Assembly: GCA_030145325.1 (NCBI GenBank)
Contig: JAQYVW010000014.1
Coordinates: forward strand, 1-56,750
Length of the DNA stretch: 56,750 nucleotides
Reading direction: 5' to 3'
Source: Desulfurivibrionaceae bacterium
GTDB taxonomy: Bacteria; Desulfobacterota; Desulfobulbia; Desulfobulbales; UBA5123
The notes beneath the pieces were generated by a model. The model saw nothing but the letters and a program-made list of their open reading frames with translations. It did not search any database and had not been told where the DNA came from. The position numbers and the translations under genes were made by a program. Position 1 is the stretch's first letter, and every line of letters begins with the position of its first letter. Below, one piece after another: positions 1-56,750 of this stretch.

Positions 1-815
1 GTTTCCGGGAAGGTGGACGGATCGATGGCCAGGGCGGAAACCGTGGGGATACCGGTGTCCAGGGAAAAGTCGTTCAGGTACAGCTCGATGCCGTGTTTGC
101 GGAATTTATCGATTAACTCTATGGAAATCGGGTCCTTGACGCTGTCCAGATCAATGGCGTTGGTTTTTGTCTGGTTGTGGTTAACCACCGAACAGACGTG
201 CCGTTCAACAATCTCGCAGACGCCCTGTAGAATCGCCTCTTCATAGGTGTTGCCTGCCGAGGGACCGTTAAATTCATTGATGGCGTAGAACCAGCTGAAC
301 GGAACCAGCACCTCTTCCTCGCGGGTGAGGTTGCTGGCCCATACCCACTGGATGGGAAGATCGGCGATGAGCTTTTCCAGGGTTGCCACACTGTTGGTTT
401 CGTCATGTACCGATTGCAGTAACTTCTCTAGAGGCAGTAGCGGTTCGCCAGCCGCCTTGAGATTGGCGTAGGTGTCGGTGATGAAATTGTCGGGGTTTTT
501 CTTGAAGCTGAAAAAACTGTACCGTTCGGCAAGTTCCATACAGGCACTGGCCCGGGATTGCTCTGGGGTGCTGCCCTTACCCATCTGTTTCTTGTTGCCG
601 ATGGTTTCAACGGCGTCTTTGCCGCAGACACTGAAGTAGACCGGGATGTCCAGTCGTCCGTTATCGATGCGGCGAACGTCTTTGAGGATGTCGAGATTCA
701 CTTCTTTGAGACGGGCCTTGAAGCGTTCAACGGTTTCAACCGGCGAGCAGACCTTGTCTTGGTCAAGGGTATAGTGTTTGAAGCAGTTTTGCGGTCGAAT
801 GGGTGTCTTTTTCAT
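1..815 (-). CDS. YcaO-domain ATP-dependent enzyme (C-terminus beyond window)
   Basis: The reading frame opens at ATG 815 and stays open to the window edge, giving the first 271 residues. YcaO proteins use ATP to activate backbone amides, making azolines or thioamides in peptides, or assist RimO in methylthiolation of ribosomal protein S12. Both N-terminal ATP-binding signatures are visible: SACMELAER (S90, E94, E97, R98) fits SxxxExxER, and QGVCEIVER (Q197, E201, E204, R205) fits QxxxExxER. The Pro-rich C-terminal motif lies outside the window. No precursor peptide, E1-like partner or TfuA gene is seen on the visible side, so the substrate cannot be named. The family call is firm and the specific role is open. 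Confidence 0.85.
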   Translation of the reverse strand, partial: MKKTPIRPQNCFKHYTLDQDKVCSPVETVERFKARLKEVNLDILKDVRRIDNGRLDIPVYFSVCGKDAVETIGNKKQMGKGSTPEQSRASACMELAERYSFFSFKKNPDNFITDTYANLKAAGEPLLPLEKLLQSVHDETNSVATLEKLIADLPIQWVWASNLTREEEVLVPFSWFYAINEFNGPSAGNTYEEAILQGVCEIVERHVCSVVNHNQTKTNAIDLDSVKDPISIELIDKFRKHGIELYLNDFSLDTGIPTVSALAIDPSTFPE

Positions 816-869
816 GGTATCACCGTAAATTGTCGATGTTTTCAGTTAGTATTGTAAATTAGAACAGAT

Positions 870-898
870 AATATCTTCGACAAACAGTTCCTTGTCAA
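870..898 (-). promoter_or_regulatory. Possible sigma-70 promoter for the YcaO gene
   Basis: On the minus strand TTGACA (893-898) is followed after 17 bases by GATATT (870-875), about 55 bases before the ATG at 815. The -35 is perfect and the -10 matches 4 of 6. The neighbouring gene at 962-2050 is on the same strand and ends upstream, so a promoter is expected here. Confidence 0.4.
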
Positions 899-961
899 GG
901 ATGATAGTCGTCTGGGGTCGAATTGAGGTTAGATCGTGGCTGTAGTTGGTCAGGTCAGGGA

Positions 962-2050
962 TTAGTTGTTTTGGTATTCTTGTTTGATCTTGAGGATCTC
1001 GTCGTTGATGGCGAAGAACGCATCAACCACCTTCGGGTCAAAATGGCTACCCTTGCTTTCCTGGATGATGGCAAAAGATTTTTCCAGCGAGAAAGGTTCT
1101 TTGTAAGGTCGTTTCGAGGTCAAAGCGTCAAAAACATCAGCGATGGCGGTGATGCGACCGGCAATGGGAATTTCAGAGCCTTGCAGTCCGTGTGGGTAAC
1201 CGGAACCATCCCATTTTTCGTGGTGGGTGAGAGCGATGCTCTCCGCTAACTGAAGTAGTTTTGAATCAGAATCTTCCAGGATCAATGCGCCCTGTTGGCA
1301 ATGTTGTTTCATGATTATCCATTCGTCGGCATCAAGCTTGCCAGGTTTTCTTAATATCGCGTCCGGGGTAGCTATCTTACCCACATCGTGCATGGGGGCG
1401 GCGTAGAGAATGGTTTCCACCTCCTGTTCGGATAATCCCATATGTTTGGCAATTGCCGCCGAGAAATGACCAATGCGAATGATGTGCTCGCCGGTGTCGT
1501 CATCCTTGAACTCCGCCGCCCTTGATAGCCGGTAGATGGTTTCCAGGGATGATCTTTTGATGGTGGCAAAGGCCTCGCGTAATTCTTCCGTCCGTCTCGC
1601 TACTTCGCTTTCAAGCTTTTTCTGGTAGTCGCGCATGTGGTCGTGGTAGGCCTTTACTTCCAGTAATGAATTGACCCGGGCTCGCAGTTCCATTTCGTTT
1701 ACAGGCTTGGAAAGAAAATCGTCAGCGCCGCATTCCAACGCCTTTACCCGTTCATCAACCTCGGTAAGGGAGGTGACCATGACCAACGGGATTCTTCTGG
1801 TTTCGGCATTGTTCTTTAGTTGGACAGCGGTTTCAAATCCGTCCATTCTTGGCATCATGATGTCCAGGAGAATGAGATCCGGTTTTTCTTCTTGTACTTT
1901 TTCAATGCAGTCCATGCCGTCGGTGGCAAATCGTACTGTGTGCCCAAGGGGGGTCAGGAACGCTTCCAGTAACCGCAGGTTGAAGTCCTGATCGTCCACA
2001 ACCAGGATGTTTCCTATGGGAGCCGGGATTTTGTGTTCTGTTGAATTCAT
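962..2050 (-). CDS. Response regulator with HD-GYP output domain (predicted c-di-GMP phosphodiesterase)
   Basis: A 362-residue protein. The N-terminal receiver domain has the acidic pair D19/D20, the phospho-acceptor D63 in LLDIMMPRMDG and the conserved lysine K115 in LSKP. A short coiled linker leads to an HD-GYP domain (about 165-350) with MHDVGK and an intact HHEKWDGSGYP motif. HD-GYP domains hydrolyse cyclic di-GMP, so phosphorylation probably tunes c-di-GMP breakdown. The start at ATG 2050 is chosen because CTGGAGA sits at the right distance upstream; a longer frame from 2119 would overlap the preceding gene. It lies 37 bases behind the sensor kinase at 2088-4979 on the same strand and is very likely its cognate partner. 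Confidence 0.9.
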   Translation of the reverse strand: MNSTEHKIPAPIGNILVVDDQDFNLRLLEAFLTPLGHTVRFATDGMDCIEKVQEEKPDLILLDIMMPRMDGFETAVQLKNNAETRRIPLVMVTSLTEVDERVKALECGADDFLSKPVNEMELRARVNSLLEVKAYHDHMRDYQKKLESEVARRTEELREAFATIKRSSLETIYRLSRAAEFKDDDTGEHIIRIGHFSAAIAKHMGLSEQEVETILYAAPMHDVGKIATPDAILRKPGKLDADEWIIMKQHCQQGALILEDSDSKLLQLAESIALTHHEKWDGSGYPHGLQGSEIPIAGRITAIADVFDALTSKRPYKEPFSLEKSFAIIQESKGSHFDPKVVDAFFAINDEILKIKQEYQNN

Positions 2051-2087
2051 TTTGTGTTCTCCAGATAAAGCCGATGTTTGGCGGCAA

Positions 2088-4979
2088 TTATTTCTCAGCG
2101 GCCAACAGTGCGGCGGCAATCCTTGATTCTTTAATGGGCAGGGTAATGGTGAAGCAGGTTCCTTGTTTTAATCCTGCACTATTTACTTTTAACGTGCCAT
2201 GGTGCATTTCGACAAGGGTTTTAGTTAACGGCAAGCCCAGACCGGTGCCTGGGGTTTTGCCGCGATATTCATTTTTGACCTGATAGAACGGTTCAAATAT
2301 TCGGGATAGGTCTTCTGCGTCGATGCCGATGCCGGTGTCGCAAATGCTGATCAGGAGAGTATCTTGGCGTCGAAGCATGGATACATTGATGCTGCCGTTG
2401 TCAGGGGTGAATTTAACGGCGTTGGTAAGGAGATTGAGAAATACCAGTTTTATTTTTCGTTCATCGATGTCGATAATGAGGTTTTCTATCTCTGGGTCGA
2501 TATTAACATTGATGGCAATGGCGTGTTGTGCGGCTCGGTCTTTGATTATGGCCAGGCTTTGTGTCATGAGTATGGATATTTGGGCTGGCATGGTGGAAAA
2601 CGGCATTTTCCCTGACTCGATCTTGGCCAGGTCAAGGATGTCGTTGATAATGGACAGTTGGTGATTGCCACCATCCCTGATCTCCTTGGTGTAGCCCAGT
2701 TGTTTTTCATTTAGAGGGCCGAAGTGTTGTTCTTGTAAAACGGTGGCGAAGCCGATGATGGCGTTTAGCGGGGTGCGCAGTTCGTGGCTAATGTTGGCAA
2801 GAAAACGACTTTTTGCTTTATTGGCGCTTTCTGCGGCTTCCTTGGCCAGAGCAAGGGCCTTTTCCGCCCGCTGGCGTAATATCTCTCCCGAGGTGCGGTT
2901 GGAAAAAATATGGAAAATCTCGTTGAGATGGGTGATTTTTGTAAGCGGCGCGTCATGCATGGCGCAAAGGATGCCGATGGTGTCGCCACTGGTGTTACAA
3001 AGGGGGATGCCGGCGTAGAATTTCACATTCATATCCTGGAGCATTTGGTCGTTGGCAAATATCTCGGCGACGTGGTCTTCATAAAGGCAAAATCCCTTCT
3101 GGCTGACCATTTCGCAAGGGGTATCGGTGGTGGAGTAATTAACCGGTTCTGCTAAGGCAGTGTCGTTCCAGAAGGCAAGGCCGGTTACCTCGGTTGCTGA
3201 ATCCGGCATGATTTCTCCCACCATTACATATTTGGTGCCGAGACATTTTGCCAGCTGCTCGGCCATGGTGGCAAAGAATTGTTCACCGGTAACAGCGGCG
3301 GTGCCCAGTAGTAGGCGGTGGACGGATTCATCCGTCCGTTGGCGCTGAATGGCGAGGGCGAAGAGGGTCGCGATTCTGTTGATCGCTCCGAGATCTCGTT
3401 CCGTGTATTCCTGTTCGCTGTTTGCCAGGGCGACAATTCCCACCAGTTCATCGTTGATCATTGCCGGCACCGATAGGAAGCGCTGGATGGTGACCTTTTC
3501 TGAGGGCAATTTGTTGGCGGGGAGGGCTTTTTTGGGGGTGTTGGTAAGAATAGTTTGATGGTTGTCGATGACTTCTCGCCACAGTTCGGCACATTGATTG
3601 AAAATAATCTCCTCCTCGTCCTGTTTGTCTTTCGCTGCAATGTCGTTGCTAATGGTGGGGAAGACGAGGTTGCCGTTATCGTTGTCGATGTAGCCGGCAA
3701 AGGAAAAACGGCTGTGGGTCAGCATTCGGGCCTTAGCAATTATTGACTCGGTAACCTCTTCTATGGATATTTCTGAGAGTAGACTTCCTGAGAGTTCTGC
3801 CAGGGCGCTGTCCTGTTCGGCTCGGCGGAGGATGAATTCTTCCTTCTGTTCCCTGGCGATGAGCGCGTCCTGTTCGGCGGTTTTTCGTTTCAGCAGCGCC
3901 CAGGTAATGAGTAAGGCGCTTAAAATTGCGCCTTGGGTGAGTAGGGTGAAAAGTTTGATGAAGTGATTATTGGTTTGGGCGGTTAATTCTTTGATCTGCT
4001 GTGGAGTAACGCGGGAGATGAGGAGCCATGGATAGAGTTTGTTCTGGCTGGCTTCCTGTTGCGGGCTTTTTCTTAAAAACTTAATGGGGTCGATGCGCTG
4101 AAAGTTGAAAAACCCGTTTGCGGTAAAGAAGCTGCCTGTTTCCTGGGCAGCCATTTTTTGCCACGCTTCAGGAAAGGAGTTTTGAAAGACGCGTTTTATG
4201 CCGGCGGGATCCATGAAGCCCCACGCTTCTCCTTCGTTGGGGCTGAAGAGCCAGTATCCGTCGGCATTGATGAGCATGAGTTCGCCGAAGGTATTATTTG
4301 CTTCGGCTGCGATCTTGGCAAGGAGTTGGCTTGCCTGATAGTTTAGTAAGATAATCCCTTTTTTTTGCCCACGGGAATTGAAAATCGGGGTGCCGAAACG
4401 GATCATCGGTTTCAATGGGTATTCTATTTTGCCGTGTTCCAGGTTGAGGTCCAAGGGAGAGGTGAAAATTGAGTTTTCAGGTAATTGCATGGAATCTTGG
4501 AAGTAATAGCGGTTGCCTTTGTTTTGCAGGTCTTTTTCAGCTGTTAGGGCAGGGGAGCCGTGGTTGAAATTGACCCGAACTTTTTCCTGACCATTGGCGG
4601 CAATGAGACGGATTTGATCGTAAGTGCCTTTGTTTTTGCTGTGCAGGATAAATTCTTGGCCCACACTAGCAAGGATGCTACTGTCGTTGCTGTCAACGTA
4701 GTGCCGAATTTCATTTTGCCCGGCCAGAACACGAAGGTCACTGACGATGGTTTGAAATTCCCTGTTGATCTGCTTCTGTTCTTTTGCAAGGTGTTGTGAA
4801 GCAATGGTTTTGATTTCGACCACAATGGCATCGCGCTCCAGTCGGTAAAACTGCCAGAGGGTTAGGGCCAGTAAGATAAGCAACGGTGTAAGGATGATCA
4901 GGAAATATTTGATGGGGCGCAGACGGAAGGATGCTGTTGTGCCGTCAAGGCCTGATGGTGGCAGGGCGTTAATTTTCAT
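2088..4979 (-). CDS. Membrane sensor histidine kinase, Cache-GAF-GAF-HisKA-HATPase
   Basis: A 963-residue kinase. A first membrane segment (about 25-45) is followed by a roughly 300-residue periplasmic double-Cache-like sensor region, a second membrane segment (about 355-380), two GAF-like regions (about 410-720) and the kinase core. The core shows the phospho-acceptor H-box ISHELRTPLNAIIG, the N-box LLTNAVKFTP, and the G-boxes CDTGIGID and GTGLGLPL. There is no receiver domain, so the phosphate should pass to the separate HD-GYP regulator 37 bases downstream. The start MKINALPP is preferred to an upstream in-frame codon at 5051 because the membrane segment then sits at a normal distance from the N-terminus. 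The ligand is unknown; Cache domains often bind small organic molecules. Confidence 0.88.
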   Translation of the reverse strand: MKINALPPSGLDGTTASFRLRPIKYFLIILTPLLILLALTLWQFYRLERDAIVVEIKTIASQHLAKEQKQINREFQTIVSDLRVLAGQNEIRHYVDSNDSSILASVGQEFILHSKNKGTYDQIRLIAANGQEKVRVNFNHGSPALTAEKDLQNKGNRYYFQDSMQLPENSIFTSPLDLNLEHGKIEYPLKPMIRFGTPIFNSRGQKKGIILLNYQASQLLAKIAAEANNTFGELMLINADGYWLFSPNEGEAWGFMDPAGIKRVFQNSFPEAWQKMAAQETGSFFTANGFFNFQRIDPIKFLRKSPQQEASQNKLYPWLLISRVTPQQIKELTAQTNNHFIKLFTLLTQGAILSALLITWALLKRKTAEQDALIAREQKEEFILRRAEQDSALAELSGSLLSEISIEEVTESIIAKARMLTHSRFSFAGYIDNDNGNLVFPTISNDIAAKDKQDEEEIIFNQCAELWREVIDNHQTILTNTPKKALPANKLPSEKVTIQRFLSVPAMINDELVGIVALANSEQEYTERDLGAINRIATLFALAIQRQRTDESVHRLLLGTAAVTGEQFFATMAEQLAKCLGTKYVMVGEIMPDSATEVTGLAFWNDTALAEPVNYSTTDTPCEMVSQKGFCLYEDHVAEIFANDQMLQDMNVKFYAGIPLCNTSGDTIGILCAMHDAPLTKITHLNEIFHIFSNRTSGEILRQRAEKALALAKEAAESANKAKSRFLANISHELRTPLNAIIGFATVLQEQHFGPLNEKQLGYTKEIRDGGNHQLSIINDILDLAKIESGKMPFSTMPAQISILMTQSLAIIKDRAAQHAIAINVNIDPEIENLIIDIDERKIKLVFLNLLTNAVKFTPDNGSINVSMLRRQDTLLISICDTGIGIDAEDLSRIFEPFYQVKNEYRGKTPGTGLGLPLTKTLVEMHHGTLKVNSAGLKQGTCFTITLPIKESRIAAALLAAEK

Positions 4980-5086
4980 GGGGTCATTCCCAGGATGGCT
5001 GCGGCGATTTTCATAACGATATATTGTCTGGGCTGTGGCGCCCAATGTCAAGCAACCGGTGGTTTGCCAAGGGCCGGTTGAAGTCC

Positions 5087-6382
5087 CTAGCGTAACGGTG
5101 GGTTGAAATAGCCAAAGCGTAGTTTTGGGAAATTTCGTTGCATTTCTTTATGCCAGTGGCGGATGCCCATGGGTCCGCGTCTGTCGGTGTGTTGCATGGC
5201 TTCAAGATACCAGTCGGGATCGATGTTTAGATTTCTAAGCTGAATAAAATCCGGCTTTTCGGTCTCGACAAGTTCACAGAGGGCCGCGAATTCCTCTGGG
5301 TCGTCGGTGAATCCCGGCAGAACAAAGTAGTTAAGGGAGACAAATCTGCCCGCCTTTTTCATCGTCGCGATGGATTGGCGAACGTCGTTAAAGGTAAAAC
5401 CCTTGGGGCGAAAGTAGCGTTGGTGATATTCGGGGCGGGCGCTGCTCATGCTCACCCGAATGCTGTCCAGGCCGGCATGGGCAAGACGCGCCACCGCTTC
5501 CGGCAGGCTGGCGTTGCTGTTTAAATTGACGGTGCCGTTATTGGTTCCTTTGCGAATCAGCCGGATCGCTTTCTCGATGGTGTCGGCTTGCAGGAGTGGT
5601 TCGCCTTCGCATCCCTGACCGAAACTGACCACTCCACTGGGTACCCTTTGTAAGTGCGGAACCGCCACTTCGGCGATTTCGTTGGCCGTCGGCACAAAAC
5701 GAATTCGATCTTGGGTGGAGGGGCAGCAACCAGATGGCTGTAGTGAGATGCATCCGAGACAGCGGGCGTTACATTCCGGCGAGGTGGGAAGTGGCGCTTC
5801 ATATTGGTTGAGAAAGTAATTTTTGGCCGCCGGACAGCTGTAGGTAAGACTACAGTTGCCTAGATGCTGGACAAGCCTGTTTTGAGGCAAGGTCTTGAGG
5901 CGTTTTTGAGTGCTGGTTGTGATTTTGGCGGGGTCAAAGCCCAGGGGTTCTTGGCGAAGGTCTTCATCGCTGCGGAAGCCGCTCACCCAGAAGCGTCCCT
6001 CGTGCCAACCCACCGCCGTGTAGGCAAAGAGCGGTAATGTCTCGGCGTCGTCGTTTTTCACAAAAGCGGCGGTGTGGATGGCGGTATGGGCCGGGGCCAT
6101 AAAGGCTGCCACCGCCTGAATTTCTTCGCCGGGCTCATCTGGGTTTTCGGCAAGCAGAGATGGCTCATGGCTGTTTGCTTCAAAGCCCACCGGTTTTCTC
6201 CCTGGCAGGACGAACAGTTCGCTTCCTTCCGGCAGGGGGATCAAATCTTGTAATTCTGGCTTCTGGTAGAGACTGCCGCTGCGGCCAGCCATTTCTAATT
6301 CTGGAAAATCTTTGATCTCTCCGTGTTGGTTTGCATAAACCAGTCGGGGTGTTTGGCGCGGATGGATGGGGGGGGTAGGCAT
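5087..6382 (-). CDS. Radical SAM protein with CxxxCxxC iron-sulfur site
   Basis: A 431-residue protein. An N-terminal region of about 200 residues precedes the radical SAM core, which starts with C204, C208 and C211 (CNARCLGC), the ligands of the 4Fe-4S cluster that cleaves S-adenosylmethionine. Extra cysteines C177, C183, C219 and C220 flank the motif and might bind a second cluster or zinc. The core continues with FGQGCEGEP and a barrel-like region ending near residue 425. The reaction is not identifiable. No convincing Shine-Dalgarno precedes ATG 6382. It lies 107 bases upstream of the sensor kinase on the same strand, but nothing shows a functional link. Confidence 0.8.
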   Translation of the reverse strand: MPTPPIHPRQTPRLVYANQHGEIKDFPELEMAGRSGSLYQKPELQDLIPLPEGSELFVLPGRKPVGFEANSHEPSLLAENPDEPGEEIQAVAAFMAPAHTAIHTAAFVKNDDAETLPLFAYTAVGWHEGRFWVSGFRSDEDLRQEPLGFDPAKITTSTQKRLKTLPQNRLVQHLGNCSLTYSCPAAKNYFLNQYEAPLPTSPECNARCLGCISLQPSGCCPSTQDRIRFVPTANEIAEVAVPHLQRVPSGVVSFGQGCEGEPLLQADTIEKAIRLIRKGTNNGTVNLNSNASLPEAVARLAHAGLDSIRVSMSSARPEYHQRYFRPKGFTFNDVRQSIATMKKAGRFVSLNYFVLPGFTDDPEEFAALCELVETEKPDFIQLRNLNIDPDWYLEAMQHTDRRGPMGIRHWHKEMQRNFPKLRFGYFNPPLR

Positions 6383-6847
6383 GGCGGCTATGAATTCTCA
6401 ATGATTATGGATGGTTGCCAGTATTACTGATTGCTTGCTGGTGTCATGTTTATAGAGTTGGTATATTACTCGCCTGGCCGGGAAAGGAAAGCGGAAAAGA
6501 TAGTTTGAGTTTTGCAGGTAATTTTGTATGGTAATCGCTCTTTATGGGCCGGAGGCTAGTGTTACTTCAACTCTGTAACGCCTCGTCTTGATAGATAATT
6601 TTTACATCTGCGTCCTTACAACTTGAATCACATAGCATAACTATGTTCTCCAAGTTGTGCTTGTTGTGCAAAAAAAATCGTTGCACAACTTTACGGCATT
6701 TCATCCTTGCCGCGATACTAGGGGCGATGGAGGGAAAAAGACAGGAAGTTTGGGGGGGGGGCAGATGGTCGGTGCGAGCAAGGTATTGCGGTGGCATTTT
6801 TCCCCCGGCCCTGTTGGGCAAGGCCGAGGAGGCAAGGGGGCTCGCTG
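6383..6847. other. Intergenic region, no convincing gene
   Basis: About 465 bases between two minus-strand genes. An 84-codon frame at 6567-6821 looks spurious: low-complexity composition, no recognisable motif and an overlap with the structured element. The region holds the hairpin cluster at 6618-6691 and a run of ten G at 6752-6761, which would be prone to slippage. Confidence 0.6.
6618..6691. repeat. Overlapping inverted repeats able to form mutually exclusive hairpins
   Basis: ACAACTTG (6618-6625) pairs with CAAGTTGT (6651-6658) around an inner stem ACATAG/CTATGT (6630-6635, 6641-6646). A second hairpin TTGTGCAA (6664-6671) / TTGCACAA (6681-6688) follows. AAGTTGTGC (6652-6660) can instead pair with GCACAACTT (6683-6691), which would break both. 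The pairings are read directly from sequence; a role such as attenuator, small RNA or protein-binding site is inference. Confidence 0.5.
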
Positions 6848-7273
6848 TTAACGGTGCCGGATCCTTGAGAATACCGCATCCACTGCTTTGTAAATGGTGG
6901 CATCATCGCCGAAGATATCCTGGACATTGGGGTGGTCGAGAAGATCCTCAATGATGTACTGGGTGAAGTAGAGACTCAGGAAGTTGGGATCGTTGACGAT
7001 TCCTCGGAGCGGCGCAACCTTGAAGTTGATCTCGAATTCTTCCATCTCAGTGAGATTTCTCATCTGTTTGGCGAACAGTTCCTTGATGGCGCGGTCGGAG
7101 TTTGTTTCGATGATGTGCTCGTCCAGCAGATGTTGGAGCAGTTTGGTGGCCAGTTCCTCGGCGTGTTCGTAAGCCGCATGGAGCATGTTTTTACGTTCTT
7201 GCTCGCGTTTGCGGTCTATTGATCGGATTGCTTTGTCTGCTGCGGTGTTTGAATAGTTACCGTGGTGGCCCAT
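6848..7273 (-). CDS. Conserved-looking hypothetical protein, helical, 141 residues
   Basis: I do not recognise this family. The protein is charged and predicted mainly helical, with no membrane segment and no signal peptide. The start ATG 7273 is supported by a strong purine-rich ribosome site (AGGGGGAAAACC before ATG). It is transcribed divergently from the small sulfite reductase gene at 7432, with 158 bases between the starts. That arrangement permits shared regulation but does not demonstrate it. The C-terminal half (LYFTQYIIEDLLDHPNVQ) resembles nothing I can name with confidence. Confidence 0.65.
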   Translation of the reverse strand: MGHHGNYSNTAADKAIRSIDRKREQERKNMLHAAYEHAEELATKLLQHLLDEHIIETNSDRAIKELFAKQMRNLTEMEEFEINFKVAPLRGIVNDPNFLSLYFTQYIIEDLLDHPNVQDIFGDDATIYKAVDAVFSRIRHR

Positions 7274-7431
7274 GGTTTTCCCCCTGCGTATATGATAGTC
7301 GTACCCTGAAATTTAAGACTTTTCTTTCCCGATAGATACAGGAAAATAGCGGAAAGGGAAAGGATAAATCGGTAGATAACGCACAGTTCGTGCATATTTG
7401 TTAATTTGCGATAAAGAAAGAGGAAAAAATC

Positions 7432-8061
7432 ATGAGTACCATTCATTCCACTGCGCCACACGAGAAGTCGTTAACCCTTCTGTTGGTGGCTGGTCGCCTG
7501 CCTTTGCCGTTGATGGCCAAGGTGCTGGAGGTGGCTGAACGCTACCGTCTCGGCGTTTATTTCTCCACCGCCCAGAATTTGCGGCTGTTGGGGATCAACG
7601 ACGAGGATTTCGATGCGATCAAGGCCGAACTGGCTCCGCTGGGCGCCAACTTCAAGGGGCCGGGCAAGTTCCCCTTGCCCAAGGTTTGCATCGGTAAGCC
7701 TTCCTGTAATATGGGGGTGATTGATCCTGCCGAGCTTTCGGCGAGAATTCTCGAACGATTCGGCCATCGGACCGGGGTCAAGGGCAAGTTCAAGATTGCC
7801 ATCTCCGGTTGCATCCTCAATTGCAGTGGGGCGTTGCTTGCCGATATCGGCGTGGTTGCCACCAGGAATGGTTTTGATCTCTATAGCGGTGGCAAGGGTG
7901 GGCCTTACCCCAAGGTGGGGCAGCGTGTGTTGCGGGATGTCCGTGAGGTGGAGATCCTCGACGCCATAGAGAAAATGGTTGATTTTCATGATGCCAAGAC
8001 GGTCAAAAAGCAACGGATGGTCAAGCTTCACGACCATCCTGACTTTCCTTTTTCTGAGTAG
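7432..8061 (+). CDS. Small siroheme/4Fe-4S sulfite reductase, assimilatory type
   Basis: A 209-residue protein with one ferredoxin-like half domain followed by the siroheme-4Fe-4S domain. The cluster ligands are C86 and C92 (CIGKPSC) and C127 and C131 (CILNC), the Cx5C...Cx3C pattern of sulfite and nitrite reductases. Its length matches the single-subunit, roughly 27-kDa assimilatory-type sulfite reductases described from Desulfovibrio, far shorter than dissimilatory DsrA or DsrB. It should reduce sulfite (or nitrite) by six electrons to sulfide in the cytoplasm. An AGAGGA ribosome site lies 8 bases before the ATG. No dedicated electron-donor gene is adjacent. The stop codon abuts a degenerate mobile repeat. 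Confidence 0.85.
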   Translation: MSTIHSTAPHEKSLTLLLVAGRLPLPLMAKVLEVAERYRLGVYFSTAQNLRLLGINDEDFDAIKAELAPLGANFKGPGKFPLPKVCIGKPSCNMGVIDPAELSARILERFGHRTGVKGKFKIAISGCILNCSGALLADIGVVATRNGFDLYSGGKGGPYPKVGQRVLRDVREVEILDAIEKMVDFHDAKTVKKQRMVKLHDHPDFPFSE

Positions 8062-8166
8062 GTGTCTGGTCAGAAATGAGGATTTTAGAAGATCTTGCAG
8101 GCTCGCTATCTGGCGGAGATCAGGTAGGAGAGTTCCGAGACTCAGAAAAGACCATTGATGGACACT
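8062..8166. mobile_element. Degenerate, internally deleted copy of the short inverted-repeat element
   Basis: About 105 bases starting GTGTCTGGTCAGAAATGAGG and ending AAAAGACCATTGATGGACAC, matching both ends of the fuller elements at 9756-9946 and 37463-37676 in reverse orientation, with most of the centre lost. It begins immediately after the sulfite reductase stop codon. Confidence 0.6.
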
Positions 8167-8201
8167 TTCCTAGTTGAAGAATAAAATTGTCGGGATGGGC
8201 A

Positions 8202-8243
8202 AGAGTTTGCTTTGGTCGCCAGTTGGTGAGCAAAGCAAACTCT
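8202..8243. repeat. Perfect 13-bp inverted repeat, possible bidirectional terminator
   Basis: AGAGTTTGCTTTG (8202-8214) and CAAAGCAAACTCT (8231-8243) are exact reverse complements around a 16-base loop. It lies between the convergent ends of the sulfite reductase and chemoreceptor genes. No T-tract follows directly on either strand, so intrinsic termination is uncertain. Confidence 0.5.
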
Positions 8244-8282
8244 ACGTTACCTTGGTGATCGTTGCTTTGGAGCCGATCTGAC

Positions 8283-9686
8283 TTAGACCAGGCACTGCGT
8301 TGGGGCATTCTCATCGTTTTGTTCGTCGGTTTGTCGTTCTCGAAGCTTGAAGGCCGCCACCAGCATTTGCATCTGAGCTGCCTGCCCAGAAAGTTCCTCG
8401 GCGGCTGCCGCAGATTCTTCCGATTTGGCTGTGTTTTGTAAGGTAACAGCGTCGACTTGATCCAGTCCTTGGTTGATTTGGTCGATCCCTTGTGCCTGCT
8501 CGTTGGATGCTGCTGAGATTTCTCCTGCTAATTCGGTCATTTTGGTCACCGAGGTGACTATTTCCGCTAAGGCTTCGGCGGTGCGGGCGGCGATCTGCAT
8601 GCCGTTTTTAGACTTTTCAACCGAGCCCTCGATGAGTTCAGCGGTCTCTTTGGCGGCCTTGGCGCTTCTGGCTGCCAGGTTTCTAACTTCCTCCGCCACC
8701 ACGGCGAAGCCCTTGCCGTGGCGTCCGGCCCGTGCCGCTTCCACTGCTGCGTTCAGGGCCAGCAGGTTGGTCTGGAAGGCGATCTCGTCAATCACCCGGA
8801 TAATGTTGGATATACTTTGCCCGGCTTCGTCAATTTCTTCCATGGCGCCCATCATTTCTTCCATATGAGCGTTGCCTTTATCGCCAGCGGCTCGTGCCTG
8901 GGATGAAAGTTGGTGGGCTTGTTCGGCGTTTTCCGCATTCATTTTGGTCTGTGAGGCCATTTCGGTGATTGAGCTTGAAATCTCTTCGAGAGCGGCCGCC
9001 TGCTGGGTAGCGCCCTGGGATAATATCTGGCTGGTACCGGATAGTTCGACGGAGTAGGTAGAGATCTCTTCGGTGACCAGCTTAACGTTGCCGATGACAT
9101 TGCCGAGACTTTCCTGCATCATTTGGAACGCTTTGCCCAGGGCGTCTTTATCTGAGGATAGTTCCACTTGCTGGGTAAGGTCTCCTTTGGCAATCTCCAG
9201 GGCCAGGTTTTCGCGGTCATGAAAGTAGTTGGCCAAACCCATGATGATTGAGCCCAGTTGTTCTATTTCGGTCTTGGCCCCATAGAGATCGCAGGTTCGA
9301 CAATCGATCCCTTTTTTGGCCCGTGGGCAGTGTTTAACCACCGCATTGGAGCCACTGCTTACCCAGCAGTGATCCAACTTGTTGTAACTGGGACAGGTTT
9401 TTCGACCGCAGTTTCTGACCCTGGAACAATTAACCGGGGTGCCCATGGGCATTGAACCGGTGGTGTCGCCTAAGCCGATGCGGTTAAGGAAATCCATTGA
9501 CTCGGTCAGGGGGGTCAAGATGCTTTTGCTGACCAGAAAGGCTGTTCCGGTGGCGGTGATAACTGCGGCCACAGTAATAATAGTCTTCATCCAGACGGAT
9601 TCGGCGCGAAGTCCGAAAAAGCAGAAAATAGCGCTCACGATGGCGACAGCCATGAATGATAAGGTCAGTTTTATGGAGATTCTCAT
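8283..9686 (-). CDS. Methyl-accepting chemotaxis protein with cytoplasmic Cys-rich (two-CW-like) domain
   Basis: A 467-residue chemoreceptor. Two membrane segments (about 7-24 and 34-53) are separated by only a short loop, so there is no real periplasmic sensor. Residues about 85-135 hold seven cysteines spaced like the two-CW domain ([29 protein letters not shown]), which probably binds a metal or senses redox state. A helical stretch leads to the signalling hairpin with the invariant tip around [18 protein letters not shown], which docks CheA and CheW. The start is placed at ATG 9686, with AAGG upstream; a longer frame to 9767 would begin inside the mobile element. No other chemotaxis gene is in the window. 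Confidence 0.88.
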
Positions 9687-9755
9687 CTGTTTGCCCTTCT
9701 TGTAATGTTGTTGCTGGCCGCGTTGCGGTGGTGTTTTTGTCTTTCTGGTTAGTTC

Positions 9756-9946
9756 GTGCCTGTCCATAAATGGTCTTTTCGGAGTCTCACAGGTTCGCTA
9801 CCTGCCCGATCTCTGCGTCATGCTCAAAAAATAATGCTCGGAGGTAAGCGAAACGAAGTGGAGACTCCGATATCATGTGTATGCCTGTGCTTATTTTTTT
9901 CGCACTCCTTAATCTACGACAAAAATCCTCATTTATGGACAGACAC
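9756..9946. mobile_element. Short inverted-repeat transposon-like element (MITE), copy A
   Basis: 191 bases bounded by GTGCCTGTCCATAAATG at the left and, as reverse complement, GTGTCTGTCCATAAATG at the right. Internal arms TCGGAGTCTC (9779-9788) and GAGACTCCGA (9861-9870), extended by GGTTCGCTACCT versus AGGTAAGCGAAAC, would fold much of it into one long hairpin. It has no real coding capacity. It is nearly identical to copy B over the first 150 bases, which implies recent spread. It sits just upstream of the chemoreceptor gene and could affect its expression. Confidence 0.75.
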
Positions 9947-9954
9947 TAGCTAAA

Positions 9955-10022
9955 CCATCCCGGAATGTGGATCTCGGGATGGGGGTGGAAATTATTATTG
10001 ATGGACTGGTAAAAAGTCCATC
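9955..10022 (-). terminator. Two stem-loops downstream of the hybrid kinase gene
   Basis: GATGGACT (10000-10007) pairs with AGTCCATC (10015-10022) just beyond the kinase stop at 10029. CCATCCCG (9955-9962) pairs with CGGGATGG (9975-9982) a little further on. Neither has a strong U-tract on the minus strand, so they may act as transcript-end stabilisers or weak terminators. Confidence 0.4.
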
Positions 10023-10028
10023 CTACCG

Positions 10029-12803
10029 CTACATCGGTTGTGTGTGGTAAGCAGTTGTTCCCAAGGTGTCTGAGATTGCTTGTTCCAGTTCCTCGATCCC
10101 GTACGGTTTTTGAATGAAGCGGAGCTTCTGTTCATGGATGTCCCCTCGCCGGGAGCGATGATCCGGGTAGCCGCTGGTCATGAGTATTTTCAGTTGTGGT
10201 ATTTCGGTGAGAAAATCATGGGCCAGGTTGACGCCGTTGCCGTCCGGTAAGGCGACATCGCTGAAAACAAGATGGAGGTGTTCTTTCTCCTGGGCAAAGA
10301 TGGCACGCGCGGTGGCGATGTTTTCGGCGGAAAGAACCCGGAAGCCTCTGTCTTCAAGGATCTTCAGGGCTATCTCCATGACATCCTTTTCATCTTCAAT
10401 CAATAGCACCAGTCGGTCATTGCCCACCAAAGGCACTGTTGGCTGCTGGGCGGCAGTTGTTGTTTCTTTATCATCGTTGGTCGCTGAGGTTTGCGGCAGG
10501 TAAATATTGAAGATGGTGCCTTGTTTCAACTCGCTGTAAGCGTTTACCCAGCCGCCATGTTGTTTGGCGATTCCGTAAACGATGGCCAGGCCAAGGCCGG
10601 TGCCTTTCCCTTCCGGTTTGGTGGAGAAGAACGGGTCGAAGATGTGGGCAAGATCATTCTGGTTGATCCCGCTACCGGTGTCGGTGACGGATAGGACCAC
10701 GTAATGGCCTGATTTTGATTTGGAGATCTGTTTTTCTTGATTATCTGTAATGAAGGTGTTTTTTGTCGAGATGATGATTTCGCCGCCGTCCGGCATGGCA
10801 TCGCGGGCATTGACCACCAGATTGGTAAGCGCTTGTTCGATGTTGCCTTGGTCGGCCCTGGTCATGGTCAGGTCAGCGGCAAGCTCAAGGGTAATCGTGA
10901 TATCTTCGCCGATCAGGCGATTGAGCATCTCGCGAATGTTTTTAATGGTTTTGTTTATATTGGTGGGTGGATATTCATCGACGATGGAATTTTTGCGACT
11001 GAATAATAAAAGTTGACGGACCAGAGCACTGGCTCTGTCGGCGGAAGTCATGATCTGGTCAAGATGTTTGCGGATATTTGCTGCAACCTCAGTGTTGGCC
11101 TTTAGGGTGGCGAGTTGGACGTTGCCGATGATGGCGGTGAGGATATTGTTGAAATCATGCGCCACGCCGCCAGCCAGCATGCCCACCGCTTCCATCTTTT
11201 GGGATTGTAGAAGCTGGGCCCAGATCTTTTTCTTTTCTTCCTCGTTCTTTTTGCGTTCGGTAATATCAACATTGTATTCGATCACCTGTTTGACGTTGCC
11301 GTTCCGGTCGAAGATCGGGTAGGCATAGACCTCGAAATATGATCCCTCGCCGTTACTGTCGCAGTGGATATGTTCCACCTGTACTGGTCGTTTGCTCAGT
11401 TTGACCTCGGCCAGGGCGCAGTTATGTTCTTCGCCGGTGCATGGTGTGTCGCGGTCGTGGGTCATGGCGTGGCAGGTCAGTCCCTCTTTCGGCCTGGTGG
11501 TTAGGGCGTACGCGGCATGGTTGGCAAGGACGATCTCGTGTGTTTCCGCATCAATGACATAGAAGGGGTTGGTCAGCGATTCGATGATGTTCTGTAGAAA
11601 CTCCCGTTGTTCAAGATTCCGTTCTTCCGCCAGGGAACGTTCCTGGATTTCCTGCTGTAGAATAGTATTGGCTTCGGCAAGTTCCGATGTCCGTGTGTCC
11701 ACGCGCAGTTCCAGAGCGTCATGGGCTTGTTGGAGTTCTTCTTTGGCCTGGTGGTTTTCTTCCACAGACAATTCAAGCTTGCCCACCAACCGATGGATGG
11801 TCAGCGAGATGATGAGTAAGGCTGCCCCGACCAGTGTCACCGTGATCAGAACCGAGTGGATGATAAATTTTCTTTTGGTGGAAAGTTTTTCAGAGATGTC
11901 CTGGAGGACGATGATCTTGCCGATGGCTTCGCCGCGATAGTTTCTTAGGGCGCTGCGACTGTGGATTAAATTGGTTGTGTTGTTAAAGGTCACCTGCTGG
12001 TGGTTTTGTTCTAAATCAAGGCTTGCCGGGAATTCCCGGTACAGATCTTTTCCTTCCGTGGCCAGGAAGTAATGGCCTACCTTGCGTACATCCCCTTGGT
12101 TAAAGACCGCTTTTTGCCACACCTCGGCATTGATCGCGATGGTCACTTCGGTGTGCAGCCTCTTTTTGATGGCATCGGTGAGTTGCTGCGCTGAAATACC
12201 GAACTCCATGATACCGATATATTGGTCATCTTTGTAGAGGGGGTGGGCAATCCAGTAGATGGCACCGTGCTTGCCGATGTCAAAGCCGGCGGCGGTCTGC
12301 TTGGTGCTGCCCACTTGGCTGATTATTTCTCTGGATTCGCTGATGTTGTCGCCATGAAGGTCCGGTTGCTGCACCCGCAGGAAAACGGTGCCGTCCGGTA
12401 AGGTGAAGTCAAGGGCGTGGAAGTATTGGTTCTCTTGTTGCAGGACTTCAAATTCGTGGGATGCTTGGGTTAAAAGATCCTCGCGGTTGCGGGCGGCAAA
12501 GGCGGCAATAATCGGCGGGTGCGCTTCTTCAATGTGTTGAATCCTGGTCAGGTATGGCGACAACGAATACCTGAGCACGGCATTAACAATGGTATCGATA
12601 TGTTTTTCTTCTTTGTTGAGGCTGTCTTTGAGGGCGATGGTTTGTTGGGATATGCCCTGGTGGAGAAAAAAACCGGATAAGGTGAAAAGGACAATGCAGA
12701 CGGTGAAAACGGTACGATTCTTAATGTTCATGAAGGAGTTTTTCCATAACTTGTTCATGAAAATGCCACAGGACGACAACGTCTTTTGGTTGTGGTCAGG
12801 CAT
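10029..12803 (-). CDS. Hybrid sensor histidine kinase: Cache-like sensor, PAS, HisKA, HATPase, receiver
   Basis: A 924-residue hybrid kinase. A membrane segment near residue 30-50, a periplasmic sensor region of about 260 residues and a second membrane segment near 320-340 precede a coiled coil. A PAS domain follows (about 410-530) with cysteines in LTCHAMTHDRDTPC, then a kinase core of the NtrB-like type (GGVAHDFNNILTAIIGN), an N-box NLVVNARDAMP and G-boxes TDTGSGI and GTGLGLA. A C-terminal receiver has DVALPDGNG as phospho-acceptor site and KPY near the end. The cysteines in the PAS domain suggest heme or redox sensing, which is inference. The start is uncertain: methionines at 12803, 12758 and 12731 are all possible and none has a good ribosome site. 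Confidence 0.85.
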   Translation of the reverse strand: MPDHNQKTLSSCGIFMNKLWKNSFMNIKNRTVFTVCIVLFTLSGFFLHQGISQQTIALKDSLNKEEKHIDTIVNAVLRYSLSPYLTRIQHIEEAHPPIIAAFAARNREDLLTQASHEFEVLQQENQYFHALDFTLPDGTVFLRVQQPDLHGDNISESREIISQVGSTKQTAAGFDIGKHGAIYWIAHPLYKDDQYIGIMEFGISAQQLTDAIKKRLHTEVTIAINAEVWQKAVFNQGDVRKVGHYFLATEGKDLYREFPASLDLEQNHQQVTFNNTTNLIHSRSALRNYRGEAIGKIIVLQDISEKLSTKRKFIIHSVLITVTLVGAALLIISLTIHRLVGKLELSVEENHQAKEELQQAHDALELRVDTRTSELAEANTILQQEIQERSLAEERNLEQREFLQNIIESLTNPFYVIDAETHEIVLANHAAYALTTRPKEGLTCHAMTHDRDTPCTGEEHNCALAEVKLSKRPVQVEHIHCDSNGEGSYFEVYAYPIFDRNGNVKQVIEYNVDITERKKNEEEKKKIWAQLLQSQKMEAVGMLAGGVAHDFNNILTAIIGNVQLATLKANTEVAANIRKHLDQIMTSADRASALVRQLLLFSRKNSIVDEYPPTNINKTIKNIREMLNRLIGEDITITLELAADLTMTRADQGNIEQALTNLVVNARDAMPDGGEIIISTKNTFITDNQEKQISKSKSGHYVVLSVTDTGSGINQNDLAHIFDPFFSTKPEGKGTGLGLAIVYGIAKQHGGWVNAYSELKQGTIFNIYLPQTSATNDDKETTTAAQQPTVPLVGNDRLVLLIEDEKDVMEIALKILEDRGFRVLSAENIATARAIFAQEKEHLHLVFSDVALPDGNGVNLAHDFLTEIPQLKILMTSGYPDHRSRRGDIHEQKLRFIQKPYGIEELEQAISDTLGTTAYHTQPM

Positions 12804-13109
12804 TCCTAAAGGTGACCTGTTGGTGGTTAATTATTATTAAACTTTAGCCGCAGGAAGGTAGATGGGCAACAGATTTCGATGCTGATGTGGAATAAATTTT
12901 ATCCGCTTAACATGTAAATGGTGGTGTTAAAGTTTTTCGTTGAATACTGGCAAGGTCGAGGGGAGAACGATTGGCGGCGATTGAGGATGTTGGTGGCGTT
13001 GCTCTTTATCATTCAAGGCGGCGGGGCAAGGGAATGACGACATGGGCAGGGTAATCAGTAGCCGTTATCCAGCTGTGTAAAGAGGGCTAACCGTTCGACT
13101 CCCGGTCCG
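12804..13109. other. Intergenic region, nothing convincing seen
   Basis: About 306 bases between two minus-strand genes. It must hold the promoter of the hybrid kinase, but I see no clear -35/-10 pair, RNA gene, repeat or credible small gene. Confidence 0.5.
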
Positions 13110-13610
13110 TCATTTCTTGTTTTGGAAGCCTTCCTGGAGCCACTCCTCCACCTGAAACGGGCTGGGCATTCGACCGCTGCTTTTCACCTGTTCATTAATG
13201 ATCAGGGCCGGGGTCTGGGTGACTCCGTAGCGCCAGATTTCGTCCAACTCGTTAACATGTTCGACATCAGCGGCTATTCCAAGTTTTTGCAGGGCCTCAA
13301 TGACCAAGGTGTTAAGTTTGTTGCAGGAAACGCAACCGGGGCCGAGGATACGAATGTCCAGCCCAGTGGGGCGTGAAACTGTCTCTCCCCGCTGTTTGCG
13401 CATTTCGCGCCGTAGCGCTTCCCGGTAGAGTTCTTTTGCCCCAGTGGGGATATAGTTGTCCTTGCTGACAGCGGCAAAAAGTTGTTCTACGGCAACTTCT
13501 TCATCGTAGTCTTTGTCGCCGAGTATACGATTCAAGGCGATATCAAGGCCCATTAGGCCGATGGTGGCATTGCCGATTTTGATGGCGCGTTGGGTGGGCC
13601 GATCGCTCAT
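13110..13610 (-). CDS. Thioredoxin-fold redox protein with N-terminal helical domain
   Basis: A 166-residue protein. The first 80 residues form a small helical domain I cannot name. Residues about 85-155 match the small redox-active disulfide (thioredoxin_3-like) family, with the active-site pair C93 and C96 in GPGCVSCNKL and the cis-proline turn VTQTPALIIN. Such proteins reduce or shuttle disulfides, often with a dedicated reductase. Start ATG 13610 has GGAAG five bases upstream. The thioredoxin reductase-like gene in the window (16928) is a possible but unproven partner, and the two are not in one operon. Confidence 0.75.
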   Translation of the reverse strand: MSDRPTQRAIKIGNATIGLMGLDIALNRILGDKDYDEEVAVEQLFAAVSKDNYIPTGAKELYREALRREMRKQRGETVSRPTGLDIRILGPGCVSCNKLNTLVIEALQKLGIAADVEHVNELDEIWRYGVTQTPALIINEQVKSSGRMPSPFQVEEWLQEGFQNKK

Positions 13611-13805
13611 AATATCTTCCGTGAAAAAAGGTTCATCTGTTCATTAGCCGGGAAACATTGTTATTCCGTTTTGAGGGTGGTTGGTAATGAAAGGTCATCT
13701 TACTCAAGATTATGGTGGGGCGCCAGCGCTGAAATGATGGTGAGGAGGGGGCGGGCGATGGTGTTTCTGTTGTTCGGGAAAGGTTTGCGGTGTATGGTTT
13801 TTTCT

Positions 13806-13827
13806 TTAAGAATAAACTTATTCTTAA
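13806..13827. promoter_or_regulatory. 22-bp perfect palindrome, operator-like
   Basis: TTAAGAATAA (13806-13815) and TTATTCTTAA (13818-13827) are exact inverted copies with a two-base spacer, 57 bases before the start of the gene at 13885. The size and symmetry fit a dimeric repressor or activator site; the regulator is unknown. Confidence 0.4.
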
Positions 13828-13884
13828 CGGGGATATGCTGGTCTCGCAATCGTTGAATAACCAAATTCGCAAAGGATTTAAACC

Positions 13885-14226
13885 ATGATCAATCGTGCCG
13901 TCCTGATTTTGAAGCTGAAGAAGCCTTTTGTGCAGTGGATCAACGAAACGGATCCTAATAATAAATTGCCAGAGGTCACCATGGCCCAGGCCAACCGGGA
14001 ACGCACCGTTTATCTGCTCAATGATTTGGATGCGGAAGGCTTGGATGAATGGATTGAGCTCAACTGTGCCAACCTGTTTGAAAGCGAACTTGAGGATTGG
14101 TACACCGACCAATCCCTCTGGCCGCAGAGCCGGGACATGAAGTTGTTCAAAAAATGGTTTGCCCCCGAATGCCACCCGGTGCTCATTGATGCCGGTTTTG
14201 GGCCGATTGTTGACGACGGGCTGTGA
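13885..14226 (+). CDS. Hypothetical protein, 113 residues, acidic
   Basis: I do not recognise the family by name. The protein is acidic and tryptophan-rich, with EDWYTDQSLWPQ and FKKWFAPECHPVLIDAG, and has no signal peptide or membrane segment. It looks like a small globular cytoplasmic protein. AGGA lies about 8 bases before the ATG. A palindromic operator-like site lies upstream, suggesting regulated expression. The good codon structure and the ribosome site argue that it is a real gene; the opposite-strand frame across it does not look like a protein. Confidence 0.65.
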   Translation: MINRAVLILKLKKPFVQWINETDPNNKLPEVTMAQANRERTVYLLNDLDAEGLDEWIELNCANLFESELEDWYTDQSLWPQSRDMKLFKKWFAPECHPVLIDAGFGPIVDDGL

Positions 14227-14239
14227 AAGGGGGGCGGTT

Positions 14240-14485
14240 CTACACTAAAACCGAGAACCCGCCCGGTCGTTTGGGTGTTTCTTCCTGCTGGTCAGCCTCC
14301 CTGGCGGAGGCTGACTTTGGGGACTGCGCTGGCTGGGCGAGCTTGAAATCCGCGTAAAACTCCTGGCCGCAGGAGGGGCAGGCCAGGAGCATGCCGCCGA
14401 TATGATCCGGGAAGCGCAACTGCTGGTCGCATTGGGGGCAGATCTTAATGGTTTCTTCCGGTACCGGAGGTTGGGGGAGTCGCAT
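14240..14485 (-). CDS. Small zinc-ribbon protein
   Basis: An 81-residue frame with two CxxC pairs, C16/C19 (CPQC) and C36/C39 (CPSCG), spaced as in zinc-ribbon domains such as the MJ0042-type fingers. The intervening sequence LRFPDHIGG is also typical. The last third is polar and Lys/Glu/Pro-rich. No good ribosome site precedes ATG 14485, so the start is uncertain. It ends 13 bases from the end of the convergent gene at 13885-14226. Function unknown; a nucleic-acid or protein-binding role is only a guess. Confidence 0.5.
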   Translation of the reverse strand: MRLPQPPVPEETIKICPQCDQQLRFPDHIGGMLLACPSCGQEFYADFKLAQPAQSPKSASAREADQQEETPKRPGGFSVLV

Positions 14486-14750
14486 GTACTCATAAAAAAC
14501 TATGGTGGGCTGGATGGCAAGAAGTTTAAATGATACTGGTGGCGGCCCGGTGATCTGGTTCGCTACCAGACGCTCATTTCCCCGTTTCCGGCTGAGTGCG
14601 ACAAGCGATAGGGAATCGGGATGGTGTTGGCAAAGGAAAGTTCGGTGTCGTCTTTGCCACCCCTGGCGGGAGTTGATTGGAAAATGACAGACCCCGCCCG
14701 GTAATTCTGAAATGCGCTGCTCTTGATTTGGGCGATAAAGGAGGCATGCC

Positions 14751-14806
14751 CACCGGGGGGGCTCTTTCTACTGGTTGAGCCCCTCCGGTGCAGGATTCTT
14801 TTTTTT
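14751..14806 (+). terminator. Strong GC-rich hairpin followed by a T-run, orphan terminator-like
   Basis: CACCGGGGGGGCTC (14751-14764) pairs with GAGCCCCTCCGGTG (14777-14790) over 14 bp with one G-U pair. Eight T follow at 14799-14806 after a short gap. No plus-strand gene ends just before it, so it may insulate the downstream defence-like operon or end a small RNA. Confidence 0.5.
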
Positions 14807-14846
14807 CACAAGACCTTGATCATATTGGCATATGTTAGCAGCAGGA

Positions 14847-14874
14847 TTGATTTTTATATCGAAGGCAGTATCAT
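14847..14874 (+). promoter_or_regulatory. Possible sigma-70 promoter for the AAA/DUF4276 operon
   Basis: TTGATT (14847-14852) and TATCAT (14869-14874) are separated by 16 bases, matching 4/6 and 5/6 of consensus, about 108 bases before the ATG at 14983. Confidence 0.35.
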
Positions 14875-14982
14875 TGGAAAGAATTTACCGGGGTTCGGGT
14901 GCTAGCAAAAAAATAGGTTCTTAATGGATCTGTTTTCATCGACAGAAGGACTCAAGGCTGAGGATGGGTTGGGGAGAACAGC

Positions 14983-16170
14983 ATGAAAATTGAAGCGATA
15001 CGATTGAAGAATTTTAAAGCTTTTCAGGATGCGGAGTTGACGGATATTCCCAGTCTCTGTGTGGTGGTTGGTGCGAACGGGACCGGGAAAAGCACAATTT
15101 TCAGCGTGTTCGGTTTTCTTCGCGATGCCTTGACCTCCAATGTTAACACGGCGCTCATGAAGTTGGGCGGCAGCCGGGGGATTAAAGAGGTGCGCAGCCG
15201 GAATGCCAACGGGCCCATCGAGATAGAATTGAAATTTCGTGCCAAGCCGGACAGCCCGCTGACTACTTATTTTCTGCAGATTAACGAAAAGGGCGGCAAG
15301 GCCTTGGTGGAAAGGGAGATCCTTAAATATCGACGTGGCAGTAGTGGCCAACCGTGGCATTTTTTGGATTTTTCCAAGGGGAGGGGGACGGCGGTCACCA
15401 ACGAACTTGATTCGGTAACGGATGTGGGAGACCTTAATCGTGAGGAGCAGGTTCTGAAATCCCCTGATATCCTCGCCATCAAGGGGCTGGCGCAATTTGA
15501 ACGGTTTCCTGCCGTGATGGCGTTGGGCAATCTCATTGAAAATTGGCACGTCTCGGATTTTCACATCAGCAAGGCTCGACCGGAACAGGAAGCCGGCTAT
15601 GCGGAAAATCTGTCGCGCGAGGGAGAAAATCTTTCGTTGGTGATTCAATATCTGCACAGTAATCATCCCGAAGTCTTTGAGAGGATACTGGATCTTCTTA
15701 AAAAAAGAGTACCGGGGATTTTAGATGTGGATTCCAAGACCACCGAAGAAGGGCGGGTGCTGTTGAAGTTTCAGGACGGGGTGTTTGAAGATCCTTTTCT
15801 TGCTCGCTATGTGTCGGATGGCACCATAAAGATGCTGGCCTACCTCACCCTGCTCTACGATCCCAACCCTCATCCGTTGCTATGCGTAGAGGAGCCAGAG
15901 AATCAACTTTATCCCAAACTTCTATGGGAACTCGCTGAGGAGTTTCGCTCTTACGCCAATCGCGGCGGGCAAGTTTTTGTTTCCACCCATTCGCCGGATT
16001 TTCTTAACGCTGCAAGGCTTGAGGAGGTTTTCTGGCTGGTCAAGACTGACGGCTACACGCAGATCTGTCGCGCAAAGGATGACGTGCAGCTTGCGACCTA
16101 TATGGCAGAAGGCGATCAGATGGGATATCTCTGGGAGCAGGGTTTCTTTGTGGGGGCTGACCCCCGATGA
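14983..16170 (+). CDS. AAA-family (ABC/SMC-like) ATPase of a putative two-gene defence system
   Basis: A 395-residue ATPase. The N-terminus IEAIRLKNFKAF is the typical opening of RecF/SMC-like AAA ATPases. Walker A is GANGTGKST (30-38), Walker B is LLCVEEPENQLYP and the switch histidine lies in FVSTHSPDFL. The central region is helical and variable, as in RloA, OLD and PtuA-type proteins. It overlaps the next gene, a DUF4276 protein, by four bases (ATGA), which implies translational coupling and joint function. ATPase plus TOPRIM-like nuclease pairs (PARIS, Gabija, RloAB-like) act in phage defence, so that role is inferred here. A GGGGAGAA ribosome site precedes the ATG. Confidence 0.85.
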   Translation: MKIEAIRLKNFKAFQDAELTDIPSLCVVVGANGTGKSTIFSVFGFLRDALTSNVNTALMKLGGSRGIKEVRSRNANGPIEIELKFRAKPDSPLTTYFLQINEKGGKALVEREILKYRRGSSGQPWHFLDFSKGRGTAVTNELDSVTDVGDLNREEQVLKSPDILAIKGLAQFERFPAVMALGNLIENWHVSDFHISKARPEQEAGYAENLSREGENLSLVIQYLHSNHPEVFERILDLLKKRVPGILDVDSKTTEEGRVLLKFQDGVFEDPFLARYVSDGTIKMLAYLTLLYDPNPHPLLCVEEPENQLYPKLLWELAEEFRSYANRGGQVFVSTHSPDFLNAARLEEVFWLVKTDGYTQICRAKDDVQLATYMAEGDQMGYLWEQGFFVGADPR

Positions 16171-16727
16171 AAACCATCGTATTTTTTTTGGAAGAGCCCT
16201 CGGCGCGAGAAATGCTCGAAGGGGTTTTGCCGCGACTGCTTCCTGATAATATTCAGATTCGATACTTGGTGTTCAAAGGTAAGCAGGATTTGGAGAAAAA
16301 TATGACAAGGAAGCTGCGTGGTTGGCAACTGCCTGATTCTGTTTTTGTGGTGATGCGAGACCAGGACTCGGGAGATTGTCGGGCGATAAAATCTAAATTG
16401 GCCGACCTCTGCCGTTTGGCTGGACGAGAAGGTGTGTTGCTCAGAGTTGCTTGTCGGGAATTGGAAAGCTTTTACCTGGGCGATTTGGCAGCGGTTGAAC
16501 AAGGTCTTGGTCTCAAGGGATTGAAGGTTCAGCAGGAGAGAAAAAAATTCAGGGAACCGGATAGCTTAGGGAGTCCTTCCGTAGAACTTGAGAAGTTGAC
16601 CCAAAAAGTTTATCAGAAGGTTGCCGGTTCCCGTGCGATTGCACCTTTCTTGAGCCTTGAGGGAAATCGTTCCCGAAGTTTCAATGTTCTTGTCTCTGGA
16701 ATCAAAAAAGTTGTTTCTGTCTCGTGA
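16167..16727 (+). CDS. DUF4276 family protein, TOPRIM-like putative nuclease
   Basis: A 186-residue protein whose layout fits DUF4276. An N-terminal strand is followed by E9/E10 (LEEPSARE), then an acidic motif D65-x-D67 with D70 (RDQDSGDC), and the conserved CRELESFYLGD. The early glutamate plus the DxD motif resemble the metal-binding site of TOPRIM domains, which cut or join nucleic acid phosphodiesters. The gene starts inside the last codons of the ATPase gene, so the two products are probably made in fixed ratio and form a complex. Nuclease activity and phage defence are inference. The operon ends here; a T-rich segment follows before the next gene. Confidence 0.8.
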   Translation: MKTIVFFLEEPSAREMLEGVLPRLLPDNIQIRYLVFKGKQDLEKNMTRKLRGWQLPDSVFVVMRDQDSGDCRAIKSKLADLCRLAGREGVLLRVACRELESFYLGDLAAVEQGLGLKGLKVQQERKKFREPDSLGSPSVELEKLTQKVYQKVAGSRAIAPFLSLEGNRSRSFNVLVSGIKKVVSVS

Positions 16728-16856
16728 TGGGAAAGGAGACTTCCGCAATACGACATTTTTTTCCTGATCAAGAGATTATTCCCTTTCATCATCCCTGAAA
16801 ATCTTGTTGTGTCTTCTGCTCCCGGTTGCCAAAAGGGCGGGTTCGGTGTACCTTTG

Positions 16857-16907
16857 CGGCCTGTAAAAGAGAATATTATTTCGGTCGATTTCGGGCCGTT
16901 TTTTTTT
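16857..16907 (+). terminator. Weak terminator-like element after the AAA/DUF4276 pair
   Basis: A GGCC-containing pair of arms (CGGCC near 16857 and GGCCG near 16893) precedes a long T-run just upstream of the next gene. The stem is short and the loop large, so this is tentative. Confidence 0.25.
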
Positions 16908-16927
16908 GTTTTTAAGGAGAAGTGGAA

Positions 16928-17851
16928 ATGGCTGAGAATATCATTGATGTGGTGATCGTCGGCGCTGGTTGTGCCGGTTTGCAGGCTGCCGTGCATGCGG
17001 TGCGAAAAAAAGCCTCGGTGCTGGTGCTTGGCAAGCCTGAGAAGAGCAGTATTGCTCGCGCCCATGTGGAAAACTACCTCTGTGTGGATGGGGTCAGTGA
17101 CGGCATCGACATGCTGCGGGTGGGAATTGCCCAGGCCACCCGTTTTGGGGCCGAGGTGTGGGAGGAGGATGTCCTGCATATTGAGCAACGGGAAGATCTT
17201 TTTGCGGTGAAGGTTGAGAGTGGTCGTGAGGTCGTTGCTCGCACCCTGATCCTGGCCACCGGCACTTCGCGTAAGAAGCTCAAGGTTAAGGGCGAAAAAG
17301 AGCTTCTCGGGCGTGGCGTCAGTTACTGTGTTGATTGCGATGCCAACTTTTTTAGGAACGCCAAGGTGGCGGTGGTGGGTAACGAATCAGCTGCCGTGGA
17401 CGGGGCGCTCACCCTCACCGGTTATGCCTCTGATGTCTATCTGGTCGCCAAGGAGTTGGCGGTTACCGATGCGCTGCGGGCTCGCCTGGCCGAGAGTACG
17501 GTGGAGTTGAAGGAAGGGGCTTGGGTTAAGGACATTGCGGGTGAAAACGCGGTGACCGGGCTGACCCTTGATGATGATTCTGTTCTCGATGTGGAAGGGG
17601 TATTCATCGAGCTTGGCGCCAAGGGGGCCATGGAGCTGGCGGTTAATATCGGTGTCCAGCTTGATATGGATACCTTTACTTATATAGATACCAATAAAAA
17701 GCAGGCCACCAGTGTTGTCGGCATCTACGCTGCCGGTGATATTGCCGGGCCTCCGCACCAGATGGCCAAGGCGGTGGGCGAGGGCTGTGTGGCGGGTTGG
17801 GAAGCGGCCAACTACGCTAATAAGCAGAAACGGGAAGCTGGCGCTGAGTAA
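16928..17851 (+). CDS. Thioredoxin reductase-like flavoprotein lacking the usual NADPH signature
   Basis: A 307-residue protein of the low-molecular-weight thioredoxin reductase fold. The FAD-binding VVIVGAGCAGLQAAV lies at the N-terminus, ATGTSRK follows, the redox pair is C134/C137 in YCVDCDANFF, and the C-terminal FAD motif is GIYAAGDIAGPPHQ. The second nucleotide-binding site is abnormal: VVGNESAAVDGA replaces the GGGxSA pattern, and the HRRxxxR stretch that grips the NADPH phosphate is absent (YLVAKELAVTDALRA). It may therefore use NADH, ferredoxin or another donor. Start ATG 16928 is chosen over GTG 16922 because AAGGAG lies 8 bases upstream. It is followed closely by tadA. Confidence 0.8.
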   Translation: MAENIIDVVIVGAGCAGLQAAVHAVRKKASVLVLGKPEKSSIARAHVENYLCVDGVSDGIDMLRVGIAQATRFGAEVWEEDVLHIEQREDLFAVKVESGREVVARTLILATGTSRKKLKVKGEKELLGRGVSYCVDCDANFFRNAKVAVVGNESAAVDGALTLTGYASDVYLVAKELAVTDALRARLAESTVELKEGAWVKDIAGENAVTGLTLDDDSVLDVEGVFIELGAKGAMELAVNIGVQLDMDTFTYIDTNKKQATSVVGIYAAGDIAGPPHQMAKAVGEGCVAGWEAANYANKQKREAGAE

Positions 17852-17869
17852 TTGGCCGGTGGTGGGCAA

Positions 17870-18340
17870 ATGAGCGAGCAGGACGGACACTATATGGAGT
17901 TAGCCTTGGCCCAGGCGCAGCAGGCGGCGGAGCGAGGGGAAGTGCCGGTGGGGGCGGTGGTGGTCAGTCCGGCAGGAGAACTTCTTGCCCGTGACGGTAA
18001 TCGCACCATTGAGCTTGCCGATCCCTCTGCCCATGCCGAGATGTTGGCCATGCGCGCGGCCGGGATTAAGCTTGGGAACTATCGCTTGACAGCCTGCACC
18101 CTCTATGTAACTTTGGAGCCTTGTGTGATGTGTGCCGGGGCCATGATCCATGCCCGCATCGGTCGCGTGGTTTACGGGGCCACTGATCCCAAAACCGGGG
18201 CCATCGCCAGTGTCTACCAGATCGGTGGTGATGGGCGGCTCAATCATGGCCTTGATACGGAAAGTGGGGTGCTGGCTGTTGAAGCCGCAACCCTCCTTCG
18301 GGATTTTTTCAAGGCGCGGCGCAACCAGCAGAGATCATGA
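17870..18340 (+). CDS. tadA: tRNA-specific adenosine-34 deaminase
   Basis: A 156-residue cytidine/deoxycytidylate-deaminase-fold enzyme. The catalytic motif SAHAEM (H55, E57) and the zinc ligands in LEPCVMCAGAM (C85, C88) are intact, and residues ARIGRVVYGATDPKTGA follow as in TadA. It converts the wobble adenosine of tRNA-Arg(ACG) to inosine. ATG 17870 is preferred to a TTG at 17852 because the family begins near MxxAL. The gene lies 18 bases after the thioredoxin reductase-like gene and just before two serine tRNA genes. Confidence 0.92.
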   Translation: MSEQDGHYMELALAQAQQAAERGEVPVGAVVVSPAGELLARDGNRTIELADPSAHAEMLAMRAAGIKLGNYRLTACTLYVTLEPCVMCAGAMIHARIGRVVYGATDPKTGAIASVYQIGGDGRLNHGLDTESGVLAVEAATLLRDFFKARRNQQRS

Positions 18341-18391
18341 TCATGGCTGTAGGGCTGCTCGATGGTGGTTTCAGTACAGTTTGTTTGACTT

Positions 18392-18481
18392 GGAGGGGTG
18401 CCGGAGTGGTCGAACGGGACGGATTCGAAATCCGTTGTGCCTGCGAGGGCACCGTGGGTTCGAATCCCACCCTCTCTTCCA
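18392..18481 (+). tRNA. tRNA-Ser (anticodon CGA)
   Basis: A 90-base cloverleaf with a long variable arm typical of serine tRNA. The anticodon loop TTCGAAA lies between GACGGA and TCCGT; the T-arm is GTGGGTTCGAATCCCAC and the 3' CCA is encoded. The acceptor stem GGAGGGG/CCTCTCT includes G-U pairs, one at the first position, and the discriminator reads T rather than the usual G for serine, which is odd. Confidence 0.9.
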
Positions 18482-18488
18482 TTTTTAG

Positions 18489-18529
18489 CCGTCGACAAAA
18501 CTAATATAAAAAGACGGTGATTTTTTTTT
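18489..18529 (+). terminator. Terminator after tRNA-Ser(CGA)
   Basis: CCGTC (18489-18493) pairs with GACGG (18513-18517) around an A/T-rich loop of 19 bases, followed by nine T. The stem is short. Confidence 0.45.
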
Positions 18530-18627
18530 ACGTTTTGAGTATATTCCCCATCTTCTCCTTCGGGAGGAGTGTTATTGTTACTGACGTCGCTTCTCTGTGC
18601 GACTGTAGATAGAACAATAATTTGTGC

Positions 18628-18715
<88 letters not shown>

Positions 18716-18732
18716 TACAGGTCTTGAGTTTT

Positions 18733-18834
18733 GATAGCCGGGTCCTGCGCAACAAAGGCTCGCGAACCCCGCCAGGTCCGGAAGGAAGCAACGGTAGTGA
18801 GTACCTTTGTGTGCCGCAGGGGTGCCTGGCTATC
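18733..18834 (+). ncRNA. ffs: Signal recognition particle RNA, small bacterial 4.5S type
   Basis: The conserved apical domain is present: CGCCAGGTCCGGAAGGAAGC, then GGTAGTGA and GCCGCAGGGGTGCCTGGC. The ends GATAGCCGGG and CCTGGCTATC pair to close the hairpin. A T-run directly follows, acting as terminator. The RNA pairs with Ffh to target membrane proteins. It lies immediately before dnaX, a common placement. Confidence 0.95.
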
Positions 18835-18854
18835 ATTTTTTTGACCAATAGACC

Positions 18855-20621
18855 ATGTCATATCTTGTCCTTGCCAGAAAATATCGCCCCCAGACCTTTG
18901 CCCAGGTAGTTGGCCAACGTCCAGTTGTCCGCACCCTGCAAAATGCACTGGCTCGTAATCGAGTCGCCCATGCCATGCTTTTCAGTGGTGTGCGCGGGGT
19001 CGGCAAGACTACTCTTGCCCGGATCATGGCCAAGGCCACCAACTGCACCGCCCCCGTTGACAATGAACCCTGCAATGAATGTGATTCCTGCCGTGAGATA
19101 ACCGCCGGCTCCGCTGTGGATCTCCATGAAATAGATGGCGCTTCCAATCGTGGTATCCAGGAGATTCGCGAGCTTAAAGAAAATATCCGCTTCTTCCCCA
19201 CCAAAGGGCGCTATAAGATCATCATCATCGATGAGGTGCACATGCTCACCACCGAGGCCTTCAACGCCCTGTTGAAGACCCTGGAAGAGCCGCCCGCCCA
19301 TGTCTATTTCATGTTCGCCACCACCGAACTGCATAAGGTGCCCATCACCATTCTTTCCCGTTGTCAGCGTTATGAGTTGCGGCGGGTTCCCTTTGCCGAA
19401 CTGATCGCATTTTTTAAACAACTGGCCGGGGCAGAGAAAGTTGATATCTCTGCTCGGGCTCTGGAGATGATCGCCAGCGAGGCGGGTGGTAGTGTGCGTG
19501 ATGGTCTGAGCCTCCTTGATCAGATTTTTTCCTTTGGTGGCGATACGGTCACCGACGATGATGTGACCCAGGTGTTGGGGCTGGTGGATCGCTCCACCTT
19601 TCATGCCTTGGCCACGGCGCTGTTGGCCGGTGATTTGGCCCAGTGTCTTGAATTGTTGGATCGAAGTTACGGGGCGGGGATTGACCTCAAGCGCTTTGCC
19701 AATGATCTCCTTGCTTTTTTCCGGGCCATGCTGGTGTGCAAGAACTGTCGGCAGCCGGAAAGCCTTCTCGATTTGTCCGACCAGGAATTGACCTCGGTGC
19801 GGGAGCTTGCCGCCGCCCATAGCGGCGAAACCGTTTATAATTATTTTAATCAGTTGCTAGAGGGGGTGGAGGCCATGCAGTACTCCTCTCGGCCCCGGCT
19901 GGTTTTGGAGATGGCCTTTATCCGGGCCGCGCAGTCTGGAGCAGTGACCCCGGTTACCGATTTACTTACCCGTCTTGATGATGTCTTGCGCGGGGTGACG
20001 CCAGTTCCCCCAGCCGTTAAGCCAGCCCCGTTGTCGGCAGGTGCTCTGAGTACTGCTGAGCCGACCCCTGTTGCTCCGCCCTTGCCACCGGCAGCGCAAC
20101 AGGCAGTCTCGCCTGTTCAGCCACCACCGTCTCCTGCCGTCCCGCCGGTGGCGGCTCCTGGGCAGAAGTCGGTAGCGAAGCCGGAGGCTGAAAAAAAGCC
20201 GGTCTCTGAACCGGTGGTGATCCAGACCAGCCCGAAAGTGGTTCGGAACAACTGGGAAGAGTTTATCGATTATGTCAAGGATCGCAAAACGTGGATGGCG
20301 CAATCTCTTAGCCTTAATTCCGGCACCCGTGAGGAAGAAGGCGAGCTGGTGATCAAGTTTGCCGTGGCCTCCGATTGTAAGGTTTTGCAGGATCCAGATC
20401 ACGTGAAGCTCCTCACCGAATTTGCCCAGGATTTTTTTCAGAAGGAGCTGCGGGTACGGATCAGCGTGCGCGGAGCCGCTGCGGGGGCGGTGACGGATGA
20501 AAGCCAGGATGATTTGCAGGAGGAACGTCGCGCTTTGGCCAATGATCCCCTGGTGCAGGTGGCCAGCGAAGTTTTTAATGCCCAGGTAGTTGGTATTCGT
20601 ACCGGTCCCAGGAGCAGGTAA
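18855..20621 (+). CDS. dnaX: DNA polymerase III subunits gamma and tau
   Basis: A 588-residue clamp-loader ATPase. Walker A is GVRGVGKTT (45-53), a four-cysteine zinc module follows (C-TAPVDNEP-C-NE-C-DS-C), Walker B is IIIDEVHML and the SRC motif sits in TILSRCQRY. The Pro/Ala-rich linker (about 370-450) and the C-terminal tau-like domain IV/V region are retained. It loads the beta clamp and couples polymerase to helicase. The start ATG 18855 has no obvious ribosome site but matches the family start MSYLVLARKYRP. It begins the conserved dnaX-ybaB-recR unit. Confidence 0.95.
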   Translation: MSYLVLARKYRPQTFAQVVGQRPVVRTLQNALARNRVAHAMLFSGVRGVGKTTLARIMAKATNCTAPVDNEPCNECDSCREITAGSAVDLHEIDGASNRGIQEIRELKENIRFFPTKGRYKIIIIDEVHMLTTEAFNALLKTLEEPPAHVYFMFATTELHKVPITILSRCQRYELRRVPFAELIAFFKQLAGAEKVDISARALEMIASEAGGSVRDGLSLLDQIFSFGGDTVTDDDVTQVLGLVDRSTFHALATALLAGDLAQCLELLDRSYGAGIDLKRFANDLLAFFRAMLVCKNCRQPESLLDLSDQELTSVRELAAAHSGETVYNYFNQLLEGVEAMQYSSRPRLVLEMAFIRAAQSGAVTPVTDLLTRLDDVLRGVTPVPPAVKPAPLSAGALSTAEPTPVAPPLPPAAQQAVSPVQPPPSPAVPPVAAPGQKSVAKPEAEKKPVSEPVVIQTSPKVVRNNWEEFIDYVKDRKTWMAQSLSLNSGTREEEGELVIKFAVASDCKVLQDPDHVKLLTEFAQDFFQKELRVRISVRGAAAGAVTDESQDDLQEERRALANDPLVQVASEVFNAQVVGIRTGPRSR

Positions 20622-20647
20622 TTTCTTTACTTTATGGAGAACGTCTT

Positions 20648-20956
20648 ATGGATATGAGTGCGCTCATGCAGCAGGCCCAGCAGTTTCAGGGCCGGATGCA
20701 GCAGATGCAAGAGGAACTGGCCAAGCAACAGGTAACCTCCACCGTGGGCGGAGGAATGGTTTCCGTCACCGTTAATGGTCGGCATCAGTTGCTCAATATC
20801 AGTATTGACCGGGAGGTCGTAAATCCCGATGATGTTGGCATGCTTCAAGATTTGGTCGCGGCGGCGGTGAATGATGCCATGGGCAAGGCTCAGGAGATGA
20901 TCCAACATGAAACCAGTAAACTCACTGGCGGCATCAAGATTCCTGGGATGTTTTAG
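20648..20956 (+). CDS. ybaB: YbaB/EbfC family nucleoid-associated protein
   Basis: A 102-residue protein with the family pattern: Gln/Met-rich N-terminal helix (MQQAQQFQGRMQQMQEEL), a central strand region with GGGMVSVTVNG, and a C-terminal helix with DLVAAAVNDAMGKA. It binds DNA as a dimer. A GGAGA ribosome site is 7 bases upstream. It sits between dnaX and recR, as in most bacteria. Confidence 0.93.
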   Translation: MDMSALMQQAQQFQGRMQQMQEELAKQQVTSTVGGGMVSVTVNGRHQLLNISIDREVVNPDDVGMLQDLVAAAVNDAMGKAQEMIQHETSKLTGGIKIPGMF

Positions 20957-20958
20957 CT

Positions 20959-21573
20959 ATGGATGTGGTGCCGCCGCCACTGGCTCGGCTGATTACCGAT
21001 CTTAACCGTTTGCCGGGGATTGGTAAGAAGACCGCCACCCGGTTGGCTTTACATCTCTTGCGGCGACCAGCGGTGGAGGCGCAGACCCTGGGGCGTGATC
21101 TCGTCGACCTGCATCAGTCAATTGGTCTGTGCGGTAACTGTTTCGCTTTTTCCGAATCGGATCCGTGTCGAATCTGTGCTGATGCCCGTCGTGACCCGCA
21201 GCTGGTCTGCGTGGTTGAGGAACCGGCCGATCTGATGGCCATTGAGAAAACCGGCGCCTTTAAGGGCCAGTACCATATCTTGCACGGGGTGCTGTCTCCC
21301 ATGGACGGGATCGGCCCGGAAGAGATCAAGGTGCAGGCGCTGCTGCAGCGGGTGCGTCGCCAGCAGGTGCGGGAGGTGCTCATCGCCACCAGCTCCACGG
21401 TGCCTGGTGAGGCCACAGCCTCTTACTTGGTGGATAAGCTAAGCGGGATGGAAGTGCGGGTGACCAGATTGGCCTGTGGCATTCCCATGGGGATGGATAT
21501 CAAGTATGCTGATGAGCTGACCTTGGAGCGGGCAATTGACGCCCGTAACGATGCTGGTGGCAGGACGAAATAA
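20959..21573 (+). CDS. recR: Recombination mediator protein RecR
   Basis: A 204-residue protein. It has the N-terminal helix-hairpin-helix LNRLPGIGKKTATRLALH, a zinc finger C58-C61-C70-C73, a TOPRIM domain (VCVVEEPADLMAIEKT) and a Walker-B-like C-terminus (LACGIPMGMDIKYADELTL). It works with RecO and RecF to load RecA at gaps. The gene starts two bases after the ybaB stop, so the pair is probably translationally coupled. Confidence 0.95.
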   Translation: MDVVPPPLARLITDLNRLPGIGKKTATRLALHLLRRPAVEAQTLGRDLVDLHQSIGLCGNCFAFSESDPCRICADARRDPQLVCVVEEPADLMAIEKTGAFKGQYHILHGVLSPMDGIGPEEIKVQALLQRVRRQQVREVLIATSSTVPGEATASYLVDKLSGMEVRVTRLACGIPMGMDIKYADELTLERAIDARNDAGGRTK

Positions 21574-21608
21574 ATTAGTTGCGAATCGCGGTCAGGGAGA
21601 CAATAATC

Positions 21609-21637
21609 TTGACAGCCCCCGGAATAATTGGTAAACG
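21609..21637 (+). promoter_or_regulatory. Promoter for tRNA-Val
   Basis: TTGACA (21609-21614) followed after 17 bases by TAAACG (21632-21637), placing the start a short distance before the tRNA at 21658. The -35 is perfect and the -10 is weak. Confidence 0.5.
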
Positions 21638-21657
21638 GATGCCGATCAATACTTAAT

Positions 21658-21732
21658 AGGCGCGTAGCTCAGTGGGAGAGCACTACACTGACACTGTAGT
21701 GGTCGGCGGTTCAAATCCGCCCGTGCCTACCA
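21658..21732 (+). tRNA. tRNA-Val (anticodon GAC)
   Basis: A 75-base cloverleaf. The acceptor is AGGCGCG/CGTGCCT with one G-U pair, the anticodon loop CTGACAC sits between CTACA and TGTAG, the T-arm is GGCGGTTCAAATCCGCC, and CCA is encoded. Confidence 0.95.
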
Positions 21733-21740
21733 GACGACAC

Positions 21741-21767
21741 AACGCTTTTTCTTAGCGTTTCTTTTTA
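21741..21767 (+). terminator. Intrinsic terminator after tRNA-Val
   Basis: AACGC (21741-21745) pairs with GCGTT (21755-21759) and is followed by a T-rich tract. Confidence 0.55.
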
Positions 21768-21773
21768 TAAATG

Positions 21774-21801
21774 GCTTCGCAATGTTTGTTCGTTGCGAAG
21801 C
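21774..21801 (+). promoter_or_regulatory. Leader hairpin upstream of thrS
   Basis: GCTTCGCAA (21774-21782) and TTGCGAAGC (21793-21801) form a perfect 9-bp stem with a 10-base loop, 48 bases before the thrS start. No long T-run follows. It could be part of a translational operator or attenuator; that is inference. Confidence 0.4.
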
Positions 21802-21848
21802 TTATTTGTTCCGGCAATAAGGCGGGACTTCGGAGTTGTGGCAAGATC

Positions 21849-23792
21849 ATGGCAGAAATCTCTCTTTCAGCGCAAGGTAATGAGCCAAAACAATTTCCGG
21901 CCGGAGTGCTTGCCGAGGCGGCGCTTAAGGAGTTGGTCTCTAATAAGGTGCGTAAGCAGACAGTTGCGGTGCGAGTTGGTGCTGATATTGTCGATCTTTC
22001 CTCACCCCTTACTAGTGATGGGGATCTCGAGCCAATTACCATCCAGATGGCCGAGGGGCTGGAGATCTTGCGCCACAGCGCGGCCCATGTGATGGCCCAT
22101 GCGGTGGTTGATCTGTACGGAGCTGAGGTTAAGGTGGCCATCGGTCCGGCCATTGCCGACGGTTTTTATTACGATTTTGATTTGGGCGACACTTTTTCGC
22201 CCGATGATTTTGAGCGCATTGAAGCACGGATGCAGGAGATTATCGCTTCCGCTGCCCCCTTTGTTCGGACTACCATTGCTGCCGAGGCCGCAATCACCCT
22301 TTTTGAAGAAAAAGGGCAGCCTTATAAAGTAGAATTGCTCCAGGATCTTGGGGGGGAAGAAATTTCTCTCTATCAGATTGGCGATTTCGTTGATCTCTGC
22401 CGTGGGCCGCATCTGCCCCATGTTGGCTTGTTGAAAGCCTTCAAGCTGACCCGGGTGGCAGGCGCTTATTGGCGTGGTGATGAGTCTAGACCCATGCTGC
22501 AGCGGATATACGGAACGGCTTTCTTTGATGCCAAGGCGCTGAAGAAATATCTCTTCCAGTTGGAAGAAGCCAAAAAACGGGATCACCGTAAGCTTGGCAA
22601 GGAGCTTGAGCTCTTTACCATTCAGGATCAGGTTGGCCCAGGGTTGATCCTCTGGCAGCCCAAAGGGGCCTTGCTGCGGCGGCTCATTGAGGATTACTGG
22701 AAGGACGAGCATTACCGGCATGACTATGAGTTGGTCTGCACCCCGCATATCGCTAAGATCGATATGTGGAAGACCAGTGGGCATCTTGATTTCTATGGAG
22801 AGAACATGTTCTCTTCCATCGATATCGAGGATGTCAGCTACCAGCTGAAGCCCATGAACTGCCCTTTTCATATCGGGATTTACAAATCTCGAAAAAGAAG
22901 TTATCGGGAATTTCCCATCCGTTGGTGTGAGTTGGGCACCGTTTATCGCTTTGAAAAAACAGGCGCTTTGCACGGTCTGATGCGGGTTCGCGGTTTTACT
23001 CAGGATGACGCGCACATCTTTTGTCGGCCTGAGCAGCTTGAGGAAGAGATCTATAAAATTCTCGATCTTAACCTCCAGGTCTTGCAAACATTCGGCTTTG
23101 CAGAGTATGATGTCTATCTTTCCACCCGACCAGAGAAATATGTCGGTAGTGATGAGCATTGGGATCAGTCCACCGAGGCCTTGAAAAAAGCCCTTGAAAA
23201 GAAGGGTTTAGCCTATGAGGTCGACCCTGGTGAAGGGGTATTCTACGGCCCTAAGATAGATATCAAGATTCGCGACGTCATCGGTCGCGCCTGGCAGTGT
23301 TCCACCATTCAGGTTGACTTCAACTTGCCGGAGCGTTTTGAACTTGCCTATACCGGCGAAGATGGCAAGGATCACCAACCGATCATGATTCATCGGGCCC
23401 TGATGGGTTCGTTGGAACGGTTCTTTGGTGTTTTGACCGAGCATTATGCCGGAGCCTTCCCCATGTGGTTGGCACCGGTGCAGGCGCGGATCATGAATAT
23501 CACCGATGACCAGCTCAGTTATGTCGATGACGTTTACCGGCAGTTGCGGGCAGCTGGGGTGCGGGTTGAAAAAGATAACCGCAACGAAAAATTGAATTTC
23601 AAGATCCGTGAGGCACAGTTAGCCAAGGTACCTTACATGGTGATTGTTGGTGATAAGGAAATGGAAGCCGGGCAGGTTACGGTGCGCTTACGAGACGGTA
23701 AGAATCTTGAGCCCATGTCCATCGCTGAACTGATTACGAAAGTCCAGGAAGAGAGCGCGGCCTCAATGGGGCCGACAACTACTCCGGCTTAA
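21849..23792 (+). CDS. thrS: Threonyl-tRNA synthetase
   Basis: A 647-residue class II synthetase that charges tRNA-Thr. It has an N-terminal TGS domain, an editing domain with the HxxxH metal motif in RHSAAHVMAHAV (near residue 75) and the CRGPHLPHVG signature. The catalytic core has motif 2 RFEKTGALHGLMRVRGFTQD and motif 3 MIHRALMGSLERFFGVL. A C-terminal anticodon-binding domain (MNITDDQLSYVDD onward) completes it. Start ATG 21849 (MAEISLS) is chosen; an in-frame codon at 21771 would place a leader hairpin inside the coding region. It begins the thrS-infC-rpmI-rplT-pheS-pheT translation cluster. Confidence 0.95.
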   Translation: MAEISLSAQGNEPKQFPAGVLAEAALKELVSNKVRKQTVAVRVGADIVDLSSPLTSDGDLEPITIQMAEGLEILRHSAAHVMAHAVVDLYGAEVKVAIGPAIADGFYYDFDLGDTFSPDDFERIEARMQEIIASAAPFVRTTIAAEAAITLFEEKGQPYKVELLQDLGGEEISLYQIGDFVDLCRGPHLPHVGLLKAFKLTRVAGAYWRGDESRPMLQRIYGTAFFDAKALKKYLFQLEEAKKRDHRKLGKELELFTIQDQVGPGLILWQPKGALLRRLIEDYWKDEHYRHDYELVCTPHIAKIDMWKTSGHLDFYGENMFSSIDIEDVSYQLKPMNCPFHIGIYKSRKRSYREFPIRWCELGTVYRFEKTGALHGLMRVRGFTQDDAHIFCRPEQLEEEIYKILDLNLQVLQTFGFAEYDVYLSTRPEKYVGSDEHWDQSTEALKKALEKKGLAYEVDPGEGVFYGPKIDIKIRDVIGRAWQCSTIQVDFNLPERFELAYTGEDGKDHQPIMIHRALMGSLERFFGVLTEHYAGAFPMWLAPVQARIMNITDDQLSYVDDVYRQLRAAGVRVEKDNRNEKLNFKIREAQLAKVPYMVIVGDKEMEAGQVTVRLRDGKNLEPMSIAELITKVQEESAASMGPTTTPA

Positions 23793-23818
23793 GAGATTTG
23801 TACGTCACTGGTTATTTG

Positions 23819-23834
23819 AGGAGGTAGTGGTATT
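23819..23834 (+). promoter_or_regulatory. Strong ribosome site deciding an AUU start for infC
   Basis: AGGAGGT (23819-23825) lies six bases before ATT at 23832. No ATG, GTG or TTG occurs at the right distance, and the frame from this ATT gives the conserved IF3 N-terminus. Confidence 0.8.
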
Positions 23835-24377
23835 AAAGGCAAGCGAAAGAGCGAAAAGGGCGGACGCGAAGTCCGGGCTAACGTCAATGATATGATCCGT
23901 TCTGATGAGGTGCGGGTTATTGACGAAGAGGGCGAGCAGTTAGGCGTCCTGGTTCTGGCCGCAGCCTTGGCAAGGGCTGAGGAAGTTGGGCTTGATCTGG
24001 TTGAGGTATCTCCTACGGCTAAGCCGCCGGTATGCCGAATCATGGATTACGGTAAATACCGCTATGAGCAGAGCAAGAAGCAGCAGGAGGCCAAGAAGAA
24101 ACAGACCGTTGTCGAGATCAAGGAAATTAAGCTGCGCCCCAAGACCGAGACCCACGATCTGAACTTCAAGATCAAGAACATCCGCAAGTTTCTTGAGCAG
24201 AAAAACAAGGTTAAGGTCACCTTACGTTTCCGAGGCCGTGAAATTATATACGCCGACACCCTTGGCCGTGAGGTCTTGAAGAAGGTCGGTGCAGCAGTGG
24301 AAGATGTTGGGGTCATCCTGCAATTTCCCACCATGGAAGGACGGCAGATGGCAATGTTCATTGGCCCCAAGCCCTGA
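23832..24377 (+). CDS. infC: Translation initiation factor IF-3 (AUU start)
   Basis: A 181-residue factor that binds the 30S subunit and checks start-codon choice. From ATT 23832 the protein reads (M)KGKRKSEKGG... then VRANVNDMIRSDEVRVID, the family N-domain. The next in-frame ATG at 23892 would remove about 20 residues of it. The C-domain is complete (KNKVKVTLRFRGREI, FPTMEGRQM). Rare AUU starts on infC are known in other bacteria, where IF-3 represses its own translation, so autoregulation is expected here. It lies 40 bases after thrS and 59 before rpmI. Confidence 0.93.
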   Translation: MKGKRKSEKGGREVRANVNDMIRSDEVRVIDEEGEQLGVLVLAAALARAEEVGLDLVEVSPTAKPPVCRIMDYGKYRYEQSKKQQEAKKKQTVVEIKEIKLRPKTETHDLNFKIKNIRKFLEQKNKVKVTLRFRGREIIYADTLGREVLKKVGAAVEDVGVILQFPTMEGRQMAMFIGPKP

Positions 24378-24436
24378 TCCTACAAATTAGTTTTAAGAAT
24401 TTTATATCCGTAAGTATTTAGGAAGGAGATTAGATC

Positions 24437-24634
24437 ATGCCCAAAATGAAAACCAATCGAGGCGCAGCCAAGCGTTTCAAGAAGACCGGCTCTGGAAAAA
24501 TCGTTCGTCGGAAGGCTTTTAGCAGCCACATTCTTACCAAGAAGAGCACCAAGCGGAAACGGAATCTGCGTCAGGCCGGTTTGGTTGATGCTTCCAACGT
24601 GAAAGGTGTAAAGCGGATTCTGCCCTACCTGTAA
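24437..24634 (+). CDS. rpmI: 50S ribosomal protein L35
   Basis: A 65-residue, strongly basic protein beginning [20 protein letters not shown], the typical L35 start, and ending ILPYL. The ribosome site AGGAAGGAG is clear. It lies between infC and rplT as in most bacteria. Confidence 0.97.
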
Positions 24635-24728
24635 GTATGTGTTTGATGCAGGTCAGGTTTAAGCAGCAAGAATAATGAATGACCGTGGCGGCACGTAGGT
24701 GTCGCTACAAACGTTTGAGGAGATTGAG

Positions 24729-25085
24729 ATGCCTAGGGTAACACGTGGATTTAAAGCCCGTCGAAGAAGAAATAAGGTTCTGAATATGGCTAAAGGCTAC
24801 CGTGGTGGCCGCAGCCGTTTGTTCCGTAGCGCCACCGAGGCTGTTGATCGGGCTCTTGGTTTTGCCTACCGTGACCGTCGTCAGCGTAAGCGTGACTTCC
24901 GGAAACTGTGGATCGCCAGAATCAGCGCTGCTGCCAAAATGGCCGGAACTTCTTATAGCCGCCTGATGGGTGGTTTGAAGAAAGCTGATGTCAGCCTTGA
25001 TCGGAAGGTTCTTTCCAACATGGCAATTCTTGATCCCAAGGCTTTCAATAAAGTCGTTTCGATCGCCGCCGAAAAGCTGTCCTAA
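24729..25085 (+). CDS. rplT: 50S ribosomal protein L20
   Basis: A 118-residue basic protein starting [18 protein letters not shown] with the conserved [14 protein letters not shown]. Start ATG 24729 has GAGGAG upstream, whereas the in-frame TTG-type codon at 24699 would add ten non-conserved residues. L20 is an early 50S assembly protein and in other bacteria represses this operon. Confidence 0.97.
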
Positions 25086-25117
25086 GCGGACTGCACTGAC
25101 CGGGCCCGCTTTTTGTT

Positions 25118-26128
25118 ATGGAAGATGAAATACTCCGCCTGAAGAGTGAGGCCCATGTTGCCCTTGCTGATTTGGGCAAGGATGACCTGGAGCCCTTTCG
25201 CGTCAAGTATCTTGGACGCAAGGGGCTTTTCACGTCGATGATGCGGCAATTGGGACAGGCTTCCGCCGAGGATCGCCCTCGGCTTGGCAAGCTGGCCAAT
25301 GATATCAAGCAGGAATTGGCGCAAGCCTTTGCTGCTAAACAGGATGCGTTGGGCGGTGGACAGCAGGGTGTTTCTGCGGTCCCGAGTCTTGACCTGACCC
25401 TCACCGGTCGTAGCGAACCTTGTGGGCGACCACATCCCGTCACCCAAGTGATGGAAGAGGTTTGCGGTATCTTCGAAGGACTTGGTTTCACCGTGGCCGA
25501 AGGTCCGGATGTGGAAACCGATTTCTATAACTTCGAAGCTCTCAATATTCCGCCCCATCATCCGGCGCGGGATATGCATGATACCTTCTACGTCAGCGAC
25601 TCCCTGCTCCTTCGCACCCATACGTCACCCATGCAGATCAGGACCATGACCGAGCAAGAGCCGCCTTTGCGGATGATTGCGCCGGGCAAGGTTTATCGCT
25701 GCGATTCCGACATTACCCACACCCCCATGTTTCACCAAGTGGAAGGCTTTCTGGTTGATCGCAAGGTCTCCTTTGCCGATCTGAAGGGGGTTTTGTCGGT
25801 GTTTATCGCCAAGATGTTCGATGCTGACACCGCCATTCGTTTCCGCCCCAGTTTCTTTCCCTTCACCGAGCCCAGCGCCGAGGTTGATATCGGTTGTGTG
25901 ATCTGTGCTGGCAAGGGGTGCCGGGTCTGCAAGCAAACCGGTTGGTTGGAGATCCTTGGGGCCGGAATGATTGATCCAGCCGTCTTTGCCAAGATCGGTT
26001 ACGATCCTGATCAATATAGTGGTTTTGCTTTTGGTCTCGGGATTGAGCGGATTGCCATGCTTAAATACGGGATCACCGACATTCGCCTCTATTATGAAAA
26101 TGATTTGCGCTTCCTCTCGCAGTTCTGA
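25118..26128 (+). CDS. pheS: Phenylalanyl-tRNA synthetase alpha subunit
   Basis: A 336-residue subunit carrying the class II catalytic site. It has an N-terminal coiled region, HPVTQVMEEV, the motif 2 region RVYRCDSDITHTPMFHQVEG and motif 3 FGLGIERIAMLKYG. A cysteine cluster (CVICAGKGCRVC) is inserted before GWLEILG; such a cluster is seen in many bacterial PheS proteins and may bind zinc. It pairs with pheT 41 bases downstream to form the alpha2-beta2 enzyme. Confidence 0.95.
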   Translation: MEDEILRLKSEAHVALADLGKDDLEPFRVKYLGRKGLFTSMMRQLGQASAEDRPRLGKLANDIKQELAQAFAAKQDALGGGQQGVSAVPSLDLTLTGRSEPCGRPHPVTQVMEEVCGIFEGLGFTVAEGPDVETDFYNFEALNIPPHHPARDMHDTFYVSDSLLLRTHTSPMQIRTMTEQEPPLRMIAPGKVYRCDSDITHTPMFHQVEGFLVDRKVSFADLKGVLSVFIAKMFDADTAIRFRPSFFPFTEPSAEVDIGCVICAGKGCRVCKQTGWLEILGAGMIDPAVFAKIGYDPDQYSGFAFGLGIERIAMLKYGITDIRLYYENDLRFLSQF

Positions 26129-26169
26129 CCGGCGCCTTTACCTCAAACGAACCACCTCTCGAGACAATC

Positions 26170-28599
26170 ATGAAGTTCACCCTTAACTGGCTTAAACAGT
26201 ATATCGATTGTGCGGAATTGACCCCGGCCCAACTTGCCGACCGGCTGACCATGGCTGGTTTGGAAGTGGATGCGGTGGAGCCGCTCTGTCACGACATCGA
26301 CGAGATTGTCGTCGCCAGGGTGGAGAGTGTGAGCCGCCATCCCAACGCCGACAGGCTAACCATTTGCCAAGTGACCGCCGGAGAAGGTGACAGTCGGCAG
26401 GTGGTTTGCGGTGCGCCCAACGTTCGGGCTGGGCTGGTTACCGCCATCGCCCTGCCTGGAGTGACCATGCCTGGTGGCTTCAAGATCAAGCCGGCCAAGC
26501 TGCGTGGTGAAAAGTCAGATGGGATGCTTTGCTCGGCCAAGGAGCTGGGCATCGGTGATGATCAAGGCGGAATTTTAGAACTGCCGGAAGATCTGCCCAT
26601 CGGCCAATCGTTGGTTGAGGCGTTATCCCTGAAAGATATTATGATTGAGGTTGATCTCACCCCCAATCGTGCCGATTGTGCCAGTGTTCTCGGCACTGCC
26701 CGTGAGGTTGGCGGCTTTATCGGCAAAAAGGTTACCCCGCCGGTCACCGGTGAGTTGCCGAAACTCAGTGGCACCGACCTCCCCTTTGCGGTTGAGGTTC
26801 TGGACAATGTCCATTGCCCTCGTTATGCCGCGCGGCTGATCAAGGATGTGAAGATCGGCACCTCCCCGTGGTGGTTGAAGCGATTGCTATTGGCGGTGGG
26901 CTTACGGCCCATCAACAACGTGGTTGATGTCACTAATCTGGTCATGCTTGAGTATGGTCAGCCTTTGCACGCCTTTGATTTTAATAAACTTGCCGGTGGG
27001 AAGATTGTGGTCCGAAAGGCCAAGGCTGGTGAAAAGATCGTCACCCTGGATGATGTGGAACGTGAGCTTGATCTCGAAACCCTGGTGATTTGCGACGCTG
27101 ACAAACCAGCGGCAGTGGCCGGAGTAATGGGGGGCAGCGCTTCTCAGGTTGATGACCGCACCGTTGATATCCTCCTTGAGAGTGCCTATTTCGAGCCGGT
27201 GGGTATCCGTCGCGCTGCCCGCCGCCTGAATATGGGCACCGACTCTTCCTATCGCTTCGAGCGTGGCGTTGATCCTGAAGGCATTCCCTTTGCCTTGGAG
27301 CGGGCCGTGCGTTTGATTACCGAAACCGCTGGCGGAACCGTGGTTGCCGGTGGCGTTGATCTTTGCGCCACCCTGCCCCAGCCGGTGGAGCTTTCTTTGC
27401 GGGTGCAACGAACCAGTGAGCTGCTGGGGATGGAGTTTACCGCCGACGGAATTTGTGCACTGCTGAACGGGATCGATGTTCCGGCCAGGAAGCAGGATGA
27501 GGCAACGGTTATTGTCCAGGTTCCCACCTTTCGGGTTGATCTTGAGCGTGAGGTTGATTTGGTCGAGGAGGTAGCCAGGCTGCATGGCTATAACGAGATT
27601 CCCACCACCCTGCCCATCGTGCCCATGAGTTTCCCCGAAGATGACCAGGCTCGTAGTCTGCGCAAGCGGTTGACCACCCTGCTCACCGGGATGGGCTGCT
27701 ACGAGGCGATCAACTATAGTTTTGTTAATCCTCGCCATTTCGATATGCTGGGGCTTAGCGAGGATGATCCGCACCGGCAGGTGGTGCCATTGCTGAACCC
27801 GCTCAGTGAAGATCAGTCGGTTATGCGTTCGCATCTGCTTCCCGGCTTGCTGGAAAACCTGCGTCGCAATATTAATCATCAGCAAACTGATGTGCGGCTC
27901 TTTGAAATCGGTAAGGTCTTTCATCATCGTGATCTTGACACCCAGCCCCAAGAGGTGATGGAGTTGGCGGTGGTGATGAGCGGTCGCCGTCACCCTGGGG
28001 CGCCGCGTCTCCATGATGGCGAAGCTCTGGTTGACATCTATGACGGCAAGGGGATGGTTGCGGCTATTCTCGCCGACTTACGGCTGTCTGAGGTGGTGAC
28101 CATTGAGGCTGATTCCTCCTCCCCGGCTTACGCGGTTGGCCAGTCTTCCTTGCGGGTGGTAAGCAATGGCAAGATGGTGGGGCGTATTGTTCGTCTTGAG
28201 CCTAAGGTTCTGAAGAAATTTGGGGTCAAGCAGGAGACTTATTTCGTTTCCCTTGATCTTGTGGCGCTGGTGGGGTTAACTGCGGCGCCCAAGGTATTTG
28301 CGTCTTTACCCAAGTTTCCATCGGTGCAGTGGGACATTGCCCTGCTGGTTGCTGATCAGGTTGGTGCTGGTGAAATGTTGGCGGCCATTACCGAGCATGG
28401 TGATTCGCTGATTGAAAAGGCGGAAATCTTTGATGTCTATCGTGGCAAGAATATTGAGGCGGGGCAGAAGAGTGTGGCCATTGCCGTCACCTATCGCGCT
28501 GAAGACCGCACCCTGGACGATGAAACTGTCAATGGGGTGCATAAGAAGATTATCAAAATGATGCAAACCCGTTTCGACGCTCGTCTGCGGGATGCATAG
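26170..28599 (+). CDS. pheT: Phenylalanyl-tRNA synthetase beta subunit
   Basis: An 809-residue subunit, normal length. It has an N-terminal tRNA-binding (EMAP-II-like) domain (VVARVESVSRHPNADRLTIC), the B3/B4 editing region, the B5 domain, the catalytic-like core and a C-terminal ferredoxin-fold anticodon-binding domain (FPSVQWDIALLV ... VAIAVTYRAEDRTLDDETV). It positions tRNA-Phe and edits mischarged tyrosine. Confidence 0.96.
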   Translation: MKFTLNWLKQYIDCAELTPAQLADRLTMAGLEVDAVEPLCHDIDEIVVARVESVSRHPNADRLTICQVTAGEGDSRQVVCGAPNVRAGLVTAIALPGVTMPGGFKIKPAKLRGEKSDGMLCSAKELGIGDDQGGILELPEDLPIGQSLVEALSLKDIMIEVDLTPNRADCASVLGTAREVGGFIGKKVTPPVTGELPKLSGTDLPFAVEVLDNVHCPRYAARLIKDVKIGTSPWWLKRLLLAVGLRPINNVVDVTNLVMLEYGQPLHAFDFNKLAGGKIVVRKAKAGEKIVTLDDVERELDLETLVICDADKPAAVAGVMGGSASQVDDRTVDILLESAYFEPVGIRRAARRLNMGTDSSYRFERGVDPEGIPFALERAVRLITETAGGTVVAGGVDLCATLPQPVELSLRVQRTSELLGMEFTADGICALLNGIDVPARKQDEATVIVQVPTFRVDLEREVDLVEEVARLHGYNEIPTTLPIVPMSFPEDDQARSLRKRLTTLLTGMGCYEAINYSFVNPRHFDMLGLSEDDPHRQVVPLLNPLSEDQSVMRSHLLPGLLENLRRNINHQQTDVRLFEIGKVFHHRDLDTQPQEVMELAVVMSGRRHPGAPRLHDGEALVDIYDGKGMVAAILADLRLSEVVTIEADSSSPAYAVGQSSLRVVSNGKMVGRIVRLEPKVLKKFGVKQETYFVSLDLVALVGLTAAPKVFASLPKFPSVQWDIALLVADQVGAGEMLAAITEHGDSLIEKAEIFDVYRGKNIEAGQKSVAIAVTYRAEDRTLDDETVNGVHKKIIKMMQTRFDARLRDA

Positions 28600-28608
28600 G
28601 AATATAAA

Positions 28609-28899
28609 ATGAAACGATCAAACGTTACCCGTAAGGATTTGGCTAAATCCATCCATGAAAAGATGGGTTTTTCTCAGCGTAGCGCCGCTGATCTGGTTGA
28701 TTCGGTTTTTGCCTCCCTGAAAAAAAGCCTGCTCAAGGAAGAATCGGTTAAACTGGTTCAGTTCGGTACCTTTACGGTACGGGAGAAGTCGCCGCGCATT
28801 GGGCGAAATCCCCGCACCGGTGAGACCATGGAGATTGCCCCGCGCAGCATGGTTTCCTTTAAACCCAGTAAGGGGTTGCGGGAGAAGTTGAATAAGTAG
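28609..28899 (+). CDS. ihfA: Integration host factor alpha-like HU-family protein
   Basis: A 96-residue DNA-bending protein. It begins VTRKDLAKSIHEKMGFSQ and carries the beta-arm motif GRNPRTGETMEIAPRSMVSFKPS. Its position directly behind pheT matches ihfA in many proteobacteria. AGGA lies before the ATG, 9 bases after the pheT stop. Confidence 0.92.
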   Translation: MKRSNVTRKDLAKSIHEKMGFSQRSAADLVDSVFASLKKSLLKEESVKLVQFGTFTVREKSPRIGRNPRTGETMEIAPRSMVSFKPSKGLREKLNK

Positions 28900-28965
28900 G
28901 CAGTTAAAGTTTTGCTTTTACGGCTGGCACAAGTCGTAACGGAGGGCAAAGCAATCGACGGCAAG

Positions 28966-29322
28966 GTGGAGATTCCCGACAGGTTGTACTTCAAGATTGG
29001 CGAGGTGAGTGAAATCACCGGCGTTGAGCCCCATGTCCTGCGTTACTGGGAGGGTGAGTTTAAAGAGATCCGCCCCCAACGGGCCGGTTCCAAGCAGCGT
29101 CTTTTTCGTAAAGTCGATGTTGAGACCATCCTTCAGATCAAGAAGCTCTTGTATGACGAAGGTTTTACCATTGCCGGGGCCAAGAAGGTATTGGTGAAGG
29201 GAAAGATCAAGAAGGGCAGTGTCGCTTCCGAAAAGCAGGTGGATTCCTGCCCGGAAGCTAAATTCGTCAAGGGAATCAAGGCGGAACTGGTCGCCATAAA
29301 GGAACTGCTGGAAAAGGAATAA
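28966..29322 (+). CDS. MerR-family transcriptional regulator
   Basis: A regulator of about 118 residues. The N-terminal winged helix reads [26 protein letters not shown] and [20 protein letters not shown], typical of the MerR gene that follows ihfA in Desulfobacterota and other bacteria. The C-terminal half is helical and short, with no metal-binding cysteines. The start is uncertain: GTG 28966 gives the family-like MEIPDRLYF but its ribosome site is weak, and a TTG at 28912 would add 18 poorly conserved residues. Target genes cannot be told. Confidence 0.85.
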
Positions 29323-29352
29323 ACTCTTTTCTGGTCTCTCTTCAGGATGACC

Positions 29353-29381
29353 TTGACAGGGTGGGCGGTGCATGCTAAATA
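29353..29381 (+). promoter_or_regulatory. Strong sigma-70 promoter for tRNA-Pro
   Basis: TTGACA (29353-29358), a 17-base spacer, then TAAATA (29376-29381). The tRNA starts about 63 bases downstream. Confidence 0.65.
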
Positions 29382-29444
29382 CAGGTCGCTGGTTGAGTGC
29401 AGGTAAGGCTTGAACGGCGAATAAAGTAACAAAAAAGATTCGGT

Positions 29445-29521
29445 CGGGACGTAGCGCAGTCTGGTAGCGCACTTGAATGGGGTTCAAGGGGTCGGAGGTT
29501 CAAATCCTCTCGTCCCGACCA
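29445..29521 (+). tRNA. tRNA-Pro (anticodon GGG)
   Basis: A 77-base cloverleaf with encoded CCA. The acceptor CGGGACG/CGTCCCG starts with the C1-G72 pair typical of proline tRNA, the anticodon loop ATGGGGT has G37, and the T-arm is GGAGGTTCAAATCCTC. It sits at the left flank of the restriction island. Confidence 0.95.
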
Positions 29522-29531
29522 TTTTTTTCTT

Positions 29532-29570
29532 AAGGGTTTTGCGGATTTATTCGCAAAACCCTTTTTTTTT
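29532..29570 (+). terminator. Strong intrinsic terminator after tRNA-Pro
   Basis: AAGGGTTTTGCG (29532-29543) and CGCAAAACCCTT (29552-29563) form a perfect 12-bp stem with an 8-base loop, followed by T to 29570. Confidence 0.85.
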
Positions 29571-29858
29571 GTGCAAAAAACGTACTGGGTTACGAATTGG
29601 GTCATAAAACTGCCTCAACAAGCATTCAGTGGTTGATCAGCTTCCTGTAGTTGCTCCTCATCTTGAGCTTTCCTGTGCCTTGAGTGCTTCTTCGTTCTTA
29701 CCTCCAATAGTCGTTTGAGTTATGTCTGTAGAAGAATTCCAACTGTCCACCTATCCAGGCAAAGACCTGCTGCTGAATTTTTTTTAACTTTCTTTATTTA
29801 TATGTTTCTCGGTAAATATTCTTATTGAAGACAAGTGGTTAGGCTGTTAGCATGTTAG

Positions 29859-30192
29859 GTCTTGCTGGGAAAAGCGTCGGAGGCTATCAGGAAGCTGTTT
29901 GCTGAGTTGCGGGAGCGCATTCTTGACTTGGAAGAAAATGTAAAAGAAAAGGCTACGTCTTTGTATATTGCTTACCGGGTAGCCAAAAACTTTGCCGAAA
30001 TCACCATCTCTTAAAGACGGGTTAAAAATCCACCTGCGCCCGGTTGATTATGACGACCCCAATGGGATGGTCGAAAAAATCTCGGCAGGATACAACTGGA
30101 CAATGGATCGTCGGGTGTATCTCATATCACCCCAAGAATTTGATTATGTGTTCGGAATAATTGAGCAATCATATAAAGATGTTCTTTGCTAG
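29859..30192 (+). pseudogene. Frameshifted remnant of a DUF5655-domain protein
   Basis: Frame one (after a TAG at 29856) reads KLFAELRERILDLEENV, then ATSLYIAYRVAKNFAEITIS before TAA at 30012. Frame two, open to 30192, continues LKDGLKIHLRPVDYDDPNG and ends GIIEQSYKDVLC. Joined, they match the C-terminal DUF5655 domain found in restriction-associated and DUF91-like proteins. A one-base shift near 30009-30014 breaks the frame and the N-terminal part is missing. The DNA is A/T-rich. It ends 12 bases before hsdM, so it is probably a relic of the island. The stretch 29571-29858 before it shows nothing else recognisable. Confidence 0.65.
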
Positions 30193-30204
30193 ATAAGGAA
30201 AACA

Positions 30205-31761
30205 ATGGCTAAGAAAGCAGCTAATAATAAGAGCAACGGTTTTGAGCAGAATTTGTGGGATACCGCCAATAAGCTGCGTGGTTCGGTGGAGTCGAGCGAG
30301 TATAAGCATGTGGTGTTGAGCCTTATCTTCCTGAAATTTGCCAGTGACAAGTTTGAGGAGCGCAAGGCTGAGCTGATCGGTGAGGGCAAGGAAAAGTATC
30401 TGGAGATGGTGGAGTTTTACACCATGAAGAATGTCTTTTACCTGCCCGAGGAGTCGCGCTGGAGCTATATCAAGCAACACGCCAAGCAGGATGATATTGC
30501 CATCAAGATTGATAGCGCTCTTGCCACGGTGGAGAAGAACAATAAATCCCTCAAGGGAGCACTGCCGGATAACTACTTCTCCCGCTTGGGGTTGGATGGC
30601 AGCAAGCTGGCGGCGCTCATTGATTCCATCTCCAATGTTGATACGGTGGCGGACAAGAAAGAGGACGTGGTTGGTCGGGTTTATGAGTATTTCCTTGGGA
30701 AATTTGCGGCTACCGAGGGCAAGGGCGGCGGCGAGTTCTATACGCCCAAGGATGTGGTCAATCTCATCGCCGAGATGATTGAGCCGTATAAAGGCAAGAT
30801 CTACGACCCCTGCTGCGGTTCCGGCGGCATGTTTGTTCAGTCCATCAAGTTTGTCGAAAACCATCATGGCAACACCCGCGACATCTCCATCTACGGCCAG
30901 GAGTCCATTGGCGCTACCTATAAGCTGGCTAAGATGAATCTGGCCATCCGCTCCATCAGCGGCAATCTGGGCGAAGTCCCGGCTGACAGTTTTTTTAAGG
31001 ATCAGCACCCGGATCTCAAGGCCGATTACATCATGGCCAACCCGCCCTTTAACTTGAAAGAGTGGCGAGCCGCCGACGAACTCACCGATGACCCGCGCTG
31101 GGCCGGTTACGAGGTGCCACCCACCGGCAACGCCAACTACGCCTGGATTCTCCACATGATCTCCAAGCTCTCCGAGAATGGCGTGGCCGGGTTTGTGTTG
31201 GCCAATGGCTCCATGTCCACTAATACCAACTCCGAGGGCCAGATACGCCAGAAGATCATTGAAAATGATCTGGTGGACTGTATGATCGCCATGCCCGGCC
31301 AACTCTTCTACACCACCCAGATTCCGGTCTGCCTGTGGTTTCTCAGCAAGAATAAGAAGGCTGATGGCATACGAGGATTTCGGGATCGTCAGGGTGAGAC
31401 CCTGTTCATTGATGCCCGCAATATGGGTTCACTGGTTGACCGAGTCCATCGGGATCTCTCTGTTGACGAGATTGCCGAGATTGCCCGCACCTATCATGCC
31501 TGGCGTGGTGAGAAAAAGGATGGGGTATACGAGGACAAGCCCGGCTTCTGCAAGGGTGCCACTCTGGAAGAGATCAAGGCTAACAACTATGTCCTCACCC
31601 CTGGTCGTTATGTGGGGGCGGCAGAGATTGAAGATGATGGCATTCCCTTTGAGGAGAAGATGGCCGAGCTGAGCGCTACACTCTATGGGCAGATGCGAGA
31701 TGGAAAAGAGCTGGACGTGGTGATCCGCCGTAACCTGGAGGTGCTGGGTTATGGGGAATGA
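30205..31761 (+). CDS. hsdM: Type I restriction-modification system, methyltransferase subunit
   Basis: A 518-residue adenine-N6 DNA methyltransferase subunit. The HsdM N-terminal domain is followed by the SAM-binding site DPCCGSGGM (near residue 200) and the catalytic NPPF (near 279). The sequence GKGGGEFYTPKDVV is typical of type I enzymes. AAGGAA precedes the ATG. It overlaps hsdS by 11 bases. With two HsdM and one HsdS it methylates the recognition site, and adding HsdR allows cleavage of unmodified DNA. Confidence 0.95.
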   Translation: MAKKAANNKSNGFEQNLWDTANKLRGSVESSEYKHVVLSLIFLKFASDKFEERKAELIGEGKEKYLEMVEFYTMKNVFYLPEESRWSYIKQHAKQDDIAIKIDSALATVEKNNKSLKGALPDNYFSRLGLDGSKLAALIDSISNVDTVADKKEDVVGRVYEYFLGKFAATEGKGGGEFYTPKDVVNLIAEMIEPYKGKIYDPCCGSGGMFVQSIKFVENHHGNTRDISIYGQESIGATYKLAKMNLAIRSISGNLGEVPADSFFKDQHPDLKADYIMANPPFNLKEWRAADELTDDPRWAGYEVPPTGNANYAWILHMISKLSENGVAGFVLANGSMSTNTNSEGQIRQKIIENDLVDCMIAMPGQLFYTTQIPVCLWFLSKNKKADGIRGFRDRQGETLFIDARNMGSLVDRVHRDLSVDEIAEIARTYHAWRGEKKDGVYEDKPGFCKGATLEEIKANNYVLTPGRYVGAAEIEDDGIPFEEKMAELSATLYGQMRDGKELDVVIRRNLEVLGYGE

Positions 31762-33130
31762 GTGGAGTACGTGTAAGTTCTCAGAGTTATACGCTGTTCC
31801 TTCCAGGAATGGTCTTACCAAACCCAAAAAGGTTCGTGGCTCTGGATATAAATTCATCAACATGGGTGAAATATTTGCGTATGACCGTATGAGCAATATT
31901 CCCTGTGACAGAGTCCCTGTTACTGACAAAGAACTGAAAACGTCATTACTAAAAAACAATGATTTATTGTTTGCACGCCAATCTCTTGTATTATCTGGCG
32001 CAGGTAAATGTTCGATTTTTCTTGGAGATAACGAACCTGTCGTCTTTGAATCTCATCTGATAAGAGTGCGACCAAATGAGAATATTGTTGACCCTCAGTA
32101 TCTTTTTTACTTCTTTAAAAGTCCTTTGGGCAGAGCTGAAATTTGGTCAATTACTGAACAAGGTGCTGGTCAAGCTGGCATAAGAGGCTCAGATTTAGAA
32201 ACCATTACAGTCCTATTACCAGAACGAGAAGAACAAAAAGCCATTGCCCATGTGTTGGGGGCTTTGGATGACCGGATTGAGTTGAACCGGCGGATGAATG
32301 AGACCTTGGAGGGGATGGCCCAGGCCCTGTTCAAGAGCTGGTTTGTTGATTTTGACCCGGTGATCGACAATGCCATGGCCCTTGGCAAGGAAATCCCCGC
32401 AGAACTCAGCGAAAGGGCTGCTGCCCGCGCCGCCCTCGGCGATAAGCGCAAACCTCTGCCCGAAGAAATCCGCACCCTCTTTCCCAACGAGTTCACCCAC
32501 AGCACCGTACTGGGATGGATTCCTAAGGGGTGGGAGGTTGCCAGTTTTTCAAAATATGCAGTTCTAAATCAGGCGTCATGGACAAAAAACAATAGCCCTG
32601 AGAATGTTCAATATGTTGACTTAGCCAACACAAAAAATGGCAAAGTCAACTTAGTGGTGCCATATACTTTCTCTGATGCTCCTAGCCGAGCACGGCGTAT
32701 ATTGAAAAAATATGACACTATCGTTGGCACTGTCCGCCCTGGTAACCGGTCTTTCGCTTTTATCCACGGCGAGGGGTTAACCGGGAGCACAGGTTTTGCC
32801 GTGATGTCACCAAAAGAGCGGCACGTTAGAGCGTTTATTTATTTGGCTCTCACAAGAGATGAAGTTATTGATAATTTTGCTCACCTTGCTGATGGCGCTG
32901 CTTATCCAGCTGTTAGGCCAGACGTTGTTGCAAATACAGAAGCAGTATTTCCATCCCACGATTTAATGCGAGCATTTGATACGTTTGCGTATCCATGGAT
33001 TGAAAAAATGGGCCAGCATGATATGGGGGCTGGAGCCCTTGCCAACCTCCGCGATACCCTGCTCCCCAAACTCCTCTCCGGCGAAATCCGCATCCCGGAT
33101 GCCGAAAAATTGGTGGAGGGGCTGACCTGA
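31751..33130 (+). CDS. hsdS: Type I restriction-modification system, specificity subunit
   Basis: A 459-residue subunit with two target-recognition domains (about 1-155 and 255-415), each followed by conserved helices. The central repeat is EEQKAIAHVLGALDDRIELN followed by KSWFVDFDPV; the distal one is LANLRDTLLPKLLSGEIRI. The two domains choose the two halves of a bipartite DNA target. The variable domains are visibly richer in A/T than the conserved spacer, which fits exchange by recombination. It overlaps hsdM by 11 bases and the rhuM remnant by one base. Confidence 0.93.
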   Translation: MGNEWSTCKFSELYAVPSRNGLTKPKKVRGSGYKFINMGEIFAYDRMSNIPCDRVPVTDKELKTSLLKNNDLLFARQSLVLSGAGKCSIFLGDNEPVVFESHLIRVRPNENIVDPQYLFYFFKSPLGRAEIWSITEQGAGQAGIRGSDLETITVLLPEREEQKAIAHVLGALDDRIELNRRMNETLEGMAQALFKSWFVDFDPVIDNAMALGKEIPAELSERAAARAALGDKRKPLPEEIRTLFPNEFTHSTVLGWIPKGWEVASFSKYAVLNQASWTKNNSPENVQYVDLANTKNGKVNLVVPYTFSDAPSRARRILKKYDTIVGTVRPGNRSFAFIHGEGLTGSTGFAVMSPKERHVRAFIYLALTRDEVIDNFAHLADGAAYPAVRPDVVANTEAVFPSHDLMRAFDTFAYPWIEKMGQHDMGAGALANLRDTLLPKLLSGEIRIPDAEKLVEGLT

Positions 33131-33423
33131 TGAAAAAAATCACCGAGACAGAGCCGCCAAACTCAGAACTCCTCATCTATCAGGCTACTGATGGCAACAT
33201 CAAACTTGATGTTCATCTTGAAAACGAAACCGTCTGGTTGTCACAGGCGCATATGGCGGAGCTTTTCAATAAAAGTAAAAAGACCATTTCAGAGCATATC
33301 CGTAATATCTTCAATGAGGGTGAATTGGAGAAAAACGTGGTTGTCCGGAATTTCCGGACAACCACTCGACACGGTGCCATAGAAGGAAAAACCCAATCTA
33401 AAGAGGTTCATACTGCTTATTAA
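33130..33423 (+). pseudogene. Truncated RhuM-family gene
   Basis: A 97-residue frame beginning like RhuM: YQATDGNIKLDVHLENETVW, LSQAHMAELFNKSKKTISEH and ELEKNVVVRNFRTT. RhuM proteins are normally over 300 residues. Here the frame departs after QSKEV and stops at HTAY, so the C-terminal two thirds are missing. It starts inside the hsdS stop codon (TGATG). RhuM often accompanies type I restriction genes, with unknown function. The break point is followed directly by GTGGAC repeats. Confidence 0.75.
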
Positions 33424-33451
33424 GTGGACGAGTGGCGTGGACAAAATGGAC
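33424..33451. repeat. GTGGAC-type short repeats upstream of the four-helix-bundle gene
   Basis: GTGGAC occurs at 33424-33429 and 33437-33442 and ATGGAC at 33446-33451, at the junction between the truncated rhuM and the next gene. Confidence 0.6.
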
Positions 33452-33516
33452 AGAGTGGCGGCGACTGACTGGGCAGTTTTCGTTTTGCTTGAAAACAGAT
33501 CAGGAGAACCCTGGGT

Positions 33517-34149
33517 ATGGCTAAAGAAACCCTTATTCCTAAACATGGGGGCTACCGGAAACTCAAAAGCTTTCAGGTGGCGCAACTGGCTTACGATGTG
33601 ACGGTACGTTTTTGCGAGCGTTATATCGACAGGTTCAGCCGCACCAGAGATCAAATGGTGCAGGCGGCCCGTTCCGGGGTACAAAATATTGCCGAAGGTT
33701 CCCAGGCCTCGGCTACTTCCAAAAAGATGGAGCTTAAGTTGACCCAGGTTGCCAGGGCCAGCTTGGAAGAGTTGAAGCTTGATTATGAAGATTTTTTAAG
33801 ACAACGGGGCCTCCGGCTGTGGCCGCAGGAAGAACCACTACGCCAGGAGTTGATCGACCGACGCTGCCAGACAGCCGATGAGGTAGCGGCCTGGATTAAG
33901 AGTAAAAGTGGACAGTATGGACTTTGTGGACCTGGTGGACAAACTTCCCCCGAGTCAACTATGTCCAGCAAGTCCACCAAGTCCACAAAAATTTATCCAG
34001 AGCTTTCCGCCAATGCTGCCTTGGTACTTCTGGCAGTGGCTTGCTCACTGTTGGATCGTCAGGTATCACGCCTTGCAAAAGATTTTGAGCAAGAGGGCGG
34101 CTTTTCAGAACGGTTATACCGGGTCAGGAAAAAGAATAGAGGCTATTAA
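33517..34149 (+). CDS. Four-helix-bundle suffix domain protein (S23/IVS-like)
   Basis: A 210-residue protein matching the four-helix-bundle family related to 23S rRNA intervening-sequence proteins and to Avd of diversity-generating retroelements. Hallmarks are YRKLKSFQVAQLAYDVTVRF, QMVQAARSGVQNIAEGSQAS, ELKLTQVARASLEELKLDYE and DFLRQRGLRLWP, with the suffix LLDRQVSRLAKDFEQEGGF. A Ser/Thr/Gly-rich insert (about 131-155) is encoded by the GTGGAC inverted repeat, suggesting repeat insertion into the gene. It lies between hsdS/rhuM and hsdR in the same operon and overlaps hsdR by one base. A nucleic-acid or complex-scaffolding role is guessed. Confidence 0.8.
   Translation: MAKETLIPKHGGYRKLKSFQVAQLAYDVTVRFCERYIDRFSRTRDQMVQAARSGVQNIAEGSQASATSKKMELKLTQVARASLEELKLDYEDFLRQRGLRLWPQEEPLRQELIDRRCQTADEVAAWIKSKSGQYGLCGPGGQTSPESTMSSKSTKSTKIYPELSANAALVLLAVACSLLDRQVSRLAKDFEQEGGFSERLYRVRKKNRGY
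33908..33989. repeat. GTGGAC repeat cluster with 18-bp inverted repeat inside a coding region
   Basis: GTGGAC/TGGAC units occur at 33908, 33918, 33926 and 33935, with inverted GTCCA units from 33963. TTTGTGGACCTGGTGGAC (33923-33940) matches the reverse complement of GTCCACCAAGTCCACAAA (33972-33989) at 17 of 18 positions, with a 31-base loop. Confidence 0.75.
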
Positions 34150-37100
34150 TGGGAAAATTCACCGAGGCACGGCTGGAACAAGCCATTATCGAACTACTGG
34201 GCAAGGAGGGCTATCCCCATCTCTTGGGTGAGTCCATCAGCCGGAATCCGGGCGAAGTCCTGATCAAGGATGATCTCCGCAACTTCTTGGCCAATCAGTA
34301 TGGTGACGCCAAGATCACTCCCGGAGAGATTGATTCCATTGTTCGTCAATTAGAAATCTTTCCCGCCTCCGACCTCTACGAGTCCAATAAGGCGATCATG
34401 AAGATGGTCGCTGACGGTTTTCTTCTCAAGCGGGAAGACCGCAGCCAGAAGGATCTCTACATCCAGCTCATCGATTACCGGGATCTTGCCCAATTCCGTA
34501 TCCCCAAAGATGGCGAGGTGGCAACCGTGGTTGCCGAACCGTCATCGACCTATCAGACCGGCAATAACATCTACAAGATGGTTAACCAACTGGAGATTGT
34601 TGGTTACGAGAAGCGCATCCCGGACGGCATCCTCTACATCAACGGTCTGCCCCTGGTGGTCTTTGAGTTTAAAAGCGCCATCCGCAAAGAGGCCACCATC
34701 CATGATGCCTATGTTCAACTGACGGTGCGCTATCAGCGTGATATCCCGGAGCTGTTTAAATATAACGCTTTTTGCGTGATCAGCGACGGGGTGAATAATC
34801 GGGCCGGTTCCTTTTTTGCCGACTATGAGTTTTTCTATGGCTGGCGCAAGACAGACGGCAGCGATCTTGTGGAAAAGGACGGTATCGACTCCCTGTACTC
34901 CATGATCAGGGGCATGTTTGACCATTACCGTTTGCGGGACATCATCCGCAACTTCATCTACCTGCCCGATGTATCGCGGAAGGAAGAAAAGATCCTCTGC
35001 CGTTATCCGCAATATTATGCGGCTACCAAGCTTTACGCCAACATCAAGGCCCATCAACGCCCGGAAGGGGATGGCAAGGGCGGCACCTATTTCGGGGCCA
35101 CTGGTTGCGGCAAGAGCTATACCATGCTCTTTTTGACCCGGCTGCTGATGAAGAGCGTCGATTTTGCCAGCCCCACCATTATTTTAATCACCGACCGTAC
35201 TGATCTGGACGACCAGCTTTCGGGCCAGTTTGTTAATGCCAAGGGCTATGTCGGGGACGAGGCGGTGATCAGCGTCGAGAGCCGGGCTCATCTGCGTAAA
35301 TTGCTCAAAGGGCGCACCAGCGGCGGCGTATTTTTGACCACCATTCACAAGTTTACCGAAGACACCGAACTGCTCACCGACCGCACCAACGTCATTTGTA
35401 TCTCTGATGAGGCACATCGTAGCCAGGTTAATCTGGATCAGAAGATCCGCATCACCAAAGACGGGGTCAAGCGCACTTACGGTTTGGCCAAGTATCTGCA
35501 TGATTCCCTGCCGGGTGCCACCTATGTTGGCTTCACCGGCACCCCCATTGACGCCACCCTGGATGTATTTGGCCCGGCGGTTGATTCTTACACCATGACC
35601 GAATCGGTGGCCGACGGCATCACCGTTCGCATTGTCTATGAGGGCAGGGCGGCCAAGGTGCTGCTGGACAACGCCAAATTGCAGGAGATCGAAGATTATT
35701 ACGGTAAGTGCGCCGATGAAGGCAGCAGCGACTACCAGATTGAGGAGAGCAAAAAGGCCAACGCCCAGATGAATGCCATTCTTGGTGATCCCGACCGCCT
35801 CAAGGCTCTGGCGGCCGACTTTGTCCGTCATTACGAAAACCGGGTTACCGAGGGCGCAACGGTTAAGGGCAAGGCCATGTTTGTCTGCTCCAGCCGTTTC
35901 ATTGCCTATGAACTCTATAAGGAGGTCATCGATCTTCGCCCGGAATGGGCCGAGATCAAGGAGTGTGATGAAGGGGTAGAACTCACCGAAAATGACCGGA
36001 AGAAAATAAAGCCCATGGAGCGGATCAAGATGATTATGACCCGTGGCCAGGATGATCCCAAAGAGCTGTATGAGATGCTCGGCACCAAGGTTTATCGCAA
36101 GGAACTGGATCGGCAGTTTAAAAACGGTAAATCCAATTTCAAGATCGCCATTTTGGTGGATATGTGGCTCACCGGTTTTGATGTGCCGTTTTTGGATACC
36201 ATGTATATCGACAAGCCCATCCGGCGGCATAATCTGATTCAGACCATTTCCCGCGTAAACCGTAAGTTTGAGGGCAAAGAGAAGGGGTTGATTGTCGATT
36301 ACATTGGCATCAAGAGCCAGATGAATAAAGCCTTGTCTCATTATTCTAAAACCGACAAATCAAATATTGAGGAGATCGAGCAGTCCATTGTGGTGGTTAA
36401 GGATCATCTCGACCTGCTGGGCAAGATCTATCATAAATTTGATACCACTCCCTATTTTAAGGGAGCGCCCCTGGAGCAATTGCATTGCCTGAACATGGCG
36501 GCTGAGTTTGCCATGCTTACCGACAAACAGGAAAAGCGGTTCATGTATCTGGTGCAGCGGTTGAAGGCGGCCTATGACATTTGCTGCGGCAGTGATGGTT
36601 TTAGCCAGGATGAGCGTGACCATGTCCATTTTTATCTGGCCGTGCGCTCCATTGTCTTCAAGCTGACCCGTGGTGACGCGCCGGACACCGCCCAGATGAA
36701 CGCCAAGGTTCGGGAGATGATCAAAGAAGCCCTGCAAAGTGACGGGGTGGAAGAGATCTTCAAGCTGGGAGAAGGCAAGGGTGAGATTGACCTTTTTGAC
36801 CCTGACTACCTGGCCAAGATCGATAAGATCAAGCTGCCCAACACCAAGATCAAACTCCTGCAACAGTTGTTGGCGAAAGCCATTGAGGATTTCAAAAAGG
36901 TTAACAAGATCAAGGGGATGGATTTCTCCAAGAAGTTTAAGGCTCTTGTCGAGCAATACAACGAGCGCAAAGAGGCGGATGTTCTGGTCAGCGAGGTTCT
37001 TGAGGATTTCACCGATGAGATTTATGATCTGATCCAAGCCCTCAAAAAAGAGAAGGAGTCCTTCGGCGACTTGGGAATTGATCTTGAGGAAAAGGCCTTC

Positions 37101-37370
37101 TACGACATCTTGAAGGAACTAGCCCGCAAATATGATTTTGAGTACCCGGAAGACAAGCTGTTGCACCTTGCCCAGGAGGTAAAAAAGATAGTTGATGACA
37201 AGGCCAAATACACCGACTGGAGCCAGCGAGACGACATCAAGGCCGAGCTCAAGACCGATTTGATCATCACCTTGGCAGATAACGGCTACCCGCCAGTTGA
37301 TCGGGACGAGGTTTATAAGGAGATTTTCGAGCAGGCGGAGAATTTTAAGAAATTCCAGGCGACGGTGTAG
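34149..37370 (+). CDS. hsdR: Type I restriction-modification system, restriction/translocase subunit
   Basis: A 1073-residue subunit. The N-terminal nuclease core shows LPLVVFEFKS (near residue 170), the ExK part of the PD-(D/E)xK site. Superfamily 2 translocase motifs follow: Walker A GATGCGKSY (near 316), DEAH in CISDEAHRSQ (near 419), GFTGTPI, and motif VI region QTISRVNRKF. A long helical C-terminal domain binds the methyltransferase core. It translocates unmodified DNA and cuts at a distance. It starts on the last base of the preceding stop codon. Length and motifs look intact, so the system is probably active. Confidence 0.95.
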   Translation: MGKFTEARLEQAIIELLGKEGYPHLLGESISRNPGEVLIKDDLRNFLANQYGDAKITPGEIDSIVRQLEIFPASDLYESNKAIMKMVADGFLLKREDRSQKDLYIQLIDYRDLAQFRIPKDGEVATVVAEPSSTYQTGNNIYKMVNQLEIVGYEKRIPDGILYINGLPLVVFEFKSAIRKEATIHDAYVQLTVRYQRDIPELFKYNAFCVISDGVNNRAGSFFADYEFFYGWRKTDGSDLVEKDGIDSLYSMIRGMFDHYRLRDIIRNFIYLPDVSRKEEKILCRYPQYYAATKLYANIKAHQRPEGDGKGGTYFGATGCGKSYTMLFLTRLLMKSVDFASPTIILITDRTDLDDQLSGQFVNAKGYVGDEAVISVESRAHLRKLLKGRTSGGVFLTTIHKFTEDTELLTDRTNVICISDEAHRSQVNLDQKIRITKDGVKRTYGLAKYLHDSLPGATYVGFTGTPIDATLDVFGPAVDSYTMTESVADGITVRIVYEGRAAKVLLDNAKLQEIEDYYGKCADEGSSDYQIEESKKANAQMNAILGDPDRLKALAADFVRHYENRVTEGATVKGKAMFVCSSRFIAYELYKEVIDLRPEWAEIKECDEGVELTENDRKKIKPMERIKMIMTRGQDDPKELYEMLGTKVYRKELDRQFKNGKSNFKIAILVDMWLTGFDVPFLDTMYIDKPIRRHNLIQTISRVNRKFEGKEKGLIVDYIGIKSQMNKALSHYSKTDKSNIEEIEQSIVVVKDHLDLLGKIYHKFDTTPYFKGAPLEQLHCLNMAAEFAMLTDKQEKRFMYLVQRLKAAYDICCGSDGFSQDERDHVHFYLAVRSIVFKLTRGDAPDTAQMNAKVREMIKEALQSDGVEEIFKLGEGKGEIDLFDPDYLAKIDKIKLPNTKIKLLQQLLAKAIEDFKKVNKIKGMDFSKKFKALVEQYNERKEADVLVSEVLEDFTDEIYDLIQALKKEKESFGDLGIDLEEKAFYDILKELARKYDFEYPEDKLLHLAQEVKKIVDDKAKYTDWSQRDDIKAELKTDLIITLADNGYPPVDRDEVYKEIFEQAENFKKFQATV

Positions 37371-37462
37371 CTTTTGTATGGGTAAGACAAGCTCTGATTT
37401 TCTTGCTGAGCCATAGTTTGCTGTTGGGTGTTTGGGCTATTGTATATCATTTAAGCTAGTTA

Positions 37463-37676
37463 GTGCCTGTCCATAAATGGTCTTTTCGGAGTCTCACAGG
37501 TTCGCTACCTGCCCGATCTCTGCGTTATGTTCAAAAAATAATGCTCGGAGGTAAGCGAAACGAAGTGGAGACTCCGATATCATGTATATGCCTGCGCTTA
37601 TTTTTTTCGCATGCCTCGGAGTCTCGTATGCTCGCTTACCTGATCTCGAACAAAAATCCTCATTTATGGACAGACA
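37463..37676. mobile_element. Short inverted-repeat transposon-like element (MITE), copy B
   Basis: 214 bases, the fullest copy. It starts GTGCCTGTCCATAAATG and ends CATTTATGGACAGACAC, and is flanked by TA on both sides, consistent with a TA target duplication as made by IS630/Tc1-mariner-type enzymes. It has the same internal hairpin arms as copy A plus about 23 extra bases near the right end that repeat the CGGAGTCTC arm. The apparent 93-codon frame over it is spurious. It lies just behind hsdR. Confidence 0.78.
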
Positions 37677-37981
37677 CTAGTTTTTTTTGTGTAAAGAATA
37701 TCGGTTGTCTAAATAGGCGCTTCAGCCAAATTTTCTGTCTTTAAATGTGTGTGGATTGTAAAAGAAGACTTCCCTAGCAGTTTCTTCATTGTGGAACCTT
37801 AAAAGTAATCAACCAATAGAAATCATATAGAATATTGGGTTGTCCTTCCCTTGAAACATGTATAGGTTAGATTTAGACATCTCGTTGCCCATGCATCGGC
37901 AAGTAGAGAACGGATGAAATAGTGTCCAGTAGGAAGCGGTAACACCAAAGGGCTGGCGCGAAATATTACCGAGGGTGATTG
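37677..37981. other. A/T-rich intergenic region before the LPP20-like gene
   Basis: About 305 bases with no gene. It must carry the promoter of the gene at 37982. CGGTAA (37938-37943) can pair with TTACCG (37966-37971) so that the hairpin borders the ribosome site GAGGGTG. I looked for a cyclic-di-GMP riboswitch and did not find its conserved core. Confidence 0.4.
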
Positions 37982-39016
37982 ATGAAGAGACTTGTCGATA
38001 TTTTTGTGCCGGAACCAAGGGTCGTCATATTCCTGTTGCTGATGTTGTTATTAGGGGTTGAGATCTCTTTGGCTGCCAATGCGTATCTCGCGCCCTATCT
38101 TGAATCCTCCGAACTTGGTTGGATTGATTGGCAAAAAGGCGAGATCTATGGTGTTGGCCATGGCTATCTCGATATCAATAATCCTTCTCCCTTCAAGGCA
38201 AAAAGAGCTGCGCGGGTTACTGCCCACAGCAACATAGTCAAGTTGGCGGCTGCCCTCAAGTTGGACGATCAACGCACCTTAGATAGCTTTCAGGGCGGCA
38301 ATTTTGTTATCCAATACCAGGGGTTTCTTCGGCCTCGGCCCCATGCTACGCATTTAAAGGCTGACCAGAAGGGCAGTTATTATGAAGTGATTGAGGTCGC
38401 CCCCTTGCATGGTATTGAAGGGGTGACCTTGAAGATACTGAACCAACTGAAAGCCAATCCCGACAAAAAAATACGCCCCCCGCAACGACCTGTGCATCCT
38501 GTCCGAGAGGAGCCGGATGGGCCGTGGTTGGTGTTGGATGCCAGCCATCTAGCTGCTGCCGACCGGGTTAATCCCGCCATTTTTCCCAAGATTGTCACCC
38601 CCTCGGGATCCGTACTCTATGATCTCGGCACGGTGAATGAGGAGATTTTTGTCAAACGGGGGATGGTGCATTATGTTGTTGGTGACCCTGGCAACCTGCA
38701 ATCTCGGAAGGCCCATCCCCACTTGCAGCGCATTCTTTCCAAAGTTGCCAACCTCTGGGGGATCTCTTCCGCCCACGCTGACCCGCAGATAAAAAGAAAA
38801 CGCCGCCAGAAGTATATCGTCAAAAATGTTGAAAATACGCGCGGCTTGGCTAAGACAAATTTGTTGGTCAGTGAACGGGATGCCAAGGAGCTGAAAGCCG
38901 AGGACGCTTCCTCGAAAATTTTAAAAAATTGCCGGGTGATTGTCGTTGTCACCAGTTCCATTGGGGGCATTGAAAGTTCCTTGCGCTCTGGCTCTCTGTG
39001 GGCATCCTTGCCTTGA
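37982..39016 (+). CDS. Exported LPP20/FlgT-like protein
   Basis: A 344-residue protein with an N-terminal signal or anchor (VVIFLLLMLLLGVEISLAANA). It then has a domain resembling LPP20 and flagellar assembly protein FlgT: ARVTAHSNIVKLAAALKL and YYEVIEVAPLHGIEGVTLKI. A second region, PWLVLDASHLAAADRVNPAI then FPKIVTPSGSVLYDLGTV, is also FlgT-like. The C-terminus is basic, then hydrophobic (CRVIVVVTSSIGG). ATG 37982 is preferred to TTG 37979, with GAGGGTG upstream. The stop is only two bases before the favoured start of the CHASE2 cyclase, so the two form an operon and may share an envelope sensing task, which is inference. Confidence 0.6.
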   Translation: MKRLVDIFVPEPRVVIFLLLMLLLGVEISLAANAYLAPYLESSELGWIDWQKGEIYGVGHGYLDINNPSPFKAKRAARVTAHSNIVKLAAALKLDDQRTLDSFQGGNFVIQYQGFLRPRPHATHLKADQKGSYYEVIEVAPLHGIEGVTLKILNQLKANPDKKIRPPQRPVHPVREEPDGPWLVLDASHLAAADRVNPAIFPKIVTPSGSVLYDLGTVNEEIFVKRGMVHYVVGDPGNLQSRKAHPHLQRILSKVANLWGISSAHADPQIKRKRRQKYIVKNVENTRGLAKTNLLVSERDAKELKAEDASSKILKNCRVIVVVTSSIGGIESSLRSGSLWASLP

Positions 39017-39018
39017 AC

Positions 39019-41136
39019 ATGGCTTTTCCTTTCGCACCAAAATCAATGGGCCGCAAACAGTTGCTGTTGTCTTTTTTTTGCACCAGCATGATTATCGTTG
39101 CAGTGGTTCTTTTTTTTCTCGGGGGGCTTTTTAAATTTGCCGATCAGGCAACCTATGATTTCTATTTTAAGTTACGTGGTCCCCTTCCTCCTTCCGGCCA
39201 TGTCGTCCTTGTCTTGATTGATGCCCGGAGCGATCAGGCCATGCGGGCTGAGCCCACCGTGCACCCCCGTATCCAACTGGCTCGGGCCATCGACAATCTG
39301 AGCCGGGCTGGGGCGGAAATTATTGGGGTTGACCTGCTCCTTTCTGCACCAGCTCCAGACTCTTCGGTGGATCAACGGCTCGCCCGTTCGATTTACGACA
39401 GCAACAACGTTATCCTCGCGCGGGTCGCCTCCATCCAAGGCAGGGATGGGTTAGATCCTTTGCCGCTCTTCCAGGAGAGCATGATCGGTGATGGCTTTAT
39501 CGATGTGCCCCTGGATGAAGATGCCGTCCTGCGCAAAATTCGCTTTCTCAATGCCAAGCCGTTGGCGGACGGCAGCCTCCAGTTGCTCCCCTCGTTAGCC
39601 CTAGAGGTGGCGAGATCTTATCTGAATATCTCCTATACCTTCGATTTTTCTGAAGAGAACTCCTTTACCATGGGCCAGGAAGGTGAGAGACAGCTGCGCC
39701 TACCGTATCCAGAATTACTGATTAACTATGTTGGTGATTACCATGTCTTTCCGCAGATCTCGTATATTGATGTGGTGAGGGGAGAATTTGCGCCGGAAAA
39801 AGTGCAGGGAAAGATCATTTTGCTTGGTAGCGCCACGGTGCTGAAAAAGGACTTCTTTGTCACCGCCTTCAGTAGATTTCGTAGCCCAGGGGAAGAGTTG
39901 CAGAATAAATTTAAGGAGCTTGTGGATACCCGGCAGAGCGGGGTAGATATGGGGGTGGCATGTCACGCCAACGCTGTGGAAACTATTCTTAGTGGCCGCT
40001 TTATTCATAACCTACCAACAGAGCAGGCGCTCTTTTGCATTTTCTGCACCGGGCTGCTCGGAATGGTTTGTTATTTACCCACCGTTTCCGCATGGCAAGC
40101 CGGGGTGCTGATGCTACTGGGGGGGCTGGCAAACTTTGGTGGTGGCTATCTTGCCTTGACAAAATATTCTCTCTGGCTGCCGACAACGCCGTTCATGAGT
40201 GTTTTTATCCTCCAGTTTGTCACTGGAGGTCTCGTTCAACGACTGCTGGAAAAACGACGCCGAGCACGGGTCACCAATCTATTCGGCAAGTATGTTTCAC
40301 CCTCCATTGTTAACCATTTGCTAGCCGACAACGTTGAAGAAACCTTGGAGGGGCGCAGGGAATCCTTGACCATGTTCTTTGCTGACCTCAGATCTTTCAC
40401 CAGCCTGTCGGAAAAGCTGGGGGCACAGGCGACCTCTTCGTTTTTGAATAGATATTTTGACCTCATGATCCCCATTATTTTTCGCCATCATGGCACCTTG
40501 GACAAATTGATGGGGGATGCGGTGATGGCTTTTTTCGGCAGTCCGGTCAAGGATCTGGATCATCCGAAGAAAGCAGCGGCCGCCGCTGTGGAAATGGTCG
40601 CTTGCCTGGAACAACTTCGGAGGGAAGGCGGGGTGTATGCCGAGATAGATATGGGCGTAGGCATCAACACCGGTGAGGTGACGGTTGGCAACCTCGGCAG
40701 TAGTGAATTTATGGATTATACCGTTATCGGCGATGCGGTGAACATTGCTTCCCGCTTGGAAGGATTGAACAAGGTTTACGGCACGAACATCATTATCAGT
40801 GAGCACACCGCTAACTTGCTCGGAGAGACCTTTCTCCTCCGCAGGCTTGATCATATTCGGGTCAAAGGTAAAAAAGAAGCTCTCGTCATCTATGAGTTGC
40901 TGGGCGAACAGGCAGCGGCTTCGGCCAGTGGGTTACAGATGATTGCCTTGTTTGAGGAAGGGCTTGATGCTTACCGCCGTCAGGATTGGGATCAGGCCGA
41001 AGCTTGTTTTCGCGAGGTGTTGGCCGTGGACAGTCAAGACCAGCCCTCCCGTCTTTTTCTGAAGAGGATCGCCGATTTCAGGGAAAAGGCCCCTCCGGAA
41101 AACTGGCAGGGGGTAACAGCTTTTCTACGTAAATAG
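39019..41136 (+). CDS. CHASE2-domain adenylate/guanylate cyclase, class III (first copy)
   Basis: A 705-residue membrane cyclase. One N-terminal membrane segment, an extracytoplasmic CHASE2 sensor domain (about 45-340) and three C-terminal membrane segments precede a class III cyclase domain (about 440-620). The metal aspartates in FFADLRSFTS and MGDAVMAFF are present, as are the substrate lysine in LDKLMGD, the D in YTVIGDAVNIASRLEG and the transition-state N and R. These favour ATP, so cAMP is the likely product. A TPR-like tail (about 635-700) follows. The start is uncertain (39019, 39046 or GTG 38998). A homologous cyclase lies at 47154-49379. Confidence 0.88.
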   Translation: MAFPFAPKSMGRKQLLLSFFCTSMIIVAVVLFFLGGLFKFADQATYDFYFKLRGPLPPSGHVVLVLIDARSDQAMRAEPTVHPRIQLARAIDNLSRAGAEIIGVDLLLSAPAPDSSVDQRLARSIYDSNNVILARVASIQGRDGLDPLPLFQESMIGDGFIDVPLDEDAVLRKIRFLNAKPLADGSLQLLPSLALEVARSYLNISYTFDFSEENSFTMGQEGERQLRLPYPELLINYVGDYHVFPQISYIDVVRGEFAPEKVQGKIILLGSATVLKKDFFVTAFSRFRSPGEELQNKFKELVDTRQSGVDMGVACHANAVETILSGRFIHNLPTEQALFCIFCTGLLGMVCYLPTVSAWQAGVLMLLGGLANFGGGYLALTKYSLWLPTTPFMSVFILQFVTGGLVQRLLEKRRRARVTNLFGKYVSPSIVNHLLADNVEETLEGRRESLTMFFADLRSFTSLSEKLGAQATSSFLNRYFDLMIPIIFRHHGTLDKLMGDAVMAFFGSPVKDLDHPKKAAAAAVEMVACLEQLRREGGVYAEIDMGVGINTGEVTVGNLGSSEFMDYTVIGDAVNIASRLEGLNKVYGTNIIISEHTANLLGETFLLRRLDHIRVKGKKEALVIYELLGEQAAASASGLQMIALFEEGLDAYRRQDWDQAEACFREVLAVDSQDQPSRLFLKRIADFREKAPPENWQGVTAFLRK

Positions 41137-41196
41137 CTATCCAGCCCGGCAATGGTCTCATGCGCTACATCTCTTTGAGCTGGCGACCGCTTTTTT

Positions 41197-42642
41197 TTAC
41201 GCCTGGGCGGCGCTGATGTTGTTCCTAAGGTAGGAGGGTATTATTTGATATGCTTCCCGTGGCGACAGGGGCGCTCTTCTCCTATCCATTTGTAACTCAC
41301 GGTCGTCTGATTTGGAGTTCAGGACTAGAGGATCCGCTTTGTATTTAAGTGGCATTCCCGATGCATCGGTGATCGGTAAAACGGTTGGGCCATTACTGTC
41401 GAGGATATAGACAAGTTGACCGCTGATCAAGGCAACGATACTGCCGGGTGGATAGATGCCGATGGAGTTGACGAAGGCGTGCAGGATGTATTGAAGGATA
41501 CGGTCTTGTTGCGCATATTTGTGGAAGATGTCTGAGACAACGCCCACCGGGCTAAATGCCTCTTTGTAACATCTTTTGGAGGTCATCGCGTCGTAAATGT
41601 CAGCTAGTTTACATATCTTCACATAAGGCGGAATAGTGAGAGGATCTTGCTCGGGGGGGTAGCACTTGGTTTCGGTTTCAAAAAGTTTGACATGATGGTA
41701 TTTGGTAATGTTTCGGATGAAGGGGTTGGAAATGTTGTTCTTGTCGAGCAACTCACCGCCCTTTTCTGCACTGTGTTTCTTTACCTCGGCGAATTCTTCC
41801 TTACTAAGTTTACCTTTTTTGTTGAGAATTTCTTTGTCAATCATGACCTTGCCCAAGTCATGCATGAATAAGCCGATGGAGATATTATACAATTCGTCTT
41901 CGTAATAACAGGTGTAGTGCTGGCGGGTGTCGTTACTTGTATCGTTGAGGTCTGCCACCGGCGTGCTGTTGAGGCTTGAGTTGACCACTGACGAGAAATG
42001 TTCACTGAATTTCCTCGCCACGGCAGTGCCAATGGCGCATACGTTTATCGAATGATTGTAGAGATAATCGTCGTAACTGAATATTTCTTTTGTCAGGTAT
42101 GAAAAGGCGCTGCTTTGCTCTGTAACAAATGAAAATAAATCCTCTACAGTTTCCTGGACGGTGCCGAAATCGATTTCTCCTCCGCTATCTTGGAGGTTTT
42201 TTATAACCTTTTTTATATTATCTTTGGCGTTTTGATATTTTTCGCCAGCAATGGCTTTTTGGTTGTTTATCTCAAGGATTCGCAACTCAATATCTGAATA
42301 ATTTCTATGTAATCTGTTTGCTGCCTGTTCCTTTTCTGGGCGACGTGAAACTTTTTGCGCTGGTTTGGTTTTTTTTTCAGGGGCAGGTTTTTTTATGCGA
42401 ATTTCTTCCCCGTTTTTTTTCCAGATTCCCCCTTTGTTATCGTAATTGATGGGTATATGTTCAATGCCCTTTTTTTTCAGATTTTGGAGGATAATGGTCC
42501 GATCTACCAAGAAATCTTTTTCTAGCAAGAGCATGTTCGATTTTGTGTAAATATCTATTCCTGTTTTGACAGAATGTCCGGTTTGGACTAATTCGACGAG
42601 TTCTTCAATGGATATCTGGGGAAAAGTGGATTGAGTTGGCAT
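41197..42642 (-). CDS. HD-GYP-like protein with degenerate GYP motif
   Basis: A 481-residue protein with an N-terminal DUF3391-like region (SVKTGIDIYTKSNMLL), a Lys/Pro-rich linker and an HD-GYP-type domain (about 185-400). The HD half is intact (YNHSINVCAIG, FMHDLGKVMID, KYHH). The signature that should read HHExxDGxGYP is instead HHVKLFETETKCYPP, and the insert NSSLNSTPVADLNDTSNDTR interrupts the region before HD. LADIYDAMTSKRCYKEAFSP is normal. Catalysis on c-di-GMP is therefore doubtful and it may be a binding protein or act on another substrate. It is convergent with the cyclase gene. Confidence 0.82.
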   Translation of the reverse strand: MPTQSTFPQISIEELVELVQTGHSVKTGIDIYTKSNMLLLEKDFLVDRTIILQNLKKKGIEHIPINYDNKGGIWKKNGEEIRIKKPAPEKKTKPAQKVSRRPEKEQAANRLHRNYSDIELRILEINNQKAIAGEKYQNAKDNIKKVIKNLQDSGGEIDFGTVQETVEDLFSFVTEQSSAFSYLTKEIFSYDDYLYNHSINVCAIGTAVARKFSEHFSSVVNSSLNSTPVADLNDTSNDTRQHYTCYYEDELYNISIGLFMHDLGKVMIDKEILNKKGKLSKEEFAEVKKHSAEKGGELLDKNNISNPFIRNITKYHHVKLFETETKCYPPEQDPLTIPPYVKICKLADIYDAMTSKRCYKEAFSPVGVVSDIFHKYAQQDRILQYILHAFVNSIGIYPPGSIVALISGQLVYILDSNGPTVLPITDASGMPLKYKADPLVLNSKSDDRELQMDRRRAPLSPREAYQIIPSYLRNNISAAQA

Positions 42643-43099
42643 GGTTACCTCGTAATGATCAGCAGCCTGATCCGTTGGTATAATTTCTTACCATCCTAAC
42701 CGACTGATTGGATAAATTGCAACAGCAATGAATTTCTAGTTTATTTGTCTCCAAACAGCTTAAACAAGGCGGGGTTGTGCGGTTTCGAATATCTTTAAAA
42801 TCATGTTCCCTTCCAGCTTCTGATTTGTGATAATCAAATCAAGATATCTAGCGAACTACTCCCTGGGGCGTGAACTTATTTCCTTGATACTCCGTAACTG
42901 TTTGCAGGGTGTCGGAGGTGCATGTAGCGAGCCTGCGAGACCTTCGAGGTATCGTCCGGTGAACAGGTAAGCGACGAAGGGAGACTTCGCTGAATCGGTA
43001 GGAGAACAGGGTGCTAACGCAGCAAATCCGGTACCCTGTGAGCAGTTACGATATAAAAATATTGGTTGCGGACGCGGCCACCTTTGAGAGGATTAAAGC
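42643..43099. other. Intergenic region with a degenerate mobile-repeat relative and a hairpin
   Basis: About 457 bases between divergent genes. Around 42919-42995 the sequence (GTAGCGAGCCTGCGAGACC, then AGGTAAGCGACGAAGGGAGA) resembles the internal arms of the transposon-like element in degenerate form. CAGGGT (43007-43012) can pair with ACCCTG (43032-43037). No small gene is convincing. Confidence 0.4.
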
Positions 43100-44563
43100 A
43101 TGGAAAATTTACGGACACTGGCGGCAGAGTTGTGCGATTTGCATCATGTCATGGCCCTTATGCAGTGGGATCAAGAGGTTATGTTGCCCGTTCGCGGCTC
43201 GGCGGAACGGGCGCAACAGTTTGCGACCATGAGTGGGATCATTCACCGTAAGGAGGTTGACCCTGCTCTGGGTGAGCTGATTAGCAAGGCGGAGTTTAGA
43301 GGAGACTCTCTTTCGGTAATTGATCTGGCCTTGGTAAGAAAGATGCGGCGCAACTTTGACCAGAGCACCAAGCTGCCTGAGGAATTTGTGGTTGAGTTTT
43401 CCACCCTCACCTCCCAGGCGTTGCCGGTGTGGGTGGCAGCGAGAAAAAATAATGATTTTGCTTCATTCGCGCCATTGTTAACTAAAATGGTGGCCATGAG
43501 TCGCCAGCAGGCCGACTATCTGGGTTACGAAGAGGAACCCTACGATGCTCTGCTTGATTTGTATGAGGAAGGACTTACCGCTGCCCGGGTGCGAGAGTGT
43601 TTCGATGCCTTAAGGGAACCGTTGCGCAAGATGATCGCCCAGGTTGGCTCTGGTCATGGTGGGGATGATGGAGTGGGCGAACCCTTCATCGTCGAAGAGC
43701 AGATCCGGTTTGCTGATCAACTGCTGGCAAAGATCGGCTTTGATTTTGAACGTGGTCGGCAGGATCGTTCCGCCCATCCATTTTCCACCGGTCTTGGTGG
43801 CTGTGATCAGCGGGTCACCAACCGCTACAATCCACAGAGCATCGAGTTTATCTTCAGCGCCCTCCATGAAGGGGGCCATGCCCTCTATGAGCAGAATGTG
43901 GGGGTGGATCTTGCCCGCACCCCTCTGGCCTCTGGGGTGTCTCTGGGCATCCATGAGTCGCAATCTCGCCTGTGGGAGAACATCATCGGTCGCAGCGCGC
44001 CTTTCTGGCAACATTGTTTTTCCAGTTTGCGCGAATCATTTCCGGCCCAGTTTGGCAACCTGGCCCTGGGCGACTTTATGAAGATCATCAACGGTGTCCA
44101 TCCCGGACTGATCAGGGTGGAAGCAGATGAGCTGAGTTATAACCTCCATGTGCTGATTCGTTTTGAGTTGGAAACAGCCCTCCTCGACGGCTCATTACAG
44201 GTGGCGGATCTCCCTGCCGCCTGGAATGAGCGCTATCGAGACTATCTCGGGGTTACTGTTCCCTCCGACAGCGACGGGGTATTGCAGGATATTCATTGGG
44301 CGCACGGCAGTTTCGGCTATTTCCCTACCTATACCATCGGTAATCTGGCTTCGGCGCAAATCTGGCATGCCTATTGTCTTTTCGATCTGGATCACGAAGC
44401 CACCATTGCCCACGGTGATTTTGGGAAGATCCGCCAGTGGCTGAGCCAACAGATTTACCAGCACGGTTCGGTCTATCCGCCCCACGAACTCCTGTTACGG
44501 GTAACTGGCGAGGAATTGAATCCTGACTATTTCCTGCGTTATCTTGAGAAAAAGTTTTTGTAA
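43100..44563 (+). CDS. Carboxypeptidase, M32 family (Taq-type)
   Basis: A 487-residue metallopeptidase that removes C-terminal amino acids in the cytoplasm. The zinc motif HEGGHALYEQ (H256, E257, H260) and the following third-ligand region GIHESQSRLWEN are intact, as are the family motifs LMQWDQEVMLP at the N-terminus and the C-terminal GSFGYFPTYTIGNLASAQIW. Length fits the family. GAGAGGA precedes the ATG. Neighbours are unrelated signalling and secretion-type genes, so it is probably a stand-alone gene. Confidence 0.94.
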   Translation: MENLRTLAAELCDLHHVMALMQWDQEVMLPVRGSAERAQQFATMSGIIHRKEVDPALGELISKAEFRGDSLSVIDLALVRKMRRNFDQSTKLPEEFVVEFSTLTSQALPVWVAARKNNDFASFAPLLTKMVAMSRQQADYLGYEEEPYDALLDLYEEGLTAARVRECFDALREPLRKMIAQVGSGHGGDDGVGEPFIVEEQIRFADQLLAKIGFDFERGRQDRSAHPFSTGLGGCDQRVTNRYNPQSIEFIFSALHEGGHALYEQNVGVDLARTPLASGVSLGIHESQSRLWENIIGRSAPFWQHCFSSLRESFPAQFGNLALGDFMKIINGVHPGLIRVEADELSYNLHVLIRFELETALLDGSLQVADLPAAWNERYRDYLGVTVPSDSDGVLQDIHWAHGSFGYFPTYTIGNLASAQIWHAYCLFDLDHEATIAHGDFGKIRQWLSQQIYQHGSVYPPHELLLRVTGEELNPDYFLRYLEKKFL

Positions 44564-44698
44564 CGGTATTGTTAACAACTATTGGTAGTAGCCAAGTATT
44601 TCATGGCTGATTTTACCGCCAGAGGAACGTTCTTGCGCCAGACCTTGCCAGGGTGAATGCGTAATGTTTGCTTTTCGGCTTTTGCCACAGGGGATAGG

Positions 44699-47104
44699 AT
44701 GAAAAAACGAAAAACGTTCGTCGATGTTCTGGCTGAAGAAGGTCTTTTCTCTCCAGAGATGCTTGCTGAGTATCTGCCGGAAAGTCAGCAGCGAGATATC
44801 TCTCTCAGCAACTATCTCGTTGGCAACCGACTGATCACCCGGACCATCTTGGAAGGGGTTTTGCAGCGGCGTAAATTTGATATCCTCCTCGGTGATTTGC
44901 TGGTTGAAACCGGGGTGATTGCGGTTCCTTCGCAAATTAATCAAGCCCTCACTTATCATCAGGAGAAAAAGGTCCCTCTGGGAGAAAGCCTAATTCGACT
45001 GGGATTTATTGAACGTTCGCGGCTGATGGAATTACTCTGTCGGCAGGTGGGGATCGTCAAGATCATCCCGGAGGTTGAGCTTGCCCATTCCTTTGAGCCC
45101 ATGCCGTCAGATAAGTTTCAGCAAAACAATCTCCTGTTGCCATATTTTCGTGAAGACAAGATCATCACCGTTCTGATGAGTGACCCCTTTGATTCTGCGA
45201 TTATTGAACAGCTTGAGAAATTCTATAACGATTTGACCTTAAATATAGCCTATGCCGACAGTGATGATTTACGGACATTTTTTAATTTTCGCAAGGTTGT
45301 GGTTGGTGAGGACGGACGAGCGCTGAAGGGGCGTTCCGTTGATCTGGATTTTTATAGCCTCGAATCGTTGGCTGGTGATGATGCGAGTCAGGAAGGACTT
45401 GCCGACAGTGTGCGGATTGTGCAGCTATATTTGAAAAGAGCGTTGGAGATGGGAGCTTCGGATATTCATTTTGAACCTTTGGATAATTCGTTGCGGGTTC
45501 GGTTTGCCATTGATGGAATCCTCTATACCATCACCCATTTCCCCAAGACCATGGCGCCACGGATTGCCGGTTTGCTTAAGGCCGCCAGCGGCATCGATGT
45601 TGCTCAGCACCGGATGCCCGGTGACGGGCGAATGGTGGTTCGTTCCAACCACAAGGAATATGGGGTGCGGATTTCCACCTATCCGTCTTTGTACGGCGAG
45701 AATTGCGTCCTGCGCCTTCTTCGTCATGACGAAGCGCCCGATACCATTGATTCTTTAGGGCTGACGCCGCGAAACCTGAAGGTTTTTCATCGCAGTCTTG
45801 ATACCCCGTCCGGGGTGGTTTTTGTCACCGGCCCCACCGGTTCCGGCAAAACCACCACCCTCTATACCGCCCTTCGCCATTTGTCCAGCGATGACAACCG
45901 CCATATCATCACCATTGAAGATCCCATTGAGTACACCCTTGCCGGAGCAACGCAAGGGGCGGTGAATGAAAAAATTGGCTTCAGTTATTTGGTGGCTCTG
46001 GCATCAATCATGCGCCAAAACCCCGATATTATCATGGTTGGCGAACTTCGTGACAAGCACTGCGCCGAGGCGATTATTCAGGCCGCCCTCACTGGCCATA
46101 AGGTGTTTTCGACCTTCCATACCGAAACCGCCAACGGGGCCTTAAGCCGATTGTTGGATATGGGCATGGAAAATTTTCTAATTTTGGAGACAGTGGAACT
46201 GGTTATCGCCCAGCGGTTGATCCGTGAAATCTGCCCGGTTTGCGCCGACGAGTACGTTCCCGCGGAGCAGGTCCTGAAAGTTTTCGAACAACAGGTGAGT
46301 GATTTGGCTGGGGTTACTCTCAAACGTGGGAGCGGTGTCTTCGAAGGTAAGAGCTGTGCTAACTGTAATGGTTCCGGATTTCGTGGTCGCACCGCGATCC
46401 ATGAATTTTTGCAGGTGAATGGCGAGGTGGCGCGAGCCGTAGGTCAAGGTAAGCCTTCATGGGAAATTCGGGAAATTGCCAAGGAGCGGGGTGGTTTTAT
46501 CTCCTTGCGAGAGGATGGGGTCTACAAGGCGTTGCGCGGCATAACCACCCTTGAGGAAGTTCTGCGGGTGGTGCCTGATACCGATGAGTCGGTGCGCTCA
46601 TTTGCGCGGATTGTTGAATTATGTGAAGCCTCCGAAGCCGCGCCGCCATGTGATCACGCTTTGTTTGCGTGGGGGCGGGAGGAATTGCAAGCGGCCATCG
46701 CCAAGGGGGGATCGATGCCAAGTGCAGATGAAGATTTGGCTGTGGTCAAAAAGAAATTGATCCTGGCCGGGTTGCCTCTTGTTTCGTTGCTAACAATAGA
46801 GGCGTTGGTCGATGCAACCAGTGCTTCTTCCGATGAAGCGCAGAGTTTGATGCGGGCTTTTTTTGATGTTGGGCATCATTGCAAGGGGCCAATGGAGGAT
46901 GAGGGTAAATGTAAACGGTGCCTCCAACTGGAAAGAATCATGGCCCCGGAGTTGGCAAGTCTGGATGATAAATATGCTCATTTGTTGGCAATAGATGACC
47001 GCCATGCCTATTTCCTTAACCGGCAGGGACTTGCCATGGAAAGCAGTTGGGAAATCGTGGCCTTGATGCCCATCGATAAATCCCTCCCGTTGGCTGCTGA
47101 TTAG
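44699..47104 (+). CDS. GspE/PilB/MshE-type secretion ATPase with extra C-terminal domain
   Basis: An 801-residue ATPase. N-terminal MshEN/GspE-N-like domains (about 20-180; LLGDLLVETGVIAVPSQINQ) are followed by the secretion ATPase core with GASDIHFEP, Walker A GPTGSGKTT (near 378), the Asp box TIEDPIEYT, Walker B region IIMVGELRD and the His box GHKVFSTFHTE. A zinc module follows (CPVC ... CANCNGSGFRGR). About 130 extra residues after the usual end carry another Cys/His cluster (HHCKGPMEDEGKCKRC). ATG 44699 is favoured by AGGGGATAGG. No pilin, GspF or GspD gene is nearby, so its export machine is elsewhere or it has another role. Confidence 0.88.
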   Translation: MKKRKTFVDVLAEEGLFSPEMLAEYLPESQQRDISLSNYLVGNRLITRTILEGVLQRRKFDILLGDLLVETGVIAVPSQINQALTYHQEKKVPLGESLIRLGFIERSRLMELLCRQVGIVKIIPEVELAHSFEPMPSDKFQQNNLLLPYFREDKIITVLMSDPFDSAIIEQLEKFYNDLTLNIAYADSDDLRTFFNFRKVVVGEDGRALKGRSVDLDFYSLESLAGDDASQEGLADSVRIVQLYLKRALEMGASDIHFEPLDNSLRVRFAIDGILYTITHFPKTMAPRIAGLLKAASGIDVAQHRMPGDGRMVVRSNHKEYGVRISTYPSLYGENCVLRLLRHDEAPDTIDSLGLTPRNLKVFHRSLDTPSGVVFVTGPTGSGKTTTLYTALRHLSSDDNRHIITIEDPIEYTLAGATQGAVNEKIGFSYLVALASIMRQNPDIIMVGELRDKHCAEAIIQAALTGHKVFSTFHTETANGALSRLLDMGMENFLILETVELVIAQRLIREICPVCADEYVPAEQVLKVFEQQVSDLAGVTLKRGSGVFEGKSCANCNGSGFRGRTAIHEFLQVNGEVARAVGQGKPSWEIREIAKERGGFISLREDGVYKALRGITTLEEVLRVVPDTDESVRSFARIVELCEASEAAPPCDHALFAWGREELQAAIAKGGSMPSADEDLAVVKKKLILAGLPLVSLLTIEALVDATSASSDEAQSLMRAFFDVGHHCKGPMEDEGKCKRCLQLERIMAPELASLDDKYAHLLAIDDRHAYFLNRQGLAMESSWEIVALMPIDKSLPLAAD

Positions 47105-47153
47105 TTGTGCTATCGCTGTTGATGAGAAGCCAAGGGAGGGTGTGTAATAATTC

Positions 47154-49379
47154 CTACTTGTGGATTAGGTCAAAGATCCCTTCCCAGTCCGCTGGGGGCG
47201 GTGATTCTGTAAATTCTTGACAACGTTTTGCGTATAACTTGTAGAGCCGCTGGCAGTGGTTGGTTGCCTGCAACTCCTTGAAGCGTGAAGCGGCATCGGC
47301 AAAATCTCTTTGCCGATAGGCTTGCAATGCCTGCTGATAATCCGCCAATTCCTTGACCATTGTTGCATCAAGCTCACTTGTTGCTCTGATCAGTTCAAAG
47401 ACCGTCACGGGTTTGCTTTTACCTTTCACTCGTACCCGATCAATTTCTCTGAAGATAAAATCTCTGTCCTTTAATAACTCTCGGGTGGCACCGCTGACCA
47501 AAATACTGGTGCCGTAGAGTTTGTTCAGGCCTTCAAGTCTGGAGGCGAGGTTCACCGAATCGCCGATCACCGTGTAATCGAAGCGGTGTTTTGAACCCAT
47601 GTTGCCAACCCGGGCGATGCCGCAGTGGATACCAATGCCAATGGCGATGGTCGGTCGTTTTTGTTGCTGCCAGGCGCCATTCAGATAACGGAGTCGCTCG
47701 TTCATCTTAAGGGCGGTGTAGCAGGCCTCGGCAGCATGATCACTGTCATCCAAGGGAGCATTCCAGAATGCCATGATCGCGTCACCGATGAATTTGTCCA
47801 CTGTTCCCCGGTTTTCCATGATCACTTCCGTCATCGGGGTCAGGTATTCGTTGAGAAAGGTGCATAGTTCATTGGGAGTCATTCGTTCCGATAGGGAGGT
47901 GAAGCTGCGAATGTCACTAAAGAGGATGGTCATCGCCCGCTCTTCTCCACCCAGGGTCAACTCCTGTTTGTTATTGATCAGTTCCTTGACCAGGGTTGGA
48001 GAGAGGTATTGAGAAAAAGCGGTTCTGATCATTGTTGCTTTTTGTTCCTCCTGGAGATAGTTGCTGAAGGTGAGCGCGGAAAAAAGGATGCCGGTGGTCA
48101 GCAGGGGGTAGCTGGCATCGATCAGCAGGTTTAGGTGATGGAAACTCCAGAAAGAGAAGAGGATGAAGCTACCGGAGAAAAGGAGTGAGAGGATGCCACT
48201 TTTCAGAGCACCGACCTTGGGAACCAACAGGATGAGGATGAGGCTGACCAGCAACAGGTAGACCAACTCGGCACCGCGAGCCCATTCCGGTTCAGCGAGA
48301 TAGGCATTGGTAAGGACGGTGTTGAGGGCATGGGCATGGATCTCCACCCCCGGAAAAATCTGGTCGGTGGGAGTGGCGCGGATGTCCATCAGGCCAGGGG
48401 CTGAGGTGCCGATGAGGACGTAGCTGTCGCGGAAGATGTTGGCTGAGATTTCACCACTGAGCAGGTCATCGGCGGAAAGATAGGCGACGGTTCTTGCCGG
48501 ACCACTGTAGTGAACGGTGAATTGACCTTGCCGGTCGGTGGGGATGGTGTGGGAGCCGACGGTGAGGCTGGTGACACCGTTGGCATCACTGTTTACAACC
48601 ACATGGTCGGCGCCCATGCCCAGTCGTAGCATCTCAAGGATCAAACTGGGAGCGAGCTGGTTGCGGAAGTTAATCAACAGCGGTTCATTGCGGACGATGC
48701 CGTCGTTGTCGGGGAGGACATTGAAAAAGCCGCTGCTGTGGGCCTGCCCTGCAAGGATTGGCAGGTTGGTGTCAATCTGCTCGAATTGATGAAGAAATGG
48801 CCTGGGGTCACTTCCCTTGGTTATGAAGCGGCTGGGATCCAGGCGCGGTTCTTGTTGGCTGCCGGCAAGGTTGTTGGTGAAGACATGGCCGAGGATAATG
48901 GGACTGATGCTGTTGTGCAGGGCCAATGCCAGCAGCAGGTCGTGGTCTGGGAGGGTCTGGATGTATTCGTGTAACGCCGCCGGCATGGTGCTCTCGACCA
49001 GCTTAGCCAGTTGACTTGGCGAGGTGCGATCCGGTTCGGCGAAGACTATATCCAGGCCGATGGCCTTTGGCTTGCCGTTGCCGATAATGGTCAGTAATCG
49101 GCCCATGGTGCTGCGTGGCCAAGGCCATTGACCATGGGCGGCCAGACTCTTGGAATCAATGTCAACGATTTTGATCGGGGTTCGGCCCAGTGGGGCGGGC
49201 CACTGCCGAATCATGAGATCAAAGGTTTGGTGACGTAAGGATTTGATTGGGGTCGGAGACCAGGCGCTGATAAAGATCAGGATCAGGGCGATGATTGTGC
49301 CCACCAGTCTCGCCATCGTCCTGTCGTTGAACAGGAGTGACAACGATGATCGCGGCTGTTTAGAGGGGTTGGTCGGCAT
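47154..49379 (-). CDS. CHASE2-domain adenylate/guanylate cyclase, class III (second copy)
   Basis: A 741-residue membrane cyclase of the same layout as the first copy: one membrane segment, a CHASE2 sensor (about 50-350), three membrane segments (about 365-445) and a class III cyclase domain (about 480-650). The motifs LFSDIRSFTSLSE, VDKFIGDAIMAFW and YTVIGDSVNLASRLEGLN keep both metal aspartates, the lysine and the D, N and R residues that favour ATP. A TPR-like tail ends the protein. Its start overlaps the transglutaminase-like gene by 20 bases, making a three-gene operon with fecR-like 50125-51006. cAMP output in response to an envelope signal is inferred. Confidence 0.9.
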   Translation of the reverse strand: MPTNPSKQPRSSLSLLFNDRTMARLVGTIIALILIFISAWSPTPIKSLRHQTFDLMIRQWPAPLGRTPIKIVDIDSKSLAAHGQWPWPRSTMGRLLTIIGNGKPKAIGLDIVFAEPDRTSPSQLAKLVESTMPAALHEYIQTLPDHDLLLALALHNSISPIILGHVFTNNLAGSQQEPRLDPSRFITKGSDPRPFLHQFEQIDTNLPILAGQAHSSGFFNVLPDNDGIVRNEPLLINFRNQLAPSLILEMLRLGMGADHVVVNSDANGVTSLTVGSHTIPTDRQGQFTVHYSGPARTVAYLSADDLLSGEISANIFRDSYVLIGTSAPGLMDIRATPTDQIFPGVEIHAHALNTVLTNAYLAEPEWARGAELVYLLLVSLILILLVPKVGALKSGILSLLFSGSFILFSFWSFHHLNLLIDASYPLLTTGILFSALTFSNYLQEEQKATMIRTAFSQYLSPTLVKELINNKQELTLGGEERAMTILFSDIRSFTSLSERMTPNELCTFLNEYLTPMTEVIMENRGTVDKFIGDAIMAFWNAPLDDSDHAAEACYTALKMNERLRYLNGAWQQQKRPTIAIGIGIHCGIARVGNMGSKHRFDYTVIGDSVNLASRLEGLNKLYGTSILVSGATRELLKDRDFIFREIDRVRVKGKSKPVTVFELIRATSELDATMVKELADYQQALQAYRQRDFADAASRFKELQATNHCQRLYKLYAKRCQEFTESPPPADWEGIFDLIHK

Positions 49380-50115
49380 AGGTGGGATTGGTGTAGAGGT
49401 TTATTGAGAAGAGGCGAGCCTGTTCGGCAAAGAGCTGTTTGATATCATCTACACGGCGAAGGCCCAGTTGCCAATAATCAAGGCCGCGTCGGCAAAAATA
49501 TTCGTTGCGCGGATAGCTTCTGAGGGTCTCCTGGTAGTTGGAAAAGAGTAGGCGGTAGGTGGAGTCAACCAGATACCATCGGTCTTCCAGGTACACTTCA
49601 ATGAAGACATGGCCGGTGGGGATGTGGAGGGGATTCTTCTGGTAACGTTGGAGCCAGTCGATATTGGTGGTGATCACCAGCCTTGAGGGAATGCCCAGTG
49701 CTCGGAAGAGGGTTGCATCAACTAAAGCGTAGTCGGAGCAGCCGCCCAAGAGTCGTTCTCTAAAGAGGTCATCGGCGGTGCGGTTGAACATCCGTTGGTT
49801 GCTAAAGTGATCGTAGGTGAAATGAGTCCAGACATAGTCCACGGCTTGATAGAGTCGTTGCCGACGGTTTAGCCCGGAAATTGTCGCTGCCACTGCCGTA
49901 ACGGCGGGGGAAATGCGGCTTTGTTCACCTTCACTTAGCCAGGGTTTGGTCGCCTCGGGCAGAGGGGCGTCATGATAACGGCTAAAGTCCGGCGGTTGCT
50001 TTGCCTCTGGTAATCGGGCGCAGGCCGAGGCGAGGATAAGGAGGAGAGAACAGAGAAGGGCCGCTTGCCAGTGCTTCAGCACCCGGCCCTTCTCTGTTTG
50101 TTTAAAGGTCTTCAA
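49360..50115 (-). CDS. Transglutaminase-like lipoprotein
   Basis: A 251-residue protein with a lipoprotein signal: a basic N-region, LLCSLLLILASAC with lipobox cysteine C32. The transglutaminase-like (papain-fold) triad is visible: C126 in GGCSDYALVDATLF, H169 in TGHVFIEVY and D184 in YLVDST. Members cut or cross-link proteins or peptides. It should be anchored in the periplasm. Codons 6-23 contain a perfect 15-bp inverted repeat. It is 9 bases after the FecR-like gene and overlaps the cyclase, so the three products probably act in one envelope-sensing pathway. Confidence 0.8.
   Translation of the reverse strand: MKTFKQTEKGRVLKHWQAALLCSLLLILASACARLPEAKQPPDFSRYHDAPLPEATKPWLSEGEQSRISPAVTAVAATISGLNRRQRLYQAVDYVWTHFTYDHFSNQRMFNRTADDLFRERLLGGCSDYALVDATLFRALGIPSRLVITTNIDWLQRYQKNPLHIPTGHVFIEVYLEDRWYLVDSTYRLLFSNYQETLRSYPRNEYFCRRGLDYWQLGLRRVDDIKQLFAEQARLFSINLYTNPTYADQPL
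50049..50098 (-). promoter_or_regulatory. Perfect 15-bp inverted repeat in the start of the transglutaminase-like gene
   Basis: AACAGAGAAGGGCCG (50049-50063) and CGGCCCTTCTCTGTT (50084-50098) are exact reverse complements. A second small stem, GTGC/GCAC, lies in the 20-base loop. The mRNA hairpin would begin 17 bases after the ATG and could limit translation or mark an internal mRNA end. Confidence 0.6.
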
Positions 50116-50124
50116 GGAAAGTGG

Positions 50125-51006
50125 TTAGTTGAATCTCGGCGGCATGCTCATTGACGCCATGGATGGACCCACTGCACTTAAGGCCGCACCAGCGGCTGCT
50201 GCGCCGACCACTGCCGCAGAGGTGGCGGCCGTCCCGGCAACGGCGGCACTAACCGAGAGAGCGCCGACGGTTTGAGTGGCGCCCACCATTCCGGCGAAGC
50301 CTACTGTTGATCCTGGCCCAGTGACGACAGTGGTGATCAATGCTCCGCCAACGAAGGCATGGGCAATGGATACCGGTTGGATAAAGGCAAGAAAACGATC
50401 CAGGGAGGATTGTTTCTCCGTCACATAGGATACTGCCAGGGCAAAATCGGTGCCTCGGACACCAGCCACAGCGGTGGGGGTTTTGATCTTGTAGTTGGGG
50501 GTGCCGCCGATCTTGGTGACAACACTGCGAACTCGACCAAACATGAGCTGCATTTCTGTCGAGCGTTGATTTTTGGTTGGGTCATAGAAGCTTTTGTCGA
50601 TAATTAGCTTGGAATGGGGGGCTAGGGAAAAGGCGCTTTTGTCGTTCATGATGATGTTGAGCCTGCTTTTTTGTTGGGTGATCAACATATCGCCGGTGAA
50701 GACCGGGTTTCCTTTTTTCAGCTGATAGGCGGAGTTAGTTCCAGGATGAATAACCAGCGCCTTTCCTTGGCTTATCTGTACTTCACCCACAGATTGTCCC
50801 AAGGTGGCGGGGTCGCCGATGAAGTCAGGTTTGATGGTAACGTTGGCAGGCAGGAGTGGGGTTCGTGGTCGAACCTCTGTTTTCAGCATGGCAAGAATTT
50901 CTGCCGGGGTCTGGGCCGCACATGGTTGCGGGTGAACAGCAAGAGTTAAAAGAATGGCAAGGGTGGTGAGCAAGGTTGGGAACAACAATTGGGCTGTTCT
51001 TTTCAT
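50125..51006 (-). CDS. FecR-domain secreted protein with Ala/Gly-rich C-terminus
   Basis: A 293-residue protein with a signal peptide (cleavage likely after PQPCAA) and a FecR-type domain (about 70-200): NPVFTGDMLITQQKSRLNII, FSLAPHSKLIIDKSFYD and TPTAVAGVRGTDFALAVS. FecR folds in such stand-alone secreted proteins are thought to bind polymers or transduce envelope signals. The last 80 residues are low-complexity Ala/Gly/Ser/Val (VGALSVSAAVAGTAATSAAV) and may insert into a membrane or assemble. It is the first gene of the operon with the transglutaminase-like lipoprotein and the CHASE2 cyclase, a combination seen repeatedly in deltaproteobacterial genomes. Confidence 0.82.
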   Translation of the reverse strand: MKRTAQLLFPTLLTTLAILLTLAVHPQPCAAQTPAEILAMLKTEVRPRTPLLPANVTIKPDFIGDPATLGQSVGEVQISQGKALVIHPGTNSAYQLKKGNPVFTGDMLITQQKSRLNIIMNDKSAFSLAPHSKLIIDKSFYDPTKNQRSTEMQLMFGRVRSVVTKIGGTPNYKIKTPTAVAGVRGTDFALAVSYVTEKQSSLDRFLAFIQPVSIAHAFVGGALITTVVTGPGSTVGFAGMVGATQTVGALSVSAAVAGTAATSAAVVGAAAAGAALSAVGPSMASMSMPPRFN

Positions 51007-51361
51007 AAGAGGCTCCTTCTTCGGGTTGGAGGTTTAAGCCGTCTTTGCTTGGGGCAAATCGACAATTGGGGGTGATCATCTGCCAAACGTCAGCTGTAGA
51101 TGTATGGCTTGCTTTTCGATCATTATTAAATATTTCAAGCTGATTAAGCAAGAAATGGTTTGTGGTGGTGTTTCTTTAGGATCATTTTTTGATCACCACC
51201 TCGATAAAAAGAAGAGAAGAACGCGCTGGCAATGGCTTTCGGTATAATCCGGCCCATTTTTTTGGCGGTACTGAGGAGTAAGTTTGACGGGAAATGGTTA
51301 GCGGTTTACGGTCTGGTAATTGACATTGTCTACAAATCTTCACGCAAAGGTGAGTTAACCC
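51007..51361. other. Divergent intergenic region with a nested hairpin
   Basis: About 355 bases between the FecR operon and the P-type ATPase gene, so it should hold both promoters. GGTGGT (51164-51169) can pair with ACCACC (51195-51200), enclosing GATCA (51180-51184) / TGATC (51190-51194). No small gene is convincing. Confidence 0.45.
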
Positions 51362-54010
51362 ATGCAGCGTTATCGGCAAAGCATAGCAGAGACCTTCCTG
51401 GCCTTGGATGCTGGGGGGGAAGGATTGACTAGCCAGGAGGCGACGCAGCGGCTGGCAAAATATGGTTTCAACTCCTTGCAAACCAAGAGTGAAGTCAACC
51501 CACTACTTATTTTTCTTAATCAATTCAAAAGTTTCATTATTTATATCTTGCTCTTCGCCGTGCTCTTTTCATTGCTGATTGGTGAATACGTTGACTCCCT
51601 GATTATCCTTGCCATTTTGTTGCTCAACGCCCTGATCGGTTTTTTTCAGGAGTTGAGCGCTCATAAATCCTTGGAGGCGCTCCGGAAGATGGGTGCGACC
51701 AAGGCCACGGTGTTTCGTGATGGCCGGAAGGCCGTTCTGGATGCCAAGTTTTTGGTGCCTGGTGATGTCGTGCAAGTGGAAGCTGGTGACAAGGTCCCTG
51801 CTGACTGCCGACTCATGGAGGTGGTTCGGCTTAAGGTTGATGAGTCCGCCCTCACCGGCGAAAGTGTTCCCGTGGACAAGGATTCGGCGGTCTTGGGGCG
51901 GGAAGTGCCTTTGGGTGAGCAGGGCAATATGCTTTTTTCCTCCACCGCGGTGGTTACCGGTAATGGCAGGGCGGTGGTGGTGGCAACCGGGATGGCCACC
52001 GAGATCGGCAAGATTACCACCCTGGTCAAGGAGGCTGAGGAGGAATTGACCCCCCTGCAGCGGCGTCTTGATGCCTTTGGCAAGAAGCTGGGGATGGTGA
52101 TCATTGGGATCAGCGGGGTGGTTTTTACCCTTGGTTTTGCCAAGGAGTACCTTGCCAATGGCATGAACACCGAGGCTTTGATTACTTTTGCCTTTATCGC
52201 TATCAGCCTCTCGGTGGCGGCAGTGCCCACCGCGCTGCCAGCCGTGGTCACCATTGCCCTGAGTATCGGAGTCAAGCGGTTGTTACGCAAGAAAGCTTTG
52301 GTGCGCAGGCTCTCGGCGGTGGAGACCCTGGGTAGTTGCGATATCATCTGTACCGATAAAACCGGCACCTTGACCCAGAACCAGATGTGCGTCCGTCATG
52401 CCTGGACATTTGACGGCGAAGCCGAGGTTTCGGGGGTGGGTTATGATCCGCAAGGGGAGATCTCGGACTCACTTTCTCCTCGATTGTTCATGATCGGCCT
52501 CGCTTGCAATAATGCCTCTTTATATAACGAAAAGGGGCGGTGGCGGATAACTGGTGACCCCACGGAGGCTGCTCTTCTTAGCAGTGGCCGCAAGGCGGGC
52601 GTTGTGGTTAGCGGGGTTCGGAAGGATGAATTGCCTTTTGATTCTGATCGCAAGATCATGAGCGTGCTGGTGGAGGACGAAGGGCGGCGGTTTATCTACA
52701 GCAAGGGCGCGGCTTGGGAGTTACTTACTCGTTGCAGCCATGTCCTGATTCAAGGGCAGGAGGTGGAGCTTGATGATGTGCTCAGGGCGCGGATCGAGGG
52801 GATCAACGATGCCTATGCCGGGCAGGCTCTTCGGGTGCTCGGTTTTGCCTACAAGAATCTGGGGCCGGGGGAACTGTTTGTTGAAGAGCGGTTAACCTTT
52901 GTCGGTCTGCAGGCGATGATCGACCCGCCTCGGCCTGATGTGGTGGAATCCATTGCTAAGACCAAGGGCGCCGGCATTCGGGTGATTATGATCACCGGAG
53001 ACTACCGGGCCACCGCCGCCGCCATCGGGGCCGAGGTTGGCATCAGCGGTGAAGTGGTCACCGGCGAGGAGATGGAGCGGCTCAACGAAGAGCAACTGAT
53101 TGCTGCCCTGGCCAACGGCGCTAACATCTTCGCCCGCGTGGTTCCAGAACATAAGCAGCGCATCGTCGCCGCCCTGCAGAAAACCGGGCATGTAGTGGCG
53201 ATGACCGGTGACGGTGTCAATGACGCGCCAGCGTTGAAAAAGGCCAACATCGGGGTGGCGGTGGGCAGTGGCACCGAAGTGGCCAAGGAAGCGTCTGATT
53301 TTGTCCTCTTGGATGACAGTTTTACCCATATCGTCAATGCCATCGAGGAAGGGCGGGGGATCTACGACAACATCCAGAAGTCGATCATGCTGTTGCTTTC
53401 CGGGAACTTAAGCGAGGTGTTGATCATCTTCCTGGCCGTGCTGTTTGGCATGAGTCTTCCCTTGACCGCCATTCTTCTGTTGTGGATCAACATGGTAACC
53501 GATGGCGCTCCCGCCCTGGCCTATTCCGTTGATCCGTACGGTGACGGGATAATGAGAAGAAAGCCCAAGCCTGCACGAGAAGGGATACTGCCGAGGAGCA
53601 AGTTGACCCTGATCGGGGTGCTCGGGGTGGTGGGCACGGTCATCGCCCTGACCATCTTTTCTCTTACCGGTGGCAATGACGGCAGCGCGGAGAATGTCAT
53701 TCTTGCCCAGACCATGGTTTTTAATTTTGTGGTCTTCTATGAGTGTATTCTTGTTTTCGTCATCCGTCATGGCTATCGGGTGCCGTTTTTCTCCAATGGC
53801 TGGGTGTGGGGATCGGTGCTGTTGTGCATTGGTTTGCAGGCAATGCTCATGTATACCCCGCTTCGGGAGGTATTCAAGATCGTCGCCCTTTCAGTCAGGG
53901 AACTTGGCGTTTTAGCTATTGGCGGGCTAATTTTCTACCTTCTGAGCGTGTGCTATCAAATGGTCGCCAAGAGATTCTGTACCAATGGGGGGAATCCTGA
54001 TGAGGGGTGA
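51362..54010 (+). CDS. Cation-transporting P-type ATPase
   Basis: An 882-residue ion pump. The N-terminal cation ATPase domain (QRLAKYGFNSL), the actuator motif DESALTGESVP, the phosphorylation site D332 in CTDKTGTLTQNQ, the nucleotide site ITGDPTEAALL and the hinge MTGDGVNDAPALKKA are all intact. About ten membrane segments are visible. The transmembrane motif SVAAVPTALPAVVT replaces the VPEGLPA of calcium pumps, so the ion (Ca, Mg, H or Na) is uncertain. AAGGTGAG precedes the ATG. It is divergent from the FecR operon. Confidence 0.92.
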   Translation: MQRYRQSIAETFLALDAGGEGLTSQEATQRLAKYGFNSLQTKSEVNPLLIFLNQFKSFIIYILLFAVLFSLLIGEYVDSLIILAILLLNALIGFFQELSAHKSLEALRKMGATKATVFRDGRKAVLDAKFLVPGDVVQVEAGDKVPADCRLMEVVRLKVDESALTGESVPVDKDSAVLGREVPLGEQGNMLFSSTAVVTGNGRAVVVATGMATEIGKITTLVKEAEEELTPLQRRLDAFGKKLGMVIIGISGVVFTLGFAKEYLANGMNTEALITFAFIAISLSVAAVPTALPAVVTIALSIGVKRLLRKKALVRRLSAVETLGSCDIICTDKTGTLTQNQMCVRHAWTFDGEAEVSGVGYDPQGEISDSLSPRLFMIGLACNNASLYNEKGRWRITGDPTEAALLSSGRKAGVVVSGVRKDELPFDSDRKIMSVLVEDEGRRFIYSKGAAWELLTRCSHVLIQGQEVELDDVLRARIEGINDAYAGQALRVLGFAYKNLGPGELFVEERLTFVGLQAMIDPPRPDVVESIAKTKGAGIRVIMITGDYRATAAAIGAEVGISGEVVTGEEMERLNEEQLIAALANGANIFARVVPEHKQRIVAALQKTGHVVAMTGDGVNDAPALKKANIGVAVGSGTEVAKEASDFVLLDDSFTHIVNAIEEGRGIYDNIQKSIMLLLSGNLSEVLIIFLAVLFGMSLPLTAILLLWINMVTDGAPALAYSVDPYGDGIMRRKPKPAREGILPRSKLTLIGVLGVVGTVIALTIFSLTGGNDGSAENVILAQTMVFNFVVFYECILVFVIRHGYRVPFFSNGWVWGSVLLCIGLQAMLMYTPLREVFKIVALSVRELGVLAIGGLIFYLLSVCYQMVAKRFCTNGGNPDEG

Positions 54011-54038
54011 AATGTAAATATGTTCTCGATGAAGATGG

Positions 54039-54779
54039 TTACTTTTTGCTCCGGCCCTGTTTGCGAGCTGGTTTTTTTGGGGTTGGCCGGCGAGGTGATG
54101 TGGTCTCGGGGCGGCAGGCGATATAGACCACGTGGCGACGACCGCCTCGGCCTGGCCGTTCTTTGGCGAAAGAGAAGCCCGCGTTGCTAAGGCGTTTTTC
54201 AAAGCTCTTGTCTGGGTCTTCGGACCACACTGCAAAGACCCCGCCCGGCATCAGGGCGGAACCACTCAGCTCCAGGGCCATGTCGCCGTAGAGATGTTCG
54301 TATTCGTCGTCCCCCTCGTGGGGGCCTTCGTAAAGGTCGAGGATGATGGCGTCAAAACGACCGTTGCCGCCCTCCATGGCCGCATTGGTGATCAGGGTGG
54401 CCACGTCGGCGATCTCCACTGTTACTCGTGGGTCATTGACTGCCCCGTTGGTGAGATGGGCGATGGGGCCGGAGCACCATTTAACCACCACCGGATTCAG
54501 TTCTGCCACCACCACTGTGGCTTGGGGGGGGAGATTGTCCAGGGCTGCTTGCAGGGTATAGCCCATGCCCAGGCCGCCGATCAGCACCCTGGGGTTGCTC
54601 TGGTTCTGTATCGCCTTGCTGGCCAGCTCCGACAACACCAGTTCGGAGCGGTTGGCGGAAGAGGTCATCAATACCCGGTTATCGATGGTGATCAGGAAAT
54701 CTTTGTCACCACGTTGCCGCAGCTCGATCACTCCTTCGTCGGTATCTGCATTATCAAGAATCTGCCACGGTTTGGCCAT
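54039..54779 (-). CDS. Spermidine synthase-like protein (SpeE-fold methyltransferase-like)
   Basis: A 246-residue protein with the spermidine synthase Rossmann fold: VLIGGLGMGYTLQAAL (nucleotide loop), VVVAELNPVVVKW (acidic end of strand two), IADVATLI and FDAIILDLYEGPHE. It lacks the N-terminal beta domain typical of true polyamine synthases. The C-terminus is basic and disordered (SPRRPTPKKPARKQGRSKK). Activity on polyamines is unproven. It is convergent with the P-type ATPase gene and follows the Na/Pi transporter gene. Confidence 0.82.
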   Translation of the reverse strand: MAKPWQILDNADTDEGVIELRQRGDKDFLITIDNRVLMTSSANRSELVLSELASKAIQNQSNPRVLIGGLGMGYTLQAALDNLPPQATVVVAELNPVVVKWCSGPIAHLTNGAVNDPRVTVEIADVATLITNAAMEGGNGRFDAIILDLYEGPHEGDDEYEHLYGDMALELSGSALMPGGVFAVWSEDPDKSFEKRLSNAGFSFAKERPGRGGRRHVVYIACRPETTSPRRPTPKKPARKQGRSKK

Positions 54780-54800
54780 TGTCTGAATCCTTATGTTTTG

Positions 54801-54839
54801 AAGGGTTAGAACTGAGGTGGGAGGTTTTTTCTAACCCTT
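54801..54839 (-). terminator. Stem-loop between the transporter and SpeE-like genes
   Basis: AAGGGTTAGAA (54801-54811) and TTCTAACCCTT (54829-54839) form a perfect 11-bp stem with a 17-base loop just downstream of the transporter stop on the minus strand. No T-run follows. Confidence 0.45.
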
Positions 54840-54860
54840 TACTCCTCACTCCTTAACCCC

Positions 54861-56513
54861 TTACGCTATTTCTGCAGCTATGTTTGTTCCCGAGTTCGTA
54901 TCGGTGCTGGTTTGGGAGGTGAAGTTGACCAGATATCGGGCACCTTTTTCCGCCTCCTCGCCGATTTTGCGGATATGGCTGCTCTGTTCCAGATGATGCA
55001 CCATCTGCCGGGGGGTGAGAATGCCACGGGTTCCTGCCCGTAACAAGGCGGCTTTGAGATGATTGTAGGCGTCGGTTAAATTTGCCAGCAATCGTGCCGA
55101 TTCATCTTTTGAAAATAGATCCGCTTCGCTGTCTGCCTCTTTGATGATTTTAACTGCCGCGCTTTTGAAGCGGGCAATCTCGGCGGCGACCTCCGGTTCA
55201 TTCACCGGTTGAATCTTTTGTTGCAGATTGGCAACCTCAATGGCCAATTCGGCCATGATCGTATAATAGCCGGTAACTCGCAGGGCATTGGGGAGCACCC
55301 CGTCAAGATCTTTGGGGAGGTTGCCGCGCTGGGTGGCGGTGCTGAATTCGGCGGTGGCGTCAACCAGGGTGTCGAGCACGGTTTTATCACTGTGTAAGCG
55401 GGCTCCGGGGCCTTTTTCGCTGCTGATTGCCCCCTCCGCCATCCTTCGGGCAATGGCACCGATACGAGCTATTTCCTTGGCCAGGGCATGCATTGCCATC
55501 ACCGGGGTTGAGGCCACGGTGCTGTCAAGGTAGCGAGGTTGTGCTTCATTTTCTTCATTACTGCGGAACCATCCTTCCAGAATAAACACCATGTGGCGAT
55601 TGATCGGTAATATCAAGAGAACGCCGAGAACATTAAAAAGGGTATGGAAAATAGCCAGCAGGGTGGCGGGGCCGGTATCCATATGAAAAAGAAGGGCGAT
55701 ATCGGCAAGGTGAGAATACATAAACGGCAGGAGCAGAAAGGCAACTATGCCGGTGAGGATATTAAAGACAACATGGGCGGCGGCAACCCGTTTGGCGTTG
55801 GCGGTAGCGCCCAAGGCGGCCATAATGGCCGTGGAGGTGGTGCCAACGTTGGCGCCAATGACCATGGCCGCCGCCGCTTCAAGGTGGATGACGCCTCCCG
55901 AGGCGGCGGTGAGGGTAATGGCCAGAGCGGCGCTGGAGGACTGCATGAGGAAAGTCAGGATGAAGCCAAGGCCAACGAAGATGAGCATTCCCAAGGGGCC
56001 GTTGCCGGAGATGGCACTCAATTGAATGGTGTCACTGAGTCCGGCGAAGGCGATTTTTAGTTCATTGATGCCGAGGAAGAATAGTCCGAATCCGGCCAGC
56101 GCCTCGCCCATGGCACCATAACGTTTACCGCTGCCTGCCACGCGCAGGATCATCCCAAATCCCAGCATGGGCAGGGCCAGGGCCTTGATGTTGATGTCAA
56201 AACCCACCACCGCCACCAACCAGGCCGTCATGGTGGTGCCGACATTGCTGCCGTAGATCAACGTCACCGCCTGGGACAGGGTCATCAAACCGGCATTGAC
56301 GAAGCCGATGGATGCTACCACTAAGGCGCTGGAAGCTTGTACCAGAGCGGTAATAAAGGCACCTGAAAGAAGGCCGCGAAAAACGGTGCTGGTGGAGTTG
56401 GCAATGATGGTGCGCAGGGTGTTGCCAGCTGCCAGCCTTAATCCGTCGGTCATCAAGCGCATCCCGAGCAGAAAAAGTCCTAAGCCCCCCATCAGTCCGA
56501 AAATCATCTGCAT
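54861..56513 (-). CDS. Na+/phosphate cotransporter (NptA/YjbB-like) with PhoU-like tail
   Basis: A 550-residue membrane protein. Two inverted Na/Pi repeats contain the QSSSA signature twice (ALVQASSALVVA and FLMQSSSAALAIT), each followed by a GxNVGTT motif (GSNVGTTMTAW, GANVGTTSTAI). Eight or more membrane segments fill the first 310 residues. The last 220 residues are soluble and helical, PhoU-like. It should move phosphate, probably with sodium, possibly to export excess. ATG 56513 is chosen over TTG 56519. The promoter region borders the tandem repeat. Confidence 0.92.
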   Translation of the reverse strand: MQMIFGLMGGLGLFLLGMRLMTDGLRLAAGNTLRTIIANSTSTVFRGLLSGAFITALVQASSALVVASIGFVNAGLMTLSQAVTLIYGSNVGTTMTAWLVAVVGFDINIKALALPMLGFGMILRVAGSGKRYGAMGEALAGFGLFFLGINELKIAFAGLSDTIQLSAISGNGPLGMLIFVGLGFILTFLMQSSSAALAITLTAASGGVIHLEAAAAMVIGANVGTTSTAIMAALGATANAKRVAAAHVVFNILTGIVAFLLLPFMYSHLADIALLFHMDTGPATLLAIFHTLFNVLGVLLILPINRHMVFILEGWFRSNEENEAQPRYLDSTVASTPVMAMHALAKEIARIGAIARRMAEGAISSEKGPGARLHSDKTVLDTLVDATAEFSTATQRGNLPKDLDGVLPNALRVTGYYTIMAELAIEVANLQQKIQPVNEPEVAAEIARFKSAAVKIIKEADSEADLFSKDESARLLANLTDAYNHLKAALLRAGTRGILTPRQMVHHLEQSSHIRKIGEEAEKGARYLVNFTSQTSTDTNSGTNIAAEIA

Positions 56514-56570
56514 ACTCAAGGTATATTCACCAAGAAAAATTGTAACTAATCAGCCAAAGAAAATGATGGT

Positions 56571-56750
56571 GCCAGCTCTTCATAAACCCGTAACTCTGGC
56601 GCAGTGCTGACTATATATGCTCCTCATAACCATGTAACCATGGCCCCGTGCAGACAAGATATGCTCCTCATAACCATGTAACCATGGCCCCGTGCAGACA
56701 AGATATGCTCCTCATAACCATGTAACCATGGCCCCGTGCAGACAAGATAT
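56571..56750. repeat. 44-bp tandem repeat array running off the window edge
   Basis: Three exact 44-base units start at 56615, 56659 and 56703, each opening ATATGCTCCTCATAACCATG, and a fourth begins at 56747. A diverged unit occupies 56571-56614. There are no spacers, so it is not CRISPR. Each unit holds CCATG twice in the phrase CCATGTAACCATGG. The unit is not a multiple of three, arguing against a coding repeat. Confidence 0.9.

Follow-up and report, generated by a model that had tools for sequence, protein, structure and literature searches.

What does a compact pair of overlapping genes, encoding an ATPase and a DUF4276 protein, do between the housekeeping genes of a Desulfurivibrionaceae bacterium, and is it a defence system? 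The window, i.e. the whole stretch of DNA that was analysed, comprises 56,750 nucleotides (contig JAQYVW010000014.1, assembly GCA_030145325.1). An interpretation made earlier from its letters without database searches (the sequence-only reading) had proposed a compact two-gene candidate defence system, related to ATPase plus TOPRIM or OLD-type nuclease pairs and inserted at this place. The two-gene unit, its insertion, its mobility and a predicted TOPRIM fold of the second protein stood up in the present analysis, but the system already has a name, HEC-01, in PADLOC. The features discussed below are as follows.

14227..16819, no strand assigned: variable segment, replaced by about 90 bp in a genome of the same genus (G002); defined from loci L036 (G002) and L037 (G001)
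about 14751..14798, plus strand: hairpin plus U-tract resembling an intrinsic terminator, located ahead of the pair; minimum free energy -36.2 kcal/mol, z -4.05
14983..16170, plus strand: HEC-01 ATPase gene, 395 aa, OLD/Rad50-type ABC ATPase (AAA_21)
16167..16170, plus strand: ATGA overlap, the DUF4276 start lying inside the ATPase gene stop
16167..16727, plus strand: HEC-01 DUF4276 gene, 186 aa, predicted TOPRIM nuclease-like effector
16826..16854, plus strand: conserved promoter (TTGCCA-17-TACCTT) belonging to the FAD oxidoreductase gene that follows; right edge of the variable segment

The gene pair and its assignment to HEC-01

Both ORFs and their ATGA overlap, as proposed from the letters, were recovered exactly (14983-16170 and 16167-16727). 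The first protein matches Pfam AAA_21 (2e-31) and AAA_15 (4e-22) and carries Walker A (GANGTGKST, residues 30-38) and a Walker B region (LLCVEEPE, 299-306), in agreement with its earlier description as an SMC/RecF-like ATPase with intact Walker motifs; a sequence resembling the signature motif, VSDGT (277-281), is present as well, as is the H-loop histidine H336, and the majority of these motifs are invariant among 76 homologues. The second protein matches DUF4276/PF14103 at 44 bits (cut-off 30.2). The GC content of the pair (0.51 for the ATPase gene and 0.47 for the DUF4276 gene vs 0.52 for the window) is slightly low in the DUF4276 gene only and is not counted as evidence.

When the two proteins were compared with the PADLOC models, both HEC-01 components were matched: the ATPase by PDLC04144 (679 bits, E = 5e-205, positions 1-395 of 395) and the DUF4276 protein by PDLC04143 (285 bits, E = 5e-86, positions 1-184 of 190), and the two genes are adjacent in one operon. 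Eleven PADLOC families matched the DUF4276 protein at E values up to 10, every one of them HEC-01. Judged by these matches, the pair belongs to the already catalogued candidate anti-phage system HEC-01, is not a new kind of system, and is probably a real defence module. HEC-01 is said to be Hma-embedded candidate 1 of PADLOC-DB 2.0 and of the Payne et al. 2024 preprint. The HEC (Hma-embedded candidate) set was found through "guilt by embedding" (PMC12988326, citing the Payne et al. 2024 preprint), and HEC-01 is listed in passing as a detected system in a paper on Desulfovibrio piger (PMC12724379). In the open-access literature searched, the defining preprint lying outside that search, we found no report of a HEC-01 mechanism and no mention of DUF4276 by name. 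In this subfamily the A/B labels of PADLOC have apparently been exchanged: the ATPase model PDLC04144 bears the name HEC-01B and the DUF4276 model PDLC04143 the name HEC-01A, whereas in the remaining models HEC-01A corresponds to the ATPase and HEC-01B to DUF4276.

The ATPase and DUF4276 genes are one unit and their pairing is obligate, because the gene order is constant and the distances of the two proteins are correlated. In a survey based on DUF4276 only (80 GTDB loci plus 3 viral contigs from IMG-VR), an ATPase gene lies directly upstream on the same strand at 83/83 loci, overlapping by 4 bp in 57 and by 1 bp in 14; either the ATPase or the DUF4276 frame is broken at L071 and at L116, resulting in a larger measured gap. 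The same order is found at 11/11 DUF4276 loci of same-order relatives, a few of which are also among the 83, and the ATPase and DUF4276 distances correlate with a Mantel r of 0.46, a value reached by 0/2000 permutations. At two loci (L051 9456-10014 in G014 and L049 4642-5202 in G034) the DUF4276 gene is interrupted or frameshifted and the ATPase gene is intact, which could be the loss of a costly effector or an assembly error.

Insertion site, horizontal transfer and genomic context

The variable segment contains a zinc-ribbon-like ORF (14240-14485, minus strand), the terminator and the HEC-01 pair. The upstream gene (13885-14226) and the FAD oxidoreductase gene (starting at 16922) are about 200 bp apart in G002 vs 2.7 kb here, and the absence of the pair from the same site in this same-genus genome bears out the proposed insertion between housekeeping genes; a distant copy (43% ATPase identity) is found elsewhere in G002. 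G001, also of the same genus, has no pair; instead, genes for a nucleotidyltransferase and a HepT-like protein, together with a 1262-aa ORF, reach almost to the FAD oxidoreductase promoter, whose pattern TTGCCA-N17-TAnnTT is common to G000, G001 and G002 (alignment by eye). The cargo at the site upstream of this promoter differs from species to species. Fixation at the same locus in all relatives, which the sequence-only reading had named as counting against it, was not what we found, the site being empty in G002 and otherwise occupied in G001. In the G001 locus (L037, reverse strand, 3041-6829 and 6902-7562), the nucleotidyltransferase is PDC-S09-like in PADLOC, and the 1262-aa protein gave no Pfam or PADLOC match.

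The terminator reported upstream of the pair was found as a strong hairpin (z -4.05), the 14-bp stem of which (CACCGGGGGGGCUC/GAGCCCCUCCGGUG) is followed by the U-tract UUCUUUUUUUU; among shuffled sequences, 1/200 folds equally well. The promoter that had been assigned to the pair did not hold up: the site at 14847-14874 matches at 9/12 positions, which is at chance level (3 such sites in the region vs 2.5 expected by chance), and it was rejected. The 81-aa zinc-ribbon-like ORF located between that upstream gene (13885-14226) and the HEC-01 pair had no relative in any compared locus. The stretch 14590-14757 (minus strand) is weakly similar (75% over 75 bp; 37% identity at the protein level) to a gene for a PHP/UvrD-like helicase, of which G002 has an intact version nearby (L036 1604-4834), and is possibly a decayed remnant.

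By sequence comparison the pair is mobile and horizontally acquired, because the copies most similar to it belong to other families and phyla, with identities far above those of the flanking housekeeping genes. In G018, which belongs to another family, the ATPase is 87% and the DUF4276 protein 79% identical, whereas the flanking FAD oxidoreductase reaches 71% and the thioredoxin gene 54%; the corresponding values for G005, also of another family, are 87% and 73% vs 70% and 53%. Copies with 79-84% ATPase identity were found in Synergistota, Nitrospirae, Chlorobiaceae and Bacillota (some phylum labels come from MAG contigs that could be mis-binned, the Synergistota copy being on a complete chromosome). 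Any homologue of the pair is present in 10/58 genomes, its own genome counted. Deletion in G002 alone was rejected as an explanation, since it cannot account for the high-identity copies in other families and phyla. We found no shared DNA flanks beyond the ORFs that would mark a mobile unit; homologues occur in 7/72,556 plasmid records, and there was no match among 50,697 phage records.

Around other copies, 100 nearest-neighbour proteins included model matches to HmaB (7), HmaC (4), type I (3) and type III methyltransferases (3), so that about 17/100 match Hma or restriction-modification (R-M) models and the rest are mostly ordinary genes. The defence enrichment is modest, and strong enrichment is not claimed, because the majority of homologues lie between ordinary genes and control genes 5-8 kb away also have scattered defence-model matches. 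In this neighbourhood survey, of a kind suggested by the sequence-only reading, some copies stand beside Hma or R-M genes. The HEC-01 module occurs both embedded and solo, and it is solo here: the copy is not part of a recognised defence island, and a search of the genome carrying it found no HmaB. One pair in G026 (L050 1-7033; 74% and 50% identical) is flanked, with near-abutting borders, by two long ORFs of 825 and 931 aa resembling R-M modification and restriction genes.

Predicted folds and candidate active site

The AlphaFold2 model of the ATPase (pLDDT 90.8) gave Z scores of about 20 to the PtuA, Rad50 and SMC heads, and a profile search of the PDB placed PtuA, TsOLD, Eco8 OLD and GajA ahead of SMC/Rad50. 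For the DUF4276 protein, a phmmer search of the PDB gave one meaningless ribosomal match and a profile search only designed proteins, i.e. no match at the sequence level. Its AlphaFold2 model, built with 87 homologues (pLDDT 95.5), has the order b1(2-8)-a-b2(29-35)-a-b3(58-65)-a-b4(91-95) followed by helices, and displays the hallmarks of a TOPRIM domain: a predicted four-stranded sheet with helices, E9 after b1, G38 after b2 (81/87) and D65xD67 at the end of b3; in addition, E98xE100 is located at b4. In Foldseek, the sole match below 1e-3 among the matches listed was the TOPRIM region of BpOLD, the Burkholderia OLD protein (6nk8, 8e-5), and in VIA-align the Z scores were 12.1 for BpOLD (6nk8), 10.6 for XccOLD and 10.3 for TsOLD, with unrelated rows at 8.0 or lower. 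AriB was not among the best 50 structural matches listed. On the basis of the model, we assign DUF4276 with high confidence to a predicted TOPRIM domain; a different fold had been named in advance as evidence against the defence proposal, but prediction gives the TOPRIM fold and, with it, the acidic residues that such a fold should carry. An uncharacterised archaeal structure, PH0156 of Pyrococcus horikoshii (PDB 2p62), aligned with the model at Z 9.5 over 166 residues and may be a solved distant relative of DUF4276.

The acidic positions pointed out by the sequence-only reading (E9/E10 and DxD) are indeed conserved, E9, D65 and D67 showing no variation among 87 homologues, the most diverged of which share 27% identity, and E10 being E in 83/87. 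E98, E100, G105 and D106 were part of the motif used for GTDB retrieval and their invariance in the large set is biased accordingly; they are also invariant in 11 relatives retrieved without the motif. The metal ligands of OLD nucleases are E, DxD and (T/S)xE, namely E400, D455 and D457 and E404, T506 and E508, with K562, in BpOLD, and D381, S478 and E480 for the second set in TsOLD (PMC6755086, PMC7049728). The first BpOLD set, E400, D455 and D457, has its obvious counterparts in E9, D65 and D67, and E98-x-E100 plausibly matches T506-x-E508, as inferred from order and spacing; the acidic metal-B ligand at i+4 in OLD (E404/D381) has no counterpart in DUF4276, where residue 13 is mostly Ala. 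E9, D65, D67, E98 and E100 are termed candidate metal ligands.

Proposed function, alternatives and relation to known systems

We propose, with a probability of roughly two in three, that this mobile HEC-01 module of two genes encodes a split OLD-type, ATPase-gated nuclease for phage defence, which would work like PARIS but is not PARIS. The ABC ATPase would dimerise in the manner of SMC/Rad50 and either restrain or position the TOPRIM protein DUF4276; upon sensing of an infection signal, the ATPase would release or activate the DUF4276 subunit, which would cut nucleic acid by two-metal catalysis using E9, D65, D67 and probably E98/E100, and the cleavage of DNA or RNA would stop phage replication, perhaps at the cell's cost. 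The gene pair itself, its constant linkage, its mobility, the predicted TOPRIM fold and the conservation of the acidic residues are what the analysis shows; complex formation, ATPase gating, nuclease activity, the substrate and phage defence are properties that we infer for the HEC-01 pair. Points that weigh against the proposal are the setting of this copy outside a defence island, the modest neighbourhood enrichment, the lack of a PDB match for DUF4276 at the sequence level, the missing i+4 acid and the retrieval bias in the invariance of E98/E100.

The obligate two-gene overlap, the wide horizontal spread without an integrase and the solo placement in ordinary intergenic sites would also suit a toxin-antitoxin-like addiction pair, in which the ATPase neutralises a DUF4276 toxin, maintenance is selfish and phage defence is incidental; the Pfam description of AAA_21 ("putative AbiEii toxin, type IV TA") reads the same way, although a label is not a test, and PARIS itself behaves partly like a toxin-antitoxin addiction pair. 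We give this explanation a minor chance, as the system is a catalogued defence candidate that adjoins Hma/R-M loci in several genomes, and as the pair is rare on plasmids and unmatched among the phage records. An accessory DNA repair or recombination pair, with a Rad50/RecF-like ATPase and a RecR/DnaG-like TOPRIM partner serving no defence function, might be suspected from the resemblance of the ATPase head to Rad50/SMC and from the occurrence of TOPRIM domains in RecR, DnaG and topoisomerases (PMC6755086). The sporadic presence and cross-phylum transfer, the defence ATPases as nearest sequences and the specific match of the TOPRIM fold to OLD make it improbable. The missing i+4 metal-B ligand could mean that DUF4276 is a TOPRIM fold devoid of nuclease activity, acting as a structural or nucleotide-binding partner of an effector ATPase, but the invariance of E9, D65 and D67 over such diverged homologues argues the other way, and we regard this as very improbable.

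A more specific form of the split-nuclease proposal, which we hold to be speculative and rather unlikely, is that HEC-01 constitutes a distinct split OLD class whose TOPRIM effector has an active-site layout of its own (E9, DxD and ExE, without the acid at i+4) and that it serves as a guard, set off by phages that inactivate restriction or Hma/R-M systems, in the way PARIS responds to Ocr. Some HEC-01 copies adjoin Hma, type I and type III R-M genes, and a guard function, if true, would explain the copies embedded in such loci vs those travelling alone. The system itself being already catalogued, the useful additions of this work are the model-based TOPRIM assignment of DUF4276 and the empty-site comparison. 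The former gives a family still listed as unknown by Pfam an active site that can be tested and, as predicted from the model, a likely role as a nuclease, and the latter offers natural comparison genomes within one genus, with an empty and an otherwise occupied site. The pair is widespread across phyla, so that a mechanism established for a single copy would help to annotate hundreds of others.

Among known systems, Septu/retron PtuA is nearest to the ATPase by sequence profile and Foldseek, but its partner is the HNH nuclease PtuB, whereas the partner here is a predicted TOPRIM protein. The score against MAD3 of MADS was 121 bits, below the NCBIfam equivalog cut-off of 420, and as regards RloAB-like pairs, Pfam gave DUF4276 alone above cut-off for the second gene. 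OLD class 1/2 proteins (TsOLD, BpOLD, XccOLD, and GajA of Gabija) share with the pair the TOPRIM fold (predicted for DUF4276), the E/DxD/xE residues and the OLD-type ABC ATPase, but here the ATPase and TOPRIM parts are on separate proteins and DUF4276 is devoid of the i+4 acid. Gabija or OLD class 2 identity was rejected: the genes are not fused, no GajB helicase lies beside them and the next downstream gene encodes the FAD oxidoreductase. PARIS ("class 4 OLD"), consisting of the AriA ABC ATPase and the AriB TOPRIM nuclease, has the same two-gene OLD-type ATPase/TOPRIM split (PMC10568477, PMC12839542, PMC12409363), a similarity of kind and not of membership. In PARIS, a phage trigger sensed by AriA releases AriB, which cuts tRNA (PMC12409363, PMC12839542), and by analogy the logic proposed for HEC-01 would be alike, with an ATPase sensor and a nuclease. 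The TOPRIM partner here is DUF4276, for which no AriB model matched at E values up to 10, and PARIS identity was rejected for this reason; the ATPase matches AriA models weakly (104 vs 679 bits for HEC-01). HEC-01 itself agrees with the pair in full-length model matches for both proteins and in adjacent overlapping genes; it differs in setting, the copy described here being solo between housekeeping genes with no surrounding Hma cluster. HEC-01 was discovered through Hma embedding, whereas the majority of the copies surveyed in this work are not embedded.
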